A stretch of DNA of 64,000 nt, taken from an uncultured Muribaculaceae bacterium. Lineage in GTDB: Bacteria > Bacteroidota > Bacteroidia > Bacteroidales > Muribaculaceae. The notes beneath the pieces were generated by a model that did no database searches, was not told the DNA's origin, and worked only from the letters and a program-made list of their open reading frames with translations. The stretch is from positions 62,001-126,000 of the forward strand of contig CAJOFM010000015.1 in assembly GCA_905233915.1 (NCBI GenBank). Direction: 5' to 3'. Positions 1 through 64,000 of this stretch are shown here, in pieces. Every line of letters begins with the position of its first letter. The stretch's first letter is position 1. The translations under genes were made by a program, and so were the position numbers.

Positions 1-91
1 CGCAACCGACATCAACACTTACCGTGTGCTTGACAACCGCATGATTCTCATTACCGAGAGCTCGGTTGACGCGCTCAACAATTTAAAGTAA
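1..91 (+). CDS. rplD: 50S ribosomal protein L4, C-terminal end (partial)
   Basis: The window opens inside this gene. Reading from base 2 gives 29 residues including YRVLDNRMILITESSVDAL and a TAA at 89-91. This matches the end of L4, an early-assembly 23S rRNA-binding protein whose loop lines the exit tunnel. It lies directly before rplW, the normal S10-operon order. The 5' part is outside the window. Confidence 0.85.
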   Translation, partial: ATDINTYRVLDNRMILITESSVDALNNLK

Positions 92-103
92 GGAGGAGAG
101 ACA

Positions 104-397
104 ATGGAGAACATTCAGATTATTCCCGTTGTGACCGAGAAGGCCAACGCTATCACCGAGAAGGGAAACCGTTACACATTCAAGGTATCTCCCGACGCCA
201 ACAAGTATCAGATCAAGGACGCCGTTGAGAAGCTCTATGACGTCAAGGTCGTTGGCGTGAGCACCATTAACTATGGTGGCAAGAACAAGCAGCGCTATAC
301 CAAGAGCGGTGTCATCAAGGGCAAGACCGTCGCTTTCAAGAAGGCTATCGTAACCCTTGCTGAAGGACAAACTATTGATTTCTATAGTAATTTATAA
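104..397 (+). CDS. rplW: 50S ribosomal protein L23
   Basis: 97 residues, the usual length for L23, which sits at the tunnel exit and docks trigger factor, SRP and SecY. The core motif NKYQIKDAVEKLYDVKV (about residues 33-49) is typical. A GGAGGAG stretch (92-98) lies just ahead of the ATG, one of the few clear Shine-Dalgarno-like sites in the cluster. It sits between rplD and rplB with short spacers, so it is co-transcribed. Confidence 0.97.
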   Translation: MENIQIIPVVTEKANAITEKGNRYTFKVSPDANKYQIKDAVEKLYDVKVVGVSTINYGGKNKQRYTKSGVIKGKTVAFKKAIVTLAEGQTIDFYSNL

Positions 398-403
398 TAA
401 AAA

Positions 404-1228
404 ATGGCAGTAAGAAAATTGAAGCCCACAACACCGGGGCAAAGACACAAAGTTATTGGTGTATTTGACGACATTACAAAGCGTACACCAGAGAAGTCTC
501 TTACGGTCGGTAAGCGTTCCACTGGCGGTCGCAACAACGAGGGTCACCTCACCGCCCGCTATCGTGGAGGCGGTCACAGGCGCAAACTCCGCCTGATCGA
601 CTTCAAGAGGAATAAAGACGGTGTGCCGGCAGTAGTGAAAGCCATCGAGTACGATCCCAACCGTTCGGCTCGCATTGCTCTGCTCTACTACGTAGACGGC
701 TACAAAGCTTACATCATTGCCCCCAACGGACTTGAGGTGGGTGCAACGATCGAGAGCGGTGAGAACGTGGCCCCCGAAGTGGGAAACGCGCTTCCACTGA
801 GCAAGATTCCTGTTGGTACTTTAATTCACAACATCGAGTTGCGTCCCGGTCAGGGTGCCGCTATGGCACGCGCAGCCGGCACCTTCGCCCAGCTCACCAG
901 CCGCGAGGGTAACTACGCAATCATCAAATTACCTTCGGGTGAGACACGCAAGGTCCTTGCCGCTTGCAAGGCTACCGTTGGTGTGGTTGGCAACAGTGAC
1001 CACGCGCTCGAGCAGTCCGGTAAGGCCGGCCGCTCACGCTGGCTGGGTCGCCGCCCCCACAACCGTGGTGTCGTTATGAACCCCGTTGATCACCCCATGG
1101 GTGGTGGTGAGGGCCGCCAGAGTGGTGGACATCCCCGTAACCGCAACGGTTTGTACGCTAAGGGCTTGAAGACCCGTGCACCGAAGAAGCAGTCTTCGAA
1201 GTACATCATTGAAAGAAGAAAGAAGTAA
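404..1228 (+). CDS. rplB: 50S ribosomal protein L2
   Basis: 274 residues, full length. L2 bridges the subunits and is needed for peptidyl-transferase activity. The N-terminal [12 protein letters not shown] segment (about 55-67) and the C-terminal [10 protein letters not shown] loop (about 228-237, with the conserved His) are present. It starts 6 bp after rplW without a Shine-Dalgarno, as is normal in Bacteroidota. Confidence 0.98.
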
Positions 1229-1249
1229 TTTGATTAAATTCGATTAATT

Positions 1250-1519
1250 ATGAGTCGTTCATTAAAAAAAGGCCCTTACATCAGCGTGAAACTGGAAAAG
1301 AAGGTTGACGCCATGAACGAGAGCGGCAAGAAGAGTGTGATCAAGACCTGGTCGCGTGCTTCGATGATCTCTCCCGAATTCGTGGGACACACCTTTGCCG
1401 TTCACAATGGCAACAAGTTCATTCCCGTCTATGTTACCGAGAACATGGTCGGTCACAAGCTCGGTGAGTTCGCTCCGACGCGCACCTTCCGTGGCCACAG
1501 CGGCAACAACAAGAAATAA
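1250..1519 (+). CDS. rpsS: 30S ribosomal protein S19
   Basis: 89 residues beginning [11 protein letters not shown], with the conserved [16 protein letters not shown] segment near residues 66-82. S19 lies in the head of the small subunit and contacts S13 and the A-site finger. It follows rplB in the S10 operon. Confidence 0.98.
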
Positions 1520-1569
1520 TGGGCCCGGGATTATTTAACCGTTTATAGAACAAAAAAGAATTAAATACA

Positions 1570-1977
1570 ATGGGTAAAAGAAAAAGAGAATCAGCTAACT
1601 TGAAGAAGGAAGCTCGCAAGAACGAGTCCTTCGCAAAGTTGCGCAACATTCCCAGCTCGCCCCGCAAGATGCGTCTCGTGGCCGACATGGTGCGTGGCGT
1701 CGAGGTCTTCAAGGCACTCGGTCTCCTGCACTTCTCTAACAAGCAGGCTGCCGTTGACGTGGAGAAGCTGCTCAAGTCAGCTATCAGCAACTGGGAACAG
1801 AAGAATGGCAAGAAGGCCGAGAGCGGTGAGCTCTACATCAAGACCATCACGGTCGATGCAGCCCCCATGCTCAAGCGCCTCCGTCCCGCCCCCCAAGGGC
1901 GCGGCTATCGCATCCGCAAACGTTCCAACCACGTGACTATCTTCGTGGACACTATTAACAAAGAAAAAGACGCATAA
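1570..1977 (+). CDS. rplV: 50S ribosomal protein L22
   Basis: 135 residues, a little longer than in E. coli because of a lysine-rich N-terminal extension (about residues 1-25). The family core then follows: [14 protein letters not shown] near 30-43 and the C-terminal [15 protein letters not shown] loop that lines the exit tunnel. It follows rpsS after about 50 bp and precedes rpsC by 6 bp. Confidence 0.97.
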
Positions 1978-1983
1978 AACGAA

Positions 1984-2730
1984 ATGGGACAGAAAGTTAA
2001 TCCAATCAGCAATCGTTTAGGCATCATCCGCGGTTGGGATTCCAACTGGTTTGGTGGCAGTAATTATGGAGATACCCTGGTAGAGGATGACAAGATCCGC
2101 AAGTATCTCAACGAGCGTCTCGCCAAGGCTAGTGTCGCACGCATCGTCATCGAGCGCACGCTCAAGCTCGTGACCATCACCATCTGCACCGCCCGCCCCG
2201 GTATCATCATCGGCAAGCAGGGTTCAGAGGTTGAGGTTCTCAAGCAGGAGCTCATCAAGCTCACTAACAAGGACGTTCAGATCAACATCCACGAGGTTAA
2301 GCGCCCCGAGCTCGATGCACAGCTCGTCGCTGCTAACGTCGCTCATCAGATCGAGGGCAAGATCGCCTATCGCCGTGCCGTGAAGATGGCTATCGCCAGC
2401 ACCATGCGCATGGGTGCCGAGGGCATCAAGATCCAGGTCAAGGGTCGCTTGAACGGTGCCGAGATGCGCCGCAGCGAGATGTTTAAGGAAGGCCGCACCC
2501 CCCTGCACACCCTGCGTGCCGATATCGACTACGCACTCGTGCCCGCCCACACCAAGGTCGGTGTCATCGGTGTCAAGGTTTGGATCTGCCGTGGTGAGGT
2601 GTATGGCAAGCGTGACCTCGCTCCTAACTTTGCCAACAATGCCGGCGAGCGTCGCGGTGGCGGCGGTCGTGGTGGAGAGCGCGGCGAGCGTCGTGGTTTC
2701 CGCGGTGGCAAGAGAAACAGTAATCGTTAA
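1984..2730 (+). CDS. rpsC: 30S ribosomal protein S3
   Basis: 248 residues. S3 is at the mRNA entry channel and has helicase activity with S4 and S5. A KH domain is visible ([15 protein letters not shown], about 59-73), followed by the conserved C-terminal domain. The last 30 or so residues form a Gly/Arg-rich tail ([14 protein letters not shown]) that E. coli S3 lacks; such basic tails occur in some Bacteroidota. Confidence 0.97.
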
Positions 2731-2782
2731 ACCCAGTCACAACCAGTAACTTGAAGTGTGACTATAAAAAACGAAATTTAAA

Positions 2783-3214
2783 ATGTTACAACCTAAGAGA
2801 TTAAGATACCGCCGTCCCAGTGACGGGCATCCTCGCCAGTACAGCAAGCGTGGTAATCAGCTCGCCTTTGGTTCCTTCGGAATCAAGACCTTGGAGAGCA
2901 AGTGGATCACCGCTCGCCAAATCGAGGCCGCTCGTGTTGCCGTGACGCGTTACATGCAGCGTCAGGGTCAGATCTGGCTCCGCATTTTCCCCGACAAGCC
3001 CTACACCCGCAAGCCTGCCGATGTCCGCATGGGTAAAGGTAAAGGTGATGTTGCAGGTTACGTCGCTCCCGTTCATCCCGGTCGCATCCTCATCGAGGTC
3101 GACGGTGTGAGCTTTGAAATCGCCAAGGAAGCCCTGCGCCTCGCCGCTCAGAAGCTCCCCGTGGCTACTAAGTTTGTCGTTCGCCGCGACTATGATCCCA
3201 CTCAACTCGTTTAA
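2783..3214 (+). CDS. rplP: 50S ribosomal protein L16
   Basis: 143 residues starting [12 protein letters not shown], with the conserved [19 protein letters not shown] segment near residues 81-99. L16 organises the A-site region of 23S rRNA. It sits between rpsC and rpmC as expected. Confidence 0.97.
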
Positions 3215-3229
3215 TACTTTGACCAGATT

Positions 3230-3427
3230 ATGAAAAAGGAAAATATCAAGGAACTGACCGATAAGGAATTGCAGGATCGTCTCGAACAAGTCCAGAAGGA
3301 GTATGTCCAGGAAAAGATCCAGCACCAGATCTCCCCGCTCGATAATCCGGCCAAGATTACGCTTGACAGGAAACTGATCGCACGCATCAAGACCGAGATC
3401 CGTGAGCGCGAACTCAAGAACAAATAA
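3230..3427 (+). CDS. rpmC: 50S ribosomal protein L29
   Basis: 65 residues, almost entirely helical and charged, with the L29 pattern [16 protein letters not shown] near the start and a C-terminal [11 protein letters not shown] helix. L29 lies next to L23 at the tunnel exit. It is separated from rplP and rpsQ by short spacers. Confidence 0.95.
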
Positions 3428-3447
3428 TCCCAACAACGACCACTACA

Positions 3448-3708
3448 ATGGAAGAAAAACGTAATTTAAGAAAAGAGAGAATTGGGGTTGTTTCCAGCAA
3501 CAAGGGTGACAAGACCATCACTGTGACCATCAAGTGGAAGGAGAAACACCCAATCTATGGCAAGTTTGTCAACAAGACCAAGAAGTACCACGCTCATGAC
3601 GAGAACAACGAGTGCAACGTTGGCGACACCGTTCGCCTGATGGAGACCCGCCCGTTGAGCAAGACCAAGAGGTGGAGATTAGTTGAAATCATCGAAAAAG
3701 CCAAGTAA
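3448..3708 (+). CDS. rpsQ: 30S ribosomal protein S17
   Basis: 86 residues with the OB-fold core of S17 ([19 protein letters not shown] near residues 12-30; [18 protein letters not shown] near 59-76). It is a primary 16S rRNA binder. Its stop is 5 bp before rplN. Confidence 0.97.
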
Positions 3709-3713
3709 TTATT

Positions 3714-4079
3714 ATGATACAGACTGAAAGTAGATTGACAGTAGCCGATAACAGCGGCGCCAAGGAAGTCCTCTGCATTAAGGTGCTGGGCGGCTCGGGC
3801 CGACGCTATGCTTCGGTGGGTGACGTGATTGTTGTCACCGTCAAGAAGGCAATCCCCGCTTCCGAGGTGAAGAAGGGTACCGTTTCCAAGGCTGTCGTAG
3901 TGCGCACCAGCAAGGAGATCCGTCGTCAGGACGGTTCCTACATCCGCTTCGACGACAATGCCTGTGTATTGCTCACTAATACCGGTGAGTTGCGCGGAAC
4001 GCGCATCTTCGGCCCCGTAGCCCGCGAGCTGCGCGCCACCAACATGAAGATCGTTTCGCTCGCTCCCGAGGTTCTTTAA
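3714..4079 (+). CDS. rplN: 50S ribosomal protein L14
   Basis: 121 residues starting [18 protein letters not shown], the canonical L14 opening, with the [14 protein letters not shown] signature near 62-76. L14 forms part of an inter-subunit bridge and contacts L19. It is the first gene of the spc-type block. Confidence 0.98.
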
Positions 4080-4110
4080 TCATCATTCTTAAAATAGCAA
4101 TAAACTATAT

Positions 4111-4440
4111 ATGGCTACGTTAAAAATCAAGAAGGGTGACACCGTCTATGTACTCGCCGGCGACGATAAGGGTAAGACCGGCCGAGTGCTCAATATCCTG
4201 CGCGAAGAGGGCAAGGCTATTGTCGAGGGTGTGAACATCGTGTCCAAGAGCACGAAGCCCAATGCAAGTGCCCCCCAGGGTGGCATTATCAAGAAGGAAG
4301 CCCCCATCCACCTGAGCAACCTGGCAGTCGTTGACCCCAAGAGCGGCCGCGACGCTAAGCCCACCCGCGTGGGTTTCAGGATGGACGAGAATGGCAAGAA
4401 GGTTCGTTATTCTAAAAAATCAGGAGAGGAGATCAAGTAA
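4111..4440 (+). CDS. rplX: 50S ribosomal protein L24
   Basis: 109 residues with a KOW motif at the N terminus ([20 protein letters not shown], about 5-24). L24 is an assembly initiator for the large subunit. Its TAA overlaps the ATG of rplE by one base (TAATG), which indicates translational coupling. Confidence 0.97.
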
Positions 4441-4982
4441 TGAGTACCACGCTGAAGAAACAATATGACGAGAAGATTGCTCCCGCTTTGATGAAGCAAT
4501 TCAACTACAGCACGCCGATGCAGATTCCGCGTCTGGTCAAGATCGTCCTCAACGAGGGCCTGGGCGACGCTACCCAGGATAAGAAGATCATCGAGACCGC
4601 TATCAACGAGCTCACCGCAATCACTGGCCAGAAGGCTGTGCAGACCTTGTCCAAGAAGGATATCTCCAACTTCAAGGTCCGCAAGAGGATGCCCATTGGC
4701 GTCCGCGTGACCCTGCGCCGTGACCGCATGTACGAGTTCATGGAGCGTTTCATCCGCATCGCCCTGCCGCGTATCCGCGACTTCAAGGGTGTGAATGGTA
4801 AGCTGGACGGCCGCGGCAACTACACCGTTGGCGTTACCGAGCAGATCATTTTCCCGGAGATCAACATCGACAACGTGACCAAGATGACCGGTATGAACAT
4901 CACCTTCGTCACCACTGCCAAGACCGACGAGGAGGGCTACGCACTTCTCAAGGAATTCGGAATTCCCTTTAACAACAAATAA
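4440..4982 (+). CDS. rplE: 50S ribosomal protein L5
   Basis: 180 residues, full length, with [14 protein letters not shown] near 31-44 and the C-terminal [21 protein letters not shown]5 binds 5S rRNA and contacts the P-site tRNA. The ATG shares a base with the stop codon of rplX. Confidence 0.97.
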
Positions 4983-4996
4983 TTGAGGATTAAATT

Positions 4997-5266
4997 ATGG
5001 CAAAAGAATCAATGAAAGCCCGCCAGGCCAAGCGTGAGCGTCTCGTGGCCAAGTATGCCGCCAAGCGTGCCGCTCTCAAGGCTGCCGGTGATTACGAGGC
5101 CCTGCAGAAGCTTCCCCGCAACGCATCCCCCGTTCGCCTGCACAACATCTGCAAGATGTCGGGTCGCCCCAAGGGTTACATGCGTCAGTTCGGAATCTCC
5201 CGCATCAACTTCCGCGAGATGGCTTCCAACGGTCTCATCCCCGGTGTGCGCAAGGCCAGCTGGTGA
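4997..5266 (+). CDS. rpsN: 30S ribosomal protein S14
   Basis: 89 residues, the S14 form without the CxxC-x-CxxC zinc motif. The conserved C-terminal half ([20 protein letters not shown]) is clear. It follows rplE by 14 bp, with a GAGG just upstream of the ATG. Confidence 0.97.
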
Positions 5267-5352
5267 TATTCTACCACTTTATCTTTTTAATTAAAAAAAT
5301 CAGTATTAAATATTGTTCGACAACGTCGAATCAATTTAAACAACTTACAATA

Positions 5353-5754
5353 ATGACAGATCCTATTGCAGATTATCTGACTAGATTGAGGAATGCGATC
5401 AAGGCACAGCACCGTGTCGTTGAAATCCCTTCTTCCAAGCTCAAAAAGGAGATCACCAAGATCCTCTTCGACCAGGGTTACATCCTGAACTACAAGTTCG
5501 TCGAGGAAGAGAACTCTCCCCGTGGCACCATCAAGATCGCGCTCAAGTATGACAACGTTGACCACGTTAGCGCCATCAAGTGCCTCACACGCGTTTCAAG
5601 GCCCGGCCTGCGCCAGTACACTGGCTACAAGGACATGCCCCGCGTGCTCAATGGTTTAGGTATTGCCATCATCTCGACTTCCAAGGGCGTTATGACCAAC
5701 AAGGAGGCCAAGAACCAGAAGATCGGTGGCGAAGTTTTGTGTTACGTTTATTAA
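5353..5754 (+). CDS. rpsH: 30S ribosomal protein S8
   Basis: 133 residues from the ATG at 5353 (MTDPIADYLTRLRNA), the normal S8 start. The frame is open further upstream, to 5263 where it overlaps rpsN, but those extra 30 residues do not resemble S8. The C-terminal GGEVLCYVY is conserved. S8 binds 16S rRNA and in E. coli represses the spc operon; whether it does so here cannot be seen. Confidence 0.97.
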   Translation: MTDPIADYLTRLRNAIKAQHRVVEIPSSKLKKEITKILFDQGYILNYKFVEEENSPRGTIKIALKYDNVDHVSAIKCLTRVSRPGLRQYTGYKDMPRVLNGLGIAIISTSKGVMTNKEAKNQKIGGEVLCYVY

Positions 5755-5769
5755 TGGAGGAATAGAGCT

Positions 5770-6324
5770 ATGTCAAGAATTGGTAAATTGCACATCGCCA
5801 TCCCCGCTGGCGTAACTGTAGAGCAGAAAGACAATGTCCTCACCGTCAAGGGCCCCAAGGGCGAGCTCAAGCAGACCCTGAACCCCAACATCACCATCGA
5901 GGTCGAGGATAACGAAATCAAGGTGACCCGCCCCAACGACGAGCGTGAGTCACGCGCTCAGCACGGTCTGTACCGCGCGCTGATCAACAACATGGTTGTT
6001 GGCGTGAGCGAGGGTTTCAAGAAAGAACTGGAAATCGTCGGCGTTGGTTACCGTGCCACCAGCAACGGACAAGTACTGGAGCTGGCTCTCGGTTACTCAC
6101 ACGCCATCTACTTGAAGATGCCGCCCGAGGTGAAGGTTGACGCTAAGACTGAGCGCAACAAGAACCCGCTCATCACTCTCGAATCGTGCGACAAGCAGCT
6201 CCTTGGCCAAATCTGCGCCAAGATCCGCTCCTTCCGCAAGCCCGAGCCTTACAAGGGTAAAGGTGTTAAGTTTGTTGGCGAAGTTATTCGTCGTAAGTCT
6301 GGTAAAACGGCAGCTGCCAAATAA
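5770..6324 (+). CDS. rplF: 50S ribosomal protein L6
   Basis: 184 residues with the duplicated L6 fold. The first half opens MSRIGKLHIAIPAGVTV, and the second carries EPYKGKGVKFVGEVIRRKSG near the end. L6 sits by the sarcin-ricin loop. A GGAGG at 5756-5760 precedes the ATG. Confidence 0.97.
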   Translation: MSRIGKLHIAIPAGVTVEQKDNVLTVKGPKGELKQTLNPNITIEVEDNEIKVTRPNDERESRAQHGLYRALINNMVVGVSEGFKKELEIVGVGYRATSNGQVLELALGYSHAIYLKMPPEVKVDAKTERNKNPLITLESCDKQLLGQICAKIRSFRKPEPYKGKGVKFVGEVIRRKSGKTAAAK

Positions 6325-6344
6325 TTAAGTAGAAAGGAAACGAT

Positions 6345-6686
6345 ATGATATCCAAAAACGATAGAAGAAACAAGATCAAGGCTCGCATCCGTGGCCGCAT
6401 CAGTGGCACCGCGGAGCGTCCCAGGCTGTGTGTCTTCCGCAGCAACAAGCAAATTTATGCCCAGGTCATCGACGACGTCGCTGGTAATACCCTGTGCTCG
6501 GCTTCCTCTAAGGGAATCACCGAGGGCAACAAGAGCGAGATCGCCGCTAAGGTGGGCGAGGCCGTTGCCAAGAAAGCCCTCGAGGCTGGCATCAACACCG
6601 TGGTGTTTGACCGCAATGGCTTCCTGTTCCATGGTAGAGTTAAATCGTTGGCCGACGGCGCACGCAAAGGCGGACTTAAATTTTAA
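6345..6686 (+). CDS. rplR: 50S ribosomal protein L18
   Basis: 113 residues with the L18 pattern [20 protein letters not shown] (about 26-45) and [20 protein letters not shown] at the C terminus. L18 binds 5S rRNA with L5. It lies 8 bp before rpsE. Confidence 0.96.
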
Positions 6687-6694
6687 GAATCATC

Positions 6695-7213
6695 ATGTTG
6701 AAGAAAAATAATAGAGTAAAGATTGCTGCCGACGCCGAACTCAAGGAGCGTCTGGTTGCCATCAACCGCACCACCAAGGTTACCAAGGGTGGTCGCACTT
6801 TCACCTTCGCCGCCATCGTTGTTGTTGGTGACGGTAACGGTGTTATCGGCTATGGACTGGGTAAGGCCAATGAGGTCACCACAGCTATCGCCAAGGGCAC
6901 CGAGGTGGCTAAGAAGAACCTGATCAAGGTCCCCGTTCACAAGGGTACCATTCCTCATGAGGTAGTCGCCAAGTTCGGTGGCAGCCGCATCATCATGAAG
7001 CCCGCCAGCGCCGGTACCGGTGTGAAGGCTGGTGGTGCTATGCGTGCCGTCTTTGAGACGGTCGGCGTGACCGATGTTATTTGTAAGTCCAAGGGCTCGA
7101 GCAACCCCCACAACCTGGTGAAGGCTACTCTCAAGGCCCTCGACGAGATGCGCAGCCCGGCTACCGTGGCTCATTATCGCGGCATCAGCGTGGACAAGGT
7201 GTTTAACGGTTAA
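6695..7213 (+). CDS. rpsE: 30S ribosomal protein S5
   Basis: 172 residues. The double-stranded-RNA-binding N domain ([20 protein letters not shown], about 35-54) and the C domain are complete. S5 takes part in decoding fidelity and the mRNA helicase. It is followed closely by rpmD. Confidence 0.97.
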
Positions 7214-7230
7214 TGATTTGTTTACAAGTT

Positions 7231-7413
7231 ATGGCTAAGATACAGATTAAACAAGTGAAAAGCCGCATCAATCGTCCGGCTCGCCAAAAGAGAACCCTCG
7301 ACGCTCTGGGTCTGAGGAAACTCAACCACACCGTAACCCTCGAGGCTACCCCTCAGGTACTGGGTATGGTTAACGCAGTTCGTCATCTGGTGGAAGTCAC
7401 CAATGTTGATTAA
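7231..7413 (+). CDS. rpmD: 50S ribosomal protein L30
   Basis: 60 residues from the ATG at 7231 (MAKIQIKQVKSRINRP), the normal L30 size. The frame is open six codons further upstream to an ATG at 7213 inside the rpsE stop region, but L30 proteins start at MAKI, so the downstream start is preferred. Confidence 0.95.
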   Translation: MAKIQIKQVKSRINRPARQKRTLDALGLRKLNHTVTLEATPQVLGMVNAVRHLVEVTNVD

Positions 7414-7446
7414 TTCTTATCATCATTAAAACAAGAAAACAACATT

Positions 7447-7893
7447 ATGGAATTACATGATTTAAAACCTGCTGTAGGTTCAAATAAGAAGAAACGTCGC
7501 ATTGGCCGCGGTCCCGGTTCGGGCAAGGGCGGTACATCGACTCGTGGTCACAAGGGTGCAAAGTCGCGCTCGGGTTACAAGGAGAAGGTCGGCTTTGAAG
7601 GCGGCCAGATGCCCCTCCAGCGCCGTGTCCCCAAGGGTGGTTTCAAGAACATCAACCGCGTGGAGTACAAGGCCATCAACGTTGCTGTGCTTGAGGCACT
7701 CGCCGAGCAGAATAGTCTCGAAAAAATTACCGTTGCCGACCTCATCCAGGCTGGTATGGTACGTAAGAACCAACTTGTTAAAATTTTGGGCCAGGGTCAG
7801 CTCAACCACAAGCTTGAGGTTGAAGCCCACGCCTTCTCCAAAAAGGCTGAGGAGATCATCACCGCAGCCGGTGGCTCAATCGTAAAACTCTAA
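7447..7893 (+). CDS. rplO: 50S ribosomal protein L15
   Basis: 148 residues with the L15 N-terminal signature ([20 protein letters not shown], about 18-37) and C-terminal [17 protein letters not shown]. It stops 7 bp before secY, the typical position. Confidence 0.97.
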
Positions 7894-7900
7894 CCCGACG

Positions 7901-9238
7901 ATGAAACTCATTGAAACATTAAAAAACATCTGGAAGATTGAGGATTTGCGCAAGCGCCTCATCACCACGTTCCTGTTCATCGTGATCTATCGCTTTGGAT
8001 GTCACGTGGTGCTGCCGGGTATCAATCCCAGCGACCTCGAAGCCATGCGCAACTTCACCAACAGCGGACTGATGCAGCTGCTCGACATGTTCTCGGGTGG
8101 TGCCTTCGGTCAGGCTTCAATCTTCGCATTGGGTATCATGCCCTACATCACCGCCTCTATCGTTATCCAATTGATGGGTATGGTAGTGCCTAGCTTCCAA
8201 AAGATGCAGCGCGAGGGCGAGAGTGGCCGCATGAAGCTCAATCAGTACACCCGTTACCTGACTGTGGCTATCCTCTTGGTTCAGGCTCCCGCCTACCTGT
8301 TGAACCTCCAGTATCAGGTTAACGCTGCTGGTGGCCACGCCCACATTGCGGGCTGGACAATGATTTATCTGTCCATCGTGCTCACCGCTGGTGCGATGTT
8401 GATTATGTGGCTCGGTGAGAAGATCACCGACAAGGGTATCGGCAATGGTATCTCCATCATCATCTTGGTGGGTATCCTCGCCCGCTTCCCTGGCGCCATC
8501 GTTCAAGAGTTCACGGGCCGCTTGAACACTGCTCAAGGTGGTCTGGTAATGTTCCTGGTCGAGATCGTCATCCTGTTCGCTGTCACCGCTGGTGCTGTCA
8601 TGCTCACCCAGGGTACCCGCAAGGTCCCCGTGCAGTATGCCAAGCGCATCGTCGGCAACAAGCAGTATGGTGGCGCCCGCCAGTATATCCCTCTGAAGGT
8701 TAATGCTGCTAACGTGATGCCCATCATCTTTGCACAGGCCCTCATGTTCATCCCCATCACCCTGGCCGGCTTCGGTGCCCGTCAGAATGAGGCTGGTTTC
8801 CTGGGTTCGCTCTCGCGCACCTTTGGTGACATGAACGGTTTCTGGTACAATGTGGTTTATTTCCTCATGATCGTCGCCTTCACCTACTTCTACACCGCCA
8901 TCACCGTGCGTCCCACCCAGATGGCCGAGGAGATGAAGAAGAACAGCGGCTTTATCCCTGGCATCAAGCCGGGCAAGAAGACCGCCGAGTATCTTGACTC
9001 GATCATGTCGCGCATCACCCTGCCGGGTTCGATCTTCCTGGGTATTGTCGCCATCCTGCCCGCGTTTGCCCGCTACTTTGGCGTCAACCAGCAGTTCGCC
9101 CAGTTCTTCGGTGGCACCTCCCTGCTGATCACCGTTGGTGTCGTTCTTGACACCCTGCAGCAGATCGAGACCCACCTGATGATGCACCACTATGATGGCC
9201 TGATGAAGTCTGGTAAAATCAAGGGTCGTTCCCGTTAA
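7901..9238 (+). CDS. secY: Preprotein translocase subunit SecY
   Basis: 445 residues, full length, with ten hydrophobic segments expected of the SecYEG channel in the inner membrane. The plug/TM2 region (FSGGAFGQASIFALGIMPYI, about 65-84) and the cytoplasmic loop TQGTRKVPVQYAKR (about 237-250) are clear. It is co-transcribed with rplO and followed by map. Confidence 0.97.
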   Translation: MKLIETLKNIWKIEDLRKRLITTFLFIVIYRFGCHVVLPGINPSDLEAMRNFTNSGLMQLLDMFSGGAFGQASIFALGIMPYITASIVIQLMGMVVPSFQKMQREGESGRMKLNQYTRYLTVAILLVQAPAYLLNLQYQVNAAGGHAHIAGWTMIYLSIVLTAGAMLIMWLGEKITDKGIGNGISIIILVGILARFPGAIVQEFTGRLNTAQGGLVMFLVEIVILFAVTAGAVMLTQGTRKVPVQYAKRIVGNKQYGGARQYIPLKVNAANVMPIIFAQALMFIPITLAGFGARQNEAGFLGSLSRTFGDMNGFWYNVVYFLMIVAFTYFYTAITVRPTQMAEEMKKNSGFIPGIKPGKKTAEYLDSIMSRITLPGSIFLGIVAILPAFARYFGVNQQFAQFFGGTSLLITVGVVLDTLQQIETHLMMHHYDGLMKSGKIKGRSR

Positions 9239-9275
9239 ATGACGTAACTGGCTTTAAACTGATTCAATCAACACT

Positions 9276-10061
9276 ATGATATATCTCAAGACAGATGAGG
9301 AAATCGAGATGCTGCGCAAGGCCAACCAGGTCGTTGCAGGCACGCTCGCCGAGTTGGCCAAGTGGGTCGCTCCTGGCGTGACGACACGACGTCTCGATCA
9401 AATCGCTGAAGAGTATATCCGTTCTCAAGGCTGCACTCCCGGCTTCAAGGGACTGTACGGCTTCCCCGCCACGCTCTGCACCTCGGTCAATGAGGTAGTG
9501 GTGCATGGCATCCCGTCGAACTACGTTCTCGAGGATGGCGACATCGTGTCATGTGACTGCGGCGCCGTCACCCCCGAGGGGTTCAACGGAGACAGCACCT
9601 ACACCTTCTGTGTGGGTGAGGTGGCCGAAGAGGTCAAGCAGCTGTTGCGTGTCACCAAGGAGTCGCTCTACATCGGCATCGAGCACGCAGTGCCCGGCAA
9701 CCGTATCGGCGACATCGCCAATGCTATCCAGCTCTACTGCGAGCGCCACAACTATGGCGTCGTGCGTGAGATGACGGGCCACGGCGTGGGACGCAAGCTG
9801 CACGAGGACCCCGAGGTGCCTAACTATGGCCGCCGCGGTACCGGTCCGCTCTTGCGCAATGGCATGACAATCGCCATCGAGCCCATGATCAACATGGGGA
9901 GCAAGAACATCATCACCGAGCGCGACGGGTGGACAACCCGCACGCGTGACCGCAAGCCTAGTGCCCACTTTGAGCACTCCATCGCCATCCATCATGGCAA
10001 GCCCGACATCCTCTCCTCCTTTGATGGCATCAAGGAGGTCCTGGGTGACAGGTTCATTTGA
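9276..10061 (+). CDS. map: Methionine aminopeptidase, type I
   Basis: 261 residues. The enzyme removes the initiator methionine from nascent proteins. The five metal ligands are visible: Asp in SCDCGAV, Asp in GDST, His in TGHGVGRK, Glu in AIEPM and Glu in FEHSIAI. It has no N-terminal zinc extension. It sits between secY and infA as in other Bacteroidales. Confidence 0.96.
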   Translation: MIYLKTDEEIEMLRKANQVVAGTLAELAKWVAPGVTTRRLDQIAEEYIRSQGCTPGFKGLYGFPATLCTSVNEVVVHGIPSNYVLEDGDIVSCDCGAVTPEGFNGDSTYTFCVGEVAEEVKQLLRVTKESLYIGIEHAVPGNRIGDIANAIQLYCERHNYGVVREMTGHGVGRKLHEDPEVPNYGRRGTGPLLRNGMTIAIEPMINMGSKNIITERDGWTTRTRDRKPSAHFEHSIAIHHGKPDILSSFDGIKEVLGDRFI

Positions 10062-10113
10062 GATTGAGTTACACAATTTAAAGACAGCATTTCGTTAATT
10101 TAAAAGATTTTAT

Positions 10114-10332
10114 ATGGCTAAACAGACAGCAATAGAATTAGACGGTACAATCGTCGAGGCGTTGTCCAACGCAATGTTCCGTGTCGAGCTCGAGAACGGG
10201 CACCAGATCACGGCACACATCAGTGGCAAGATGCGCATGCATTACATCAAGATCCTCCCCGGTGATAAGGTGAGAGTCGAGATGTCCCCCTACGATTTGT
10301 CCAAAGGAAGAATCTCTTTTAGATACAAATAA
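10114..10332 (+). CDS. infA: Translation initiation factor IF-1
   Basis: 72 residues, an S1/OB-fold protein with [20 protein letters not shown] and the C-terminal [14 protein letters not shown]-1 occupies the A site during initiation. It is 17 bp upstream of rpmJ. Confidence 0.97.
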
Positions 10333-10349
10333 AAAACCAGCATATCATT

Positions 10350-10466
10350 ATGAAAGTTAGAGCATCTATCAAAAAGCGCAACGAGGACTGCAAGATTGTA
10401 CGTCGCAAGGGCCGCTTGTATGTGATTAACAAAAAAAATCCCAAGTTCAAACAGCGTCAGGGATAA
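10350..10466 (+). CDS. rpmJ: 50S ribosomal protein L36
   Basis: 38 residues, from the ATG at 10350 to the TAA ending at 10466. It starts [17 protein letters not shown] and ends NPKFKQRQG. Only one cysteine is present, so this is the zinc-free form; the CxxC...C...H ligands of E. coli L36 are replaced. It lies between infA and rpsM. Confidence 0.96.
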
Positions 10467-10476
10467 AAAAAAGTAT

Positions 10477-10484
10477 TAACTTTG
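10477..10484 (+). promoter_or_regulatory. Possible internal promoter before rpsM (-7 element)
   Basis: TAACTTTG matches the Bacteroidota -7 consensus TAnnTTTG, 22 bp before the rpsM ATG and just after the rpmJ stop. No good -33 TTTG lies at the usual distance, so this is a weak call. It would allow separate expression of the rpsM-rpsK-rpsD-rpoA-rplQ block. Confidence 0.4.
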
Positions 10485-10505
10485 CAAAAATTTTTGAATT
10501 AATAT

Positions 10506-10871
10506 ATGGCAGTAAGAATTGTCGGGGTTGATATTCCCCAAAACAAGCGCGGCGTCATCGCCTTGACCTACATCTTTGGTATCGGGCGCAGCTCAGCCGC
10601 GGCCGGTGTCGACGAGAACACCCGTGTGAAGGATTGGACCGATGCCGAGGCAGCCGCCGTGCGTGAGGTCATCGGTAACGAATACAAAGTGGAGGGTGAC
10701 CTGCGCAGCGAGGTCCAGATGAACATCAAGCGATTGATGGACATCGGTTGCTATCGTGGCATCCGTCACCGCAATGGCCTCCCCGTGCGTGGCCAGAGCA
10801 CCAAGAACAATGCCCGTACCCGCAAGGGCCGCAAGAAAACTGTTGCTAACAAGAAGAAAGCTACTAAATAA
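10506..10871 (+). CDS. rpsM: 30S ribosomal protein S13
   Basis: 121 residues, with [20 protein letters not shown] at the start, [20 protein letters not shown] near 79-98, and a basic lysine-rich tail. S13 forms inter-subunit bridges in the head of the small subunit. First gene of the alpha block. Confidence 0.97.
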
Positions 10872-10883
10872 CATTATTGAATT

Positions 10884-11273
10884 ATGGCTAAAAAGACAGT
10901 CGCAGCTAAGAAGAGAGTCGTTCGTGTTGACGGTATTGGTCAACTGCACGTGCATTCTTCATTCAACAACATCATTGTGTGCCTCGCCAATGGTGAGGGA
11001 CAGGTAATCTCCTGGTCATCGGCTGGCAAGATGGGTTTCCGTGGTTCTAAGAAGAACACCCCCTACGCCGCTCAGATGGCTGCCGAAGATTGCGCTAAGG
11101 TCGCTTATGACCTCGGCTTGCGCAAGGTGAAGGCCTACGTCAAGGGTCCGGGTAATGGACGTGAGTCTGCAATCCGCACCGTGCATGGCGCCGGCATCGC
11201 TGTTACCGAGATCATCGACGTCACACCGCTGCCCCACAACGGTTGCCGTCCTCCCAAGAGAAGAAGGGTCTAA
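10884..11273 (+). CDS. rpsK: 30S ribosomal protein S11
   Basis: 129 residues with the S11 signatures [20 protein letters not shown] (about 19-38) and [15 protein letters not shown] at the end. S11 lies on the platform beside the E site. It is followed by a 171-bp non-coding stretch before rpsD. Confidence 0.97.
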
Positions 11274-11444
11274 GCGAGTTAGACGCTTCCATCGCTACTC
11301 TGTTTCAACAGGTTTTTGTTAACAAACTTTTTTTCGCGAATCTCTATCAGTGAATGGATTGCATTTTTAACGACCTCTCTGCAATCGCGGCTGCACTGAA
11401 GCGATTCCAATTCACAATGTTAATTATTTTTTAAGAAAAAGACT
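11274..11444 (+). promoter_or_regulatory. Possible autoregulatory leader of rpsD
   Basis: This is by far the longest spacer in the ribosomal cluster (171 bp; the others are mostly under 60). It contains inverted segments such as GATTGCA...TGCAATC around 11355-11395. S4-binding leaders ahead of rpsD have been proposed in Bacteroidia. I cannot fold it here, so the assignment is inference from position, length and visible dyads. Confidence 0.4.
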
Positions 11445-12053
11445 ATGGCTAGATACACCGGTCCAAAATCTAAGATTGCCCGCAAACTGGGTGAACCCAT
11501 CTTCGGCGAAGACAAGTACTTTGCCAAGAAGAATTATCCCCCGGGCCAGCATGGTGCCAACCGTCGCCGCAAGATGTCGGAGTACGGCACGCAGCTTCGC
11601 GAAAAACAGAAGGCTAAGTACACCTATGGTGTCCTTGAGCGCCAGTTCCGCAACCTCTTCAACAAGGCTTCGCGCATGAAGGGTGTTACGGGTGAGGTCC
11701 TCCTGCAGCTTCTCGAGGCAAGGCTCGACAACGTTGTTTATCGTCTGGGTATTGCTCCCACTCGTGCTGCTGCTCGTCAGCTCGTTCTGCATCGCCACAT
11801 CACCGTTGATGGCAAGGTGGTTAACATCCCTTCCTACTCGGTGAGCGAGGGTCAGATCGTCGCTGTTCGTGAGAAGTCCAAGTCGCTTGAGGTCATCCAA
11901 GACGCTCTCGCTGGCTTCAACCACAGCAAGTACCCCTGGATCGAATGGGACGAGAACGTCAAGGGCGGCAAGCTCTTGCACATGCCCGTTCGTGAAGACA
12001 TCCCTGAGAATATCAAGGAGCAGTTGATCGTCGAGTTGTATTCTAAACAGTAA
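11445..12053 (+). CDS. rpsD: 30S ribosomal protein S4
   Basis: 202 residues. The N-terminal [18 protein letters not shown] and an S4 RNA-binding domain ([20 protein letters not shown], about 90-109) are clear. S4 nucleates assembly of the 30S body and is a known translational autoregulator in several phyla. The long upstream spacer fits that role here (inference). Confidence 0.97.
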
Positions 12054-12064
12054 AATTTTTATCC

Positions 12065-13057
12065 ATGGCTATTTTAGCATTTCAGAAACCCGACAAAGTC
12101 TTAATGTTGGAAGCCGACAACTCGTTCGGCAAGTTCGAGTTCCGACCCTTGGAGCCTGGCTACGGTGTCACCGTTGGTAACGCCCTGCGCCGCATCCTCC
12201 TCTCGGGACTTGAGGGCTTTGCGATTTGCAGCATCCGCATCGACGGCGTGCAGCACGAGTTCGCTACCATCCCCGGGGTTAAGGAAGATGTCACTAACAT
12301 GATTCTCAACCTCAAGAAGGTGCGCCTCAAACGCATTGTTGAAGACACCGACACCGAGAAGGCAGTTGTCAAGGTTTCAGGTCAGAGCGTCTTCAAGGCC
12401 GGTGACATCGGCAAGGTTCTCAGCGCATTCGAGGTGCTCAACCCCGAGCTCGAGATCTGCCACATCGACCCCAGCTGCAGTTTCCAGATCGAACTCTCGA
12501 TCAACAAGGGCAGGGGCTATGTTCCCGCCGAGGAGAACCGCAACGCCAATGACCCCATCGATGTGATCGCCATCGACTCGATCTACACGCCCATCTTGAA
12601 CGTGAAGACCGCCGTCGAGAACTTCCGTGTCGAGCAAAAGACTGACTACGAGAAGCTTATCATCGAGATCACCACCGATGGTTCCATTCATCCCAAGGAC
12701 GCCCTCAAGGGTGCTGCCGAGATCCTCATTCAGCACTTCCAGCTCTTCACCGACCGTGAGATTGTCCTCGACAACACCGAGGCCAACGGCAACGAGGAGT
12801 TTGATGAGGAGGTATTGAAGATGAGGCAGCTGCTCAAGACCAAACTTGTTGACATGGACCTCTCAGTCCGCGCGCTCAACTGCCTCAAGTCGGCCGAAGT
12901 TGAGACCCTCGGCGAGCTCGTGGTCTTCAACAAGACCGACCTGCTCAAGTTCCGCAACTTCGGTAAGAAGTCGCTCAGCGAGCTTGAGGAGCTGTTGGCC
13001 ACACTCAATCTGCACTTTGGCATGGATATCACTAAATACAAATTAGATAAAGAGTAA
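12065..13057 (+). CDS. rpoA: DNA-directed RNA polymerase subunit alpha
   Basis: 330 residues with both domains. The N-terminal dimerisation domain includes [20 protein letters not shown] (about 33-52). The C-terminal domain that contacts DNA and activators carries [19 protein letters not shown] (about 265-283) and the [16 protein letters not shown] helix. It lies between rpsD and rplQ. Confidence 0.98.
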
Positions 13058-13062
13058 TAACG

Positions 13063-13575
13063 ATGAGACACAATAAGAAATTCAACCATCTGAGCCGTAA
13101 GAGCGCCCACCGTGATGCCATGTTGGCCAACATGACCATCTCCCTCATCATGCACAAGCGCATCGTCACGACCCTCGCTAAGGCTAAGGCCCTGCGCGTG
13201 TATGCCGAGCCCCTGATCAATAAGACCAAGGACGACACCACCGCTAACCGCCGCCTCGTCTTCAAGCACCTCCAGAACAAGGAGGCCGTCAAGGAACTCT
13301 TCTCGACCGTTGCTGCTAAGGTGGCCGACCGTCCCGGTGGCTACACCCGCATCCTCAAGCTCGGCAACCGTCTGGGTGACAACGCCAAGACCTGCTTCAT
13401 TGAGCTCGTTGACTTCAATGAGGCCATGCTCGAGGCCAAGAACCAGGAGAAGGCCGCTGCCAAGAAGAGCACCCGCCGCAGCCGCAAGAAAGCTGCCGCT
13501 CCCGCTGCCGAAGCTCCCGCTCCCGCAGCCGAGGCCGCTGCTCCCGCCGAGGAGGCTCCCAAGACCGAAGAATAA
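13063..13575 (+). CDS. rplQ: 50S ribosomal protein L17
   Basis: 170 residues. The first 120 or so are standard L17 ([20 protein letters not shown]). The rest is an Ala/Pro/Glu-rich low-complexity tail (about 125-170) that E. coli L17 lacks and that is common in Bacteroidota. It is the last gene of the cluster; a terminator follows 26 bp later. Confidence 0.97.
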
Positions 13576-13601
13576 TCAACACTTCGATTATACTAGATAT
13601 C

Positions 13602-13637
13602 AAGAAACCCCGATGCCAACTGGCGTCGGGGTTTCTT
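13602..13637 (+). terminator. Terminator after rplQ
   Basis: A 12-bp perfect stem (AAGAAACCCCGA with TCGGGGTTTCTT), extended by three further G-C pairs around a short AACT loop, ends in TTTCTT. It closes the ribosomal operon and could also stop transcripts from the convergent lipoprotein gene. Confidence 0.85.
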
Positions 13638-13684
13638 GCGTTATGATGGGCTGTCCCGCTAGGGGGACAATCACGCGTTCATGG

Positions 13685-14047
13685 TCATCGCTTGGTAGCG
13701 GTGTCAGGTGTCTCCTGCACCGGTACTTCGGTCGGTTTCAGGACAGGCAGGTCCTGCGAGACCTTCTGCAGCAGTTCCTCGTCGGTATTGAGCGTGTCGC
13801 CATCGGGCGAGATGACATACATCGCCTCATAGTCCGGCTCCTTGCCTAGGTTGGCCATGATGACTTTCTCCATGCGGTCAAAGTACAGCTTCAGCGCCTC
13901 GGTGTTATTCTTTGCCGAGAACTCCTCCACCTTCTCCTTGCCGTCCTTGCCCAACGTCACAAACTTGTAACTCTTGGGCTTCTCGTTGCACGATAACACG
14001 CAGCAGCACACGACTGCCACCAGCAGGATGGATAAGATTTTCTTCAT
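13685..14047 (-). CDS. Small lipoprotein of unknown function
   Basis: 120 residues. A hydrophobic signal ends in a lipobox at about Cys20 (VCCCVLSC), so export and lipidation are likely. The mature part is charged (KDGKEKVEEFSAKNNTEAL) and resembles no family I recognise. It follows the ROK kinase gene by 15 bp in the same direction, so the two are probably co-transcribed; a functional link is not evident. Confidence 0.75.
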   Translation of the reverse strand: MKKILSILLVAVVCCCVLSCNEKPKSYKFVTLGKDGKEKVEEFSAKNNTEALKLYFDRMEKVIMANLGKEPDYEAMYVISPDGDTLNTDEELLQKVSQDLPVLKPTEVPVQETPDTATKR

Positions 14048-14062
14048 GTCGCGGTAGCGTGA

Positions 14063-15031
14063 TTAACCGTTATCCTTGATTTCCCAACCCAGAGCGCTGG
14101 CGCCCAGCACGGCAGCATCACTCTCCTTGAGCTCACTGATGAGAATCTTCACTTTACCCTTGTAGATGCCCAGCACGTTGCGGTCAAAGGCCTCCTTAAC
14201 GGGGTTCATGATCAGGTCACCGCTCTTGGTCAGGCCGCCGAACAGCACAAATGCCTCAGGACTCGAGAAGTTGGTGAAGTCAGCCAATGCCTCGCCCAGG
14301 ATCGTACCCGTGTAAACAAAGATCTCCTTAGCCAACTTGTCACCAGCGATAGCGCAGTCATACACATCCTTGCTCGTGATGGCCTCGATGTCATAGTCGC
14401 GCAGCTTCGAGGGCTCGTCGCGCAGCTCCAGGAACTCGCGTGCCGTGCGTGCCACGCCCGTTGCCGAGCAGTAGGCCTCCAAGCAGCCCGTGCGGCCACA
14501 ACCACACACGCGGCCGTTGGTGCGCTTCACGATCACATGGCCCAGCTCACCGGCAAAGCCGTCGTGACCGTACACCATCTGGCCGTTTACCACGATACCG
14601 CTACCCACACCGGTGCCCAACGTGATCATGATGAAATCCTTCATGCCGCGTGCCACACCATAGGTCATCTCGCCGATGGCAGCAGCGTTAGCGTCGTTGG
14701 TGATCAGGCAGGGGATGCCAAACTTCTCGGTCACCATGTCGGCCAGGGGAATGGGGGTGGGCCAGGGCAGGTTCGGAGCCTGGTCAATCAAGCCCGTGTA
14801 GTAGTTGCCGTTGGGAGCACCGATGCCGATGCCGTTGATCTTGCCCTCAGCGTCATTCTCCTTGATGAGGCGCGTCAACTCACCGTGCAGCTCATCGATG
14901 TAGTCCTTGAATTCACTATGTTTCGCAGTCTTGATAGAACTGCTTGCAATCACGTTGCCGCGAGCGTCCACGATGCCGAACACCGTGTTTGTGCCGCCCA
15001 TGTCGATACCGATAACATAAGGTTTTGCCAT
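14063..15031 (-). CDS. ROK-family sugar kinase (glucokinase-like)
   Basis: 322 residues. The N-terminal ATP-binding GIDMGGTNTVFGIVD (about 7-21), the catalytic Asp region NDANAAA (about 110-116) and the ROK zinc motif CGCGRTGCLEAY (about 175-186) are intact, so an active hexose kinase is likely. Glucokinase is the best guess, but ROK members also act on N-acetylmannosamine or allose and the sugar cannot be read from sequence. A -7 element (TACCTTTG on the minus strand) lies at 15089-15096. Confidence 0.88.
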   Translation of the reverse strand: MAKPYVIGIDMGGTNTVFGIVDARGNVIASSSIKTAKHSEFKDYIDELHGELTRLIKENDAEGKINGIGIGAPNGNYYTGLIDQAPNLPWPTPIPLADMVTEKFGIPCLITNDANAAAIGEMTYGVARGMKDFIMITLGTGVGSGIVVNGQMVYGHDGFAGELGHVIVKRTNGRVCGCGRTGCLEAYCSATGVARTAREFLELRDEPSKLRDYDIEAITSKDVYDCAIAGDKLAKEIFVYTGTILGEALADFTNFSSPEAFVLFGGLTKSGDLIMNPVKEAFDRNVLGIYKGKVKILISELKESDAAVLGASALGWEIKDNG

Positions 15032-15088
15032 GATTTTGGTTCTTTTTTTATAGGTTGATAATAAGTCAAATAATCTATACTTGAATCA

Positions 15089-15096
15089 CAAAGGTA
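15089..15096 (-). promoter_or_regulatory. -7 promoter element of the ROK kinase gene
   Basis: CAAAGGTA on the + strand reads TACCTTTG on the minus strand, an exact TAnnTTTG match 58 bp upstream of the start. No clear -33 TTTG is visible. Confidence 0.5.
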
Positions 15097-15177
15097 ATAA
15101 AACTTTTCAGTTTTTATACTATACCTTTCTGTTTTTTATCTTCACACCTCTATTCTCAACAGTTATGGAACTTTGGT

Positions 15178-17559
15178 TTAGAAGCTGGCGGAGAGGCGGA
15201 CGTTGAGCTGGCGGCGGGTGAGGTAGTTGGGGACGGCGTACTGGATGTCGTTGACGTCGGTGACCCAGTAGTAGCTGCTCACGTTGGAGATGTCCATGAG
15301 GTTGAACACGTCAAAGCCGAGCCAGATTTCCTTGAAATGGCTGAACAGGCCGCTGTAGGGGCGGTTGTCCTTGCCGATGAGTTCGTAACTCAAGCCGATG
15401 TCCACGCGCTTGTAGGCAGGCTGGCGCACGTAGGAGTCAGCGCGCGTCAAGTGGGGCGCCGTGGTGGGCAGACCGTCACTCAGGATGCCCTTGAGGCTGA
15501 ACTTCAGGCGCGGGATGCTGGGGAAGTAGTCGGTGAAGAATAGGGCGAAACTGTAGCGCTGGTCGGTGGGGCGCGGCACCTTCACGCCGTTCAGGTCTTC
15601 CTGGGTCTTCATCAGCGAGAAGCTGATCCAGGAGTCGGTGCCCTCGACAAACTGGCCGAAGAGCTTCATGTCAAGACCGGCAATATAACCCTTGGAGGAA
15701 TTGACGCCGCTATAGACGAGCTTGAGGTTGTCAATCTCGTAGGGGATGAGGTTGGAGAGGCTCTTGTAGTAGGCCTCGGCCGTGAACTTGAAGGGGCGGT
15801 CGAGCGCGCGGAAGGTGTAGTCGCTACCCAGGATGACCTGGATGCTGCGCTGCGACTTGATGTCCTTGTTGAGTAGGATGTTGCGGTTGCCCAGTGTGTC
15901 CATCAGCTGTTGGCGGTATTCCTTATAGAACGGGGCCTGGTAATAGACGCCGCCAGCCAGACGCAGCGACAGGTTGCCGTTGCGCTCGGGCACGAAGCCC
16001 AGACTCATGCGGGGCGACACGAGGGTCTCACCGTTGAAGTTCCAATGCGACAGACGCACGCCCGCGTTGAGTGACCAGTAGCCGGCACCCGTGGTGAATC
16101 GCCAGGTGTCCATGAGCCAGCCGGCGATGCGCGTGGTGTTCAGGTCGTTGCTCGACGTCTCGGTGAAGATGACGTTGACCTGGTCGGGAATGTGGGGCAG
16201 GGAATAGCCCGCACTGTCGCGCCACTGCCACTGGCGGGAACGGTCGTAGATGTCCTCCTTGCGCATCGAGACGCCATAGGAGATGCTGTTGTTGTTGATG
16301 CCGATGTTGCCGCGCAGGGTCAGGTCCATCACATTCATCTTCAATCGCGTGCGCTCATGCTCGTGGTACTTGCCCACGCCCAGTTCCTGTCCGGCCTGGT
16401 CGAGCCAATACTCGCCGTGGATGTCATAGGAAACGAGCTCGTCGGTGCGGTAGCCCGAGGCTTGCAGCGTCAGGTTGGTTCCCTTGTCATTGAAGGCGTA
16501 GGTGATGGCACCGGCACCGAAGTAGGTCTGGAACTTATCCTTCTCGTAACCGTCAAAGAAGACGGTGAACGACTTCACGTTCTCGCTGGTACCGAAGCTG
16601 GTCTCGCGGTTCACGGGCGTGAAGCGGTAATCGTTGATGCTCACGTTGCCCAGCAGTGCGATGCGCAGCTTGTCGGTGGGCTTGAACACGAGGCTCGTCT
16701 GGTAGTCGAAATACTGCGGGTCGTACTCGCCCTTGCTCTCGAGCGAGCCCATGAGCGACGAGTTGCGCTTATAACGCACACCGTGCATCTGGCTATAGTG
16801 ACTGGTACTGTGACCCAGCATCAGGCTTCCGCCTTGCATGCTGGCTGCCAACGAGCCCTCAAAAGCTTCAGGCTCACGATAGGTGATGTCCAGCACCGAC
16901 GACATGCGGTCGCCATAGGCGGCGCTGAAACCGCCCGTTGAGAAGTCCACCTTGCGTACCATGTCGGGGTTGATGATACTCATACCCTCCTGCTGTCCCG
17001 AGCTGATGAGCTGCGGGCGATAGACCTCGATGCCGTTGATATAGACGCTGTTCTCATCGTAGGAGCCTCCTCGCACCATGTACTGTGAGCTCATCTCGTT
17101 CTTGGAGCTCACGCCGGCCATGGTGGTGAGCACGGCCTCGACACTGCCGCCCGAGGCGTCGGGTGTGCGTTTCAGCATGTCCACGTCGATGCCCTGCATG
17201 CCAGTGGTCTGCTTCTTATACTCAGTGATTTCCACCTCGCCCAGTTCCAGTGTTTTCTCATACAGTTTGGGGTTGATGGTCACGGTGCCCTCGGGCTTGA
17301 TGAGCTGGCGTGTCACTGTGGAGTAGCCTAGACACGAGAACTCGACCATGATGGTGTCGGCTTTGGGGACCGTCATCTCATATTGGCCCTTGGTGTCGGT
17401 ATTGGTGCCCACAGCGGTGCCCAGCAGACGCACCGTCGCAAACTCGATGGGCTGTCCGGCGGCATCAACGACAGTACCGGTGATTTTGACCTGAGAAAAC
17501 ACGGTGATGGCGCACAACAGGCACGCCATCAGTGATAATATGCGGGATTGGAATTTCAT
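15178..17559 (-). CDS. TonB-dependent outer-membrane receptor with carboxypeptidase-like N domain
   Basis: 793 residues. A signal peptide (about 1-22) is followed by a carboxypeptidase-regulatory-like domain (VKITGTVVDAAGQPIEFATV, about 24-43). Next is a TonB plug (VLTTMAGVSSKNEMSSQYMV near 143-162; VYINGIEVYRP), then a long beta-barrel ending in aromatic-rich strands and a terminal Phe. It imports an unidentified ligand across the outer membrane. No SusD partner lies beside it, so it is not an ordinary SusCD pair. An operator-like palindrome sits 7 bp before the start. Confidence 0.9.
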   Translation of the reverse strand: MKFQSRILSLMACLLCAITVFSQVKITGTVVDAAGQPIEFATVRLLGTAVGTNTDTKGQYEMTVPKADTIMVEFSCLGYSTVTRQLIKPEGTVTINPKLYEKTLELGEVEITEYKKQTTGMQGIDVDMLKRTPDASGGSVEAVLTTMAGVSSKNEMSSQYMVRGGSYDENSVYINGIEVYRPQLISSGQQEGMSIINPDMVRKVDFSTGGFSAAYGDRMSSVLDITYREPEAFEGSLAASMQGGSLMLGHSTSHYSQMHGVRYKRNSSLMGSLESKGEYDPQYFDYQTSLVFKPTDKLRIALLGNVSINDYRFTPVNRETSFGTSENVKSFTVFFDGYEKDKFQTYFGAGAITYAFNDKGTNLTLQASGYRTDELVSYDIHGEYWLDQAGQELGVGKYHEHERTRLKMNVMDLTLRGNIGINNNSISYGVSMRKEDIYDRSRQWQWRDSAGYSLPHIPDQVNVIFTETSSNDLNTTRIAGWLMDTWRFTTGAGYWSLNAGVRLSHWNFNGETLVSPRMSLGFVPERNGNLSLRLAGGVYYQAPFYKEYRQQLMDTLGNRNILLNKDIKSQRSIQVILGSDYTFRALDRPFKFTAEAYYKSLSNLIPYEIDNLKLVYSGVNSSKGYIAGLDMKLFGQFVEGTDSWISFSLMKTQEDLNGVKVPRPTDQRYSFALFFTDYFPSIPRLKFSLKGILSDGLPTTAPHLTRADSYVRQPAYKRVDIGLSYELIGKDNRPYSGLFSHFKEIWLGFDVFNLMDISNVSSYYWVTDVNDIQYAVPNYLTRRQLNVRLSASF

Positions 17560-17566
17560 TGACTAA

Positions 17567-17587
17567 TTATGTTATATAATAACATAA
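17567..17587. promoter_or_regulatory. Operator-like palindrome before the TonB receptor
   Basis: Two perfect 9-bp arms (TTATGTTAT / ATAACATAA) flank three bases, 7 bp upstream of the receptor start codon. The position inside the leader or core promoter suggests a repressor site, or a hairpin that controls translation. No regulator gene is adjacent. Confidence 0.5.
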
Positions 17588-17627
17588 CGCAAGAACGGGC
17601 AATTTATTGCGGCAAGCCCAGGGTGCA

Positions 17628-18470
17628 TCAGTTGGCAAAGAGCGAGAACAGGTCGCGGGCATTCATCCGCGTGTAATTGGTGTTCACGCTGCGGTCAATC
17701 TTGATGTTACCGTTCCAATCGATGTTTTTATAGGTGATTGAAAGGGATAATTGCCTCTTGTCGGTGGAGGCTTTGACGTTGATGCTGTGGGCGATGTTGC
17801 CGGCCTGAGTGTTCTTCACATCGCTGTATCGGGCCTGATAGGCGGCCTCGGTGCTGCCCTGGGGCACGATGTTCAGCGACACGATATGGTTCTTCTTGTC
17901 GAATGTGAATGAGTAGCCGTAGCCCTTGTACTGCTCGTTGGCGGCCAGCGTCAAGCCAACGCCCTCGGCGGCGGCTGTCACCTGAGACTTCAGCGCCTCG
18001 TTAAGGGTGCCCTTGCCGATGAGGAAGGGGCGGCCCAGGAACATGTCCTGCACGTCGCTCACGGTGACGGGGATGCCCGAGGTCAGCAACGACACTTTCT
18101 CGGCAATGTAACGCTTGTGGACCTTGTCCACGGCATACAGGCTATCGCCGGTGATGAGCAGCTTGCCCACCTCAATGCCCAGCACGGGGCGTAGCGAGAT
18201 GTAGATGGCCTCGTCCCTCACCATGCGCACCTGAACTGACGATGAGAAACTGCTGCCAGCATTGAGCGTGATATTGCCGCCCGTCTGCATGGTTTGCCAG
18301 TTACCCAGTGTGGCGATGACAGCGTCGCATGGGTCGCTGGTCACTGTTGTCGTCGGCGTCGTGGGAGTTGTCGGATTGGGTTGGCTGGCGGCTTTCTTGA
18401 CAGTGCCGCAGGCTGTCATGGCCATCATTGTCAAGGCGATGATGGCGAGTTTAGTGAGATTATTCTTCAT
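17628..18470 (-). CDS. DUF4292-type lipoprotein
   Basis: 280 residues. A signal peptide ends at the lipobox MTACG (Cys about 21), followed by a Pro/Thr linker and a beta-rich domain (LNAGSSFSSSVQVRMVRDEA). The overall form matches the DUF4292 lipoproteins of Bacteroidota, which have a LolB-like look; function unproven. Its start overlaps the end of the TPR gene by 11 bp, so the two are translationally coupled. This TPR-DUF4292 pairing downstream of dut recurs in Bacteroidales. Confidence 0.75.
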   Translation of the reverse strand: MKNNLTKLAIIALTMMAMTACGTVKKAASQPNPTTPTTPTTTVTSDPCDAVIATLGNWQTMQTGGNITLNAGSSFSSSVQVRMVRDEAIYISLRPVLGIEVGKLLITGDSLYAVDKVHKRYIAEKVSLLTSGIPVTVSDVQDMFLGRPFLIGKGTLNEALKSQVTAAAEGVGLTLAANEQYKGYGYSFTFDKKNHIVSLNIVPQGSTEAAYQARYSDVKNTQAGNIAHSINVKASTDKRQLSLSITYKNIDWNGNIKIDRSVNTNYTRMNARDLFSLFAN

Positions 18471-20190
18471 AATAGGTCTTGTCTTTTACTTTGCGTTGCA
18501 GCAGTTCGTTGTCGGGCTCCGTCTCCAGGGCTTTGGACCATTGCTCGACAGCGGCCTCTTTTTCATCGTTGAACCACAAGATGTCACCATAGTGCTCCAG
18601 CAAGTGGTTGTCCTCGTCTTTTTCGACTGCGCTCTTGATGTAGAGCAGTGCCTTGGTGTAATCCTTTTTGGCAAAATACACCCAGGCGTAGGTGTCGATG
18701 AAGTTAGCATTGTCAGGATCGTACTTGAGTGCGAGGGCCGCCATGGATTCGGCCTTGTCCAGGTCCTCACCGCGTTGGGCGAGGAAATAAGCGTAATTGT
18801 TGAGGACGCCCGAGTTTTCGGGATCCAGCTCAAGAGCCCGCACATAGTTGGCAACGGTATTAGCGGAGTCGCCCAGCTCGCTGTAGGCGTCACCAATGCC
18901 GGTGAGAATTTCTGAGATAGTCACCACATCGGCGGAGTCCACGACTTGTAGAAGCTCTTGGTAAGTCTCAATCGCCTTATCATATTTCTCCATCTGGTGA
19001 TAGCATCCGGCCACATACCTGCGGAGGTCGATGTTGTCAGGATTATACTCCAAGGCCTTTTCCGAAGCTTTGATGGCCTCGGCGTAATTGTTGTCTATCA
19101 TGTTCAGAATGACCATGTTGCGCCAACCATCGGCGTCGGTGGGGTTCACATCAAGGCTATAACCCAGTTGCTCGATAGCTCCCTTATTGTCTTTCTTGGC
19201 ATAAAGGTACTCGCTGTACAGCTGGTGGATTTTGGCCTCATGGGGGTGCTGTTGGATAAGCACTGTGAACAGGTCATTGATGCGCTGGGTGGTGTCTTCC
19301 TCGGCCAGATGCTTGCGGATGTGACCCAGCAGCACGCTTAGTTTAGAGTCCACATCCAGTTGCTCGGCGGTGAGGGCATTGTAGATTTGCTGCTCATATC
19401 CGACACTGTCGCCCGCCATGTTATAGTACTCGGCACGGGTGAGGTAGATGTAGCCGTTGTCGGGGGCATATTCCTGGGCTCGGTCCAGATAGTAGAGGGC
19501 GCTGTCGGTCATGCCGTAGTGCTGGAACAGGCTGCTCATCGCGATGTTATAAGTGTCATTCTGCGGTGCGGTAGCCAGCAGTCCGCGCATCTCGCGCAGG
19601 GCTCCCGTGCTGTCGTTCATCGCCATGAAGTTGTCGATTTTGCTCGACGTGATCTGGATGGCGTTACCGAAGATGGTAGCGATGCTGTCGTAGGTGGCAT
19701 TGCTCTGCGCATAGTCGCCCGAGCGTGAATAGGCCTCGGCAAGGCGCAGTTGCAGCTCCAGGCGGTTGGGGTTGTGCTCGTTGAGCAGTTTGATGGCGCG
19801 CAGCGCTTCTTCGGGATGTCCCAGTTGCATGTTGGCATCGCTGTAGAATGTGGTCTCGTAAAGGTCTTCGGGCTGTTTCTCGAAGTGCTCCTTCATCAGT
19901 TCCAATCCGTCTTCGCACAACTGCTTGGTTGTGTTGTTCATCCTGATTTTGCACATGCCCATATAAAACGAGATGGCCGTGTTGGTCGGGTCAATCTCGT
20001 GGGCATAACTGAGCAGGTCGTAGAACGCGTCAAAGTTGTCCCTTAGCTTCTCGTTCTGTGCCTGCACAAAGATATACTCTGCCTTGCGCTTGTCGGCAAT
20101 GCTCACGCCCTTCTTGGCCGGCTCATTCTTGCCAGCCACCGCGCTCAATGCCATCAGCATTACCAATAATATCGCTAAATGTCGTCTCAC
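18460..20190 (-). CDS. Exported tetratricopeptide-repeat protein
   Basis: 576 residues with an N-terminal signal (about 1-20) and many TPR units along the chain. Examples are SLDVNPTDADGWRNMVILNM and ALEYNPDNIDLRRYVAGCYH; the typical A-L-x-x-x-P-x-N turns are easy to see. TPR proteins are scaffolds, so an envelope assembly role with the coupled DUF4292 lipoprotein is a reasonable inference. It lies 54 bp downstream of dut, across a short heptamer repeat tract. Confidence 0.85.
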   Translation of the reverse strand: MRRHLAILLVMLMALSAVAGKNEPAKKGVSIADKRKAEYIFVQAQNEKLRDNFDAFYDLLSYAHEIDPTNTAISFYMGMCKIRMNNTTKQLCEDGLELMKEHFEKQPEDLYETTFYSDANMQLGHPEEALRAIKLLNEHNPNRLELQLRLAEAYSRSGDYAQSNATYDSIATIFGNAIQITSSKIDNFMAMNDSTGALREMRGLLATAPQNDTYNIAMSSLFQHYGMTDSALYYLDRAQEYAPDNGYIYLTRAEYYNMAGDSVGYEQQIYNALTAEQLDVDSKLSVLLGHIRKHLAEEDTTQRINDLFTVLIQQHPHEAKIHQLYSEYLYAKKDNKGAIEQLGYSLDVNPTDADGWRNMVILNMIDNNYAEAIKASEKALEYNPDNIDLRRYVAGCYHQMEKYDKAIETYQELLQVVDSADVVTISEILTGIGDAYSELGDSANTVANYVRALELDPENSGVLNNYAYFLAQRGEDLDKAESMAALALKYDPDNANFIDTYAWVYFAKKDYTKALLYIKSAVEKDEDNHLLEHYGDILWFNDEKEAAVEQWSKALETEPDNELLQRKVKDKTYYEE

Positions 20191-20208
20191 AAAAAAATCA
20201 AATAATTA

Positions 20209-20249
20209 CCTAAAACCTAAAACCTAATGCCTAAAACCTAAAACCTACT
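20209..20249. repeat. Heptamer repeat tract (CCTAAAA type)
   Basis: Five to six near-tandem copies of CCTAAAA/CCTAATG lie between dut and the TPR gene. Related tracts occur at 29021, 35400-35520 and, inverted, at 37687. The spacing is seven bases. Confidence 0.8.
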
Positions 20250-20688
20250 TCGTCCCCGTGTGTCCGAACCCGCCAGCGCCACGCTCAGTCTCATCGAGAT
20301 CATCAACGATAGTCCACTCGACGGTGCTATGGCGGGCAACGACCATCTGGCAAATGCGCTCGCCATTCTCTATGGTCTGCGGCTCGTTGCTCAAGTTCAC
20401 CATGATAACGCCCACCTCGCCTCGATAGTCGGCATCGATGGTGCCAGGTGTGTTGAGTACCGTCAGCCCGCGCTTGAGTGCTAATCCGCTGCGGGGTCTG
20501 ATTTGGCATTCAAATCCCTCGGGCAGGGCAATATAGATACCCGTGTGAACCAATGCGCGCTGCAGCGGTTGCAACGTCAGGGGTTCCTCGAGCCATGCCC
20601 GCAGGTCCATTCCCGCGCTCATGGGCGTCCCGTACTGCGGCACCTCATGCGGCCCGCGGTTCACTATCTTCACCTCAATCTTCTCCAT
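20245..20688 (-). CDS. dut: Deoxyuridine 5'-triphosphate nucleotidohydrolase (dUTPase)
   Basis: 147 residues from [10 protein letters not shown]; three codons further upstream an alternative MMI start exists at 20697. The five trimeric dUTPase motifs are visible, including GMDLRAW (I), [20 protein letters not shown] (II-III) and the C-terminal [11 protein letters not shown] (V). The enzyme hydrolyses dUTP to dUMP, keeping uracil out of DNA and feeding dTMP synthesis. It is divergent from dgt, another dNTP-pool enzyme. Confidence 0.95.
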
Positions 20689-20713
20689 GATCATCATGAT
20701 TGGTTACAAACTG

Positions 20714-20743
20714 CAAAAATACATCAAAAACACTTACAACAAT
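20714..20743 (-). promoter_or_regulatory. Promoter of dut
   Basis: On the minus strand TATTTTTG (20714-20721) matches TAnnTTTG, with ATTG 18 bp further upstream (20740-20743). It lies about 25 bp before the preferred dut start. Confidence 0.55.
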
Positions 20744-20911
20744 CATTAAAAACCTTTTTTAAGAATGAATGTTGAAGAATGACTATAAATGTGCCTTGAA
20801 TGTCGTTGCCGAAAAGGGTTATTTGATGACTGTGCCATTGGGGCAGCCACCCGGCAGGATAATAATCAATAAATGGCATTTGCCACTTTTATCATTTAAT
20901 GATAATTATAA

Positions 20912-20942
20912 TTTGATAATTGTGGGATTGTTGTTAATTTTG
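20912..20942 (+). promoter_or_regulatory. Promoter of dgt (full Bacteroidota consensus)
   Basis: TTTG (20912-20915), exactly 19 bp, then TAATTTTG (20935-20942) is a perfect match to the sigma-ABfr consensus. Transcription should begin near 20949, which leaves almost no leader and rules out the GTG at 20942 as the start codon. Confidence 0.75.
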
Positions 20943-20959
20943 TGCAGAAATTGACGATA

Positions 20960-22300
20960 ATGACTATGCAACGAATGAATTGGGACCGATTGATTTCGGA
21001 CAAAAGACTGGGACTGGAACATTACCACGACAACAAGGGTGGGGGAGTGCGCAGCGATTTTGAGCGCGATTATGACCGACTAGTGTTCTCGTCGCCGTTC
21101 CGCCGTCTGCAGAACAAGACGCAGGTTTTTCCGCTGCCCGACAGCATCTTTGTCCATAACCGCTTAACCCACAGCCTGGAGGTGTCCAGTGTGGGCAAGT
21201 CGATGGCTCGTGAGATTGCCATACGCCTCAAGCCACGCTATGCTGGCGAGCTATGGGCCGATAAGTTGCGCGACATCAGCGAGATTGTGGCTGCTGCCTG
21301 CCTGGCGCACGACTTGGGCAACCCACCTTTCGGCCATTCGGGTGAGAAGACCATCGGAGCCTACTTCAGCGAGGGCAAGGGTTTGGAATTCAAGGACAAG
21401 TTCTCGGAGGAGCAATGGAATGACCTCATCCACTTCGAGGGCAATGCCAACTCGTTCCGCACGCTCGTCCATCAGTTCAAGGGGCGCCGTCCCGGCGGCT
21501 TTGCCATGACCTACTCGACCCTTGCTTCAATCGTGAAATACCCTTATTCGTCGATGTATGCCGGCGAGAAGGGCAAGTTTGGTTTCTTCACCACCGAGAA
21601 GGACTTGTTCATGCGCATCGCCGATGAGTTGGGTCTCATCAAGATCAATGAGGATTGTTATTGCCGTCATCCGCTCGTCTATATCGTCGAGGCTGCCGAC
21701 GACATCTGCTATCAGATCATGGACATTGAGGACGGCCACAAACTCAGGATCATCGGCACCGAGGAAACCATCGACCTGCTGTTGGGCTTTTTTGATGAAG
21801 TCCACAAGAAACACTTGAGCGAGCACATGGACCGTGTTGCCGACCCCAACGAGAAAATCGCCTACCTGCGTTCCTGCATCGTGGGCTTGCTCGTGGAGCA
21901 ATGCGCCGCTGCCTTCGTTGACCACGAGGACGAAATCATGGAGGGTCGTTTCGAGGACAGCCTTATTGACTGTATTGACCCGTTGCCTGCCAGCGCTTAT
22001 CAGACTTGCAGCGCACTGGCCCAGGAACGGCTCTACCGTGCCGGATATGTCGTTGACGTGGACTTGGCCGGTAACCGCATCATCAACCTGTTGCTCGAGA
22101 AACTTATCGAGGCCGTCATGCACCCCGAGCGCAACTACTCGCAACTGTTGATGAACAAGTTCCCGCAGCAGTATGACGTACATGCCCCCACGCTCTTTGA
22201 GCAAGTGCAGGCGGTACTCGACCACATCAGCGCGATGACCGACGTGTATGCCCTCAATCTCTACCGTCAGCTCGACGGCATCTCTCTCCCCACAGTATAG
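20960..22300 (+). CDS. dgt: Deoxyguanosinetriphosphate triphosphohydrolase-like HD protein
   Basis: 446 residues from the ATG at 20960; ATGs at 20966 and 20975 are also possible. The HD-domain metal ligands are clear: His in NRLTHSLEV (about 69), the HD pair in CLAHDLGNPPFGHSG (about 115), and a later Asp in VEAADDICY. The family removes triphosphate from dNTPs. The HD set and the RLQNKTQVFPLP lead-in fit Dgt well. It is transcribed on its own strong promoter, divergent from dut. Confidence 0.9.
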   Translation: MTMQRMNWDRLISDKRLGLEHYHDNKGGGVRSDFERDYDRLVFSSPFRRLQNKTQVFPLPDSIFVHNRLTHSLEVSSVGKSMAREIAIRLKPRYAGELWADKLRDISEIVAAACLAHDLGNPPFGHSGEKTIGAYFSEGKGLEFKDKFSEEQWNDLIHFEGNANSFRTLVHQFKGRRPGGFAMTYSTLASIVKYPYSSMYAGEKGKFGFFTTEKDLFMRIADELGLIKINEDCYCRHPLVYIVEAADDICYQIMDIEDGHKLRIIGTEETIDLLLGFFDEVHKKHLSEHMDRVADPNEKIAYLRSCIVGLLVEQCAAAFVDHEDEIMEGRFEDSLIDCIDPLPASAYQTCSALAQERLYRAGYVVDVDLAGNRIINLLLEKLIEAVMHPERNYSQLLMNKFPQQYDVHAPTLFEQVQAVLDHISAMTDVYALNLYRQLDGISLPTV

Positions 22301-22332
22301 TGAGGAATAAGGAATTAGAAATTGGCATCCGC

Positions 22333-22363
22333 CAACTGAAAACTGAAAACTAAAAACTGAAAT
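22333..22363. repeat. Heptamer repeat tract (AACTGAA type)
   Basis: Four copies of AACTGAAA/AACTAAAA directly before the hflX ATG, preceded by GGCATCCGCC. The same words recur at 35849-35882 and 38270-38293. Confidence 0.7.
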
Positions 22364-22365
22364 AA

Positions 22366-23610
22366 ATGGGACTTATTGACGATAGTAAACGCATCAACGA
22401 AATAGACGTTCAAGAGGAACGTGCCATTCTCGTGGGACTGATTACCCCTCAGCAGGGCGAGGCTAAGGCCAAGGAATACCTCGACGAGCTCGAATTCCTC
22501 GCCGAGACAGCTGGCGCTGTCACCGTGCGCACTTTCCTGCAGCGGTGTGACGGGCCTAACAGCACATCCTATGTGGGTAAAGGCAAACTCGAGGAGATTG
22601 TGGCCTTTGTGGAAGACAATGACATCAGTCTTGTCATCTTTGACGATGACCTGACCCCCAAGCAGATTGCCTTCATCGAGAAGGAGGTCAAGGTTAAGAC
22701 GCTTGACCGCACGAGCCTCATCCTCGACATCTTTGCCAAGCGTGCCCAGACCGCCAGCGCCAAGATGCAGGTCGAGCTGGCGCAGTACCAGTACCTGCTG
22801 CCGCGCCTGACGGGTATGTGGACCCACCTTGAGCGTCAGCGAGGCGGTATCGGTATGCGTGGTCCTGGTGAAACCCAGATCGAGACCGACCGTCGTATTG
22901 TCAAGACCAAAATCTCCTTGCTCAAGGAAAAATTGGCTCAACTCGATAAGCAGAAGATGACCCAGCGCAAAAACCGCGGCAAGCTCACCCGTATCGCCCT
23001 CGTGGGATATACCAACGTGGGTAAATCCACCTTGATGAACGTGCTCAGCAAGAGCGAGGTGTTTGCCGAGAACAAGCTCTTCGCGACCCTCGACACTACC
23101 GTGCGCAAGGTGGTAATCGGCAACTTGCCTTTCCTGTTGACCGATACCGTCGGTTTCATCCGCAAGCTGCCTACCCATCTGGTGGAGTCCTTCAAGAGCA
23201 CCCTCGACGAGGTGCGCGACAGCGACGTCCTGGTCCATGTCGTGGACATCTCTCATCCCCAGTTCGAGGAGCAGATCGAGGTGGTCAACCGCACCCTGCA
23301 AGAGGTGTGTGACGCGGGCGACAAGGAGATGATCATGGTGTTCAACAAGATTGACCAGTTCACCCACGTTCCCAAAGACGAGGACGACCTTACACCACGC
23401 CTGCGCGAGAATATCCCCCTCGAGGAACTTCAAGAAACCTGGATGGCGCGCATGGGCGACAACTGCGTCTTCATCAGTGCCAAAAAGCAGCAGAACATCG
23501 ATGCCCTCAAGAAGTTATTGTACAACAAGGCCAAGGCTGTCCACACCGCCCGTTTCCCTTACAACGACTTCCTCTATCAGACCTACGACGACCTCACTGC
23601 CGAGGAATAG
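22366..23610 (+). CDS. hflX: GTPase HflX
   Basis: 414 residues. The N-terminal HflX domain includes YVGKGKLEEI. A coiled linker carries GGIGMRGPGETQIETDRR (about 161-178), and the G domain has G1 GYTNVGKST (about 210), G3 DTVGF and G4 NKID. HflX binds stalled ribosomes and splits them under stress. It follows dgt with only a repeat tract between them, and probably reads through. Confidence 0.95.
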   Translation: MGLIDDSKRINEIDVQEERAILVGLITPQQGEAKAKEYLDELEFLAETAGAVTVRTFLQRCDGPNSTSYVGKGKLEEIVAFVEDNDISLVIFDDDLTPKQIAFIEKEVKVKTLDRTSLILDIFAKRAQTASAKMQVELAQYQYLLPRLTGMWTHLERQRGGIGMRGPGETQIETDRRIVKTKISLLKEKLAQLDKQKMTQRKNRGKLTRIALVGYTNVGKSTLMNVLSKSEVFAENKLFATLDTTVRKVVIGNLPFLLTDTVGFIRKLPTHLVESFKSTLDEVRDSDVLVHVVDISHPQFEEQIEVVNRTLQEVCDAGDKEMIMVFNKIDQFTHVPKDEDDLTPRLRENIPLEELQETWMARMGDNCVFISAKKQQNIDALKKLLYNKAKAVHTARFPYNDFLYQTYDDLTAEE

Positions 23611-23622
23611 TCATTAGGCTAA

Positions 23623-23638
23623 TGGCATGATTGTTGCA
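23623..23638 (+). promoter_or_regulatory. Sigma-54 (-24/-12) promoter
   Basis: TGGCATGATTGTTGCA has the GG and GC elements separated by exactly 10 bp and a TTGC -12 box, matching the RpoN consensus. It lies 15 bp before the next gene. A transcript would start near 23650, so either the leader is very short or a slightly later codon is used. Confidence 0.6.
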
Positions 23639-23652
23639 TACGTAATCTCTAT

Positions 23653-24057
23653 ATGTTCAAGTACATCTATTATCGGTTGTGTAAGCATCATGAGAAGGGG
23701 AAACGGCTCAATACACGTACATGGGCCTCTTCTAACTTTGCGGGTGTTATGTATTTCATGATGGTCTGGCCATTGGCATGGATCTTTATAGCATTGTTGA
23801 CCATGATTTGCAGTAATCCACTGGTATATCTACTCGCTTTTATCCCTTTTATTGTATGGAGCGAGTATCTGTCCAGCCGATTCGAGAAGAGGATGGAAAC
23901 CTATAAGCCTCCAAAGCGCTACAAGGGGCTGAACCGCATTTCGGTTGGTTGGTTCATTGCACCGCTTTTCGTGTTAATGCTCGTGTATCTTTTCTCGGTA
24001 ATTGTGCTGATATTCAAAATTGTGCCTTCTTATTTAGATAGTTTGATAACTCTGTAA
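23653..24057 (+). CDS. Small inner-membrane protein, unknown
   Basis: 134 residues with a basic N terminus, two closely spaced hydrophobic segments (about 34-72), a basic loop (FEKRMETYKPPKRYKGLNR) and a third hydrophobic segment (about 98-125). No family is recognised. It has its own sigma-54-type promoter and is followed by the ClbS-like gene 22 bp later, which may be co-expressed. Confidence 0.7.
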   Translation: MFKYIYYRLCKHHEKGKRLNTRTWASSNFAGVMYFMMVWPLAWIFIALLTMICSNPLVYLLAFIPFIVWSEYLSSRFEKRMETYKPPKRYKGLNRISVGWFIAPLFVLMLVYLFSVIVLIFKIVPSYLDSLITL

Positions 24058-24079
24058 TTAATGAATTAACTTGTTTTTT

Positions 24080-24616
24080 ATGGCTAATCCGAAAAATAAA
24101 GAGGAGTTGTTGGCAACGATGGCCGATGGATATGCCAAGTTGTGCGATCAGATCGCTAAGATGAGTGATAATGAAAAGATGGCGTCGTTTGACTTTACTG
24201 CCGACCCCAAGAAGTGTGGTGTGCGCTGGCAGTATGACCGCTGCCTGCGCGATCTGCTCATTCACCTTCACGAGTGGCAGGTGCTCATGTGTGAGTTTGT
24301 ACAAAACATCCGTGACGGCCACCCTCGTGATTATTTGCCCGATGAATACCGCCGCAATTACCACGAGATGGACAAGATGCTGGTCGAGAAGCACCAAGAT
24401 ACTCCCTTGGATGAAGCCAAACGACTCCTGCAGCAGACTCATGACGAAATGTTGAGCCTCGCCGATAGTTTCAATGAAGAGGAACTTTTCACCAAAGGCT
24501 ACTACAAGAACACCTACACCACAAGCATGGCAGCCTATTTCTTGAGTGTCACCACCAGTCCATACGGACAGGCGGCAAAACTGCTCAAAACCCACCAGAA
24601 GAACTGCAAGAAATAA
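24080..24616 (+). CDS. ClbS/DfsB-family (DUF1706) four-helix protein
   Basis: 178 residues from the ATG at 24080 (MANPKNKEELLATM); an in-frame TTG at 24071 is less likely. The spacing of helices and the motifs WQYDRCLRDLLIHLHEWQVL and KNTYTTSMAAYFLSVTTSPY match the ClbS/DfsB family. ClbS is a colibactin self-resistance hydrolase; most homologues outside pks loci have unknown roles, and no genotoxin genes are visible here. Confidence 0.8.
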   Translation: MANPKNKEELLATMADGYAKLCDQIAKMSDNEKMASFDFTADPKKCGVRWQYDRCLRDLLIHLHEWQVLMCEFVQNIRDGHPRDYLPDEYRRNYHEMDKMLVEKHQDTPLDEAKRLLQQTHDEMLSLADSFNEEELFTKGYYKNTYTTSMAAYFLSVTTSPYGQAAKLLKTHQKNCKK

Positions 24617-24633
24617 GAATCCCATTAAACAGC

Positions 24634-26682
24634 ATGAGAGTGATGAACAGAGTCATAAGGCTGGCCGTTGTGGTGGCATGTTTAGCCATGGCAATGGATG
24701 TCGCAGCAATCAACGTCAATGTCCATGAAGCGCAGAACAAGGCGTTGCAGTTTATGAAAAACCGTTCAAGAACCACTCTGTCGGCCCCGGCACAGCAGTT
24801 GAGACTGGCACATGCCGAGAAATCCACGGTGGACAGCCGTTTTAACGATTACTATATCTTCAACGCCGAGGACGGCAGTGCGTTTGTGATTGTCGCGGGC
24901 GATGACCGTGCGGTCGATGTGCTGGCCTGCGGTTCTCATGCTATTGACATGAATCATGTGCCCTGTAACATGCGGTGGATGCTTGACCATTACAGAAAGC
25001 AGATGGATTTCTTGCGTTCGCATCCCGATGTGCCGCTCAACAATACCGCAGGGCAGCCTCAGGCTGTGGTCTCGCCACTCGTTTCATGCACATGGAGCCA
25101 GAGTTCACCCTTCAATAACCAATGTCCCACCAGTGGCACCCAGCATTGCCTGACGGGCTGTGTTGCCACCGCGATGGCTCAGGTGATGTATTACTGGAAA
25201 TATCCTGACGTGGCTCCAGCGATGGATAGCTATACCTCGAAGGTCAACGGTGTCACAGTGGGCGCGTTGCCTGGCGGCCCGTTTGACTGGGACAACATGC
25301 TCGACGTGTATCCTACCAATGCAACAGCCCAGCAAAAGGATGCCGTTGCGATGCTCATGCGCTACTGCGGTCAGGCCTCCCGCATGGGCTATGGTGCCAA
25401 CGGCAGTGGCGCCTACAGTGAAGATGAGTTGGCTGGCATGAAACTGTTCGGTTACAATGCCGATGCCGAATTGCTCGACCGTGACGACTACTCGGCCGAG
25501 GAGTGGGCCGCGATGATTGAGGCCCAACTCACTGCCGGATGCCCCATCCTGTATGGCGGTGTCGATGCCAACAAGAATGCTGGCCACGCCTTTGTTGTGG
25601 ATGGTTGTGGCGGAGGCATGTACCACGTGAACTGGGGCTATAGCGGTTCGGGAAACGGCTACTTTGCCCTCGATGCCTTCACGACAATGAATTTAACCTA
25701 TTCAAGCGAACAGCAGATGCTCTATCAGATTTATCCGGCAGGATACATGTATGACAAGCATGCTGCCGTCTTGAATGAAGCGACCAATGTGGGTGCTAAC
25801 TCGTTTACTGCCTCTTGGACCGATTTGACTCCCGGCGATTATGTCGAGGATTACACGTTGTATGTTCAGCCCTATGACCCATCGTCCCATGAGGTATTGC
25901 TCAACGAGACCTTTGCTGCGATTGATGTCAATACCGACGCCACCACAGCCCTGTCGGCCAGCAAGATCGGGGATTATTGCGACAACCCCGGCTGGACGGG
26001 CAGTTTTGTCTATCTGGGTGCTGGCGGGTGCTTTATCGTTGGCGGTCAGAAGTACGTGGGCTCCCTCACCACGCCAGCGCTCCATCCGGGTGCCGATGGC
26101 AAGATAACCCTCAGGTTCAGTGCCCGCTATTTTGGTAGTGACAACAGTGTGGCTCTCGTGACCTGTAGTGGCACACAGCTTAGCATCCCGTTGACGCGCA
26201 TGGCCGAAGAATATGCCCTGGTGTTTGAAAATGTCGCCGATGGAGCAAAAGTCACTTTTGGCTGCACGGGCAGGGCCGCGAGGTTCTATCTTGACGATGT
26301 GGTGGTGATTACGGGCGATGACCGCAATCCGGTGGATGCGGGATTCCTTGTTATTCCTGGTATCACTGACGCTGATTACACAGTGACGGGGCTGGATACA
26401 GGAGCGACCTATCGGTATCAGCTCGTTACCCGATTTGGCGACGGGGTGACCAAGAAATCCAATATGCAGGTCGTTACCTTGCTCGAGCAGCAGGAGCCTC
26501 ATCACATGGCAGGAGACGTGAACCACGACAACGTGCTGAACGTCAATGATGTAACCTCGCTGATAGCTTACATCCTGGGCACCACCGCCGATGTGTGCGC
26601 CACCTGCGGCAATGTCAATGGGGACAACGACATCAACGTGGCCGATGTGACCACGCTCATTGCTATTATCCTCAACCAATAA
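24634..26682 (+). CDS. C10-family cysteine protease with C-terminal dockerin-like repeats
   Basis: 682 residues (start possibly at the Met four codons in, 24643). A signal peptide (about 1-25) and a Spi-type propeptide precede a streptopain-like catalytic domain. The nucleophile Cys lies in TGCVATAMAQVMYYW (about 176), the catalytic His in AGHAFVVDGC (about 316), and HVNWGYSGSGNGYF follows. A galactose-binding-like domain (about 410-560), a fibronectin III-like segment and two EF-hand dockerin repeats (DVNHDNVLNVNDVT, NVNGDNDINVADVT, about 628-682) complete it. Secreted; substrate unknown. Confidence 0.9.
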   Translation: MRVMNRVIRLAVVVACLAMAMDVAAINVNVHEAQNKALQFMKNRSRTTLSAPAQQLRLAHAEKSTVDSRFNDYYIFNAEDGSAFVIVAGDDRAVDVLACGSHAIDMNHVPCNMRWMLDHYRKQMDFLRSHPDVPLNNTAGQPQAVVSPLVSCTWSQSSPFNNQCPTSGTQHCLTGCVATAMAQVMYYWKYPDVAPAMDSYTSKVNGVTVGALPGGPFDWDNMLDVYPTNATAQQKDAVAMLMRYCGQASRMGYGANGSGAYSEDELAGMKLFGYNADAELLDRDDYSAEEWAAMIEAQLTAGCPILYGGVDANKNAGHAFVVDGCGGGMYHVNWGYSGSGNGYFALDAFTTMNLTYSSEQQMLYQIYPAGYMYDKHAAVLNEATNVGANSFTASWTDLTPGDYVEDYTLYVQPYDPSSHEVLLNETFAAIDVNTDATTALSASKIGDYCDNPGWTGSFVYLGAGGCFIVGGQKYVGSLTTPALHPGADGKITLRFSARYFGSDNSVALVTCSGTQLSIPLTRMAEEYALVFENVADGAKVTFGCTGRAARFYLDDVVVITGDDRNPVDAGFLVIPGITDADYTVTGLDTGATYRYQLVTRFGDGVTKKSNMQVVTLLEQQEPHHMAGDVNHDNVLNVNDVTSLIAYILGTTADVCATCGNVNGDNDINVADVTTLIAIILNQ

Positions 26683-26693
26683 ATGCTAACTGA

Positions 26694-26978
26694 TCAAGGA
26701 TTGTAGTAGTCCTTGTTGTAGAAATCAAGGAGTTCCTGGATGTGGCGATAGGCCTCGGCGGCGGGGCCGTCGGGATCAAGTTCCATGGATTCAAGGTAAC
26801 TGTTGAGCGCCATGCGCACGTTGCCCTGTTGGCGGTAGGCATTGCCACGCAGGTAGTAGGCGTTGGCGAGTGTCTCACGGCTGATGTCCTTGCTGCCGAT
26901 GATTTCGTCTGCCGCGTCGAGGGCCTGTTGTCCCTCGCTGCGTGACAGCATATCTTTAATTTCCTGTATCGTTTTCAT
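26694..26978 (-). CDS. Small TPR protein
   Basis: 94 residues with about two TPR motifs (LANAYYLRGNAYRQQGNVRM near 38-57, ALNSYLESMELDPDGP). No signal peptide, so it is cytoplasmic. It is convergent with the C10 protease gene (11 bp apart) and divergent from the TerB-like gene. Function unknown; probably an adaptor. Confidence 0.75.
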   Translation of the reverse strand: MKTIQEIKDMLSRSEGQQALDAADEIIGSKDISRETLANAYYLRGNAYRQQGNVRMALNSYLESMELDPDGPAAEAYRHIQELLDFYNKDYYNP

Positions 26979-27028
26979 ATTGATAGCGTTTTATTGGGCA
27001 AAATTACACCAAGTTCACGAAAAAACAC

Positions 27029-27036
27029 TACCTTTG
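27029..27036 (+). promoter_or_regulatory. -7 promoter element of the TerB-like gene
   Basis: TACCTTTG, an exact -7 match 21 bp before the ATG. The -33 region is not convincing. Confidence 0.5.
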
Positions 27037-27057
27037 CTAAAAATAAATGCTATTGAA

Positions 27058-27468
27058 ATGGAAACAAATAATGACAACATGAAGGACCAGCAGCGCCTGG
27101 GACAACTCAAGAACCTCGTGATGCTTGCTGCAGCCGATGAAAAACTGACCGACTCGGAAATGGCCGTGCTGCTTGCAGTAGCTTCGCGCGAGAACATCAC
27201 TCCTGACGAATTCAATCAGGTCATCGACGACCCCGATAGTGTGCACATCACCCTGCCCGAGGACGAGGAGACCAAGCTCGCTTACCTGCGTGACATGGTG
27301 GCCATGATGATGATCGATGGCGAACTTGATGAGCATGAAATGGCCCTGTGCAAGCTCTATGCCTTGACGCTGGGCTATCGCAGCAGCATTGTTGACGGCA
27401 TGATAGCCGGCGTTGTCGACAAGCTGGATGCCGCCCAGGAGAATGCCGAGGACGAGTTTGACCGATAA
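27058..27468 (+). CDS. TerB-like acidic helical protein
   Basis: 136 residues from the ATG at 27058; the longer open frame runs back through the promoter and into the divergent TPR gene. The pattern NLVMLAAADEKLTDSEMAVL ... MVAMMMIDGELDEHEMALCK, two helical halves each with an A/DG-x-L/I-x-x-x-E turn, is that of TerB/DjlA-N domains. Those proteins bind metal or sit in stress complexes; the role here is unknown. Confidence 0.75.
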   Translation: METNNDNMKDQQRLGQLKNLVMLAAADEKLTDSEMAVLLAVASRENITPDEFNQVIDDPDSVHITLPEDEETKLAYLRDMVAMMMIDGELDEHEMALCKLYALTLGYRSSIVDGMIAGVVDKLDAAQENAEDEFDR

Positions 27469-27480
27469 AATCCCTAGACG

Positions 27481-27897
27481 ATGAGCGGAATCAGACGGTT
27501 ACTGTTGCTTGTGCTCCTGGCCTTGCCCGCCCTGGGTTTTGCCCAAGAGGCCCAGCCGGTTGACTTTGACGCCATGGTGGCTGAGCTCAATGCCAAGTGT
27601 CCGATTGAGGAGCAGGACGGTTGGGCTATCAGTTCGGTTACCAACAGCGCTGACACCTCAACCGTGGCACTGATGGTGCCTACGGTTTTAAAGGGATTTC
27701 TCAAAATCCTGACCGAGGACAATGACAATGCCCGACGGATGTGGCTGGGGCAGATGTCATCCATGTTTGGCCGCGATTGGACAGATTACAAGCGGCAGGT
27801 CGTGGCAACTGGCCGCACCCTGGTCATCGAGTTCATGTTCTACGAAAATGCGCCCGAAGCAGTGATGGTTTTCACGCCCGAATACCTGAAATCCTAG
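27481..27897 (+). CDS. Exported protein of unknown function
   Basis: 138 residues with a clear cleaved signal peptide (LLLLVLLALPALGFAQE, about 7-23). The mature part is a compact alpha/beta domain (FDAMVAELNAKCPIEEQDGW). It starts 12 bp after the TerB-like gene, so the two are likely co-transcribed. No family recognised. Confidence 0.7.
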   Translation: MSGIRRLLLLVLLALPALGFAQEAQPVDFDAMVAELNAKCPIEEQDGWAISSVTNSADTSTVALMVPTVLKGFLKILTEDNDNARRMWLGQMSSMFGRDWTDYKRQVVATGRTLVIEFMFYENAPEAVMVFTPEYLKS

Positions 27898-27912
27898 GGG
27901 GCTTCTATTGAG

Positions 27913-27929
27913 TTGGCATAGTTCTTGCA
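27913..27929 (+). promoter_or_regulatory. Sigma-54 (-24/-12) promoter
   Basis: TTGGCATAGTTCTTGCA has GG and GC 10 bp apart with TTGC at -12, a good RpoN site, 51 bp upstream of the glycine-zipper lipoprotein. It is the second such site in 4.3 kb. Confidence 0.65.
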
Positions 27930-27979
27930 AATGAGAACGTTAGCAACATCAAAATTTGAACGCTAAAACACTATTCAAG

Positions 27980-28630
27980 ATGAAGAAAAATGTATTTGTA
28001 GCCCTCACGGCAACTGCCCTGTTGATGTCGAGTTGCCAATCGATGAGACAGTTCTATGGTGCGACTACGGGTGCATCCATCGGTGGCATGTTCGGTTCGG
28101 CCATCGGTGGCCTTGCCGACGGCCCGCGTGGCAGCGACATGGGCACTGTGGTGGGTATGGCCATCGGCGGCATCATCGGTGCCGCGGCAACCGCCCCCAA
28201 GACTGAAGACGGCAACTACAGCTCGTCGGACTACTATTACGACTATGACCGTGACGATTATCGTCAGAACAATGCCTATAGCCCCTATGCCAGCCTTGAG
28301 ATTGAGGAACTGCGCTTTGTTGACGAGAACAACAACCGCGCCCTGGATGCCGGCGAGCATGCCAAGCTGGTCTTCCTGATCCGCAACACTGGCCGCGACT
28401 ACGTCTATGACATCGCTCCCGTCATCACCGTCTCGGGCACCAAGCAGATTTACCTCTCGCCCACGGCAATCGTCAAGGAACTCGGCCCGGGCAAGGTAGT
28501 GCGCTACCAGAGCGAGGTCGTCGCCACCAATAAACTCAAGAGCGGCAACGTCGATTTCTCTATCGGCTTCTCCAATGGTGACCAGCTCTACACCATGCGC
28601 TCCTTCCAGCTAAGAACCAACAAGCGTTAA
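27980..28630 (+). CDS. Glycine-zipper lipoprotein
   Basis: 216 residues from the ATG at 27980, chosen over an upstream TTG. A lipobox (LLMSSCQ, Cys about 19) is followed by a glycine-zipper segment (GASIGGMFGSAIGGLADG and VVGMAIGGIIGAAAT, about 30-68). A Tyr/Asp-rich linker and an immunoglobulin-like domain (LEIEELRFVDENNNRALDAG onward) follow. It is probably an outer-membrane stress lipoprotein; the sigma-54-type promoter fits regulated expression. Confidence 0.75.
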   Translation: MKKNVFVALTATALLMSSCQSMRQFYGATTGASIGGMFGSAIGGLADGPRGSDMGTVVGMAIGGIIGAAATAPKTEDGNYSSSDYYYDYDRDDYRQNNAYSPYASLEIEELRFVDENNNRALDAGEHAKLVFLIRNTGRDYVYDIAPVITVSGTKQIYLSPTAIVKELGPGKVVRYQSEVVATNKLKSGNVDFSIGFSNGDQLYTMRSFQLRTNKR

Positions 28631-28660
28631 AGAAAAACAGACCTTTCAAGGTCTATCCCA

Positions 28661-28687
28661 GCCGTGGCCCAGCCGCGGCTTTTTTGT
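28661..28687 (+). terminator. Terminator after the glycine-zipper lipoprotein
   Basis: GCCGTGG and CCGCGGC pair (one wobble) around a CCCAG loop and are followed by TTTTTTGTT. Confidence 0.75.
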
Positions 28688-28988
28688 TGGGGCGCTATGG
28701 GGGAAGCCCGTTATGGCTGGCCAGATGATAGGCAGGAGTGGAGCGAAGCGCAACTCCTGTAACCGGCACATTCCCCACCAACGTAGCCCCGACAGGGGCG
28801 ACAGAGTGGCTGCCGCCCCGATGGGGCTGATTATTGGGTGGGTTACCTATAGAACGCAGGGGTTCCGTGCTTCGCACTTCACCCCTGCCTATGCTCTCGT
28901 CGCTCCTGGCGGAGCTCTTTGTGCGGAACGATGCGGGTTGTTAAAACATAGGGTTGTTTTTGTTGTTCAGCGTTGTAACGGTTGTCTG
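28684..28988 (+). repeat. 305-bp interspersed repeat, left copy
   Basis: It matches the right copy at 37845-38149 in inverted orientation, with only scattered mismatches by eye. Inside are several short palindromes (GCCCCGACAGGGGC, CCCCGATGGGG, CAGGAGTGGAGCGAAGCGCAACTCCTG in halves). It has no convincing ORF and looks like a non-autonomous, MITE/REP-like element. Together the copies frame 8.9 kb of accessory genes. Confidence 0.85.
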
Positions 28989-29020
28989 AAGGGAAAAGCC
29001 GCTAGGCTTTTCTAGTTCCT

Positions 29021-29069
29021 AGTTGGCATCCGCATCCCTAAAGCCTAAAACCTAAAGCCTAAAACCTAA
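29021..29069. repeat. Heptamer repeat tract with GGCATCCGC leader
   Basis: About five copies of CCTAAAG/CCTAAAA preceded by GGCATCCGCATCC. The remaining non-coding bases to 29217 hold a short run of CGTTTCGTCCGTTTTG-type 9-mers and GCGCGTGC, also found at 32018-32075 and, inverted, at 38313-38345. Confidence 0.75.
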
Positions 29070-29217
29070 TAATTTCGTTCGTTTCGTCCGTTTTGTTCGC
29101 GCGTGCGTGTGCGATTCGGCCGTTTTTCGTGTTTTTTGCCAAAGCAATGCCTGATTTTGGCACTCACCTTTCATTATTTTGCACCGCATTGAGACAAAAA
29201 GTTTTCAACACCCCTCT

Positions 29218-29244
29218 AATAGTCACAGAAAATGACTATTTTTG
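29218..29244 (+). promoter_or_regulatory. Operator-promoter of the EcoRII-like R-M operon
   Basis: The 8-bp inverted repeat AATAGTCA/TGACTATT (29218-29225, 29233-29240) overlaps the -7 element TATTTTTG (29237-29244), 33 bp before the methyltransferase start. A dyad over the promoter fits self-repression by the methyltransferase or a helper, as seen for other C5 methylases (inference). Confidence 0.5.
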
Positions 29245-29276
29245 TGGGTTAAACCAACGATAACGCAAAACCAAGA

Positions 29277-30581
29277 ATGAAAGATAGCAGAGCATTCAAC
29301 CTCTTTGATTTTGGCCTGAAGAAAGCCGAGAAAGTTCAACTATATGATGCCAACTCGCTTGATTCAGAGGGTAACATTATTCCCTTTGAAACTCAAGTTG
29401 CGATAGTCTCACACCATTTACAAAACGAGGGCACTGAATATGATGAATCATATCGTGAGAAAGCACAACAATTCATTCAGCTCTGGTTAAACTGGATCAA
29501 TGACAATCCCAAAAAATATGAATTCGATGAAAGTATCGTTGCGACTTATTCAGCCCTTGAGACTTACATTTTCAAAGACATTCACAACCCTCCTTTCAAG
29601 GCTATAGAAAATCCCACTTTCACATTTATTGATCTGTTTGCTGGAATGGGTGGTTTTCGTTTAGCAATGCAAGCTCAAGGCGGCAAGTGCGTTTTTTCTT
29701 CAGAATGGAACGAATACGCCAAGAGAACCTATTTTGCAAATTTTGGTGAAGTACCTTTTGGTGACATCACAAAAGAATCGACAAAACAATATATTCCACA
29801 ACAATTTGACATCCTTTGTGCAGGTTTCCCTTGTCAGCCTTTCTCCATTGCTGGAGTATCAAAAAAGAAAAGTCTTGGTAGGGAAACAGGCTTCAAAGAT
29901 AAGACCCAAGGCACTCTTTTCTTTGATGTGGCCGACATCATCAGCCGTCATCGCCCAAAAGCGTTTTACTTGGAAAATGTAAAGAATTTAACCTCTCATG
30001 ACAAGGGTAACACTTTCCGCATCATTTGCGAGACGTTAGAAGAACTGAACTATTCTATCCACTATCAAGTGATGGATGGCCAGACATACGTTCCGCAACA
30101 TCGAGAACGTATAATGATTGTTGGTTTTGATAGAGAGCGTTACTATGGAGAGGAGATTTTTCATTTCCCTGTCCAGAACAAGGGAACTAGGACAATTCAA
30201 GAAATTCTTGACAAAAATCCCGATCCAAAATACACATTAAGCGACAAATTGTGGGCTTACCTCCAATCCTATGCAGAGAAGCATCGTGCAAAGGGAAATG
30301 GCTTTGGTTATGGGCTTGTAGATTTGAATGGCATTGCCCGCACACTCAGCGCTAGATATTATAAAGATGGTTCGGAAATACTCATTCCACAGGGGGAAGG
30401 AAAGAATCCTAGAAAGCTCTCTCCCCGAGAGTGCGCACGTCTAATGGGCTATCCTGATGAATATCGTCTTGACCAAGTTTCGGACGTTCAAGCTTATCGC
30501 CAATGCGGTAATTCCGTTATCGTGCCACTAATTACAGCCGTTTCAGAACAAATCATTAACACCCTTAACGATTATGAGTGA
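29277..30581 (+). CDS. DNA (cytosine-5) methyltransferase, EcoRII-type
   Basis: 434 residues. After a 110-residue N-terminal extension, which in relatives includes a DNA-binding region, the C5 motifs appear: I (FIDLFAGMGGFRLAM, about 117-131), IV with the catalytic Cys (AGFPCQPFS, about 182-190), VI (YLENVKN), VIII (QHRERIMIVGF) and X (YRQCGNSV). It protects the host from the overlapping EcoRII-like nuclease. The gene is clearly more AT-rich than its neighbours, a sign of recent transfer. Confidence 0.93.
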   Translation: MKDSRAFNLFDFGLKKAEKVQLYDANSLDSEGNIIPFETQVAIVSHHLQNEGTEYDESYREKAQQFIQLWLNWINDNPKKYEFDESIVATYSALETYIFKDIHNPPFKAIENPTFTFIDLFAGMGGFRLAMQAQGGKCVFSSEWNEYAKRTYFANFGEVPFGDITKESTKQYIPQQFDILCAGFPCQPFSIAGVSKKKSLGRETGFKDKTQGTLFFDVADIISRHRPKAFYLENVKNLTSHDKGNTFRIICETLEELNYSIHYQVMDGQTYVPQHRERIMIVGFDRERYYGEEIFHFPVQNKGTRTIQEILDKNPDPKYTLSDKLWAYLQSYAEKHRAKGNGFGYGLVDLNGIARTLSARYYKDGSEILIPQGEGKNPRKLSPRECARLMGYPDEYRLDQVSDVQAYRQCGNSVIVPLITAVSEQIINTLNDYE

Positions 30582-31767
30582 TTTATTGAACTCTGCTATA
30601 CAAAGCGTTCAGCAATCTAAGGCTGCTTGGTGTCGCTACATTACAGGAAATGACACAGGAACAACCGGGGCTCATCAATATGGATTCTATATACCGAAGT
30701 GTGCCTCTAAGTTAATCTTCGACGAGCCTGGCAAGAAAGGCGAGAATAAAGATAAGTATGTGACAATTCAGTGGCAAAATGATTTTACCACCGATAGTCG
30801 CATGATTTATTATGGAAAAGGGACACGAAACGAATATCGCCTTACTCGCTTTGGTCAAGGCTTTCCATTTTTGCAGGACGATAATGTAGGCGACCTACTT
30901 ATTCTTGCAAAACTCACAGAAGAAGATTATGCGGGCTACGTTCTAAGCAGCGATGAGGATATTGATGAGTTCTTTGCTACATTCAATCTTGCACCGGGCG
31001 AAACAAATCAACTCATAGATGTTGCAGGGATCGTGAAGCCCGATGTGAAGATTGCCCAACTTTTACAAGAGTTCGTCAAAGGTTATGATTCATTCCCTGA
31101 TACACGGCAAATGGCTCTTGGTGCACGGGATTGTTATAATGGAGCGTACAAAGTTGATGCTAATGTTCTTAAATCCAAGCCTGATGAAATCCTTCTACAT
31201 TGGTTAGACACCGAATATGACCTATTCAAGTGTATGGAGGAAAAGGTCTATGCTGGTGTGATATCTAAACCATTTCAAAGTATAGACGCTTTTGTTAAGA
31301 CAGCCAATGAAGTGCTTAATCGCCGCAAGTCTCGTGCTGGAAAATCTTTAGAACATCATTTAGCCTGTATCTTCACTAATAATGAATTGGTGTTTGAGGA
31401 GCAAGCAGTAACTGAAGACAACAAGAAGCCTGACTTTCTATTTCCAAATGCCGAGTGCTATCATAATCTATTGTTTCCAGCTGATGACCTTGTTGTTTTA
31501 GGAGCGAAGACTACATGTAAGGATCGCTGGAGACAAGTTCTTACTGAGGCCGACCGTATAGACGAAAAGTATTTGTTCACTTTGCAACAAGGCATATCGA
31601 AGAATCAACTTAAAGAAATGCATGACTCTCATTTGACTTTGGTTGTACCAAAAGATTACATTAATAGTTTTCCAAAAGAATACCAAGGAGAAATCAGTGA
31701 TTTATCTGGTTTTATTAGAATGGTCAGGAAAAAACAAGAAAGTTTGCCTAAATACTTTATTGTTTAG
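30574..31767 (+). CDS. EcoRII-like type II restriction endonuclease
   Basis: 397 residues. It has an N-terminal effector-like domain and a C-terminal catalytic domain with the EcoRII block: RAGKSLEHHLACIF (about 248-261), KPDFLFPNAECY and GAKTTCKDRWRQVLTEADRI (about 310-329), the last containing the active-site Lys region. The similarity to EcoRII suggests a CCWGG-like target (inference). It overlaps the methyltransferase by 8 bp, ensuring coupled expression. Confidence 0.9.
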   Translation: MSDLLNSAIQSVQQSKAAWCRYITGNDTGTTGAHQYGFYIPKCASKLIFDEPGKKGENKDKYVTIQWQNDFTTDSRMIYYGKGTRNEYRLTRFGQGFPFLQDDNVGDLLILAKLTEEDYAGYVLSSDEDIDEFFATFNLAPGETNQLIDVAGIVKPDVKIAQLLQEFVKGYDSFPDTRQMALGARDCYNGAYKVDANVLKSKPDEILLHWLDTEYDLFKCMEEKVYAGVISKPFQSIDAFVKTANEVLNRRKSRAGKSLEHHLACIFTNNELVFEEQAVTEDNKKPDFLFPNAECYHNLLFPADDLVVLGAKTTCKDRWRQVLTEADRIDEKYLFTLQQGISKNQLKEMHDSHLTLVVPKDYINSFPKEYQGEISDLSGFIRMVRKKQESLPKYFIV

Positions 31768-31794
31768 ATTGTTCCCCGTGGTGGGGGACAAGGG

Positions 31795-31850
31795 AAAAAG
31801 CCGCCAGGCTGTTAAGGTGGAACTTAGCGGCTTGGCGGCTTGGCGTGAGG
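31795..31850. repeat. 55-bp repeat, inverted partner at 37784-37840
   Basis: It contains AAGCCGCCAGGCTGTTAAGG and GGCGGCTTGGCGTGAGG. The inverted copy lies at the other side of the replication/terminase cassette. It falls between the convergent EcoRII-like gene and the small acidic-protein gene. Confidence 0.75.
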
Positions 31851-31871
31851 TTCCCGGGGGATCTGCGGGCA

Positions 31872-32150
31872 TCAGTCCTCGGGCGGGTTCATGTCTTGTT
31901 CGCTCAGGTGGATGGGGTTGTGGCTCAGGATGGGTGACATGCCGCTCCAGTACATGTAGTAGCCGTCGGGGCGCTCGTCGATGACGGGGTGGTCGTGGAA
32001 GAATCGGTGTGGCTCGTCCAGTTCGTCCGTTTCGTCCGTCTCTTCCGTTTCTTCCGTTTCGTCCGCGCGTGCGTCACAAAAATATCTCATTTCACACAAC
32101 CCGCAGCAGTTGGAGTTGGTCCAGTAGCCTAGTTCTTCGCAGTATTCCAT
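31872..32150 (-). CDS. Small Cys-rich acidic protein
   Basis: 92 residues from the ATG at 32148-32150, 2 bp after the stop of the TOPRIM-like gene; the frame is open further upstream but only antisense to that gene's codons. A CCGLCEMRYFC cluster (about 15-25) could bind zinc. It is followed by an acidic run (DETEETEETDETDELDE) encoded by tandem 9-bp units, then a His/Tyr-rich end. Function unknown; it is the last gene of the replication-like cluster. Confidence 0.6.
   Translation of the reverse strand: MEYCEELGYWTNSNCCGLCEMRYFCDARADETEETEETDETDELDEPHRFFHDHPVIDERPDGYYMYWSGMSPILSHNPIHLSEQDMNPPED
32018..32075. repeat. 9-bp tandem repeat (CGTCCGTTT type) inside a gene
   Basis: About six copies of a 9-mer (CGTCCGTTT, CTTCCGTTT) end in GCGCGTGCG. 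They encode Glu-Thr-Glu/Asp triplets in the small acidic protein. The same word appears at both outer edges of the accessory segment (29079-29100 and, inverted, 38313-38345). Confidence 0.7.
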
Positions 32151-32152
32151 AG

Positions 32153-33250
32153 TTATTGTTGCTTTAATCGTTTCACATGTTGCTTGATGGCGTCCTTGAG
32201 GGCGACGTCGGCGATGTCGATTTTGTCCATGCGCTGGGTGGTGTTGACCGTTTCCTCGAGGGTGTTGTCGACAATGACGTGCCAGCCTTTGTTGCTCAAG
32301 CGGTTGGCGGTCTTCTGCCACAGTGCGCAGGATATCGACAGCGTTGTGCCCTTCTCTCGGTTGATGTCCACGTCGGGGAATGCGACAATCTTGCGGCCTT
32401 GCAGTGGCTTGAGGAAGTTCTCGTTGAAGTTGTTGAGGCTGCCGCAGGCCATCCACAGGTAACCGGGCTTTACCAGTGACATGATCAGAGCCGATTTCTC
32501 GCTCTCGACGATGGCGACGGTCTGGTCGGGGTCGGCATCCGTCAAGAGGTGCAGCCCGAACAGGCATTGTGGGTTGCCGGGATACATGACGATGGGCGGC
32601 AGTTTCTTGTCGCGGTGGCCATCAAAGCGGTAATGGATTTTCTTGGCGTTGACGATGTGGTTTTTCTCATCGATTTGCCAGAATATCAGCGCGTCGCCCA
32701 AGGCTCCCGTGTTGAACGAGTTGAGTCCTATCTTGTAGCGCTGCACGGCACTGATGACGCTGTGTTGCGGGAAGATGCGCAGTAGCAGGTCGGTTAATTG
32801 GTTGCGGCCCAGGATTGCCCTGCCGCATGGCAGGGTATTGAGCATGGTGTTGAATGGTATATTTTTCATGGTTGTTTGGTTTTTGTGTATTTTTACTTGA
32901 TGGCTCCGCTTGCTGCAGCAGGGGCGGTTGATGTCGATGCCGTGGGGCTTGAGCACACGTGCGAGGTAGCCGAGAGAGACGGGCTGGCCCGTCTGCCTGA
33001 GGGCGCGGTTGTAGCACAACTGGCTGTCGTGGCGGGAGTAGTCGGGCCACACGGCAGCCATCTTGTGGAAGGCATCGCGCCCCTGCTCACCTGCTGCGGT
33101 GGCGCAGCATCGGGCAAGCAGTTCCCACGCCAGGCGGGTGGGCGCGATGTCGATACCCCTGGCTGCCACATCGCTGGCGATGCGGTCCAGGTCAATGGGG
33201 TGGCGGCTATTACGGGAGGAGGGTCTCATCGACGCTGGTGTTTTTGTCAA
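32153..33250 (-). CDS. TOPRIM-domain primase-like protein (DUF6371-like)
   Basis: 365 residues. The N-terminal 100 residues (RLAWELLARCC ... CYNRAL) resemble the small helical PriCT/BT4734-type domain of Bacteroidales mobile elements. A TOPRIM-like core follows, with Glu in VAIVESEKSALIM (about 239-251) and the Asp pair in VAFPDVD (about 283-289). It probably takes part in replication initiation of the element. It overlaps the upstream gene by 41 bp. Confidence 0.7.
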   Translation of the reverse strand: MTKTPASMRPSSRNSRHPIDLDRIASDVAARGIDIAPTRLAWELLARCCATAAGEQGRDAFHKMAAVWPDYSRHDSQLCYNRALRQTGQPVSLGYLARVLKPHGIDINRPCCSKRSHQVKIHKNQTTMKNIPFNTMLNTLPCGRAILGRNQLTDLLLRIFPQHSVISAVQRYKIGLNSFNTGALGDALIFWQIDEKNHIVNAKKIHYRFDGHRDKKLPPIVMYPGNPQCLFGLHLLTDADPDQTVAIVESEKSALIMSLVKPGYLWMACGSLNNFNENFLKPLQGRKIVAFPDVDINREKGTTLSISCALWQKTANRLSNKGWHVIVDNTLEETVNTTQRMDKIDIADVALKDAIKQHVKRLKQQ

Positions 33251-33842
33251 ATGATATCACACCGCACCCTCCATCAGGCTTGCTGCTGGTGGGGGCCGGA
33301 CCCTGTTCACGAGCCTGTTTCTCGGCCTTGTCGTGAATCTGGGTAAAGACACTCTCGATGTAATACTGCCTGCCGATCACCGAACGGCGAAGGATGCACA
33401 ACTTGGCAGCTCGCTGCACATGCTTGGTTGCCGTGCTTTCCTGCCATTGCATGAGTTCTGCAAGCCTCTTGATGAATGTGCGTTGAGAGAATCGCACCCT
33501 TCCTGGTTCCTGGTCAAGCAGGGATTGCCATGTCATTTTCATCACGTTGGCTTCAAAATGATAGCGTGACCACCACGTGGAGTTTTTCTTCTTCCCGGCG
33601 GTGGCCTCTGCCCCCTTGACGGTGGGCAATGCCACGGGCTTGATGTCGGTGACACGCCCGAAGAGCGATTGGTCGACATCGACATTGTCCTGCTCTTGAG
33701 GCTCATTGTCGGCGAGATTGAAACAGAGTTGCACCGATGTTGAGTTTGAGGGGTCACACACATTGACGCGGATGTCAAGACCCTGCTTGATTAAGTCAGC
33801 AATGGTGCTGGCAATCTGGTTGAAATTAAATGGTTTGTTCAT
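33210..33842 (-). CDS. Unknown, possible winged-helix replication protein
   Basis: 210 residues. The middle and C-terminal part (RTFIKRLAELMQWQESTATKHVQRAAKLCILRRSV, about 122-156) has the helix-turn-helix-wing look of small replication or partition proteins. The N-terminal part has no motif. It overlaps the TOPRIM-like gene by 41 bp, a strong sign of coupling. No named family recognised. Confidence 0.6.
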   Translation of the reverse strand: MNKPFNFNQIASTIADLIKQGLDIRVNVCDPSNSTSVQLCFNLADNEPQEQDNVDVDQSLFGRVTDIKPVALPTVKGAEATAGKKKNSTWWSRYHFEANVMKMTWQSLLDQEPGRVRFSQRTFIKRLAELMQWQESTATKHVQRAAKLCILRRSVIGRQYYIESVFTQIHDKAEKQAREQGPAPTSSKPDGGCGVISFDKNTSVDETLLP

Positions 33843-33965
33843 GGTAGTAAAAAAATTTTGATTGTGAATATTGTTAATAAAAACATAGTGATTTCACGTG
33901 TACACTGGGACGAAACGGAAGAAATGGAAAAGTGGAATACGATAATAGAATAGTTATTATTTTAT

Positions 33966-34000
33966 GGTTTGTGTCAGAACTTGCGGTGACACAACCTACC
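33966..34000. promoter_or_regulatory. Imperfect inverted repeat upstream of the 210-residue gene
   Basis: TGTGTCA ... TGACACA (7-bp arms, extended by GGTT/AACC with one bulge) in the 231-bp spacer between two minus-strand genes. It could be an operator for the downstream pair. The same spacer carries GAAACGGA words on both strands. Confidence 0.35.
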
Positions 34001-34018
34001 AATTATTCTTTCATTTCG

Positions 34019-34065
34019 TTTTCCGTTTCATTTCGTTATATATATAAATGGGATGAAACGGAAAA
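34019..34065. terminator. Long inverted repeat after the RepA-like gene
   Basis: Perfect 13-bp arms TTTTCCGTTTCAT / ATGAAACGGAAAA around a 21-base AT-rich loop, 8 bp beyond the RepA-like stop. A hairpin with a T-rich 3' side on the minus strand fits a terminator. The GAAACGGA core also recurs nearby, so an iteron-type role is an alternative. Confidence 0.45.
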
Positions 34066-34073
34066 GAAACAGG

Positions 34074-35135
34074 CTATAGATTCAACTTGATTCTCGTCCT
34101 GTCAATCTCTACGATAATGCCTGTGATGATTGCTTTTTTCACCAAATCATAACAATTGGTCTTTCGGATACCGTATTCCTTGTGCAACCTCTCGACGATG
34201 TCCTTGCGCTTGACTGGGCTACCGTCCTCGGGGATGAGACCGGAAAACATTTCACGCAGGTTGCTCTCGGCTTGCTGTCGTTCCATCTCGACTTGCAGTT
34301 GGCGGTCGGCAAAGGCATCCATGGGAACGGCATTGGCATCGAGCTTGAAGGCGATGTCGTCACACTGGCGGTGGCGGCTCACACCATGGCTGACAACAAA
34401 CACACTGCCACATTTCTCCACGTTGAACACGTCGCTGCACTTCTGGAACAGCATGGTGCCCAAGTGCCCCTTCATGTTCTTGTCCTTCTGGCCCTTGTTC
34501 TGGTGCATGACCACGACGATGCAGCAGTTGTGCTCGTTGGCAATGGCGGCAAGGCGGCTGACCATATCATTGGATTCATTCACGTCGTTGTAGTTGTAGA
34601 TCAGGTCGGCGATGCCGTCGATGATGACTAGGTCGGGATGGTCTTGCTCAATGCTGTGCTTGATGAAATCAAAGCGCGAAATACGCTTGTTGTCATCCTC
34701 GTCGGTATCGATTTCGGCATTGCGCAGGCAATAGACATCAAGGTCGCCGTGGCGCTCCTGGGGCGTCATCGCCTTGATGGTCTTGCGGATGCGGGCGGTG
34801 TCGCTCACGGCCTGTTCGGTGTCAAAGAACTGCACCTTGCCTGTGGACTGCAGGGCAGTACACTGCCCGAAGGCACGCGACCCGAGGAAAATGGCACTGA
34901 TGATGTCGCAGAAGAAGGTCTTGCCGTTCTTCCACTTGGCACTCAAGGCAACCAGGTTGCCCTTGGGCATCGTCGGCACACCGCCAATGTCGATGAGATA
35001 TTCGGGGTCGGGGTAATCGACGCCGTCCTTGATGGCATACTCACTCTTTTTCTCGATGTAAACCTCGTTCTGGGGTTTATCAAAGGGTTGCTCGTTGGCA
35101 GCCCGGATTCGGTCTAAAATTTCTTGTTCTGTCAT
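34074..35135 (-). CDS. RepA/RecA-like AAA ATPase
   Basis: 353 residues. A RecA-fold core shows the Walker A variant SAKWKNGKTFF (about 65-75), Walker B LVIIDGIADLIY (about 166-177) and a sensor segment CCIVVVMHQNKGQ. The C terminus is a winged-helix-like tail. It belongs with the AAA_25/RepA-type hexameric helicases of plasmids and mobile elements. It overlaps the small upstream gene by 4 bp (ATGA), and with the TOPRIM protein it makes a plausible replication module. Confidence 0.8.
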   Translation of the reverse strand: MTEQEILDRIRAANEQPFDKPQNEVYIEKKSEYAIKDGVDYPDPEYLIDIGGVPTMPKGNLVALSAKWKNGKTFFCDIISAIFLGSRAFGQCTALQSTGKVQFFDTEQAVSDTARIRKTIKAMTPQERHGDLDVYCLRNAEIDTDEDDNKRISRFDFIKHSIEQDHPDLVIIDGIADLIYNYNDVNESNDMVSRLAAIANEHNCCIVVVMHQNKGQKDKNMKGHLGTMLFQKCSDVFNVEKCGSVFVVSHGVSRHRQCDDIAFKLDANAVPMDAFADRQLQVEMERQQAESNLREMFSGLIPEDGSPVKRKDIVERLHKEYGIRKTNCYDLVKKAIITGIIVEIDRTRIKLNL

Positions 35136-35371
35136 GGCTGTAAGGTTTGAATACGGTACTTTTTCTTGGCTTGATTGACAAGCATGTCAACCAGTGTCCT
35201 TGTTGAATCTTGCGGAATCGGAATTGCGGCAATGATTTTGTCAAGTTCCTCGGCATAGCAGCCGTAATCCCGCAATCGGCGCTGCAGGTCATCAACCCGC
35301 TCGCTCAACATCCTGACCTGCTCCTGGCGGGTCGGGATTTCTTCTTGTTGAAAATCTCTGTGTTCACTCAT
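35132..35371 (-). CDS. Small coiled-coil protein
   Basis: 79 residues, largely a charged helix (RQEQVRMLSERVDDLQRRLR, about 15-34). It overlaps the RepA-like start by 4 bp and is the first gene of the minus-strand replication-like cluster. Function unknown, possibly a helicase partner. Confidence 0.6.
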   Translation of the reverse strand: MSEHRDFQQEEIPTRQEQVRMLSERVDDLQRRLRDYGCYAEELDKIIAAIPIPQDSTRTLVDMLVNQAKKKYRIQTLQP

Positions 35372-35394
35372 GGTAATAAAAAATTTAATTATAG

Positions 35395-35522
35395 TTAGGA
35401 GCCGGGAGTTAGTTAGGAGTCAGTTAGGAGTTAGGAGTTAGGAGTGAGGAGTGAGGAGTTGGCATCCGCATCCTAATGCCTAATGCCTAAAGCCTAAAGC
35501 CTAAACTCTAAACTCTAAACTC
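35395..35522. repeat. Mixed heptamer repeat tract
   Basis: Three word families follow one another: TTAGGAG (about nine copies), then GGCATCCGCATCC, then CCTAATG/CCTAAAG and ACTCTAA. All have period seven. They lie in the leader of the minus-strand cluster. Confidence 0.8.
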
Positions 35523-35526
35523 GCTG

Positions 35527-35558
35527 CAAAGTTACTGCCTGGGGAACCCGAAAGTCAA
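35527..35558 (-). promoter_or_regulatory. Promoter of the replication-like cluster
   Basis: Minus-strand TAACTTTG (35527-35534) with TTG 21 bp upstream (35556-35558). Transcription would begin near 35520 and run through the heptamer tract. Confidence 0.5.
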
Positions 35559-35652
35559 GAAAAAAGGGTTAAAAAATTTGCATTACGCCAATTAATTAAC
35601 CGAAAAATGTAGTTATTCAGACTAAATATTGGTATTTTTACCAAAAAACCTC

Positions 35653-35684
35653 TTGACAACGGGGGGCATGATGTATTACCTTTG
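35653..35684 (+). promoter_or_regulatory. Promoter of the terminase gene
   Basis: TTG (35653-35655), 21 bp, TACCTTTG (35677-35684). It is divergent from the replication-cluster promoter 120 bp away, so the two transcription units share one control region. The terminase leader would be nearly 200 bases and includes more repeats. Confidence 0.55.
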
Positions 35685-35775
35685 CACAGGCTCGCCAGGC
35701 TCGCAGTTTAGAGTTTAAAGGTTAGAGTTTAGAGAGCCACAACTGCAACGACAACAACGGCTGCCCTGCGGGGCT

Positions 35776-35827
35776 AATGCAAATTACGCGAATTTTTCAA
35801 ATCAGTTTAATTAGCGTAATTCGCATT
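35776..35827. repeat. Inverted repeat in the terminase leader
   Basis: AATGCAAATTACGC and GCGTAATTCGCATT pair over 14 bp with one mismatch around a 24-base AT-rich loop. No T-run follows on either strand, so it is not an obvious terminator. It is followed by an AACTGAAA tract (35849-35882). Confidence 0.55.
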
Positions 35828-35884
35828 AAAAAACCTCCCAGGGCCGCTGACAACTGAAAACTAAAAACTGACAACTGAAAAACC

Positions 35885-37696
35885 ATGAACACACAAATCC
35901 TTAACGAAAATGAGAAACGCAAATCCACAATCATGGAGCACTATGACCCGCAGGCTGGCATTGGCTGCACGGGTGACCGTGTTGATGCTGGCGGCATTCA
36001 TCTGCCTTGCTCCCTGCTCGAGGCCTGCCCCGAGTATGACCATCTCACAACCATCGAGAAAGACCGTCAGCGCATTAGACACGACTTTGAATACTGGTGC
36101 TGGCGATGTGTCAAGATTGTTGACAAGCTGTCGGGGAGGCTCACCCCGTTTGTGCTGAACCGCCCGCAGCGCCGGCTGCTGGCGGCCATGGAGGGGCAAC
36201 GGCTGGCGGGCGAACCCGTGCGCATCATCCTGTTGAAGGCGCGCCAGTGGGGCGGCTCGACGTTGGTGCAGGTCTATATCGCCTGGCTGCAGCTGGTGGT
36301 GGACAAGGGGCGTAACTCCATCATCGTGGGGCACAAGCGCAACAGCTCGTTTGCCATCAAGCAGATGCTGCGCACCCTGCTGGCCAACTACCCCCAGGAG
36401 CTGCTCGACGATGACGCGGAACTGGCGTTGAAAAACGTCCCCGACTGCAAGGACATCCAGGAGATTGCCGCCAGGGACTGCTCCATCTGCCTGACGTCGA
36501 GTTACTCGCCCGACGCGGCCCGCGGGCTGAACCTGTCGTTTGCCCACCTGAGCGAGGTGGCCTTCTGGAACAGCAACCGCAACATCGACCCCAACGACCT
36601 GATACGCACCGTCACGGGCAGCATCCCGCTGGCACTGGGCACGGTCATCGTGATGGAGAGCACGGCCAACGGCACCAACTCGTTTTTCTATAACGAGTGG
36701 AAAAGGGCCGTCGAGGGCAAGAGCGCCTTCAAGCCCGTGTTTGTCGCGTGGAGCGAAATCGAGATTTACCGCAAGGCGCTCGACGGGGACTTTGACCTGG
36801 ACGGGTGCGACGAGTATGAGAAATCGCTGTGGGAGCAGGGCTTGACGCTGGAGCAAATCTACTGGTACCACGAGAAACGCAAGGAGTTCAGCGAGCACAA
36901 CCTGTTGAAGGCCGAGTTCCCGAGCACCGCCCAGGAGGCCTTTGAGAACTCGATGGACTACGTGTTCTCGACGATGGAACAAGAGGCCATCCAGGACAAC
37001 ATCGCCGCGCCGCGGGCGGTGTGCGACGACGGCTTTGTGGTGTGGCACGAGGCCGAGCCATGCAAGGCAGCCGGGGAAAAGCAATATGCGGGATACCTGG
37101 GCTTGAAATACCCGTGGCCCGATCTGCCGGTCAACGGCTACCGCAGCCGCTATCTGGCGGTCATCACCATCGGCAGCGAGAGCGACGAGCGCCAGCCCAG
37201 CGTCATCAGCATCTGGGAGGTGAACAACCGCCGCGACAACATGCAGCCCAGGCTGGCGGCCTCGTGGACGGGCAACCTGCCGTTGAACATCCTTGCCGTG
37301 CTCTCGGTGAAATGGGCGACACGCTACGGCAACGCCCTGATGGTGATTGAGAACAACGACCTGCAAGCCCGTCAGGACAACAGGCAACAGGGCACCTTCG
37401 TCCTCAACGAGGTGTTCCTCAAGTACAAGAACCTGTACATCAACGACCGCAAGAACAACACGCTGGAAGTCGATAAAAAGGTGTTCTCGCTCATGTTCTA
37501 TGAGTTAATCCTGAGCGCCCGCAACGGCCTGTACATCGACCACGACGAGCGGGCCGCCAGGACGGTCGCCAAGATGATTGTCATGCCCAACGGCTACTAC
37601 TATGCCGACAAGAGCGAGAACCAGAACCTGCTGTTCAACCGCGCCGAGGCGCTCTACGTCATGCGGGAAATAGAATTGAAAAATTCTAGGCTTTAG
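35885..37696 (+). CDS. Phage-type large terminase, solitary
   Basis: 603 residues. The ATPase part carries a terminase-style Walker A (LLKARQWGGSTLVQ, about 115-128) and Walker B (LSFAHLSEVAFWN, about 218-230). The C-terminal nuclease region (LAVITIGSESDE near 423, LMVIENNDLQ near 486, IDHDERAARTVAKM near 554) has acidic residues in the right order, though the first motif is atypical. It normally cuts and packages phage DNA into capsids. No portal, capsid, protease or small-terminase gene is nearby. Confidence 0.8.
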   Translation: MNTQILNENEKRKSTIMEHYDPQAGIGCTGDRVDAGGIHLPCSLLEACPEYDHLTTIEKDRQRIRHDFEYWCWRCVKIVDKLSGRLTPFVLNRPQRRLLAAMEGQRLAGEPVRIILLKARQWGGSTLVQVYIAWLQLVVDKGRNSIIVGHKRNSSFAIKQMLRTLLANYPQELLDDDAELALKNVPDCKDIQEIAARDCSICLTSSYSPDAARGLNLSFAHLSEVAFWNSNRNIDPNDLIRTVTGSIPLALGTVIVMESTANGTNSFFYNEWKRAVEGKSAFKPVFVAWSEIEIYRKALDGDFDLDGCDEYEKSLWEQGLTLEQIYWYHEKRKEFSEHNLLKAEFPSTAQEAFENSMDYVFSTMEQEAIQDNIAAPRAVCDDGFVVWHEAEPCKAAGEKQYAGYLGLKYPWPDLPVNGYRSRYLAVITIGSESDERQPSVISIWEVNNRRDNMQPRLAASWTGNLPLNILAVLSVKWATRYGNALMVIENNDLQARQDNRQQGTFVLNEVFLKYKNLYINDRKNNTLEVDKKVFSLMFYELILSARNGLYIDHDERAARTVAKMIVMPNGYYYADKSENQNLLFNRAEALYVMREIELKNSRL

Positions 37697-37740
37697 GCGT
37701 TAGGTTTTAGGCGTTAGGTTTTAGGTTTTAGGTGTTAGGT
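37687..37740. repeat. Heptamer repeat tract, inverted type (TTTAGGC)
   Basis: About seven copies of TTAGGCG/TTAGGTT, the reverse complement of the CCTAAAA words, directly at the terminase stop codon. The last residues of the terminase are encoded within its edge. Confidence 0.75.
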
Positions 37741-37783
37741 GGCTGCAGCAATGTAGGGCCTCGCCTTGGCGTGGCCGCGTTTG

Positions 37784-37840
37784 CCTCACGCCAAGCCGCT
37801 AAGCACGTTAAGTCACACCTTAACAGCCTGGCGGCTTTTA
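37784..37840. repeat. 55-bp repeat, inverted partner of 31795-31850
   Basis: Reverse complement of the left unit with a small insertion. Just before it (37753-37790) is an inverted copy of the core of the 62-bp tandem repeat found at 38160-38283. Confidence 0.7.
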
Positions 37841-37844
37841 TCTT

Positions 37845-38149
37845 CAAACAACCGCTACAACGCTGAACAACAAAACAACCCTATGTTTTAACAACCCGCA
37901 CCGTTCCGCTCAAAGAGCTCCGCCAGGAGCGACGAGAGCATAGGCAGGGGTGCAGTGCGAAGCACGGAACCCCTGTGTTCTATAGGTACCCCACACAATA
38001 ATCAGCCCCATCGGGGCGGCAGCCACTCTGTCGCCCCTGTCGGGGCTACGTTGATGGGGAATGTGCCGTTTACAGGAGTTGCGCTTCGCTCCACTCCTGC
38101 CTATCATCTGGCCAGCCCTAACGGGCTTCCCCCATAGCACCCCAACATA
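37845..38149 (-). repeat. 305-bp interspersed repeat, right copy (inverted)
   Basis: Same element as 28684-28988 on the opposite strand. Ends align from TTGTTGGGG/CCCCAACAT to the CAGCGTTGTA(A/G)CGGTTGT end. Both copies keep the internal palindromes, which suggests structural constraint or recent spread. Confidence 0.85.
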
Positions 38150-38159
38150 ACGCCTGGCG

Positions 38160-38283
38160 GCTTTACGTGAGGCAAGCGGCCACGCCAAGGCGAGGCCCTA
38201 CGGTGCGGATGCCAACTGAAAGCTTTACGTGAGGCAAGCGGCCACGCCAAGGCGAGGCCCTACGGTGCGGATGCCAACTGAAA
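38160..38283. repeat. Tandem 62-bp direct repeat, two copies
   Basis: GCTTTACGTGAGGCAAGCGG ... GATGCCAACTGAAA occurs at 38160-38221 and 38222-38283, apparently without mismatch. It ends in the same GGATGCCAACTGAAA word that links to the heptamer tracts. An AACTGAAA run and an inverted set of CGAAACGGA 9-mers (38313-38345) follow before murI. Confidence 0.85.
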
Positions 38284-38375
38284 ACTGAAAACTTAGCGTG
38301 GGGCAACCACGTGCACGCGCGGACGAAACGGACGAAACGGACGAGTGATTTCGTGCCTGTGTGCGTTATCGGGGT

Positions 38376-39224
38376 TTACAGGATGATGCGGCGGGCGTTG
38401 ACAGGCTCGTTGACAAACACGCTGGCCAGCGGGGAGAAGTGGTCGGGATCCTCGGTGGTGAAGTACTGGCAGGTGCCGCCGCGGCTGCAGTGCTGCTCAA
38501 TCTCGGGATGACGCTGCAGGTAGTCGGCAAGGCTGTCGGCGACGATGGGCCCCTGCTGGATGACGTTCACGCCCTGGGGCATGTGCTTGTGGATCTTGTC
38601 GATGAGCAGGGGATAGTGGGTGCAGCCCAGAATCACGGTGTCGATATCGGGACAGTCTTGCATGAGCAGGTTGATGTCTTTCTTGACAAAATAGTCGGCG
38701 CCGTCGCCGTTGCTCTCGCGGTTCTCGACCAGCGGCACCCACATGGGGCAGGCGTGGCCATGCACCTTGCAGTTGGGGTACATCCCCTCAATCTCGATGT
38801 TGTAGCTGCGGCTGGCAATCGTGCCCGGTGTGCCGAACACGCCGATGTGGCCCGTGCGGGTCAACTCGCCCACTTTCTCTACTGTGGGCCGCACCACGCC
38901 CAGCACACGGCGGTCAGGAGCGAGGACGGGGAGGTCGCGCTGCTGGATGGTGCGCAAGGCCTCGGCCGAGGCGGTGTTGCAGGCCAGGATGACCAAGTGG
39001 CACCCCTGGGCAAACAAGTGCTTGACAGCCTGCAGGGTGAACTCATAGACCAACTCGCGGGAGCGTGTGCCATAGGGGGCGCGGGCGTTGTCACCCACGA
39101 ACAGATAGTCATATTGCGGCAGCACGCGCCTGATGTCGCGCAGGATGGTAAGTCCTCCGAAACCCGAGTCAAACACTCCGATAGGAGCCTGCCCGATGCC
39201 GTTACCTTGTGATGATGTAGCCAT
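38376..39224 (-). CDS. murI: Glutamate racemase
   Basis: 282 residues. The two catalytic cysteines are in ILACNTASAEA (about 79-89) and ILGCTHYPLL (about 198-207); substrate motifs GVFDSGFGGLT and PYGTRS are present. It makes D-glutamate for peptidoglycan in the cytoplasm. It is divergent from folP; a -7 element reads at 39245-39252 on the minus strand. This is the first core gene after the repeat-framed segment. Confidence 0.95.
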   Translation of the reverse strand: MATSSQGNGIGQAPIGVFDSGFGGLTILRDIRRVLPQYDYLFVGDNARAPYGTRSRELVYEFTLQAVKHLFAQGCHLVILACNTASAEALRTIQQRDLPVLAPDRRVLGVVRPTVEKVGELTRTGHIGVFGTPGTIASRSYNIEIEGMYPNCKVHGHACPMWVPLVENRESNGDGADYFVKKDINLLMQDCPDIDTVILGCTHYPLLIDKIHKHMPQGVNVIQQGPIVADSLADYLQRHPEIEQHCSRGGTCQYFTTEDPDHFSPLASVFVNEPVNARRIIL

Positions 39225-39244
39225 GTCGGTTGTGTATTTGTTGA

Positions 39245-39252
39245 CAAAGGTA
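39245..39252 (-). promoter_or_regulatory. -7 promoter element of murI
   Basis: TACCTTTG on the minus strand, 21 bp before the murI start. Confidence 0.5.
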
Positions 39253-39275
39253 ATCCATTTTTCGGAAATTGTTAG

Positions 39276-39283
39276 TATATTTG
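39276..39283 (+). promoter_or_regulatory. -7 promoter element of folP
   Basis: TATATTTG, an exact TAnnTTTG match 23 bp before the folP start, divergent from the murI element. No clean -33. Confidence 0.45.
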
Positions 39284-39305
39284 CAAGTTAAATGCTTTTT
39301 GCGCC

Positions 39306-40175
39306 ATGCTGCAACCATTCCATACCTATAGCCTGAACCTGCACGGCAGACTGGTGACCATCGACCGCCCCTGGGTGATGGGAATCATCAACGTCACGCC
39401 CGACTCGTTCTATAGCGGCAGCCGCGTCAATGACGAGCGGTCGCTCGTTGAGCGGGTGAGGCAGATGCTCGACGAGGGGGCCGACGTGCTCGACGTGGGC
39501 GCCTGCTCGACACGGCCTGGCAGTGAACAGGTTGATGCCCGGCAAGAGATGGAACGCCTGCAGTGGGCATTGGGCGTGATGCGCCGCGAGGCTCCCGATG
39601 CCATCATCTCGGTGGACACCTACCGGGCCGATGTCGCCCGCCGCTGCGTGGAGGAGTGGGGCGCCGATATCGTCAACGATATCTCAGGCGGCACAATCGA
39701 CAAGGCGATGTTCGCGACGGTAGCCGAGCTGCAGGTGCCCTATGTGCTGATGCACATGCGCGGCACGCCCGAGACGATGGCCTCGTTGACCCACTATGAT
39801 AACGTCGCTGCCGATGTGCTCGAGTGGATGGCCCGCCGCATCGACGAGCTGCGCCAACTGGGCGTGGCCGACGTCATCGCCGATCCGGGCTTCGGTTTCG
39901 CCAAGACCCAGGAGCAGAACTACGAGCTGCTGGCTCGGCTCGAGGCCTTCCATGCCCTGAACGCGCCGCTTCTCGTGGGCGTGTCGCGCAAACGCATGAT
40001 TTACACGCCGCTTGGCTGCACTGCCGACGAGGCCCTCAACGGCACTACAGTCATCAACACGATTGCCCTGCAGCAGGGAGCCCACATCCTGCGCGTCCAT
40101 GACGTGAAGGCGGCCGTCGAGGCCGTGCGGCTCACCACGCTGCTGCGTCAGGGCACAGATAAAACGATTCAATAA
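39306..40175 (+). CDS. folP: Dihydropteroate synthase
   Basis: 289 residues with the TIM-barrel signatures GIINVTPDSFYSGSR (about 22-36), DVGACSTRPGSEQV (about 65-78), LMHMRGTPETM and DPGFGFAKTQEQN. It joins p-aminobenzoate to the pterin pyrophosphate in folate synthesis and is the sulfonamide target. It is followed 20 bp later by the diadenylate cyclase gene, a common Bacteroidales arrangement. Confidence 0.95.
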   Translation: MLQPFHTYSLNLHGRLVTIDRPWVMGIINVTPDSFYSGSRVNDERSLVERVRQMLDEGADVLDVGACSTRPGSEQVDARQEMERLQWALGVMRREAPDAIISVDTYRADVARRCVEEWGADIVNDISGGTIDKAMFATVAELQVPYVLMHMRGTPETMASLTHYDNVAADVLEWMARRIDELRQLGVADVIADPGFGFAKTQEQNYELLARLEAFHALNAPLLVGVSRKRMIYTPLGCTADEALNGTTVINTIALQQGAHILRVHDVKAAVEAVRLTTLLRQGTDKTIQ

Positions 40176-40195
40176 CACGACACTATATAGTAATA

Positions 40196-40981
40196 ATGGC
40201 AACTTCACTTTTCTCACTTTTCAGTATCAAGGACTTGATTGACATCCTGCTGGTGGCGACACTCTTGTACTATCTCTACCGCACGATGAAGGTGTCAGGC
40301 TCTCTCGACATCTTTTTCGGCGTGCTGGCCTTTGTCGTTGCTTGGGCTGTGATGTACAGGATGCTGGACATGCGCCTCATCGGCACCATTATGGACAAGT
40401 TCATCGACATCGGCCTGTTCATCCTCGTGATCCTGTTCCAGGACGAGATCAAGCGCTTCTTGACCGAGTTGGGCTCCAGGCGAGGGCTCAAGATATTTGA
40501 GAAACTCTTCAAGAGCAAGACCAAGATTGAGGATGAGAAAAAGTGGATTATGCCGGTTGTGTATGCCTGCATGAACATGGCAAAGACCAAGACGGGCGCC
40601 CTCATTGTCGTGCAGCAGGATATCCCGCTCACCGACTATGAGCGCACCGGCGACATGATCAATGCCGACATCAATTCCCGCCTCATCGAGAATATCTTCT
40701 TCAAGAACAGCCCCTTGCATGACGGCGCCCTCATCATCGCCGGCAGCAAGATTATGAGTGCGGGTTGCATCCTTCCCGTGTCGCACGACACCGACATTCC
40801 CCGCTATTTGGGCCTGCGCCACCGCTCGGCCAAGGGCATTTCCCAGGCCTCGGATGCCATCGCCATCGTCGTCAGCGAGGAAACGGGACGCATCTCCTAT
40901 GCCCACAAGGGGGAACTTTACTTGAACCTGTCGAGTACCGACCTGGAGCATGCGCTCTCGGCACTTGTCGGCGCTGAATAA
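40196..40981 (+). CDS. cdaA: CdaA-type diadenylate cyclase (c-di-AMP synthase)
   Basis: 261 residues. Three hydrophobic segments (about 15-80) anchor it in the inner membrane. The DAC domain then shows SPLHDGALIIAG (about 178-189) with the DGA motif and LRHRSAKG (about 208-215) with RHR. It makes c-di-AMP, which controls osmotic and wall balance. It is probably in one transcript with folP. Confidence 0.93.
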   Translation: MATSLFSLFSIKDLIDILLVATLLYYLYRTMKVSGSLDIFFGVLAFVVAWAVMYRMLDMRLIGTIMDKFIDIGLFILVILFQDEIKRFLTELGSRRGLKIFEKLFKSKTKIEDEKKWIMPVVYACMNMAKTKTGALIVVQQDIPLTDYERTGDMINADINSRLIENIFFKNSPLHDGALIIAGSKIMSAGCILPVSHDTDIPRYLGLRHRSAKGISQASDAIAIVVSEETGRISYAHKGELYLNLSSTDLEHALSALVGAE

Positions 40982-41007
40982 TCACCACTAACGCCTGATG
41001 CCTGAAA

Positions 41008-41589
41008 ATGTTTGATATCGACGGAACATTGGTTAGCCTGGATTTGGTCGAGCGCTTCTTTTGCTGCGACTTGGATACCTGCTTGGGTGCATGCTGCATC
41101 GAGGGCGACTCTGGCGCGCCGTTGACCGAGCAGGAGTACCAGAAACTCAAGGAAATCCTGCCCGAGGTGTGGAATGACCTCTTGCCACAGGCTCAAGAGC
41201 AAATTAAGGAGCATGGCGTAGCCTATGTGGACATCGAGGGAGAACTGGTGACGCAACTGGTGGGCGGCGCCAACTGCGTGTTCACGACCTATGAGCGAGG
41301 CGGCATGTGCCTGTGTGCCATCGAGAAAGCCTATCGTGAGGGACGCATCGACTGGCGCAAACCCCTCTCTTGCTACCTCTATCCCGTGCGCGTGAAACGG
41401 TACCCGGGTTATGAGGCGGTGAACTTCGACCGCTGGAAGATTTGCAAGTGCGCCGAGGTGCTTGGCCGGCGTGAGAACATCCGCCTGTATCAGTTCCTCA
41501 AAGAACCGCTCATCGAGCGATACGGTCAAGCGTGGTATGACCAGTTGGTCGCCAATTGCGAACTTTACATCAAGGAATACCTGACATGA
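41008..41589 (+). CDS. DUF3109 family Cys-rich protein
   Basis: 193 residues starting MFDIDGTLVSLDLVERFFCC. A metal-binding-like cysteine cluster (FFCCDLDTCLGACC, about 17-30) and later cysteines (GGMCLCAIEKA, LSCYLYPVRV) match DUF3109, related to YkgJ zinc/iron-chelating proteins. Its stop overlaps the next ATG (ATGA). Confidence 0.85.
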   Translation: MFDIDGTLVSLDLVERFFCCDLDTCLGACCIEGDSGAPLTEQEYQKLKEILPEVWNDLLPQAQEQIKEHGVAYVDIEGELVTQLVGGANCVFTTYERGGMCLCAIEKAYREGRIDWRKPLSCYLYPVRVKRYPGYEAVNFDRWKICKCAEVLGRRENIRLYQFLKEPLIERYGQAWYDQLVANCELYIKEYLT

Positions 41590-43346
41590 GGCTGAAACCG
41601 CTATTGCTGTTGCTGTCTATACTGACGGTCCTGCCCGTTAAGGCTCAGTTGACCATCGGGGGCACTCCTCCGGTATATGACCAAATCACCAAAACCTATA
41701 TGCTGACCGTTCCCGAAGATGTCTTTGGCGGTCCTTACCTTGCGCCAGTTGTCATCGACAACAATGTGACCGAGGTGAAAATCAATGGCAAAGCGGTGAC
41801 AACCGTGGCCGAATTCCCCCTCATCAATGGTGACACGTCCTACACCTTCACTTTCAAGAAGAATGGTGTCTTTAACAGCAGTTCCATTCATTTCACCTAT
41901 TTGCCCATCATGAGCATCACGGGAACCTTCAGCAATGACTATGTGGAGGCTCCGGTACAGTTCATTTTTCCTGGCGGCCAGGAAGTGTTGAGGTACAAGA
42001 CACGCATCAAGCAGGCAGGCGCGTCAACCAACTCGGTGTGGGTGCACAAGCACAATTATCATGTGAAATTCATCGACGACAACGGGGAGAAGATGGATGT
42101 CTCGTTCTTCGGCTTTCGCAACGACAATCATTGGCGCCTGGATGCGGGCACGAGAGACATGATACGTTTCCGCAACTACGCCGCCAACGGCTTGTGGGCC
42201 GACTTCGGCACCAAGTCTTATTATGCCGACAAACAGCCTGGTGCCCGTTCCTACATCCGTGGCTCCCATGTCGAGGTGTTCATGAACGGGAGCTATCACG
42301 GCTTCTATAATTTCACGGAATTTCTAGACCGCAAGCAGCTGAAGCTTAAGAAATATGCCGAGCGCGAGGTCGTGGCCGATGACGGCAGCACGCATCTCGA
42401 GGTCGATATGCACGGCATGCTGTGGAAAGCTGTTGATGACACCCCTCAGGCATTGTTCTCTCTGCCAAGTGATACGGTGGACAACACCTCGGGCGAGTGG
42501 GCAGGATTTGAGTTGAAATACCCCGACATCGATGAGGTGTGTCCTACCGATTACTCGGTGCTGCAAAATGCCGTGAGATTTGTCGCCCGCAGCAACCAAT
42601 CCACCTTTAACAGCGAGGCGGCCGAATACTTCGATTTGCCCGTGATGGTTGATTACTACTTGTTTATCACGGTGGTCTTTGGCATCGACAACGCCTGCAA
42701 CAATATGGTGTTTGCTTGCTATGACAGTGCTATTGACAAGAAACTGACGCTTGCCGTGTGGGACCTTGACGCCACCGTGGGCCAGCACTATGCCGACATG
42801 GACGGCTATTACCATGCCGACGTGATTCAGCCTGAAAATGAATTGGAGGATGTGCCCAACAATATGTGCGCCCTGAAGAGGAACAAGCTGTTCACACGCG
42901 TGAAGGCGATGCCGGGCTTCATGGAGGCCGTGAAGGCACGCTACTGGCAACTGCGCCCGACAATCCTGTGTGCCGATAGCCTGGTCGCCCGTTACACGGC
43001 CATCTACAACCGCCTTGATGCCTGTGGCGCATTGGACAGGGAAGCGGTGCGCTGGTCCGACACCGGCGACATTTCCCACCGCATGCTCGAGTTCCCTGAG
43101 GAGTTTGACTACCTGTGTGACTGGTTGCGACGCCGCATCGCCTATCTGGACACCCACACATTTGCATGCCAGCCTGGTGATATCAATGGAGACAGCGTGA
43201 TTAATATTGCCGATGTGACCTTGCTGATAGGTTGCGTCTTGGGTGACCATGAGGTGTTGAACACAGGGGTTACTGACGTCAATGGTGACGGCTTCATCAA
43301 TGTGGCTGACGTGACGGCACTTATCAGCCTGGTTTTGAACACCTGA
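41586..43346 (+). CDS. Secreted CotH-like protein with dockerin-like C terminus
   Basis: 586 residues from the ATG at 41586, which overlaps the previous stop; this start gives a proper signal peptide (LKPLLLLLSILTVLPVKAQ). The central region resembles CotH-type protein kinases (RSYIRGSHVEVFMNGSYHG about 213-231; AVWDLDATVGQHY about 396-408, with the acidic catalytic motif). The end carries two EF-hand repeats (DINGDSVINIADVT and DVNGDGFINVADVT), like the C10 protease at 24634. Confidence 0.85.
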   Translation: MRLKPLLLLLSILTVLPVKAQLTIGGTPPVYDQITKTYMLTVPEDVFGGPYLAPVVIDNNVTEVKINGKAVTTVAEFPLINGDTSYTFTFKKNGVFNSSSIHFTYLPIMSITGTFSNDYVEAPVQFIFPGGQEVLRYKTRIKQAGASTNSVWVHKHNYHVKFIDDNGEKMDVSFFGFRNDNHWRLDAGTRDMIRFRNYAANGLWADFGTKSYYADKQPGARSYIRGSHVEVFMNGSYHGFYNFTEFLDRKQLKLKKYAEREVVADDGSTHLEVDMHGMLWKAVDDTPQALFSLPSDTVDNTSGEWAGFELKYPDIDEVCPTDYSVLQNAVRFVARSNQSTFNSEAAEYFDLPVMVDYYLFITVVFGIDNACNNMVFACYDSAIDKKLTLAVWDLDATVGQHYADMDGYYHADVIQPENELEDVPNNMCALKRNKLFTRVKAMPGFMEAVKARYWQLRPTILCADSLVARYTAIYNRLDACGALDREAVRWSDTGDISHRMLEFPEEFDYLCDWLRRRIAYLDTHTFACQPGDINGDSVINIADVTLLIGCVLGDHEVLNTGVTDVNGDGFINVADVTALISLVLNT

Positions 43347-43381
43347 TTTCTAGGGAAAAAAGAAAAATTCCAAGTTTTTTA

Positions 43382-43411
43382 TTGCCAGTTCGGGAAATTG
43401 TACTACCTTTG
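43382..43411 (+). promoter_or_regulatory. Promoter of rplS
   Basis: TTG (43382-43384), 19 bp, TACCTTTG (43404-43411): a near-consensus pair about 85 bp ahead of rplS. Confidence 0.65.
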
Positions 43412-43495
43412 CCCCGCTTTTCGTAATCTCTGACAAGAAATAGAGTGGCTTGTGTATATTGCGAAGTGATTATTAACACATTAAATGATATAACA

Positions 43496-43861
43496 ATGGA
43501 CTTGATTAAAGTTGCAGAACAAGCATTTGCTACAAACAAGCAGCACCCGCAGTTTTTCCCGGGTGACACAATCACGGTAGCATACCGCATCAAGGAGGGT
43601 AACAAGGAGCGTATCCAGCAGTACCGTGGTGTGGTGATTAAGATCGTCGGCGAGGGTGACAAGAAGCGTTTCACCGTCCGTAAGATCAGTGACAACATTG
43701 GTGTAGAGCGTATTTTCCCGCTCGAGTCTCCGTTTATCGACAGCATTTCCATCAACAAGCATGGTAAGGTTCGTCGCGCTAAGCTGTATTACCTGCGTGG
43801 TCTCACCGGTAAGAAGGCTCGCATCAAGGAGCGTCGCATCATCAAGAAGGACGAGGCATAA
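43496..43861 (+). CDS. rplS: 50S ribosomal protein L19
   Basis: 121 residues from the ATG at 43496 ([15 protein letters not shown]); the upstream in-frame start at 43445 gives a non-family extension. The [20 protein letters not shown] core and [20 protein letters not shown] end are standard. L19 sits at an inter-subunit bridge. It has its own promoter and terminator, so it is a single-gene unit. Confidence 0.97.
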
Positions 43862-43891
43862 TCCTGCCGTCCATCCATACAATGTCATCAG

Positions 43892-43925
43892 GACCGAGGC
43901 ACACGTTGCCCCGGTCTTTTTTTTG
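43892..43925 (+). terminator. Terminator of rplS
   Basis: GACCGAGGC and GCCCCGGTC pair (one mismatch) over an ACACGTT loop, followed by a run of eight or more T. Confidence 0.85.
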
Positions 43926-43951
43926 CTCTGGTTGTGTGTGCTGGGCAAAAT

Positions 43952-43985
43952 AATAATGGTTGGGTATTATCGCCCAACCATTATT
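43952..43985 (-). terminator. Terminator of the arc operon
   Basis: A perfect 13-bp hairpin (AATAATGGTTGGG / CCCAACCATTATT) 23 bp beyond the arcC stop on the minus strand, with TTTTGCCC following in that direction. It can also back up rplS termination. Confidence 0.7.
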
Positions 43986-44008
43986 GATATGATGACTTAA
44001 TGAGTTTC

Positions 44009-44950
44009 TTAGTCCTTGACGAGGAGCGTGCCGGTCTTGCCCTGCAGGGCCTCGCGTGCCTTGTCCAGCGAGGTGATGAGGGCGGTGCCGCCTGTGGTGT
44101 TCTCCACAAAGGCGATGCAGCTCTCCACCTTGGGCAGCATGCTGCCAGGAGCGAAGTGACCCTGCTTGATGTACTCGCGGGCCTCGCTGATGGTCATGCG
44201 GTCCAGATCCTTCTGGTCGGGCTTGTTGAAGTTGATGGACACCTTCTCGACGGCGGTGAGGATTACCAGCATGTCGGCGTTTAGGTCAAGGGCCAACTTG
44301 GAGCTGGCGCGGTCCTTATCGATGACCGCTGCCACACCCTCGTAGTCGCCAGGGCCGTTCTCCACAACGGGGATGCCACCACCACCCACGGTGATGACCA
44401 CGCTGTGAAGACCCACCAGCTGTTCAACAACGGGCAGCTCGACAATCTTGACGGGAATGGGAGAAGGAACAACACGGCGGTAGCCACGGCCAGCATCCTC
44501 AACAAAGGTGTAGCCTGTCTCGGCGACGATGCGGTCGGCGTCCTCCTTGCTGTAGAACATGCCAACGGGCTTGGTGGGCTTCTGGAAAGCGTCGTCGTTC
44601 TTGTCGACAACCACCTGGGTCACCACAGCGGCGCAGGGCTTGTTCAAGCCACGGCGAGCCAGCTCGCGCTCAACGGCCTGCTGCAGGTGATAACCGATAT
44701 AACCCTGAGTCATGGCGCCGCACTCGGGGAACGGCATGGCGGGAGTGCCGCCACCGTTGTTGGCCGAGTATTCAAATGCCAGGTTCACCATGCCCACTTG
44801 GGGGCCGTTGCCATGGCCGATAACCACGTCATAGCCCTCTTCAACGAGGTCAACGATGGTCGAAGCGGTACCCTTGACCAGGTCCAGCTGCTCTTGAGGA
44901 GTCTTACCCAGGGCATTGCCGCCCAGGGCGATAACAAGACGTTTACTCAT
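44009..44950 (-). CDS. arcC: Carbamate kinase
   Basis: 313 residues with the family motifs LVIALGGNALG (about 4-14), IGHGNGPQVGMV (about 44-55) and ITVGGGGIPV. It makes ATP from carbamoyl phosphate, the last step of the arginine deiminase pathway. It is the third gene of a minus-strand arcA-arcB-arcC set. Confidence 0.95.
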   Translation of the reverse strand: MSKRLVIALGGNALGKTPQEQLDLVKGTASTIVDLVEEGYDVVIGHGNGPQVGMVNLAFEYSANNGGGTPAMPFPECGAMTQGYIGYHLQQAVERELARRGLNKPCAAVVTQVVVDKNDDAFQKPTKPVGMFYSKEDADRIVAETGYTFVEDAGRGYRRVVPSPIPVKIVELPVVEQLVGLHSVVITVGGGGIPVVENGPGDYEGVAAVIDKDRASSKLALDLNADMLVILTAVEKVSINFNKPDQKDLDRMTISEAREYIKQGHFAPGSMLPKVESCIAFVENTTGGTALITSLDKAREALQGKTGTLLVKD

Positions 44951-45098
44951 ATTGCGTTATTATGTCTTATAATGATTGATGCTGCTTGCGTCTTCGGGAA
45001 AAGATTAATGATTAAAGTCAAAGAGTGTTCACTCATTAATCTTTAACCATTAACCTTTATTCCTCAAGTTCGCAAGCAAACATGTGAACTTGACTAAA

Positions 45099-46091
45099 TT
45101 ACTTCAGGGTAGCGTACATGACGGCCTTGATGGTGTGCATACGGTTCTCGGCCTCGTCAAATACCTTGGATTGCGGGCTGCGGAATACCTTGTCGGTTAC
45201 CTCCATCTCGGGCAGACCGAACTTCTTGTGGATATCCTTGCCGATGGTGGTCTCCAGGTCGTGGAACGAGGGCAGGCAGTGCAGGAAGATAGCGCCGGGG
45301 TTGGCGTTCTTCATCACGGCGTCGTTCACCTGATAGGGGCTCAGGAGCTTGATGCGCTTTTCCCAAATCTCGTCGGGCTCGCCCATCGATACCCAGATGT
45401 CGGTATAGATGACGTCGGCGTTCTTGGTGCCCTTCTTCACGTCCTCGGTGAGGGTGATGGTGCAACCGTTCTCCTTGGCAATCTTCTTGCAGGTGTCAAC
45501 GAGCTTCTTGTCGGGCATGTTGTCCTTGGGACCGCAAGCTACGAAGTTGATACCCAACTTGGCCGAAACGACCATCAGTGAATTGGCAACGTTGTTGCGG
45601 GCATCGCCCATGAAGACCATGGTCAGGCCCTTGTAGTGGCCGAAGTGCTCCTCGATGGTGAGGACGTCGGCGAGCATCTGGGTGGGGTGGAAGTCGGTGG
45701 TCAGACCGTTCCATACGGGAACACCTGCATGCTTGGCGAGGTCTTCCACAATCTGCTGGTCAAAGCCGCGGTACTCGATACCGTCGAACATGCGACCCAG
45801 CACCTTTGCGGTGTCCTCGAGCGACTCCTTCTTGCCCATCTGCGATGAACCGGGATCGAGGTAGGTAACACCCATACCCAGGTCATTGCCAGCTACCTCA
45901 AACGAGCAGCGGGTGCGGGTAGAGGTCTTTTCAAACAAGAGCACGATGTTCTTGCCGGCAAGGTACTTGTGGGGAGTTCCGGCGCGTTTCATGCGCTTGA
46001 AATCCTTAGAAAGCTCAAGTAAATACTGAATCTCTTCGGTTGAGAAATCGAGTAACTTCAGGAAACTTCTTCCAGATAAACTTCTTGGCAT
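45099..46091 (-). CDS. arcB: Ornithine carbamoyltransferase (catabolic)
   Basis: 330 residues. The carbamoyl-phosphate motif [14 protein letters not shown] (about 54-67), the ornithine-site region MFDGIEYRG, and the catalytic HCLP (about 273) with its SMG loop are present. By sequence the anabolic (argF) and catabolic (arcB) enzymes are hard to separate. The place between arcA and arcC argues for splitting citrulline to ornithine and carbamoyl phosphate. Confidence 0.93.
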
Positions 46092-46150
46092 AATTGTAAG
46101 TTTTGTTAAAAAATTAATAGTTATTGTGTTATAGATGAAATAGTTGTCGT

Positions 46151-47383
46151 TTAGTCTTCACGCCACAGGGGCATGCTCATGCAGCGGGGCCCTCCACGGC
46201 CGCGAGAGAGCTCGCTGCTGGGAATCTCTAGCACGGTGATGCCCTCATCGCGCAGGATGGCGTTGGTCACGTTGTTGCGCTCATACACGATCACCTTGCC
46301 CGGTGCGATGCACAGCGTGTTGGAACCGTCGTTCCATTGCTCGCGCTCGGCAGTGATGAGGTCACCGCCGCCACACTTGATGAGCTTAACATGCTCCAGC
46401 CCCAACGACTCGGCGAGGATTTCCTCCAGGGTCTCCTCCTTGCGCTCGAGCTTGATTTCGTTATCACCAGTGCCGCGGGTGAGCTTGAACACCTCCAGCG
46501 GGCCCAGGATGCCGGGATGCACGGTGAACTTGTCGTGGTCAATCTGGGTGAACACGGTGTCCAGGTGCATGAATGCGCGTGTCTCGGGGATGTGGATGGC
46601 AAGCACGGTGTCGATGGCGGCATTCTCATCCTTGAAGATGTTCTTGGCGATGAGTTCGATGCCGTCGGGCTCGGTGCGCTGCGAGATGCCGATGGCGAGC
46701 GTGTGCTCGTTAAGGTTCAGGATGTCACCGCCCTCGATGCGGTAGGGCAGGTCGCGGTCGTAGTGGTGCGTCACCTCCTTGAAGTCGGGGTGATACTTGA
46801 AGATGTAGTCCCCATAGATGGTCTCGCGGCAACGAGTTACCGAGAACATCCTGTTGATGCTAACGCCCGTGCCGATGCAGGCGAACGGGTCGCGCGTGAA
46901 GTACAGGTTGGGCATGGGCTTAACCACAAAGCGGCTGTCACCGCGCACCTGGTCAACCAGCGAGTTCTCCACCTCGTGCGGGTCACGGGGCAGGTCCTGC
47001 AGATAGATGCCCTCCATCGTCTTGAGCACCAGCTCCTTGCTCGACTTGATGCCGTTCAGGTAATTATAGATGATATCGTGGTACTTTGTCGCACAGATGC
47101 CGGCCTCCTCAATGAACTGGCGCAGGAACTGCTCCCTGATTTCGGCACTGATGTCAAGCACCTGGGCCATCAGGTCTTCCAGGTAAACCACTTCAACGCC
47201 GTTGTCACGCAACACCTGCGAGAAGGCGTCATGCTCCTCCTCGGCTACCTTAAGATAGGGAATATCGTCAAACAGAAGTTCTTCCAGTGTGTTGGGCGTC
47301 AGGTTGAGCAGTTCACGTCCGGGACGGTGCAACAAAACCTTCTTCAACGGTTTTATCTCACTTGTAACATGAATACCTTTCAT
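46151..47383 (-). CDS. arcA: Arginine deiminase
   Basis: 410 residues. The guanidino-group-modifying enzyme motifs are present: [10 protein letters not shown] (about 168-177), [11 protein letters not shown] (about 222-232) and the C-terminal nucleophile in [14 protein letters not shown]. It hydrolyses arginine to citrulline and ammonia, first step of the ATP-yielding and acid-countering pathway. No arcD antiporter gene is in the window. A -7 element lies at 47438-47445. Confidence 0.96.
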
Positions 47384-47437
47384 GACTTGGAAATTTATTC
47401 TTTCTCGTTTATGATAATGGATGTTCTAATTCGTGTG

Positions 47438-47445
47438 CAAAGGTA
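47438..47445 (-). promoter_or_regulatory. -7 promoter element of the arc operon
   Basis: Minus-strand TACCTTTG, 55 bp upstream of arcA. No good -33 match. Confidence 0.5.
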
Positions 47446-47586
47446 TACAAATTCCCTCAACCCCACATCATTTTTCACATCTTTTTATTAACACGTCGTG
47501 TGTGGTAAGAGTCAGTCGGCCTTTACAGGCAACAAACACGAAAAACAGCTTACGGAAAAAAGTTATGTTAAAAACGACTCAAATTA

Positions 47587-47617
47587 TTGCATCTTTGTTC
47601 CAACTGTTGTAACTTTG
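47587..47617 (+). promoter_or_regulatory. Promoter upstream of an uncertain small gene
   Basis: TTG (47587-47589), 20 bp, TAACTTTG (47610-47617). It points into 47.62-47.93 kb, where only a 76-codon frame is found. Confidence 0.5.
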
Positions 47618-47698
47618 CGGTGTCAAACGAAGACAACAGCTCTTTGAAATACTGTCCACATCAAAGTAGATCGGGATACTCTTCAAATTTTTTATGAA

Positions 47699-47929
47699 AT
47701 GCCGAGACAAGTGCTGTATTCAATGGCGGGCCTCGACCGCAAGGTGCTTAACAGCCAGAGGATTACAAAGATTATGGCACCCTCAAATCCTGTATTTAAT
47801 CGGAGTTTCATCACATCCTTTGGTGTGGATTTTTATAAAGAGGAGCACAAGGCCAGCCAATCAGCCTTCTGCTCCTTTTTCTTTGAGAAAAAACAGGCTC
47901 TTTTTGGCCGTTTTAAGGAAAAGGTGTAA
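47699..47929 (+). CDS. Possible small protein or non-coding RNA
   Basis: A 76-residue frame beginning MPRQVLYSMAGLDRKVLN, basic with a Phe-rich C terminus. It has its own promoter 82 bp upstream, natural-looking composition and no overlap with known genes, but no family is recognised. Its 3' end overlaps the promoter of the next gene. The 580-bp gap from arcA to 47965 otherwise holds only promoters. An RNA product is equally possible. Confidence 0.3.
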   Translation: MPRQVLYSMAGLDRKVLNSQRITKIMAPSNPVFNRSFITSFGVDFYKEEHKASQSAFCSFFFEKKQALFGRFKEKV

Positions 47930-47934
47930 ATTTG
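47903..47934 (+). promoter_or_regulatory. Promoter of the small membrane protein gene
   Basis: TTTG (47903-47906), 20 bp, TAAATTTG (47927-47934), 31 bp before the ATG at 47965. Confidence 0.6.
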
Positions 47935-47964
47935 CACCGCAAAACCAACAAAACCTATAAGACA

Positions 47965-48171
47965 ATGAAGGCTTATTTATATAAGGAAGAGGCGCAGCCC
48001 ATCGAGCCCATCGATGAGCACAAGCTTGCTATCGCCGACGAGAAACCCGAGAAATCTGATGTGCCCAAGCTGTCCCTGTATGTGGTCAAGTACAAACCCC
48101 TGTGGACCGCTACGCTCATCGCCCTGGTGATTTTTGTCATTTGGGCACTTGCAACCTGGCTCTTGAACTAA
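47965..48171 (+). CDS. Small C-tail-anchored membrane protein
   Basis: 68 residues from the ATG at 47965 (MKAYLYKEEAQPIEP); an upstream in-frame start would lie on the promoter. The first 40 residues are charged and soluble. The last 20 (LIALVIFVIWALATWLLN) form one transmembrane helix with almost nothing beyond it. Function unknown. Confidence 0.7.
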   Translation: MKAYLYKEEAQPIEPIDEHKLAIADEKPEKSDVPKLSLYVVKYKPLWTATLIALVIFVIWALATWLLN

Positions 48172-48268
48172 AATATTTCTTCATTGCCTAATCAGTTGGC
48201 GTTGTGATAGATAGCGCCAAATGATTTTACGCGCTCAAATTTTTTTTGAAAAAAGTTGGCAAAAATGC

Positions 48269-48298
48269 TTGCCAGTTCAAAAAAAGGCAGTAACTTTG
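48269..48298 (+). promoter_or_regulatory. Promoter of tRNA-Arg
   Basis: TTG (48269-48271), 19 bp, TAACTTTG (48291-48298), about 20 bp before the mature tRNA 5' end. Confidence 0.65.
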
Positions 48299-48318
48299 CA
48301 GCGCAAAAAACGAAAAAT

Positions 48319-48392
48319 GGTCCCTTAGCTCAACTGAATAGAGCGTTTGACTACGGATCAAAAGGTTACAGGTTTGAATCCTGTAGGGATCA
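48319..48392 (+). tRNA. tRNA-Arg (anticodon ACG)
   Basis: A full cloverleaf can be drawn: acceptor GGTCCCT/AGGGATC with one G-U, D stem GCTC/GAGC, anticodon stem TTTGA/TCAAA around CTACGGA, and T stem ACAGG/CCTGT with loop TTTGAAT. The discriminator is A and CCA is not encoded. The anticodon ACG, read as ICG, decodes CGU/CGC/CGA. It marks the left edge of an accessory island and is a classic integration target. Confidence 0.93.
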
Positions 48393-48401
48393 CTTATATA
48401 G

Positions 48402-48440
48402 ATCGCAAATGCTTGATTTTCAAGCATTTGCGATTTTTTA
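48402..48440 (+). terminator. Terminator of tRNA-Arg
   Basis: A perfect 14-bp stem (ATCGCAAATGCTTG / CAAGCATTTGCGAT) with a five-base loop and a T-run, 10 bp beyond the tRNA. Confidence 0.85.
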
Positions 48441-48690
48441 TTGTCATTTTGCCCCACATTTGCCCCACCAAATTATAAAGGAAACGCATATAAGAGAATC
48501 CGCAATAAGGCATTTTTAGAGTTCAACGCTACAGGTCGAGGTATTTATCTTTACAACTTGATTTTACACCATTTTCTTGTCCGAGCTTGCTCCTCAAAAT
48601 CATATTTTGGCAAGGACAACCATGTGTTAACGAAAGTTAACTCTTATTAGGCTAAGAGTTTTTATAAAACACTATTCCTTTTTGTCGATT
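48441..48690. other. Non-coding start of the island
   Basis: No gene is seen between the tRNA terminator and the minus-strand genes. Two close copies of TTTGCCCCAC (48448-48468) and a hairpin AACTCTTA/TAAGAGTT followed by TTTTT (48639-48664) are present. These could be recombinase arm sites and a + strand terminator, but neither can be proved here. Confidence 0.4.
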
Positions 48691-48696
48691 CTCTTT

Positions 48697-48735
48697 AAAA
48701 AAACGGGGGCCGAGAAGCAAGCTTTCGGCAACCCC
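48697..48735 (-). terminator. Terminator of the HTH/DUF6291 cluster
   Basis: On the minus strand a GGGG...GCCGA...AGC / GCT...CGGC...CCCC hairpin with small bulges ends in GTTTTTTT, about 20 bp past the last stop codon. Confidence 0.65.
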
Positions 48736-48753
48736 TATTTTACATCTTGTATT

Positions 48754-49386
48754 TCATTGTCCCATCTCTTTTTTCCGCCGTTGGTACTCTTCATAGGTTA
48801 TGGCGTTCTTCTTCCACTCCTCACGCTCACGATCTCTTTCCCTTTGCTCACGTTTCTCATATGCCCGGCTCCTGTCACTCAGGAAATCACGAAGGCTAAG
48901 AATGATGATGGACGGGTCGAAGGTACTGTAGAAATGGCGATATTTCGCAGAGCAGAAGTTGAAGAAGAACAGCTGCAGTTCGTCAACCTTCAGATAGCCA
49001 TATTGCAGTGCGATTATCTTGACCAGCTTTTCTGTCTGATTGATGTCCGGCATTTCCTTTATTCCCATGAACAGACATGCCTCTTGCACCTCGGCTGCAA
49101 GCCACACTTCTGCCGCTCCTTGTCCGTAGAGTTTGTTCAGCGAAATTAAAGTAGGTGAGTTGCCGAAATAGCAATCCTCGGGATCATTGCATATATGCAG
49201 TTGTCTGTCTGGATTGATGGCGACCAAGAATTCTTTTACCGTGGGGTACTTGTTCTTAATCTTCATCAAAGTTGGCGACAGGTTCGTTTCTTGCGCCGAT
49301 GAGTTTGTTTGCAAGCTGTAAGGTGGTCCGCTGGGCAGCATTCCTTCTTGCTTCAATTGATTGATCACTGCGTTGATTGTTTTCAT
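48754..49386 (-). CDS. Island protein, DUF6633-like
   Basis: 210 residues from the ATG at 49384-49386 (MKTINAVINQL). A globular middle (LNKLYGQGAAEVWLAAEVQE near 89-108) is followed by an Arg/Glu-rich helical tail (REQRERDREREEWKK). The pattern resembles DUF6633 proteins of Bacteroidales elements. The start lies 131 bp inside the upstream gene in another frame, an unusually long overlap but the only start that fits. Function unknown. Confidence 0.55.
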   Translation of the reverse strand: MKTINAVINQLKQEGMLPSGPPYSLQTNSSAQETNLSPTLMKIKNKYPTVKEFLVAINPDRQLHICNDPEDCYFGNSPTLISLNKLYGQGAAEVWLAAEVQEACLFMGIKEMPDINQTEKLVKIIALQYGYLKVDELQLFFFNFCSAKYRHFYSTFDPSIIILSLRDFLSDRSRAYEKREQRERDREREEWKKNAITYEEYQRRKKEMGQ

Positions 49387-50047
49387 TTTGCAGGTCGGCT
49401 GAATTGATAGGTGTCGTTTCCCATGTGCGGCAGGTGAGGAAGTTTGCAAAGTCCTTGCGATATTTTCTTTCAGGTCGTGCCCTCACATATAAGGGAACAT
49501 AGGAGAAAATGGCTTTCTTATCATCGTGTGACAGTGCGTTCCAACGTTGTCTTAGATGTTCTTGATCACCTATTGGTTTGTCATACACTTCCCAAATTTT
49601 GTCAAACGGGTATTCTTCGCCCTCTAACATTTCCACATCATTGATGATGGAAGTGTTAGTTCCATCATCAATGTTCGGATTTGGATTTTTTTTGGGATTT
49701 GGATTAGGATTAGGAATGCATGCGACGGGATGCGGAGGGAAACCGTCGCATGCGTTTGAATCCGATGGCATGCGTTCGTTGCTTTCCTGCTGTTTGGATG
49801 CATAGCGTTTTCTGGCGTTTGCGCTGTTCTTCAGACATTTTTCTTTATAGGCATCTCTACTGCGGTCTATCTGCGATCTGATCATCGCAAATACCGACAT
49901 CATTGGACCGGCAAATTTGGGCACAACTCCATCTTCGGCATAGTCATAAATGGCCTTGAACATCTGCCCCGCTTCTTCATCAGTAAGATAAGCGATTGCA
50001 TCTCGCTGTTCCGTGAAGAGCAGAATTGTCTTTGAGTCTTTTGCCAT
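49256..50047 (-). CDS. DUF6291-like phage/element replication protein
   Basis: 263 residues from MAKDSKTILLFTEQRDAI; an upstream in-frame Met at 50068 is possible. The N-terminal part (LTDEEAGQMFKAIYDYAEDG, about 23-42) matches the DUF6291 type common in Bacteroidales phages and elements. A low-complexity linker encodes Asn-Pro repeats (IPNPNPNPKKNPNPN, about 111-125). The C-terminal helical part (FDKIWEVYDKPIG) is like replication initiators. Role inferred only. Confidence 0.65.
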   Translation of the reverse strand: MAKDSKTILLFTEQRDAIAYLTDEEAGQMFKAIYDYAEDGVVPKFAGPMMSVFAMIRSQIDRSRDAYKEKCLKNSANARKRYASKQQESNERMPSDSNACDGFPPHPVACIPNPNPNPKKNPNPNIDDGTNTSIINDVEMLEGEEYPFDKIWEVYDKPIGDQEHLRQRWNALSHDDKKAIFSYVPLYVRARPERKYRKDFANFLTCRTWETTPINSADLQNENNQRSDQSIEARRNAAQRTTLQLANKLIGARNEPVANFDED

Positions 50048-50070
50048 AAAGACCTCCTTCCTTATCATAC

Positions 50071-50385
50071 TTAGCCATTGAGCAAAGCCATTACATCACT
50101 GTATTTGTACATGACATGCCTTCCACCAACTTTCCTGGAACGGAGATATCCTTGCTTGTTCCATCGCCATAGCGTGGTGTAGTTCACATGCAGCAGACTC
50201 GCCGTTTCCTTACGGGTGATGAATCGCATTCCTTCAGGAGCATCTATACCTGCCTCACTATCATTTTGCATATTCCTGGTCTGAGCAGCGACAATGTTTT
50301 GTGCCATCTCATTCACCATAGTGTCAAGGTCTGACCTCGACATCACAACCAATTGGTTGCCTAATATTTTGTTTTCTGTGTTCAT
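50071..50385 (-). CDS. Excisionase-like helix-turn-helix protein
   Basis: 104 residues. The C-terminal half is a MerR-like winged HTH (HTH_17 type): ITRKETASLLHVNYTTLWRW then NKQGYLRSRKVGGRHVMYKY (about 57-96). Such proteins act as excisionases or plasmid/element regulators. It lies 23 bp upstream of the DUF6291-like gene and would head the cluster. Confidence 0.8.
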   Translation of the reverse strand: MNTENKILGNQLVVMSRSDLDTMVNEMAQNIVAAQTRNMQNDSEAGIDAPEGMRFITRKETASLLHVNYTTLWRWNKQGYLRSRKVGGRHVMYKYSDVMALLNG

Positions 50386-50789
50386 AATATATAAATGTTA
50401 AACTTTTTGATCTACATTTACATGGTACTTTATGCACGGATCCTTTTGCATATCAGATTTCAAGAAGTATCGAGTCCGACAATCTTGAAACCCGAGGCAG
50501 CTCCACGAAATCGAATGCAAAATTAGAGTGATGAAAGCTCCAAGAAGAAAATCGCATCAATAACCAGCCATTTCTGCCCTCACATTTCAAAATTGGTTCT
50601 AACGAGGAGGGCAATTAGAACCAACAATTCACAAAACACCTTTTATTTCTATCTCCGAAGAGTGTCAAATGATGCCACGTCTTTCGGTCTCTGTAGCGTT
50701 TTCCGTCACTAGTCCTACTTTATTAACTAAACCACACCGAGTTTGCCTCTATGTTTTAAATTACTGTGTTTCATTCTCTCAGAAAATAT
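50386..50789. other. AT-rich intergenic stretch
   Basis: No supported gene. A minus-strand -7-like TAATTTTG at 50518-50525 could serve the HTH gene, with a poor -33. An open frame begins at 50743 and runs into the ThiF gene, but its first 40-odd codons cross the operator palindromes and do not look like protein. Confidence 0.4.
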
Positions 50790-50840
50790 ACCCAAATGGG
50801 TCAAAGTATCTGTCAATCAGTTAGAAGTACCCATTTGGGT
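50790..50840. promoter_or_regulatory. Paired palindromic operator before the ThiF-like gene
   Basis: ACCCAAATGGGT (50790-50801) and its reverse complement ACCCATTTGGGT (50829-50840) lie 39 bp apart centre to centre, nearly four helical turns. Each half is itself almost palindromic (ACCCA..TGGGT). This is the arrangement of a dimer or tetramer repressor site, 30-55 bp upstream of the gene. Confidence 0.6.
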
Positions 50841-50895
50841 ATTGCATCAGAATTTGGTCAGATATACTTTTATGGAAAAATTAATATTTAAGAAG

Positions 50896-51657
50896 ATGGA
50901 AAGATATTCAAGAAACAGAGTTTATGTTCGAGAAGAACAGCAATCAAGAATTAAGTTTTTCAAAATCATTATTGCTGGCGCTGGCATTGGTGGTGTCATC
51001 GCCGAATGTTTGCTGCGTTTTGGCTTTGAAACACTCACGATAATAGATGACGAAGTCGTAGAGGAATCAGACTTGAATCACCAGAACTATACCCATAATG
51101 ATATCGGGTCACCAAAAGTCAATGCCCTAAAAAGGCGCCTGATGGAGATTAATCCTGACGCAAATATTAGTATCATTGATGGAGCCATTGATAAAGATAA
51201 TGTTGAAGGCCTGGTTAAAGGACACGACATTGCAATAAATGCATTGAAATATGACTCAGATATTCCATTTGTTTTTGATGAATGGTGCCAGAAATACAAC
51301 ATCCCTGTATTGCATCCGTACAACATCGGATGGGCTGGACTTGTTTTCGTTGTTACGCCGACAGGAATACAGTTAAAAGACATCTGTGATGACGATCACC
51401 GTGGGTTTGAAGTGAAAATGATAAAGCATATTTTCAACTATTATAAATTTTGGGGTGAGCCAAAGCCGTGGATTGAGCAGGTTGTGGCATCCTATGAGAA
51501 TGAAAAATGCATCTTGCCACCTCCCGAACTAGCGGTAGCCTCTTGGCTTATCGCAGGTACCGCTACCCACTTATGTTACAAAATAGCTGTTGGAGAAAAG
51601 TATCTAAGGTATCCAAAGTTCTATCTGGATACAATAGAAGAAGATCAGCTTATATAA
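50896..51657 (+). CDS. Solitary ThiF/E1-like adenylyltransferase fold protein
   Basis: 253 residues from MERYSRNRVYVREEQQ; 50872 is an alternative ATG. The Rossmann motif GAGIGGV (about 29-35), ATP-site Asp in LTIIDDEVVEESDLN (about 47-61) and INALKYD are E1/ThiF-like. The invariant Arg of the NLxRQ motif is His here (LNHQNY), and the zinc CxxC pairs and an evident catalytic Cys are missing. No ubiquitin-like, E2 or JAB gene is adjacent. It may be a divergent activating enzyme of a defence system or an inactive nucleotide sensor. Confidence 0.75.
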   Translation: MERYSRNRVYVREEQQSRIKFFKIIIAGAGIGGVIAECLLRFGFETLTIIDDEVVEESDLNHQNYTHNDIGSPKVNALKRRLMEINPDANISIIDGAIDKDNVEGLVKGHDIAINALKYDSDIPFVFDEWCQKYNIPVLHPYNIGWAGLVFVVTPTGIQLKDICDDDHRGFEVKMIKHIFNYYKFWGEPKPWIEQVVASYENEKCILPPPELAVASWLIAGTATHLCYKIAVGEKYLRYPKFYLDTIEEDQLI

Positions 51658-51672
51658 GATATATCTTGATCC

Positions 51673-51723
51673 ATACAGCACCACTGATGCCATCTTGCGA
51701 CATTGGTGGTGCTGTATTTTTCC
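51673..51723 (+). terminator. Terminator of the ThiF-like gene
   Basis: Perfect 12-bp arms ATACAGCACCAC / GTGGTGCTGTAT followed by TTTTTCCC. Confidence 0.8.
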
Positions 51724-51781
51724 CAAAGCTGAAAAGTAAACAAAAAAGACTTTCATAACAACTTGATTCAACAAAAGGATG

Positions 51782-51789
51782 TAAATTTG
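51782..51789 (+). promoter_or_regulatory. -7 promoter element of the 287-residue unknown gene
   Basis: TAAATTTG, with a TTG 16 bp upstream (51763-51765), 27 bp before the ATG at 51817. It rules out the in-frame TTG start at 51763. Confidence 0.5.
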
Positions 51790-51816
51790 CCACTATGTTT
51801 AAATAAGATTCGGATT

Positions 51817-52680
51817 ATGGTTGAGTATTCTTTTAGTAGGTTATGTTTCAAGGCAGACGTTATTGAACCATTAAATGATGACGATATCTTTGCTGTTCAT
51901 ACTCCAGATGGGACTTTTCAAATGACGAAAGCGGATTTCTATCGAGTGTTTCCGAATGTTATAGCATCTAAAAGCTATAGGGATAGTGGTATTTACCACA
52001 TGAGCCATCCACCCAGAAAAGCTTTACAGTTCCTGACAGGAACGACTGGCTTTTTGAAAGAAACGCCAGTGAAGAGTTTACCCAAAAAAGATTTAATTGG
52101 AGATGAAATCCGTGAAAAAATCAAAGAGATAGCCTTACTTTGGAAGGGATCAGAACATAACCCGTACATAGGTAATGATGTTCTAGAATCCTGGGAACAA
52201 GTGATCAATGAGTGGATTGAAGACGAAGAAATGCCCTTAATCATCAGAAAAGATGCAAATAAGCTCAAAGGTCAATCCTTCATCCACCCAAGTAAGCGAG
52301 AAATTATTGTTAGCGATAATACTTTTTCTATTTGGGTATGTGGTCGTGTTATGAATAACGAGACTTACACGCTCAAACAACTAAAGGTAATGCTTTTCAA
52401 TAACGAAATACCAATGGTCTTCATGCAAACTGAAGACGTCAAGAACAAAGGCAAGTACACAAGGCCGTTAGGTGGTTTCTATTTGCCTGACTGGAAGGTT
52501 TGTCATATTGATCCAGTTGGATTCAATAGCAATAAGTCTATTGAAGAACTAGATATTGTTGCTATTAAGGAGCATTTCAAGAAGTTAGCAAGTCCGTACA
52601 ATATGTTCGTTCTTCCGAAAGAGATTGGAGATTTAGGTGAAATTCAGATTTTCATTGATGAACAACGAAGAAAGAAGTAA
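51817..52680 (+). CDS. Unknown island protein
   Basis: 287 residues from MVEYSFSRLCFKADVIEP. The N-terminal region (IFAVHTPDGTFQMTKADFYR, about 24-43) looks like a small beta domain. The C-terminal region has WKVCHIDPVGFNS (about 227-239), reminiscent of a His-metal (HNH-type) site, and NMFVLPKEIGDLGEI; this reading is weak. The gene has its own promoter and sits between the ThiF-like gene and a PD-(D/E)XK-like protein, so a defence role is possible. Confidence 0.55.
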   Translation: MVEYSFSRLCFKADVIEPLNDDDIFAVHTPDGTFQMTKADFYRVFPNVIASKSYRDSGIYHMSHPPRKALQFLTGTTGFLKETPVKSLPKKDLIGDEIREKIKEIALLWKGSEHNPYIGNDVLESWEQVINEWIEDEEMPLIIRKDANKLKGQSFIHPSKREIIVSDNTFSIWVCGRVMNNETYTLKQLKVMLFNNEIPMVFMQTEDVKNKGKYTRPLGGFYLPDWKVCHIDPVGFNSNKSIEELDIVAIKEHFKKLASPYNMFVLPKEIGDLGEIQIFIDEQRRKK

Positions 52681-52706
52681 AAAAGTGTTTTGTAGATGAA
52701 GTATGG

Positions 52707-52714
52707 TATCTTTG
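52707..52714 (+). promoter_or_regulatory. -7 promoter element of the nuclease-like gene
   Basis: TATCTTTG 31 bp before the ATG at 52746. A TTTG lies 14 bp upstream, too close for a standard -33. Confidence 0.45.
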
Positions 52715-52745
52715 CAAGAACGTATGTTTTTTAAGGAGTATTACA

Positions 52746-53492
52746 ATGATTATTAGCAAATATGGACTTTCTTTTGAAGAAGAGTCTGCCAACATGACTG
52801 GCAACGGTTTTTCTGTAGCTAAAGAACTGATTGAGAACCTTTTCTTTGGTATGGCCAAACTAAGCACAAAGTATGACAACAAAGTGTTTAGTGATTTGCC
52901 CTATACGTATTCAGAACGCCCTCTTGACAGCATCCTTTTGCCTAAACTATCAAAGCTTTGCAATTCAATGGTAATGGTGGAAATCCCAACTGTAAGAGTG
53001 TGTGATAACAGAAGATTTCAAGTTGAAAAGTCAACCGGCAGAATAGACTACTGGTGCATTTATAAAGGATATAGCTTTGTTATTGAGTTGAAACACAGCT
53101 TTGATTGTTTTACCACAGCAAAAACGAGATATCGAAAGGTCATACAGCCATGGATTAAAATGAACGAGCAGTTACAAAGTATAGAGAAAGCTCTAAAATC
53201 TTACGAAGAAGCAACAATGGGCGTGATTAGAATTGGGCTCCATATTGTCACATCCTACTCCGATAAAACCCCTAATAGGAGTTTATTGAATGAGTTTTTA
53301 GAGAGCATTCCAGATACATTTGAACGTTTTCAAAATGACTTAGGGAAACAATATCCCAGTTTAAGGCCTAATATGTTGATTTGTTGGAAGATACCAAAGA
53401 AACTCATTATGAAAGATATCTACACTTTCCCTGGTCTATGGGCTATTGCAAAGATATATCCAATCATAAAACATCGAGGGGCTATTGATTGA
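52746..53492 (+). CDS. PD-(D/E)XK nuclease-like protein
   Basis: 248 residues. The stretch GRIDYWCIYKGYSFVIELKH (about 98-117) has the Asp and the Glu-x-Lys of the restriction-endonuclease fold in correct spacing after a long N-terminal helical region (ANMTGNGFSVAKELIENLFF). The C-terminal half is helical with PNMLICWKIPKKLI. No recognisable partner is coupled to it. Anti-phage or element-associated nuclease is the likely class (inference). Confidence 0.6.
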   Translation: MIISKYGLSFEEESANMTGNGFSVAKELIENLFFGMAKLSTKYDNKVFSDLPYTYSERPLDSILLPKLSKLCNSMVMVEIPTVRVCDNRRFQVEKSTGRIDYWCIYKGYSFVIELKHSFDCFTTAKTRYRKVIQPWIKMNEQLQSIEKALKSYEEATMGVIRIGLHIVTSYSDKTPNRSLLNEFLESIPDTFERFQNDLGKQYPSLRPNMLICWKIPKKLIMKDIYTFPGLWAIAKIYPIIKHRGAID

Positions 53493-53519
53493 ATTCCGTA
53501 GCTCGTCGTTCCCCAGCAT

Positions 53520-53555
53520 TTACGGTTGTTCTACCTTTTCAGTGAGCAACCGTAA
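53520..53555 (+). terminator. Terminator after the nuclease-like gene
   Basis: TTACGGTTG and CAACCGTAA (9 bp perfect) around an 18-base loop, followed by TTTCTTGTTTT. Confidence 0.65.
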
Positions 53556-53718
53556 TTTCTTGTTTTAATACCCAAGTCCTTGAACTGTAAACAGATTCTT
53601 AAGAACAAAATGAGAACAATGAAGTAACCCATCGCAAATTAGAACCGCATCAAGAAACAGTAAAAATCGGGAAATTTCTGCTATTTTCGTAAAAATCTTA
53701 CAAAAATCAACAAAATAT

Positions 53719-53750
53719 TTTGTTATTTTACTTGAAATGATATACCTTTG
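53719..53750 (+). promoter_or_regulatory. Promoter of the Rlo-TIR operon
   Basis: TTTG (53719-53722), 20 bp, TACCTTTG (53743-53750), 26 bp before the ATG at 53776. A strong match. Confidence 0.65.
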
Positions 53751-53775
53751 CACCAAAACTTCAATACAATATAAC

Positions 53776-55059
53776 ATGATACGAGAATTTTGGGCAGAAA
53801 ACTTTCTGTCGATTAAGGAACGGCAAACCGTTAACTTTGAAACGAAGTCCAAAGACGACGAATGGGCATCGGTTGATGTCGGAGGGAATAAACGTGTTAA
53901 CAAGTTGGCGGTCATTTATGGCGCCAATGCTTCGGGTAAGTCAAATCTCCTGTTAGCCATTCAAAACGTTTTTGAACTGCTGTACTACCCACAGAATGAT
54001 CGGTCTCAGCCTGTTCTCACCCGTCGTGCATTCGCTTTGAACAACGACAAGTCCTCAACACTCTTCGTTTCATTCTATGCCAATGACATCCGCTATGACT
54101 ACACCATCACATTCAACGAGAAATATATATTGGATGAATTGATGGACTGGTACCCTCATGGAGCTAAAGCATTATTTTATGAGCGACATTTTGTTTCGGA
54201 GGACTCGTGGGCAAAGATTAAGTTTGGAGATCTAAAGCTTTCAGCTAAATCAAAAGATACATTTCTACGGAATACACTGAATAACCATTCAGTGTTGTCC
54301 GTCTTTGGCAAAATGGCATTTAATAACGATGCACAATACATAGCAGATCTTCACCGATGGATGACAAGTTACATGCATGAAGTTAATTCCATGCAAAATG
54401 CTCTCGCCACAATGCTAAGATCGGCCGAAAAGAATGACAAGACCAAACGCTTTTTTCTTAAACTGCTACAAAAAGCCGACTTTAACATCGTTGATTTCTA
54501 TACCGAGGTCGTCAGCGAGAAGCATCCCATCGGCAACATGCTGGCCATCGGTAATAGCACAGAGCCCATTACCAGTATTCCCACGTTCAAGATTCAACAG
54601 ACCAAAGCATACTTTAAATGCGCAGCAGGCGACAAAATATTTATTTTAAGTCTTGACGAGCAGTCCAAAGGGACAAAGAAGTTCTTGTCGAACCTTTCCT
54701 ACCTTTATAGTGCCCTGACGGGCGATCATGTTTTCTTGATTGACGAGATTGATTCAGAATTGCATGATGACTTGTTATTGTACTTCCTGAATGCATTTGT
54801 ATTGAATTCCAAGAAATCCCAGTTGATTTTCACTACACAGGAAACAGCACTACTAGATGAAGAACTGCTCAACACCCATCGAGACTTTGTATTTCTTGCT
54901 GAGAAAGACCGCGTAGGTGCCTACTCAAAATACACCAGAGTTGACGAGTTCGGACTGCACAAGAATCTTTCATTATACAATGCCTACAAGACCGGGCGGC
55001 TTGGTGCTGTTCCGCAATTAGGTTCACCCATCATTTATATGGACGATGACGAAGATTAA
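53776..55059 (+). CDS. RloA-like AAA/ABC-type ATPase (defence)
   Basis: 427 residues from MIREFWAENFLSIKERQTV; the longer frame includes the promoter. The ATPase has Walker A YGANASGKSNLL (about 47-58), a long helical insertion, and Walker B with DEIDSELHDDLL (about 322-333) followed by the SQLIFTTQE switch. This is the AAA_15/21 group that includes RloA, AriA of PARIS and other sensor ATPases of anti-phage systems. It overlaps the RloB-like gene by 14 bp. Confidence 0.85.
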   Translation: MIREFWAENFLSIKERQTVNFETKSKDDEWASVDVGGNKRVNKLAVIYGANASGKSNLLLAIQNVFELLYYPQNDRSQPVLTRRAFALNNDKSSTLFVSFYANDIRYDYTITFNEKYILDELMDWYPHGAKALFYERHFVSEDSWAKIKFGDLKLSAKSKDTFLRNTLNNHSVLSVFGKMAFNNDAQYIADLHRWMTSYMHEVNSMQNALATMLRSAEKNDKTKRFFLKLLQKADFNIVDFYTEVVSEKHPIGNMLAIGNSTEPITSIPTFKIQQTKAYFKCAAGDKIFILSLDEQSKGTKKFLSNLSYLYSALTGDHVFLIDEIDSELHDDLLLYFLNAFVLNSKKSQLIFTTQETALLDEELLNTHRDFVFLAEKDRVGAYSKYTRVDEFGLHKNLSLYNAYKTGRLGAVPQLGSPIIYMDDDED

Positions 55060-55663
55060 AGACTCAATAGCTGTGATTGGCGAAGGAATTACGGAATACT
55101 ACTATTTCAATTCCTTGAAAGATGAGTTCACTCAGCTTAACTTGCGCCCAATGTACCCCAAGCACTCCACAAGTCTTGAGGATGTTGAACAGGAAATCGA
55201 CAAGGCCATTGACAGGGGCTACAATTTGATTTTCTGTGTTATAGACATGGACAACAAGAAAGATGGCGCTGAAAAGCAAAACTATCTTAACTTGAAAAAG
55301 CGTCTTGAGGGCACCTGGACCATTAAGAAGACAGATCAGACCTATACCATTCGCTTTATTGAGAACGAGCGTTGCACCGAACTGTTCTTCCTGTTCTATT
55401 TTATCTATACGTCGCGTCACTTCCAAGATCAGCCTGCAATGCTGCAAGAACTTAACAAGCGCTGCAAATATGAGAAGACCGAGAAGTTCTTCAAAGCACA
55501 TAGTCTGCACCAGTATTTTCTGAATCATGGCGGCAGCTTCATGGATGCCTTGCGCAATGCAGCCCACTCGATGAAGGAGAAAGAAGAAACCGGACGAGAC
55601 CACACCTATTCCCAAATGGCTGAACTTTTTGAGGCAATAGGAATTAAGCAGAATGACTCATGA
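55046..55663 (+). CDS. RloB-like TOPRIM-type protein (defence effector)
   Basis: 205 residues. A TOPRIM-like active site is visible: Glu in VIGEGITEYYYF (about 9-20) and the Asp pair in FCVIDMDNKKDGA (about 63-75). A helical C-terminal part follows. RloB-type proteins pair with RloA ATPases, by analogy with AriB in PARIS, where the nuclease is released by the ATPase after sensing phage (family knowledge). The start lies inside the RloA gene, ensuring 1:1 coupling. Confidence 0.8.
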   Translation: MTKIKDSIAVIGEGITEYYYFNSLKDEFTQLNLRPMYPKHSTSLEDVEQEIDKAIDRGYNLIFCVIDMDNKKDGAEKQNYLNLKKRLEGTWTIKKTDQTYTIRFIENERCTELFFLFYFIYTSRHFQDQPAMLQELNKRCKYEKTEKFFKAHSLHQYFLNHGGSFMDALRNAAHSMKEKEETGRDHTYSQMAELFEAIGIKQNDS

Positions 55664-55723
55664 CACATGATGCATTCATTAAAGAACAATCCATTGTAAT
55701 AAACTAAAACACATGAAATTTGC

Positions 55724-56593
55724 ATGAGCATATCAACTATACAAAGCAATATTGAACGATACCAGCGTGAAGTGACTGGTATCATCAAACAAATTGGTGA
55801 GAAACGTAAAAAGCTTGCTGACGCAAAAACTAAAGGCTTAAAGGCCCAAACCGATGCGACAAAAAGCAAATCGCAATCTACATTCAAATCAAAGCTAAAT
55901 GAAGTTAAACGTTATGGCACAGAAGAAGCCAAGCTGACCAAGGAGATAGCTGTCCTTGAAAAGAAGCAGGCAGATGCACAGAAGAAGCTTGACAACGAAC
56001 GTAATAAATTAAATAAAGAGCAAGCAAAAGAAGACAAGAAAAAAGATGCCAAAATTGCGGCTGATCAGAAAGCGACAGAACAGGCAATGAGTAATTTGAA
56101 TAAAAGAGTAAAGACAGTTCAGGATGAACAGAAACGTTTACATTCTGCCCTCTATCCTTTACTACGAGTTGAAGAAAGCGAATCATACGATGTTTTCATT
56201 TCTCACGCTTCGGAGGATAAAGCCACATTTGTCGATGAGTTTGTACAAGAGCTCACCAATCTTAATGTTAAGGTATGGTATGACAAACTCAACATGGGCT
56301 GGGGACAGAGCTTAAGAGTTAGTATTGAGACTGGATTGCTACAATCAAAATATGCAGTAGTAGTAATATCGCCCAGTTATTTTCAAAAATACTGGACCGG
56401 TCAAGAGTTGAATGGCATTTTCACTAAAGAATCTGCTATTGGAAATTGTATATTACCGATATGGCACAATATAACTAAAGATGAGGTTGCCCAGCATAGC
56501 CCAATTCTTGCCGACAGACTTGCATTGGACACTTCAATTATGTCATCAAAGGAAATCGCTGAACAATTTGTTAATGTATTAAATCGCAGATAA
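55724..56593 (+). CDS. Coiled-coil TIR-domain protein
   Basis: 289 residues. The first 145 form a long charged coiled coil (IAVLEKKQADAQKKLDNERN). A TIR domain follows: YDVFISHASEDKATFVDEF (about 155-173), VKVWYDKLNMGWGQSLR (box 2) and the catalytic-type Glu in WTGQELNGIF (about 225-234). Bacterial TIR domains cleave NAD+ or make cyclic-ADPR signals in abortive defence. It lies 60 bp after the RloB-like gene with no terminator between, so it is likely the same operon. Confidence 0.85.
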   Translation: MSISTIQSNIERYQREVTGIIKQIGEKRKKLADAKTKGLKAQTDATKSKSQSTFKSKLNEVKRYGTEEAKLTKEIAVLEKKQADAQKKLDNERNKLNKEQAKEDKKKDAKIAADQKATEQAMSNLNKRVKTVQDEQKRLHSALYPLLRVEESESYDVFISHASEDKATFVDEFVQELTNLNVKVWYDKLNMGWGQSLRVSIETGLLQSKYAVVVISPSYFQKYWTGQELNGIFTKESAIGNCILPIWHNITKDEVAQHSPILADRLALDTSIMSSKEIAEQFVNVLNRR

Positions 56594-56686
56594 TGAGTGA
56601 ATTTGCAACGCTGAAGGCTATTAGTGTGCAGAAATAGAAATTATATTAGAAAATTGTAGATATTAACGAATTTAAAGTTAACTTAT

Positions 56687-57352
56687 ATGCTAATTAATTG
56701 TTGCATAGACACATATAACATTAATTGGGTAGCTCTAAGTGCAATTTCAAATATTGTCCTTGCCACCATTGCAATAGCAACACTTGCATTTAGTATCTTC
56801 TTGATGGTAAAACAAAACAAGCAAAGAAAAGATGAAATCAGAGCAAGGCTAATGTTTAGTTTTTACCATTGGAAGGATTTATATTTTCTTAAGGTTGAAA
56901 ATATTGGGAAAGAACCTGCTTATGATGTTAATCTAGAAGTGACAGGTAAACCCATCAAAGACAGTCTTTACAAGAGTATTGTGGGCATTTTTTTTGATTT
57001 GGCGTCAAAGAAATTTGCCATTCCTGCAGGAAAGAGTAAATACTTTTTAATCAGCCCTGCTGTGGCTAAGGGTGCTGATCTGATGTTGGGTAGCGATCGC
57101 CATTCTTATGTAGAGATTAGGGAATGGCTTGATCAGTATGGAGATGAACTGATTTACATCAAAGGCAAATATAATAACAAATACAAGATCAATGAATCAA
57201 TGTCAATCAAAGAACACATTGTTTATGGCTCATTTTGCGTATATGAGCAATTCGATTGGATTGCAGAGTCATTATCTGAAATGAACGACGATATTGAAAA
57301 GGTGCAAAAACACCTTAAAGTAATTAGCGATAATATCAAGAAACATGATTAA
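56687..57352 (+). CDS. One-helix membrane protein in the Rlo-TIR operon
   Basis: 221 residues. A single transmembrane helix (ALSAISNIVLATIAIATLAF, about 16-35) near the N terminus is followed by a basic cytoplasmic flank (KQNKQRKDEIRAR), a beta-rich domain and a helical tail. No family recognised. Its place 93 bp after the TIR gene suggests a membrane-linked partner or effector, but it could also be separate. Confidence 0.6.
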   Translation: MLINCCIDTYNINWVALSAISNIVLATIAIATLAFSIFLMVKQNKQRKDEIRARLMFSFYHWKDLYFLKVENIGKEPAYDVNLEVTGKPIKDSLYKSIVGIFFDLASKKFAIPAGKSKYFLISPAVAKGADLMLGSDRHSYVEIREWLDQYGDELIYIKGKYNNKYKINESMSIKEHIVYGSFCVYEQFDWIAESLSEMNDDIEKVQKHLKVISDNIKKHD

Positions 57353-57575
57353 ATAATGGATAAACTGAGAATGCACACTATAGACGATATTGACAAGAAA
57401 TATTAGTACAACAATGAAATGCCCCGATATTTTAACTTTTTAACGATTGTAGCACCTAAATATGGCACTGGCTTGATCTATCTTTGCTGCGGATTACAGA
57501 TTTGCATTTATGTGAGATTTGGATTTCTCTCATATCGTTAATTATGAGAAAGTGCCATTTTTCAAGAAAAATGCT
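57353..57575. promoter_or_regulatory. Upstream part of the hsdR control region
   Basis: No gene. It contains a first -7-like TATCTTTG (57479-57486) and an inverted repeat TCTCATA/TATGAGA (57528-57549) between it and the second promoter element. The dyad could be an operator or the terminator of a short transcript from the first element. Confidence 0.4.
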
Positions 57576-57720
57576 TATCTTTGCATCCGGAACAAGAATA
57601 TTATATATTCTTGATGCCTGCAAAAGACTGAAATAATGAAGTTTTCACAAACTCCTATGCGGTATATAGATATATGAGCTTTGGTCGGCTCGCAGGAACT
57701 GCACTGGAGTTTGTTTTTTG
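57576..57720 (+). ncRNA. Structured hsdR leader or small RNA
   Basis: Promoter element TATCTTTG (57576-57583) is followed at the expected start by a 9-bp hairpin (CAAGAATAT/ATATTCTTG, 57592-57612). About 35 bases further on begins a long-range stem CAAACTCC (57648-57655) / GGAGTTTG (57706-57713), with a T-run (57714-57719) and inner GAGC/GCTC pairing. This is the form of a 130-base terminated RNA ending 28 bp before hsdR, either an attenuator or an independent small RNA. Confidence 0.45.
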
Positions 57721-57747
57721 ATATAGCAACTTCTCATAATATATATT

Positions 57748-61884
<4,137 letters not shown>

Positions 61885-61888
61885 ACAC

Positions 61889-63313
61889 ATGGATACCAAA
61901 CAACTGCGCCAAAAGATATTAGACTTGGCAATTCGTGGGAAACTTGTGCCACAAGATCCCAACGATGAGCCGGCAAGTGTACTACTGGAGCGCGTCAAGG
62001 CTGAAAAGGAACGCCTTATCGCAGAGGGCAAAATCAAACGCTCAAAAAAATCGGCAGCGTCTTCTGATAAGCCGCATTATCCGTTTGAGATACCCTCAAA
62101 CTGGGAATGGATAAGGCTAGATGAGATAAGTGAGATTGGAACTGGAGCCACTCCTAGTACAAAGGATTCTTCATACTATAATAACGGTACAATATGTTGG
62201 GTAAATAGTAGTAAAACCAATTGTGAGTTTATAACTGAGCCAACTACTTACATAACGCAGAAGGCTCTTAAAGAAACTAATTGCACTATTTATCCGATTG
62301 GAACGATAATAATGGCTATGTATGGCGAAGGTAAAACAAGGGGGCAAATTTCAGAACTGAAAATATCTTCTGCTACCAATCAAGCATGTGCGGCCATAGT
62401 ACCTTTGATTAACGAATACAAAGACTTTATAAAGATTTTCCTGAAAGCAAACTATTGGAAAATACGAACCTTGGCAGAAGGTGGTTTACAACCAAATCTA
62501 AACTTGAAAAAAATTGCATCATATTTAATACCTATGGCACCATTGGCGGAACAGGAAAGAATTGGCGTTGAAGTAGAAAGGCTAATGTCCTTTGTTGATG
62601 AAATTGAGCAGTCAACATCATTGATGAACTATTCGCTTTCGCAAGTCAAAGCTAAGATTCTTGAGTACGCGATAAGTGGTAAACTCGTGGCGCAAGATCC
62701 ATCTGACGAGCCAGCAGAAGTCTTGCTGAAACGAGTTAACCCTAATGCGGTTGTATCTACCGATACATCGCATTACAGTATTCCTAATACATGGATTTGG
62801 GTTAAACTAAGTGACATCTTTGAAATAAATCCCAAAAATCATAATAATGATGATGAGGATGATTGTGGATTTGTTCCCATGTCATATGTACAAGATGGCT
62901 ATTCAGGAGAGCACACCTTCGAGGTCAGGAAATGGGGTAAAGTAAAAAAAGGTTACTCTCATTTCCAAAATGGAGATATTGGAGTAGCTAAAATCTCTCC
63001 TTGTTTTGAGAACCTTAAATCCACAATCTTTCATTCATTACCTAATAATATTGGGGCAGGAACAACCGAACTAGTCATAATGAGGGGGAAAGAAATATTT
63101 GCACCATTCTTCTTATACTTATTCAAGTCGCCATGGTATATTAGTAAGGGTACTGTGTATTTTAAAGGAGTAGTCGGTCAACAACGTGTTAGTCGTGATA
63201 TTTTTACATCGCTTGAAGTTCCATTGCCACCGCTCAACGAGCAAAAGAGGATTTCAGCTAAAGTTGATGAACTATTTGCTGTGATTGACCAGATACAACA
63301 ATCGTTGGAGTGA
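61889..63313 (+). CDS. hsdS: Type I restriction-modification specificity subunit
   Basis: 474 residues from the ATG at 61889. Two target-recognition domains (about 60-235 and 315-450) are each preceded by related conserved blocks, KILDLAIRGKLVPQDPNDEP (about 9-28) and KILEYAISGKLVAQDPSDEP (about 265-284). The recognition domains are visibly more AT-rich than these blocks, as expected for exchangeable modules. The target cannot be predicted. A hairpin and a convergent recombinase follow. Confidence 0.92.
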   Translation: MDTKQLRQKILDLAIRGKLVPQDPNDEPASVLLERVKAEKERLIAEGKIKRSKKSAASSDKPHYPFEIPSNWEWIRLDEISEIGTGATPSTKDSSYYNNGTICWVNSSKTNCEFITEPTTYITQKALKETNCTIYPIGTIIMAMYGEGKTRGQISELKISSATNQACAAIVPLINEYKDFIKIFLKANYWKIRTLAEGGLQPNLNLKKIASYLIPMAPLAEQERIGVEVERLMSFVDEIEQSTSLMNYSLSQVKAKILEYAISGKLVAQDPSDEPAEVLLKRVNPNAVVSTDTSHYSIPNTWIWVKLSDIFEINPKNHNNDDEDDCGFVPMSYVQDGYSGEHTFEVRKWGKVKKGYSHFQNGDIGVAKISPCFENLKSTIFHSLPNNIGAGTTELVIMRGKEIFAPFFLYLFKSPWYISKGTVYFKGVVGQQRVSRDIFTSLEVPLPPLNEQKRISAKVDELFAVIDQIQQSLE

Positions 63314-63331
63314 GCATGACTCCAACGATTG
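63299..63331. terminator. Bidirectional terminator between hsdS and the recombinase
   Basis: Perfect 13-bp arms CAATCGTTGGAGT / ACTCCAACGATTG with a 7-base loop. The left arm contains the last codons of HsdS and its TGA starts in the loop. There is no long T-run, so a recombination-site role is an alternative. Confidence 0.55.
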
Positions 63332-63335
63332 AAGC

Positions 63336-64000
63336 TTACCAGTTTACGATCTTATCGACGATGGCCCGCTGCTCACTGGCTGTACGGCGCAAGTAAATGC
63401 GGGTTGTCTCAATGCTCTCGTGGCCCATCAGGTCGGCAAGGAGGGCAATGTCGTTGAAACGGTCAAGGAAATTCTTTGCAAAACGGTGACGGAACGAGTG
63501 TGGGTAAACAACGTCTCTATTTAAGCCATATATCTCTGCAAAGTGTTTCAGTTGTTGAGCTATACCACGAGTTGTAATGCGCTGACCGAAACGATTAAGG
63601 AACAAATAGCCCGAAGTCTGGTTGCGTTTTTCTAGCCATATCAAGGCCTCTGTCCGCAAGTTTTTTGGAATGTATAAGCGCCGCAACTTGCCACCTTTAG
63701 AGTAGATGTCCAGGTAACCGATCTGAACATGTTCGGCTTTGATTTGTACCAACTCACTGACACGCGCTCCAGTAGCAGTGAGAAACCAAACAACAAAATA
63801 CCAATCTTCGTAGCCATCAGCTTTGAGCTTGGTTTTAAGAAACTTGTAATCAGCATTGCTGATCACGTTCTCCAGGAAGTTCTTTTGCTGAACCTTGACA
63901 AACTTCATTTTCAGTTTGTCGAGTTTCAAGAACTCAAGATACTTGTTCATTCCTTGTAAACGCAGGTTTACAGTTTGCGGCTTGAACGTTTCCACCAGAT
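63336..64000 (-). CDS. Tyrosine recombinase, partial at the window edge
   Basis: About 220 residues are seen; the frame is open to the edge, so the true N terminus may lie outside. Catalytic residues are present: Arg in TATGARVSELVQI, Lys in SKGGKLRRLYI, HxxR in PHSFRHRFAKNF, His in LMGHESIETT and Tyr in RIYLRRT. It is the XerD-like type often found beside hsdS genes, where it inverts or swaps recognition domains. It may instead be the island integrase. Confidence 0.88.
   Translation of the reverse strand, partial: LVETFKPQTVNLRLQGMNKYLEFLKLDKLKMKFVKVQQKNFLENVISNADYKFLKTKLKADGYEDWYFVVWFLTATGARVSELVQIKAEHVQIGYLDIYSKGGKLRRLYIPKNLRTEALIWLEKRNQTSGYLFLNRFGQRITTRGIAQQLKHFAEIYGLNRDVVYPHSFRHRFAKNFLDRFNDIALLADLMGHESIETTRIYLRRTASEQRAIVDKIVNW

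Follow-up and report, generated by a model that had tools for sequence, protein, structure and literature searches.

In the 64,000-nucleotide stretch of DNA analysed here (the window), four genes lie in the order rloA, rloB, TIR and MP on the + strand. An ORF check of the window bore out this order and strand, as given by the initial annotation, along with the 14-bp overlap of rloA (53776..55059) and rloB (55046..55663), which occupies 55046-55059. The TIR gene follows at 55724..56593 and MP at 56687..57352. At 53719..53750 (+ strand) there is a Bacteroidetes-type promoter for rloA (TTTG ... TACCTTTG), an exact match to the Bacteroidetes promoter consensus TTTG-N-TANNTTTG. This promoter had been described as strong; the exact match stands, but its pattern in itself is no more than mildly unusual, because the window contains 4 exact consensus matches versus 1.33 expected and at least 4 were reached in 4/100 shuffles. 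A terminator scan, whose yield was near chance overall (7 sites versus 4.9 expected), found no terminator-like site on the + strand from 54725 to 57800, in keeping with the earlier observation that the four genes are not separated by terminators; one such site lies inside rloA (54711-54724, + strand). Since none falls between rloB and the TIR gene, a single transcript is possible.

The next genes, also on the + strand and called from ORFs and profiles, form a type I restriction-modification (RM) cassette: hsdR, encoding the restriction subunit (57748..60462), hsdM (60465..61613; N6_Mtase and HsdM_N), and hsdS, encoding the specificity subunit (61844..63313; two stretches of Methylase_S). There is an apparent frame break close to the 3' end of hsdM. 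The gap between MP and hsdR is 395 bp, and hsdR is preceded by two promoter-like TATCTTTGC elements of its own, at 57479-57487 and 57576-57584 (+ strand, by pattern match). The four upstream genes are AT-rich, as first noted (GC 0.391 across 53719-57352), but GC is 0.416 across 47001-64000 versus 0.533 across 1-47000, so that low GC marks the region and not the four genes alone. The low-GC region also holds a tRNA-Arg, a ThiF-like gene, the hsd genes and a recombinase, and there is a further GC dip at 29-32 kb of the window.

The product of rloA is a 427-aa AAA ATPase of the AbiLi/OLD class, identified by its ORF, profiles and alignment; its best profiles are AbiLi (9.8e-63) and AAA_21 (8.2e-22) in PADLOC and Pfam. 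The start called at 53737 lies in the promoter and the RloA proteins of relatives begin at the position corresponding to 53776, so the true start is probably there. In the RloA alignment, where the window copy is among the 37 rows, M1 is shared in 35/37, and the catalytic residues G49-K55 and D323/E324 are found in 36/37 and 37/37, respectively. RloB (205 aa) is a putative nuclease of the RloB/AbiLii TOPRIM type, with a match to PF13707 over the entire model (1.5e-21) and a partial one to AbiLii (1e-12; profile positions 27-85 of 170). Its predicted catalytic residues are conserved as well (E17 in 35/36 rows, D67 and D69 in 36/36). The AbiLi match with conserved Walker motifs makes RloA an AbiL-type ATPase, and the adjacent TOPRIM-type protein carrying E17, D67 and D69 is its partner of the RloB/AbiLii type. 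Among solved structures there was no match for RloA and a single one, at E 0.25, for RloB; viral contigs gave no match to RloA.

At first sight the pair recalls PARIS (AriA/AriB), as the initial annotation noted. The ATPase-TOPRIM layout is indeed shared, but the AriA score of RloA (7.1e-20) is far below that for AbiLi and RloB matches no AriB model, and PARIS membership was rejected. By profile, then, RloAB is an AbiL-type ATPase-TOPRIM pair. In AbiL and in Campylobacter rloA/rloB, as in the window, a AAA ATPase gene slightly overlaps a following gene of the RloB/AbiLii TOPRIM type; the window pair differs in that genes for a TIR and for a membrane protein come after it, and in the partial extent of the AbiLii match. 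The C. jejuni genes are reported to overlap slightly within an RM region (PMC2928727), and RloB is described as homologous to AbiLii and found in type I RM operons (PMC10440598). One account gives AbiLii of Fusobacterium nucleatum as toxic in E. coli, and Lactococcus AbiLi and AbiLii as non-toxic there (PMC3985639).

The third gene encodes a 289-aa coiled-coil TIR protein that matches PADLOC PDC-S66 over its full length (4.1e-92, residues 1-287) and TIR_2 (2.7e-18). Residues 153-288 align to the NAD+ hydrolase AbTIR (E 1.6e-36), placing W224xxxE228 on the WxxxE of AbTIR; W224 and E228 are invariant in an alignment of 3 sequences. E208 of AbTIR is reported to be required for NADase activity (PMC11374754), and one paper terms AbTir a nonimmune TIR (PMC10022894). 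The full-length coiled coil plus TIR and the aligned glutamate suggest that the window protein is an AbTIR-type NADase, a prediction made from sequence. Thoeris was considered and rejected: no ThsA was among the matches listed for eight window proteins, and ThsB (4.1e-35) scored far below PDC-S66. MP (221 aa) has a sole strongly hydrophobic stretch, residues 22-42, and a soluble domain. It matched no family among defence and Pfam profiles; its best solved-structure match (0.00068) is a designed coiled coil and covers the C-terminal helix only. No MP relative was confirmed in viral contigs, and the plasmid search gave no match. The four gene identities originally assigned (ATPase, TOPRIM-type protein, TIR protein and one-helix membrane protein) thus all hold.

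Relatives of the TIR and MP genes recurrently abut RM genes. We confirmed 218 relatives of the TIR protein and counted neighbours for the best 80 of the 218. Fifteen of these 80 abut a type III restriction methylase gene (mod), always upstream and on the same strand, and the mirror position, immediately after an RM gene with the same spacing, is occupied in 0/80 (sign p 6e-5, near-copies included). Any RM gene is found near the TIR gene in 25 of the 80; the other 55 have none in the flanks examined, some of which are shortened by contig ends. No RM gene was found at 32 viral loci or in 17 arbitrary 20-kb stretches. In the window itself, the gene after TIR is MP, not an RM gene. In a tree that leaves out proteins <230 aa (12/116 loci) and gives the window TIR no RM label, the window TIR groups with two RM-abutting TIRs (100/99), setting it apart from AbTIR; the RM-abutting label clusters, with 6 changes versus a shuffled mean of 14.2 (0/500 as low). 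For MP, all five clear relatives, two being near copies, are beside or one gene away from restriction genes: in four of them the MP gene ends 3-4 bp before mod or hsdR, and in the fifth it comes one gene after hsdR. Three weaker relatives from a phylum search, kept outside this count (L199-L201), include one beside hsd genes.

RloAB, for its part, is an exchangeable unit. Cassettes with 76-85% DNA identity precede Thoeris, CBASS-NucC or SIR2-HerA, their homology breaking off 11-46 bp short of the rloB stop, and in relatives the system that follows is Gabija or begins with hsdR. RloB was found on three plasmids, and on two of them RloAB leads into a Thoeris set (TIR-ThsA-TIR) with a 4-bp overlap. 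ATPase-TOPRIM pairs were counted by profiles because a motif (regex) count recovered only 10/20 known pairs. At a cut-off of E 1e-10, an RM gene was near RloAB at 1/20 loci, but a general rarity of RM around RloAB would be too strong a conclusion: at E 1e-5, RM genes occur in 9/35 RloAB stretches, with hsdR the next gene downstream in three. Proximity to RM is therefore not exclusive to TIR and MP, and their linkage differs from that of RloAB in degree.

We favour, with a probability of about 0.6, a reading in which the four genes do not make up a single machine but are defence modules, each mobile on its own, stacked ahead of a type I RM cassette, with the restriction-linked TIR and MP as back-up layers. 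The original notion of several stacked defence activities holds in this form. The toxicity of F. nucleatum AbiLii in E. coli is in its favour. Several observations sit less easily with it: the possible single transcript, the contiguity of RloA, RloB and TIR genes at one distant locus (L118, below), the excess of AbiL/OLD-like ATPases at RM-linked TIR loci (below), the 55 TIR loci without an RM gene, the position of MP directly after TIR, the gap before hsdR with the latter's own promoter-like elements, the small number of MP relatives, the RM genes near RloAB itself, the non-toxic Lactococcus AbiLi and AbiLii, and the description of AbTir as nonimmune.

A somewhat doubtful alternative is passive clustering in a defence island, where the genes would share integration sites without functional coupling among themselves or to RM. 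The mixed content of the low-GC region fits this, as does the finding that at 26/35 RloAB loci no recognised defence gene comes next on the same strand in the 250 bp that follow. However, order and strand are not random, as seen in the TIR genes placed directly upstream of mod and never directly downstream of an RM gene, and in the 3-4 bp that separate four of five MPs from mod or hsdR.

It is very unlikely that RloAB and TIR make up a layered system of two parts, with activation of RloAB (or its target) also triggering TIR, and with MP as an unrelated RM passenger. At L118 a TIR gene of the same family does follow rloA and rloB, with an 8-bp rloB/TIR overlap, but L118 RloA and RloB are merely 28% and 26% identical to those of the window. 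Moreover, at two RM-linked loci, L140 and L092, the TIR gene is preceded by a different ATPase and its TOPRIM-like partner (the TOPRIM match at L092 being weak), although both pairs belong to other families than RloAB. The overlap that joins RloAB to a Thoeris TIR gene on the two plasmids likewise fits such coupling, but one RloAB cassette has close relatives that stand before systems without a TIR. An AbiL/OLD-like ATPase occurs in 3/25 RM-linked TIR loci versus 1/87 others (p 0.03), and this excess and the L118 contiguity are hints of some functional tie. A separate Pfam scan of upstream neighbours covered all of 73 except L097, L144 and L162.

The proposal of the initial annotation, one composite system with RloA as sensor, RloB and TIR as effectors and MP localising both, accords with the single promoter, the tight spacing, the lack of terminator-like sites between the genes and the RloAB-TIR order at L118, but is very improbable, since this TIR or MP was found at 0/35 other RloAB loci and both genes occur with other partners. 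RloB, TIR and MP were searched for in two overlapping genome samples, 393 at order level and 119 at family level, and the three occurred together only in the genome of the window; the four genes in order were found in no other of these genomes, nor in 80 TIR loci. RloA was present at 35/35 other RloB loci of these samples. This is largely the pattern that had been named in advance as evidence against a composite system: RloAB without these genes, and TIR and MP beside other, often RM, partners.

If the four genes are indeed stacked modules, RloAB would be an AbiL-type pair expressed from its own promoter. RloA would probably sense a phage product and activate or release the RloB nuclease, by analogy with AriA and AriB; PARIS is reported to sense the anti-restriction protein Ocr (PMC12409363) and has been termed an RM guardian (PMC12707154). 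Because TIR and MP lineages repeatedly lie directly upstream of RM genes, their likeliest role would be as a back-up for restriction that has failed or been inhibited. The coiled coil may hold TIR inactive until a trigger arrives, whereupon TIR would cleave NAD+ and the infected cell would stop growing. More speculatively, MP might anchor TIR or the RM complex to the membrane. A precedent for suicide genes carried in RM cassettes is PrrC, described as an accessory suicide gene of the EcoprrI type I RM locus (PMC12707154); PrrC differs in being an anticodon nuclease, whereas here a TIR lies upstream of mod or hsd.

A wider version of this reading is more tentative. RloAB may be a portable guard cassette, swapped with a short upstream stretch before complete immune systems (type I/III RM, CBASS-NucC, Gabija, Thoeris, SIR2-HerA) and sensing the phage proteins by which these systems are disabled. 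Type III and type I RM operons may have a variable slot, immediately ahead of mod or hsdR, filled by interchangeable suicide genes: coiled-coil TIR, MP, AbiGi-like genes and ATPase-TOPRIM pairs. The window would then be a stacked example of both.

The components are of known kinds; a limited literature search found no description of the TIR-mod link, the MP-restriction link or an exchangeable RloAB lead cassette. What had seemed a single new system becomes a testable rule about which suicide modules accompany restriction systems. The nameless membrane protein family of MP gains an RM-operon context, as does a TIR family with only candidate status in PADLOC. A further question is whether RloAB is a common guard for very different immune systems; for testing such a role, RloAB cassettes that are close relatives yet lead into different systems offer natural swaps.

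Four co-directional genes follow an exact match to a Bacteroidetes-type promoter (53719-53750, plus strand). They encode RloA (53776-55059, start corrected), RloB (55046-55663, overlapping RloA by 14 bp), a coiled-coil TIR protein of 289 residues (55724-56593) and MP, a 221-residue membrane protein with one hydrophobic stretch (56687-57352), all on the plus strand. This is the layout first described for the locus, and the absence of terminators between the genes was borne out as well, a scan finding no terminator-like site there. The AT-richness reported for the four genes is real, but low GC spans all of 47001-64000 (0.416, vs 0.533 over 1-47000) and, together with a tRNA-Arg at 48319-48393, points to an island and not to four genes of unusual composition. 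Over both strands of the window, TANNTTTGC occurs 27 times vs 8.4 expected, a count reached in none of 100 shuffles, which fits a Bacteroidetes genome.

Upstream of rloA, family searches of a three-gene run (50743-53492, plus strand) identified a ThiF/E1-like adenylyltransferase, matching the E1 part alone of E1-E2 models, and two proteins that match no family. Bacteroides fragilis plasmids carry a relative of the second, 59% identical, which adjoins a RhuM gene in a gene table that is incomplete; the run is possibly another uncharacterised ubiquitin-like defence operon. On the other side, 395 bp separate MP from hsdR, which has its own promoter-like elements in front; HsdM, HsdS and a recombinase of the phage integrase family come next. 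The hsdM gene (60465-61884) seems split near 61.5-61.6 kb into two overlapping plus-strand frames, the first (60465-61613) matched by Pfam as N6_Mtase and the second (61513-61884) resembling, by eye, an HsdM C-terminus, with no Pfam match; assembly error, decay or phase variation is possible. The integrase-family gene lies between hsdS and two further Methylase_S genes outside the window, one of them reversed, and the region (61844-63995; L240:2230-3720) looks like an invertible hsdS locus.

RloA matches the AbiLi (9.8e-63), AAA_21 (8.2e-22) and AriA (7.1e-20) profiles and RloB matches PF13707 (1.5e-21) and AbiLii (1e-12), with active-site residues kept across 37 and 36 aligned rows, respectively. 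The TIR protein matches PADLOC PDC-S66 (4.1e-92), ThsB (4.1e-35) and TIR_2 (2.7e-18). Its closest solved structure is the NAD+ hydrolase AbTIR (1.6e-36), and its E228 aligns with E208 of the AbTIR WxxxE motif, the glutamate required for NADase activity according to PMC11374754. PMC10022894 reports that AbTIR in plant cells produces 2'cADPR and lowers NAD+, and terms it a nonimmune TIR. For MP, searches of PADLOC, Pfam and NCBIfam (E 0.01) gave nothing; in alignment A2 (six sequences), a hydrophobic stretch near the N-terminus and a soluble domain are common to the MP relatives.

The initial annotation had read the four genes as a possible composite anti-phage system, with a sensor ATPase, two effectors and a membrane component. 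As a conserved unit, this did not hold. We searched two overlapping samples (E cut-offs of 1e-10 for RloB, 1e-15 for TIR and 1e-6 for MP; counts include the window's genome) and found RloB, TIR and MP in 28, 9 and 4 of 393 order-level genomes and in 9, 2 and 3 of 119 family-level genomes; all three occur together in the window's genome alone. One other genome (G231) carries RloB and a distant TIR, on separate contigs. Only one of the eight other order-level TIR matches is nearly full length (G165), the remaining seven starting at residue 126 or later and most being the TIR domain alone. The 35 other RloB loci, from 34 genomes, were all examined in stretches of 4.5-20 kb: every one has RloA, and none has MP or a TIR of the window's family. 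From the TIR side, a genome scan confirmed 218 relatives, and 78 of the best 80 show no RloA, RloB or MP, nor do any of the 32 viral TIR loci. The two exceptions among the best 80 are L092, with a weak RloA-like ATPase, and L118 (uncultured Bacteroidales), where RloA, RloB and TIR are contiguous and the first two share 28% and 26% identity with their counterparts in the window.

RloAB is instead a unit exchanged in front of different systems. In 9 of the 35 loci RloAB is directly followed, on the same strand and at most 250 bp away, by a gene of a PADLOC defence family: GajA, then GajB, of Gabija (L042); a CBASS cyclase (L048, L058, where it is cut short, and L081), followed in L048 by E1-E2 and a JAB-NucC fusion; SIR2, then HerA (L060); hsdR (L247, L248, L256); and PDC-S11 (L250). 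The JAB-NucC part alone stands 323 bp past RloAB in L059, and the L047 sequence, with PDC-S02 541 bp upstream, ends too soon for its downstream gene to be read. Upstream, the same position holds a defence gene in two loci (HsdS in L248, a CBASS 2TM effector in L251), leaving out six small ORFs of 86-118 residues that are doubtful as genes. Eight loci are thus downstream only and one upstream only (sign test by hand, p ~0.04); this bias is only suggestive, since grouping at 70% RloA identity leaves five groups vs one. On two of three RloB plasmids, both Phocaeicola, RloAB overlaps by 4 bp with a ThsB-ThsA-ThsB Thoeris set; no Thoeris-like partner was found on the third (B. fragilis). The related cassettes L241, L060 and L048 precede Thoeris, SIR2-HerA and CBASS-NucC, and Gabija follows another RloAB group. 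Between L241 and L060, DNA identity is 85% over a stretch reaching 110 bp upstream of rloA, and homology breaks off 27 bp short of the rloB stop; identity is 76% for L241 and L048 (-91 to -46) and for L048 and L060 (-4 to -11). Homology ending near the rloB stop, before different systems, indicates that the pair is exchanged as a unit.

Between DUF4391 (or the operon start) and type III mod lies a slot of variable content. Apart from the window's copy, MP has five clear relatives, of which four lie 3-4 bp upstream of a restriction-modification (RM) gene, either mod (L055 and its near copy L056; L082) or hsdR (L083); the fifth (L057) lies behind hsdR with one YgjP-like gene between. A mod search of 65 family genomes matched 16, and the slot upstream of mod holds nothing (L219), an AbiGi-family gene (L220), MP (L227) or TIR (L228), with a DUF4238 stretch fused to mod in L221. 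MP fills the place between DUF4391 and mod in L082 that TIR has in L084. Also seen before mod were RloAB-TIR (L118), a pPIWI-associated nuclease (L110) and an ATPase with a TOPRIM-like partner and DUF6680 (L140); the AbiGi-family gene is at L220:533-1486.

Among the best 80 of the 218 TIR loci, mod lies directly behind TIR in the same orientation, overlapping it or at most 60 bp away, in 15, not all independent because five pairs among them are 79-89% identical; the mirror arrangement occurs in none (at least 900 bp of flank in 76 downstream and 72 upstream). By Pfam, the next gene downstream (77 loci) is N6_N4_Mtase in 15, ChrB_C in 5 and SIR2 in 2, and the families upstream (70 of 73 loci) include DUF4391 (6), integrase (3) and RloB (1). 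With profiles built here, RM genes were found in the flanks of 25 of these best 80, some with a contig end close to TIR, and in none of the 32 viral loci (both E 1e-10); 17 stretches of 20 kb, chosen arbitrarily in four genomes, also held none (E 1e-8); cut-offs vary, being 1e-10 also for MP loci and 1e-5 for the full 35-locus RloAB set. Six order- or family-level TIR loci have long stretches: TIR abuts mod in L073, lies between hsdS and hsdR in L051 and is ~6 kb from hsdR in L054, and L050, L052 and L053 hold no RM gene; L007-L009 (order) have 1.5-kb flanks only. A maximum-likelihood tree built from 105 TIR rows places the 15 RM-abutting proteins without exception in a group of 32 (support 90/95, below the tool's own mark), and the label changes 6 times vs a shuffled mean of 14.2, with none of 500 shuffles as low. 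The window's TIR groups with L084 and L085 (100/99). L084, a Muribaculaceae MAG locus with a 66% identical TIR, reads helicase, 555-residue gene, DUF4391, TIR, mod, res, and its DNA homology to the window starts at the TIR start codon. Elsewhere (L150:2756-9851), a coiled-coil TIR gene is embedded between the hsdR and hsdS genes of a type I cluster, in reverse orientation to them.

RloAB beside RM is already known, from PMC2928727 and PMC10440598. Our searches of open-licence PubMed Central turned up no description of the coiled-coil TIR-type III mod link, of the MP family or of an exchangeable lead-cassette role for RloAB; we take these to be new combinations of known modules. PMC12409363 states that AriA keeps AriB inactive up to the point at which a phage protein, Ocr for example, binds, and PMC12707154 describes PrrC and PARIS as guardians of RM and hypothesises that accessory genes in RM loci are toxins. 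According to PMC3985639, F. nucleatum AbiLii is toxic in E. coli and Lactococcus AbiLi and AbiLii are not.

For the present locus the trigger might be of the Ocr/ArdA type, and MP could, speculatively, be a membrane anchor. Restriction would be the first line of defence; RloAB would act through nuclease attack if the infection goes ahead or restriction is disabled, and TIR, separately from RloAB, would act on the same occasions through NAD+ loss.
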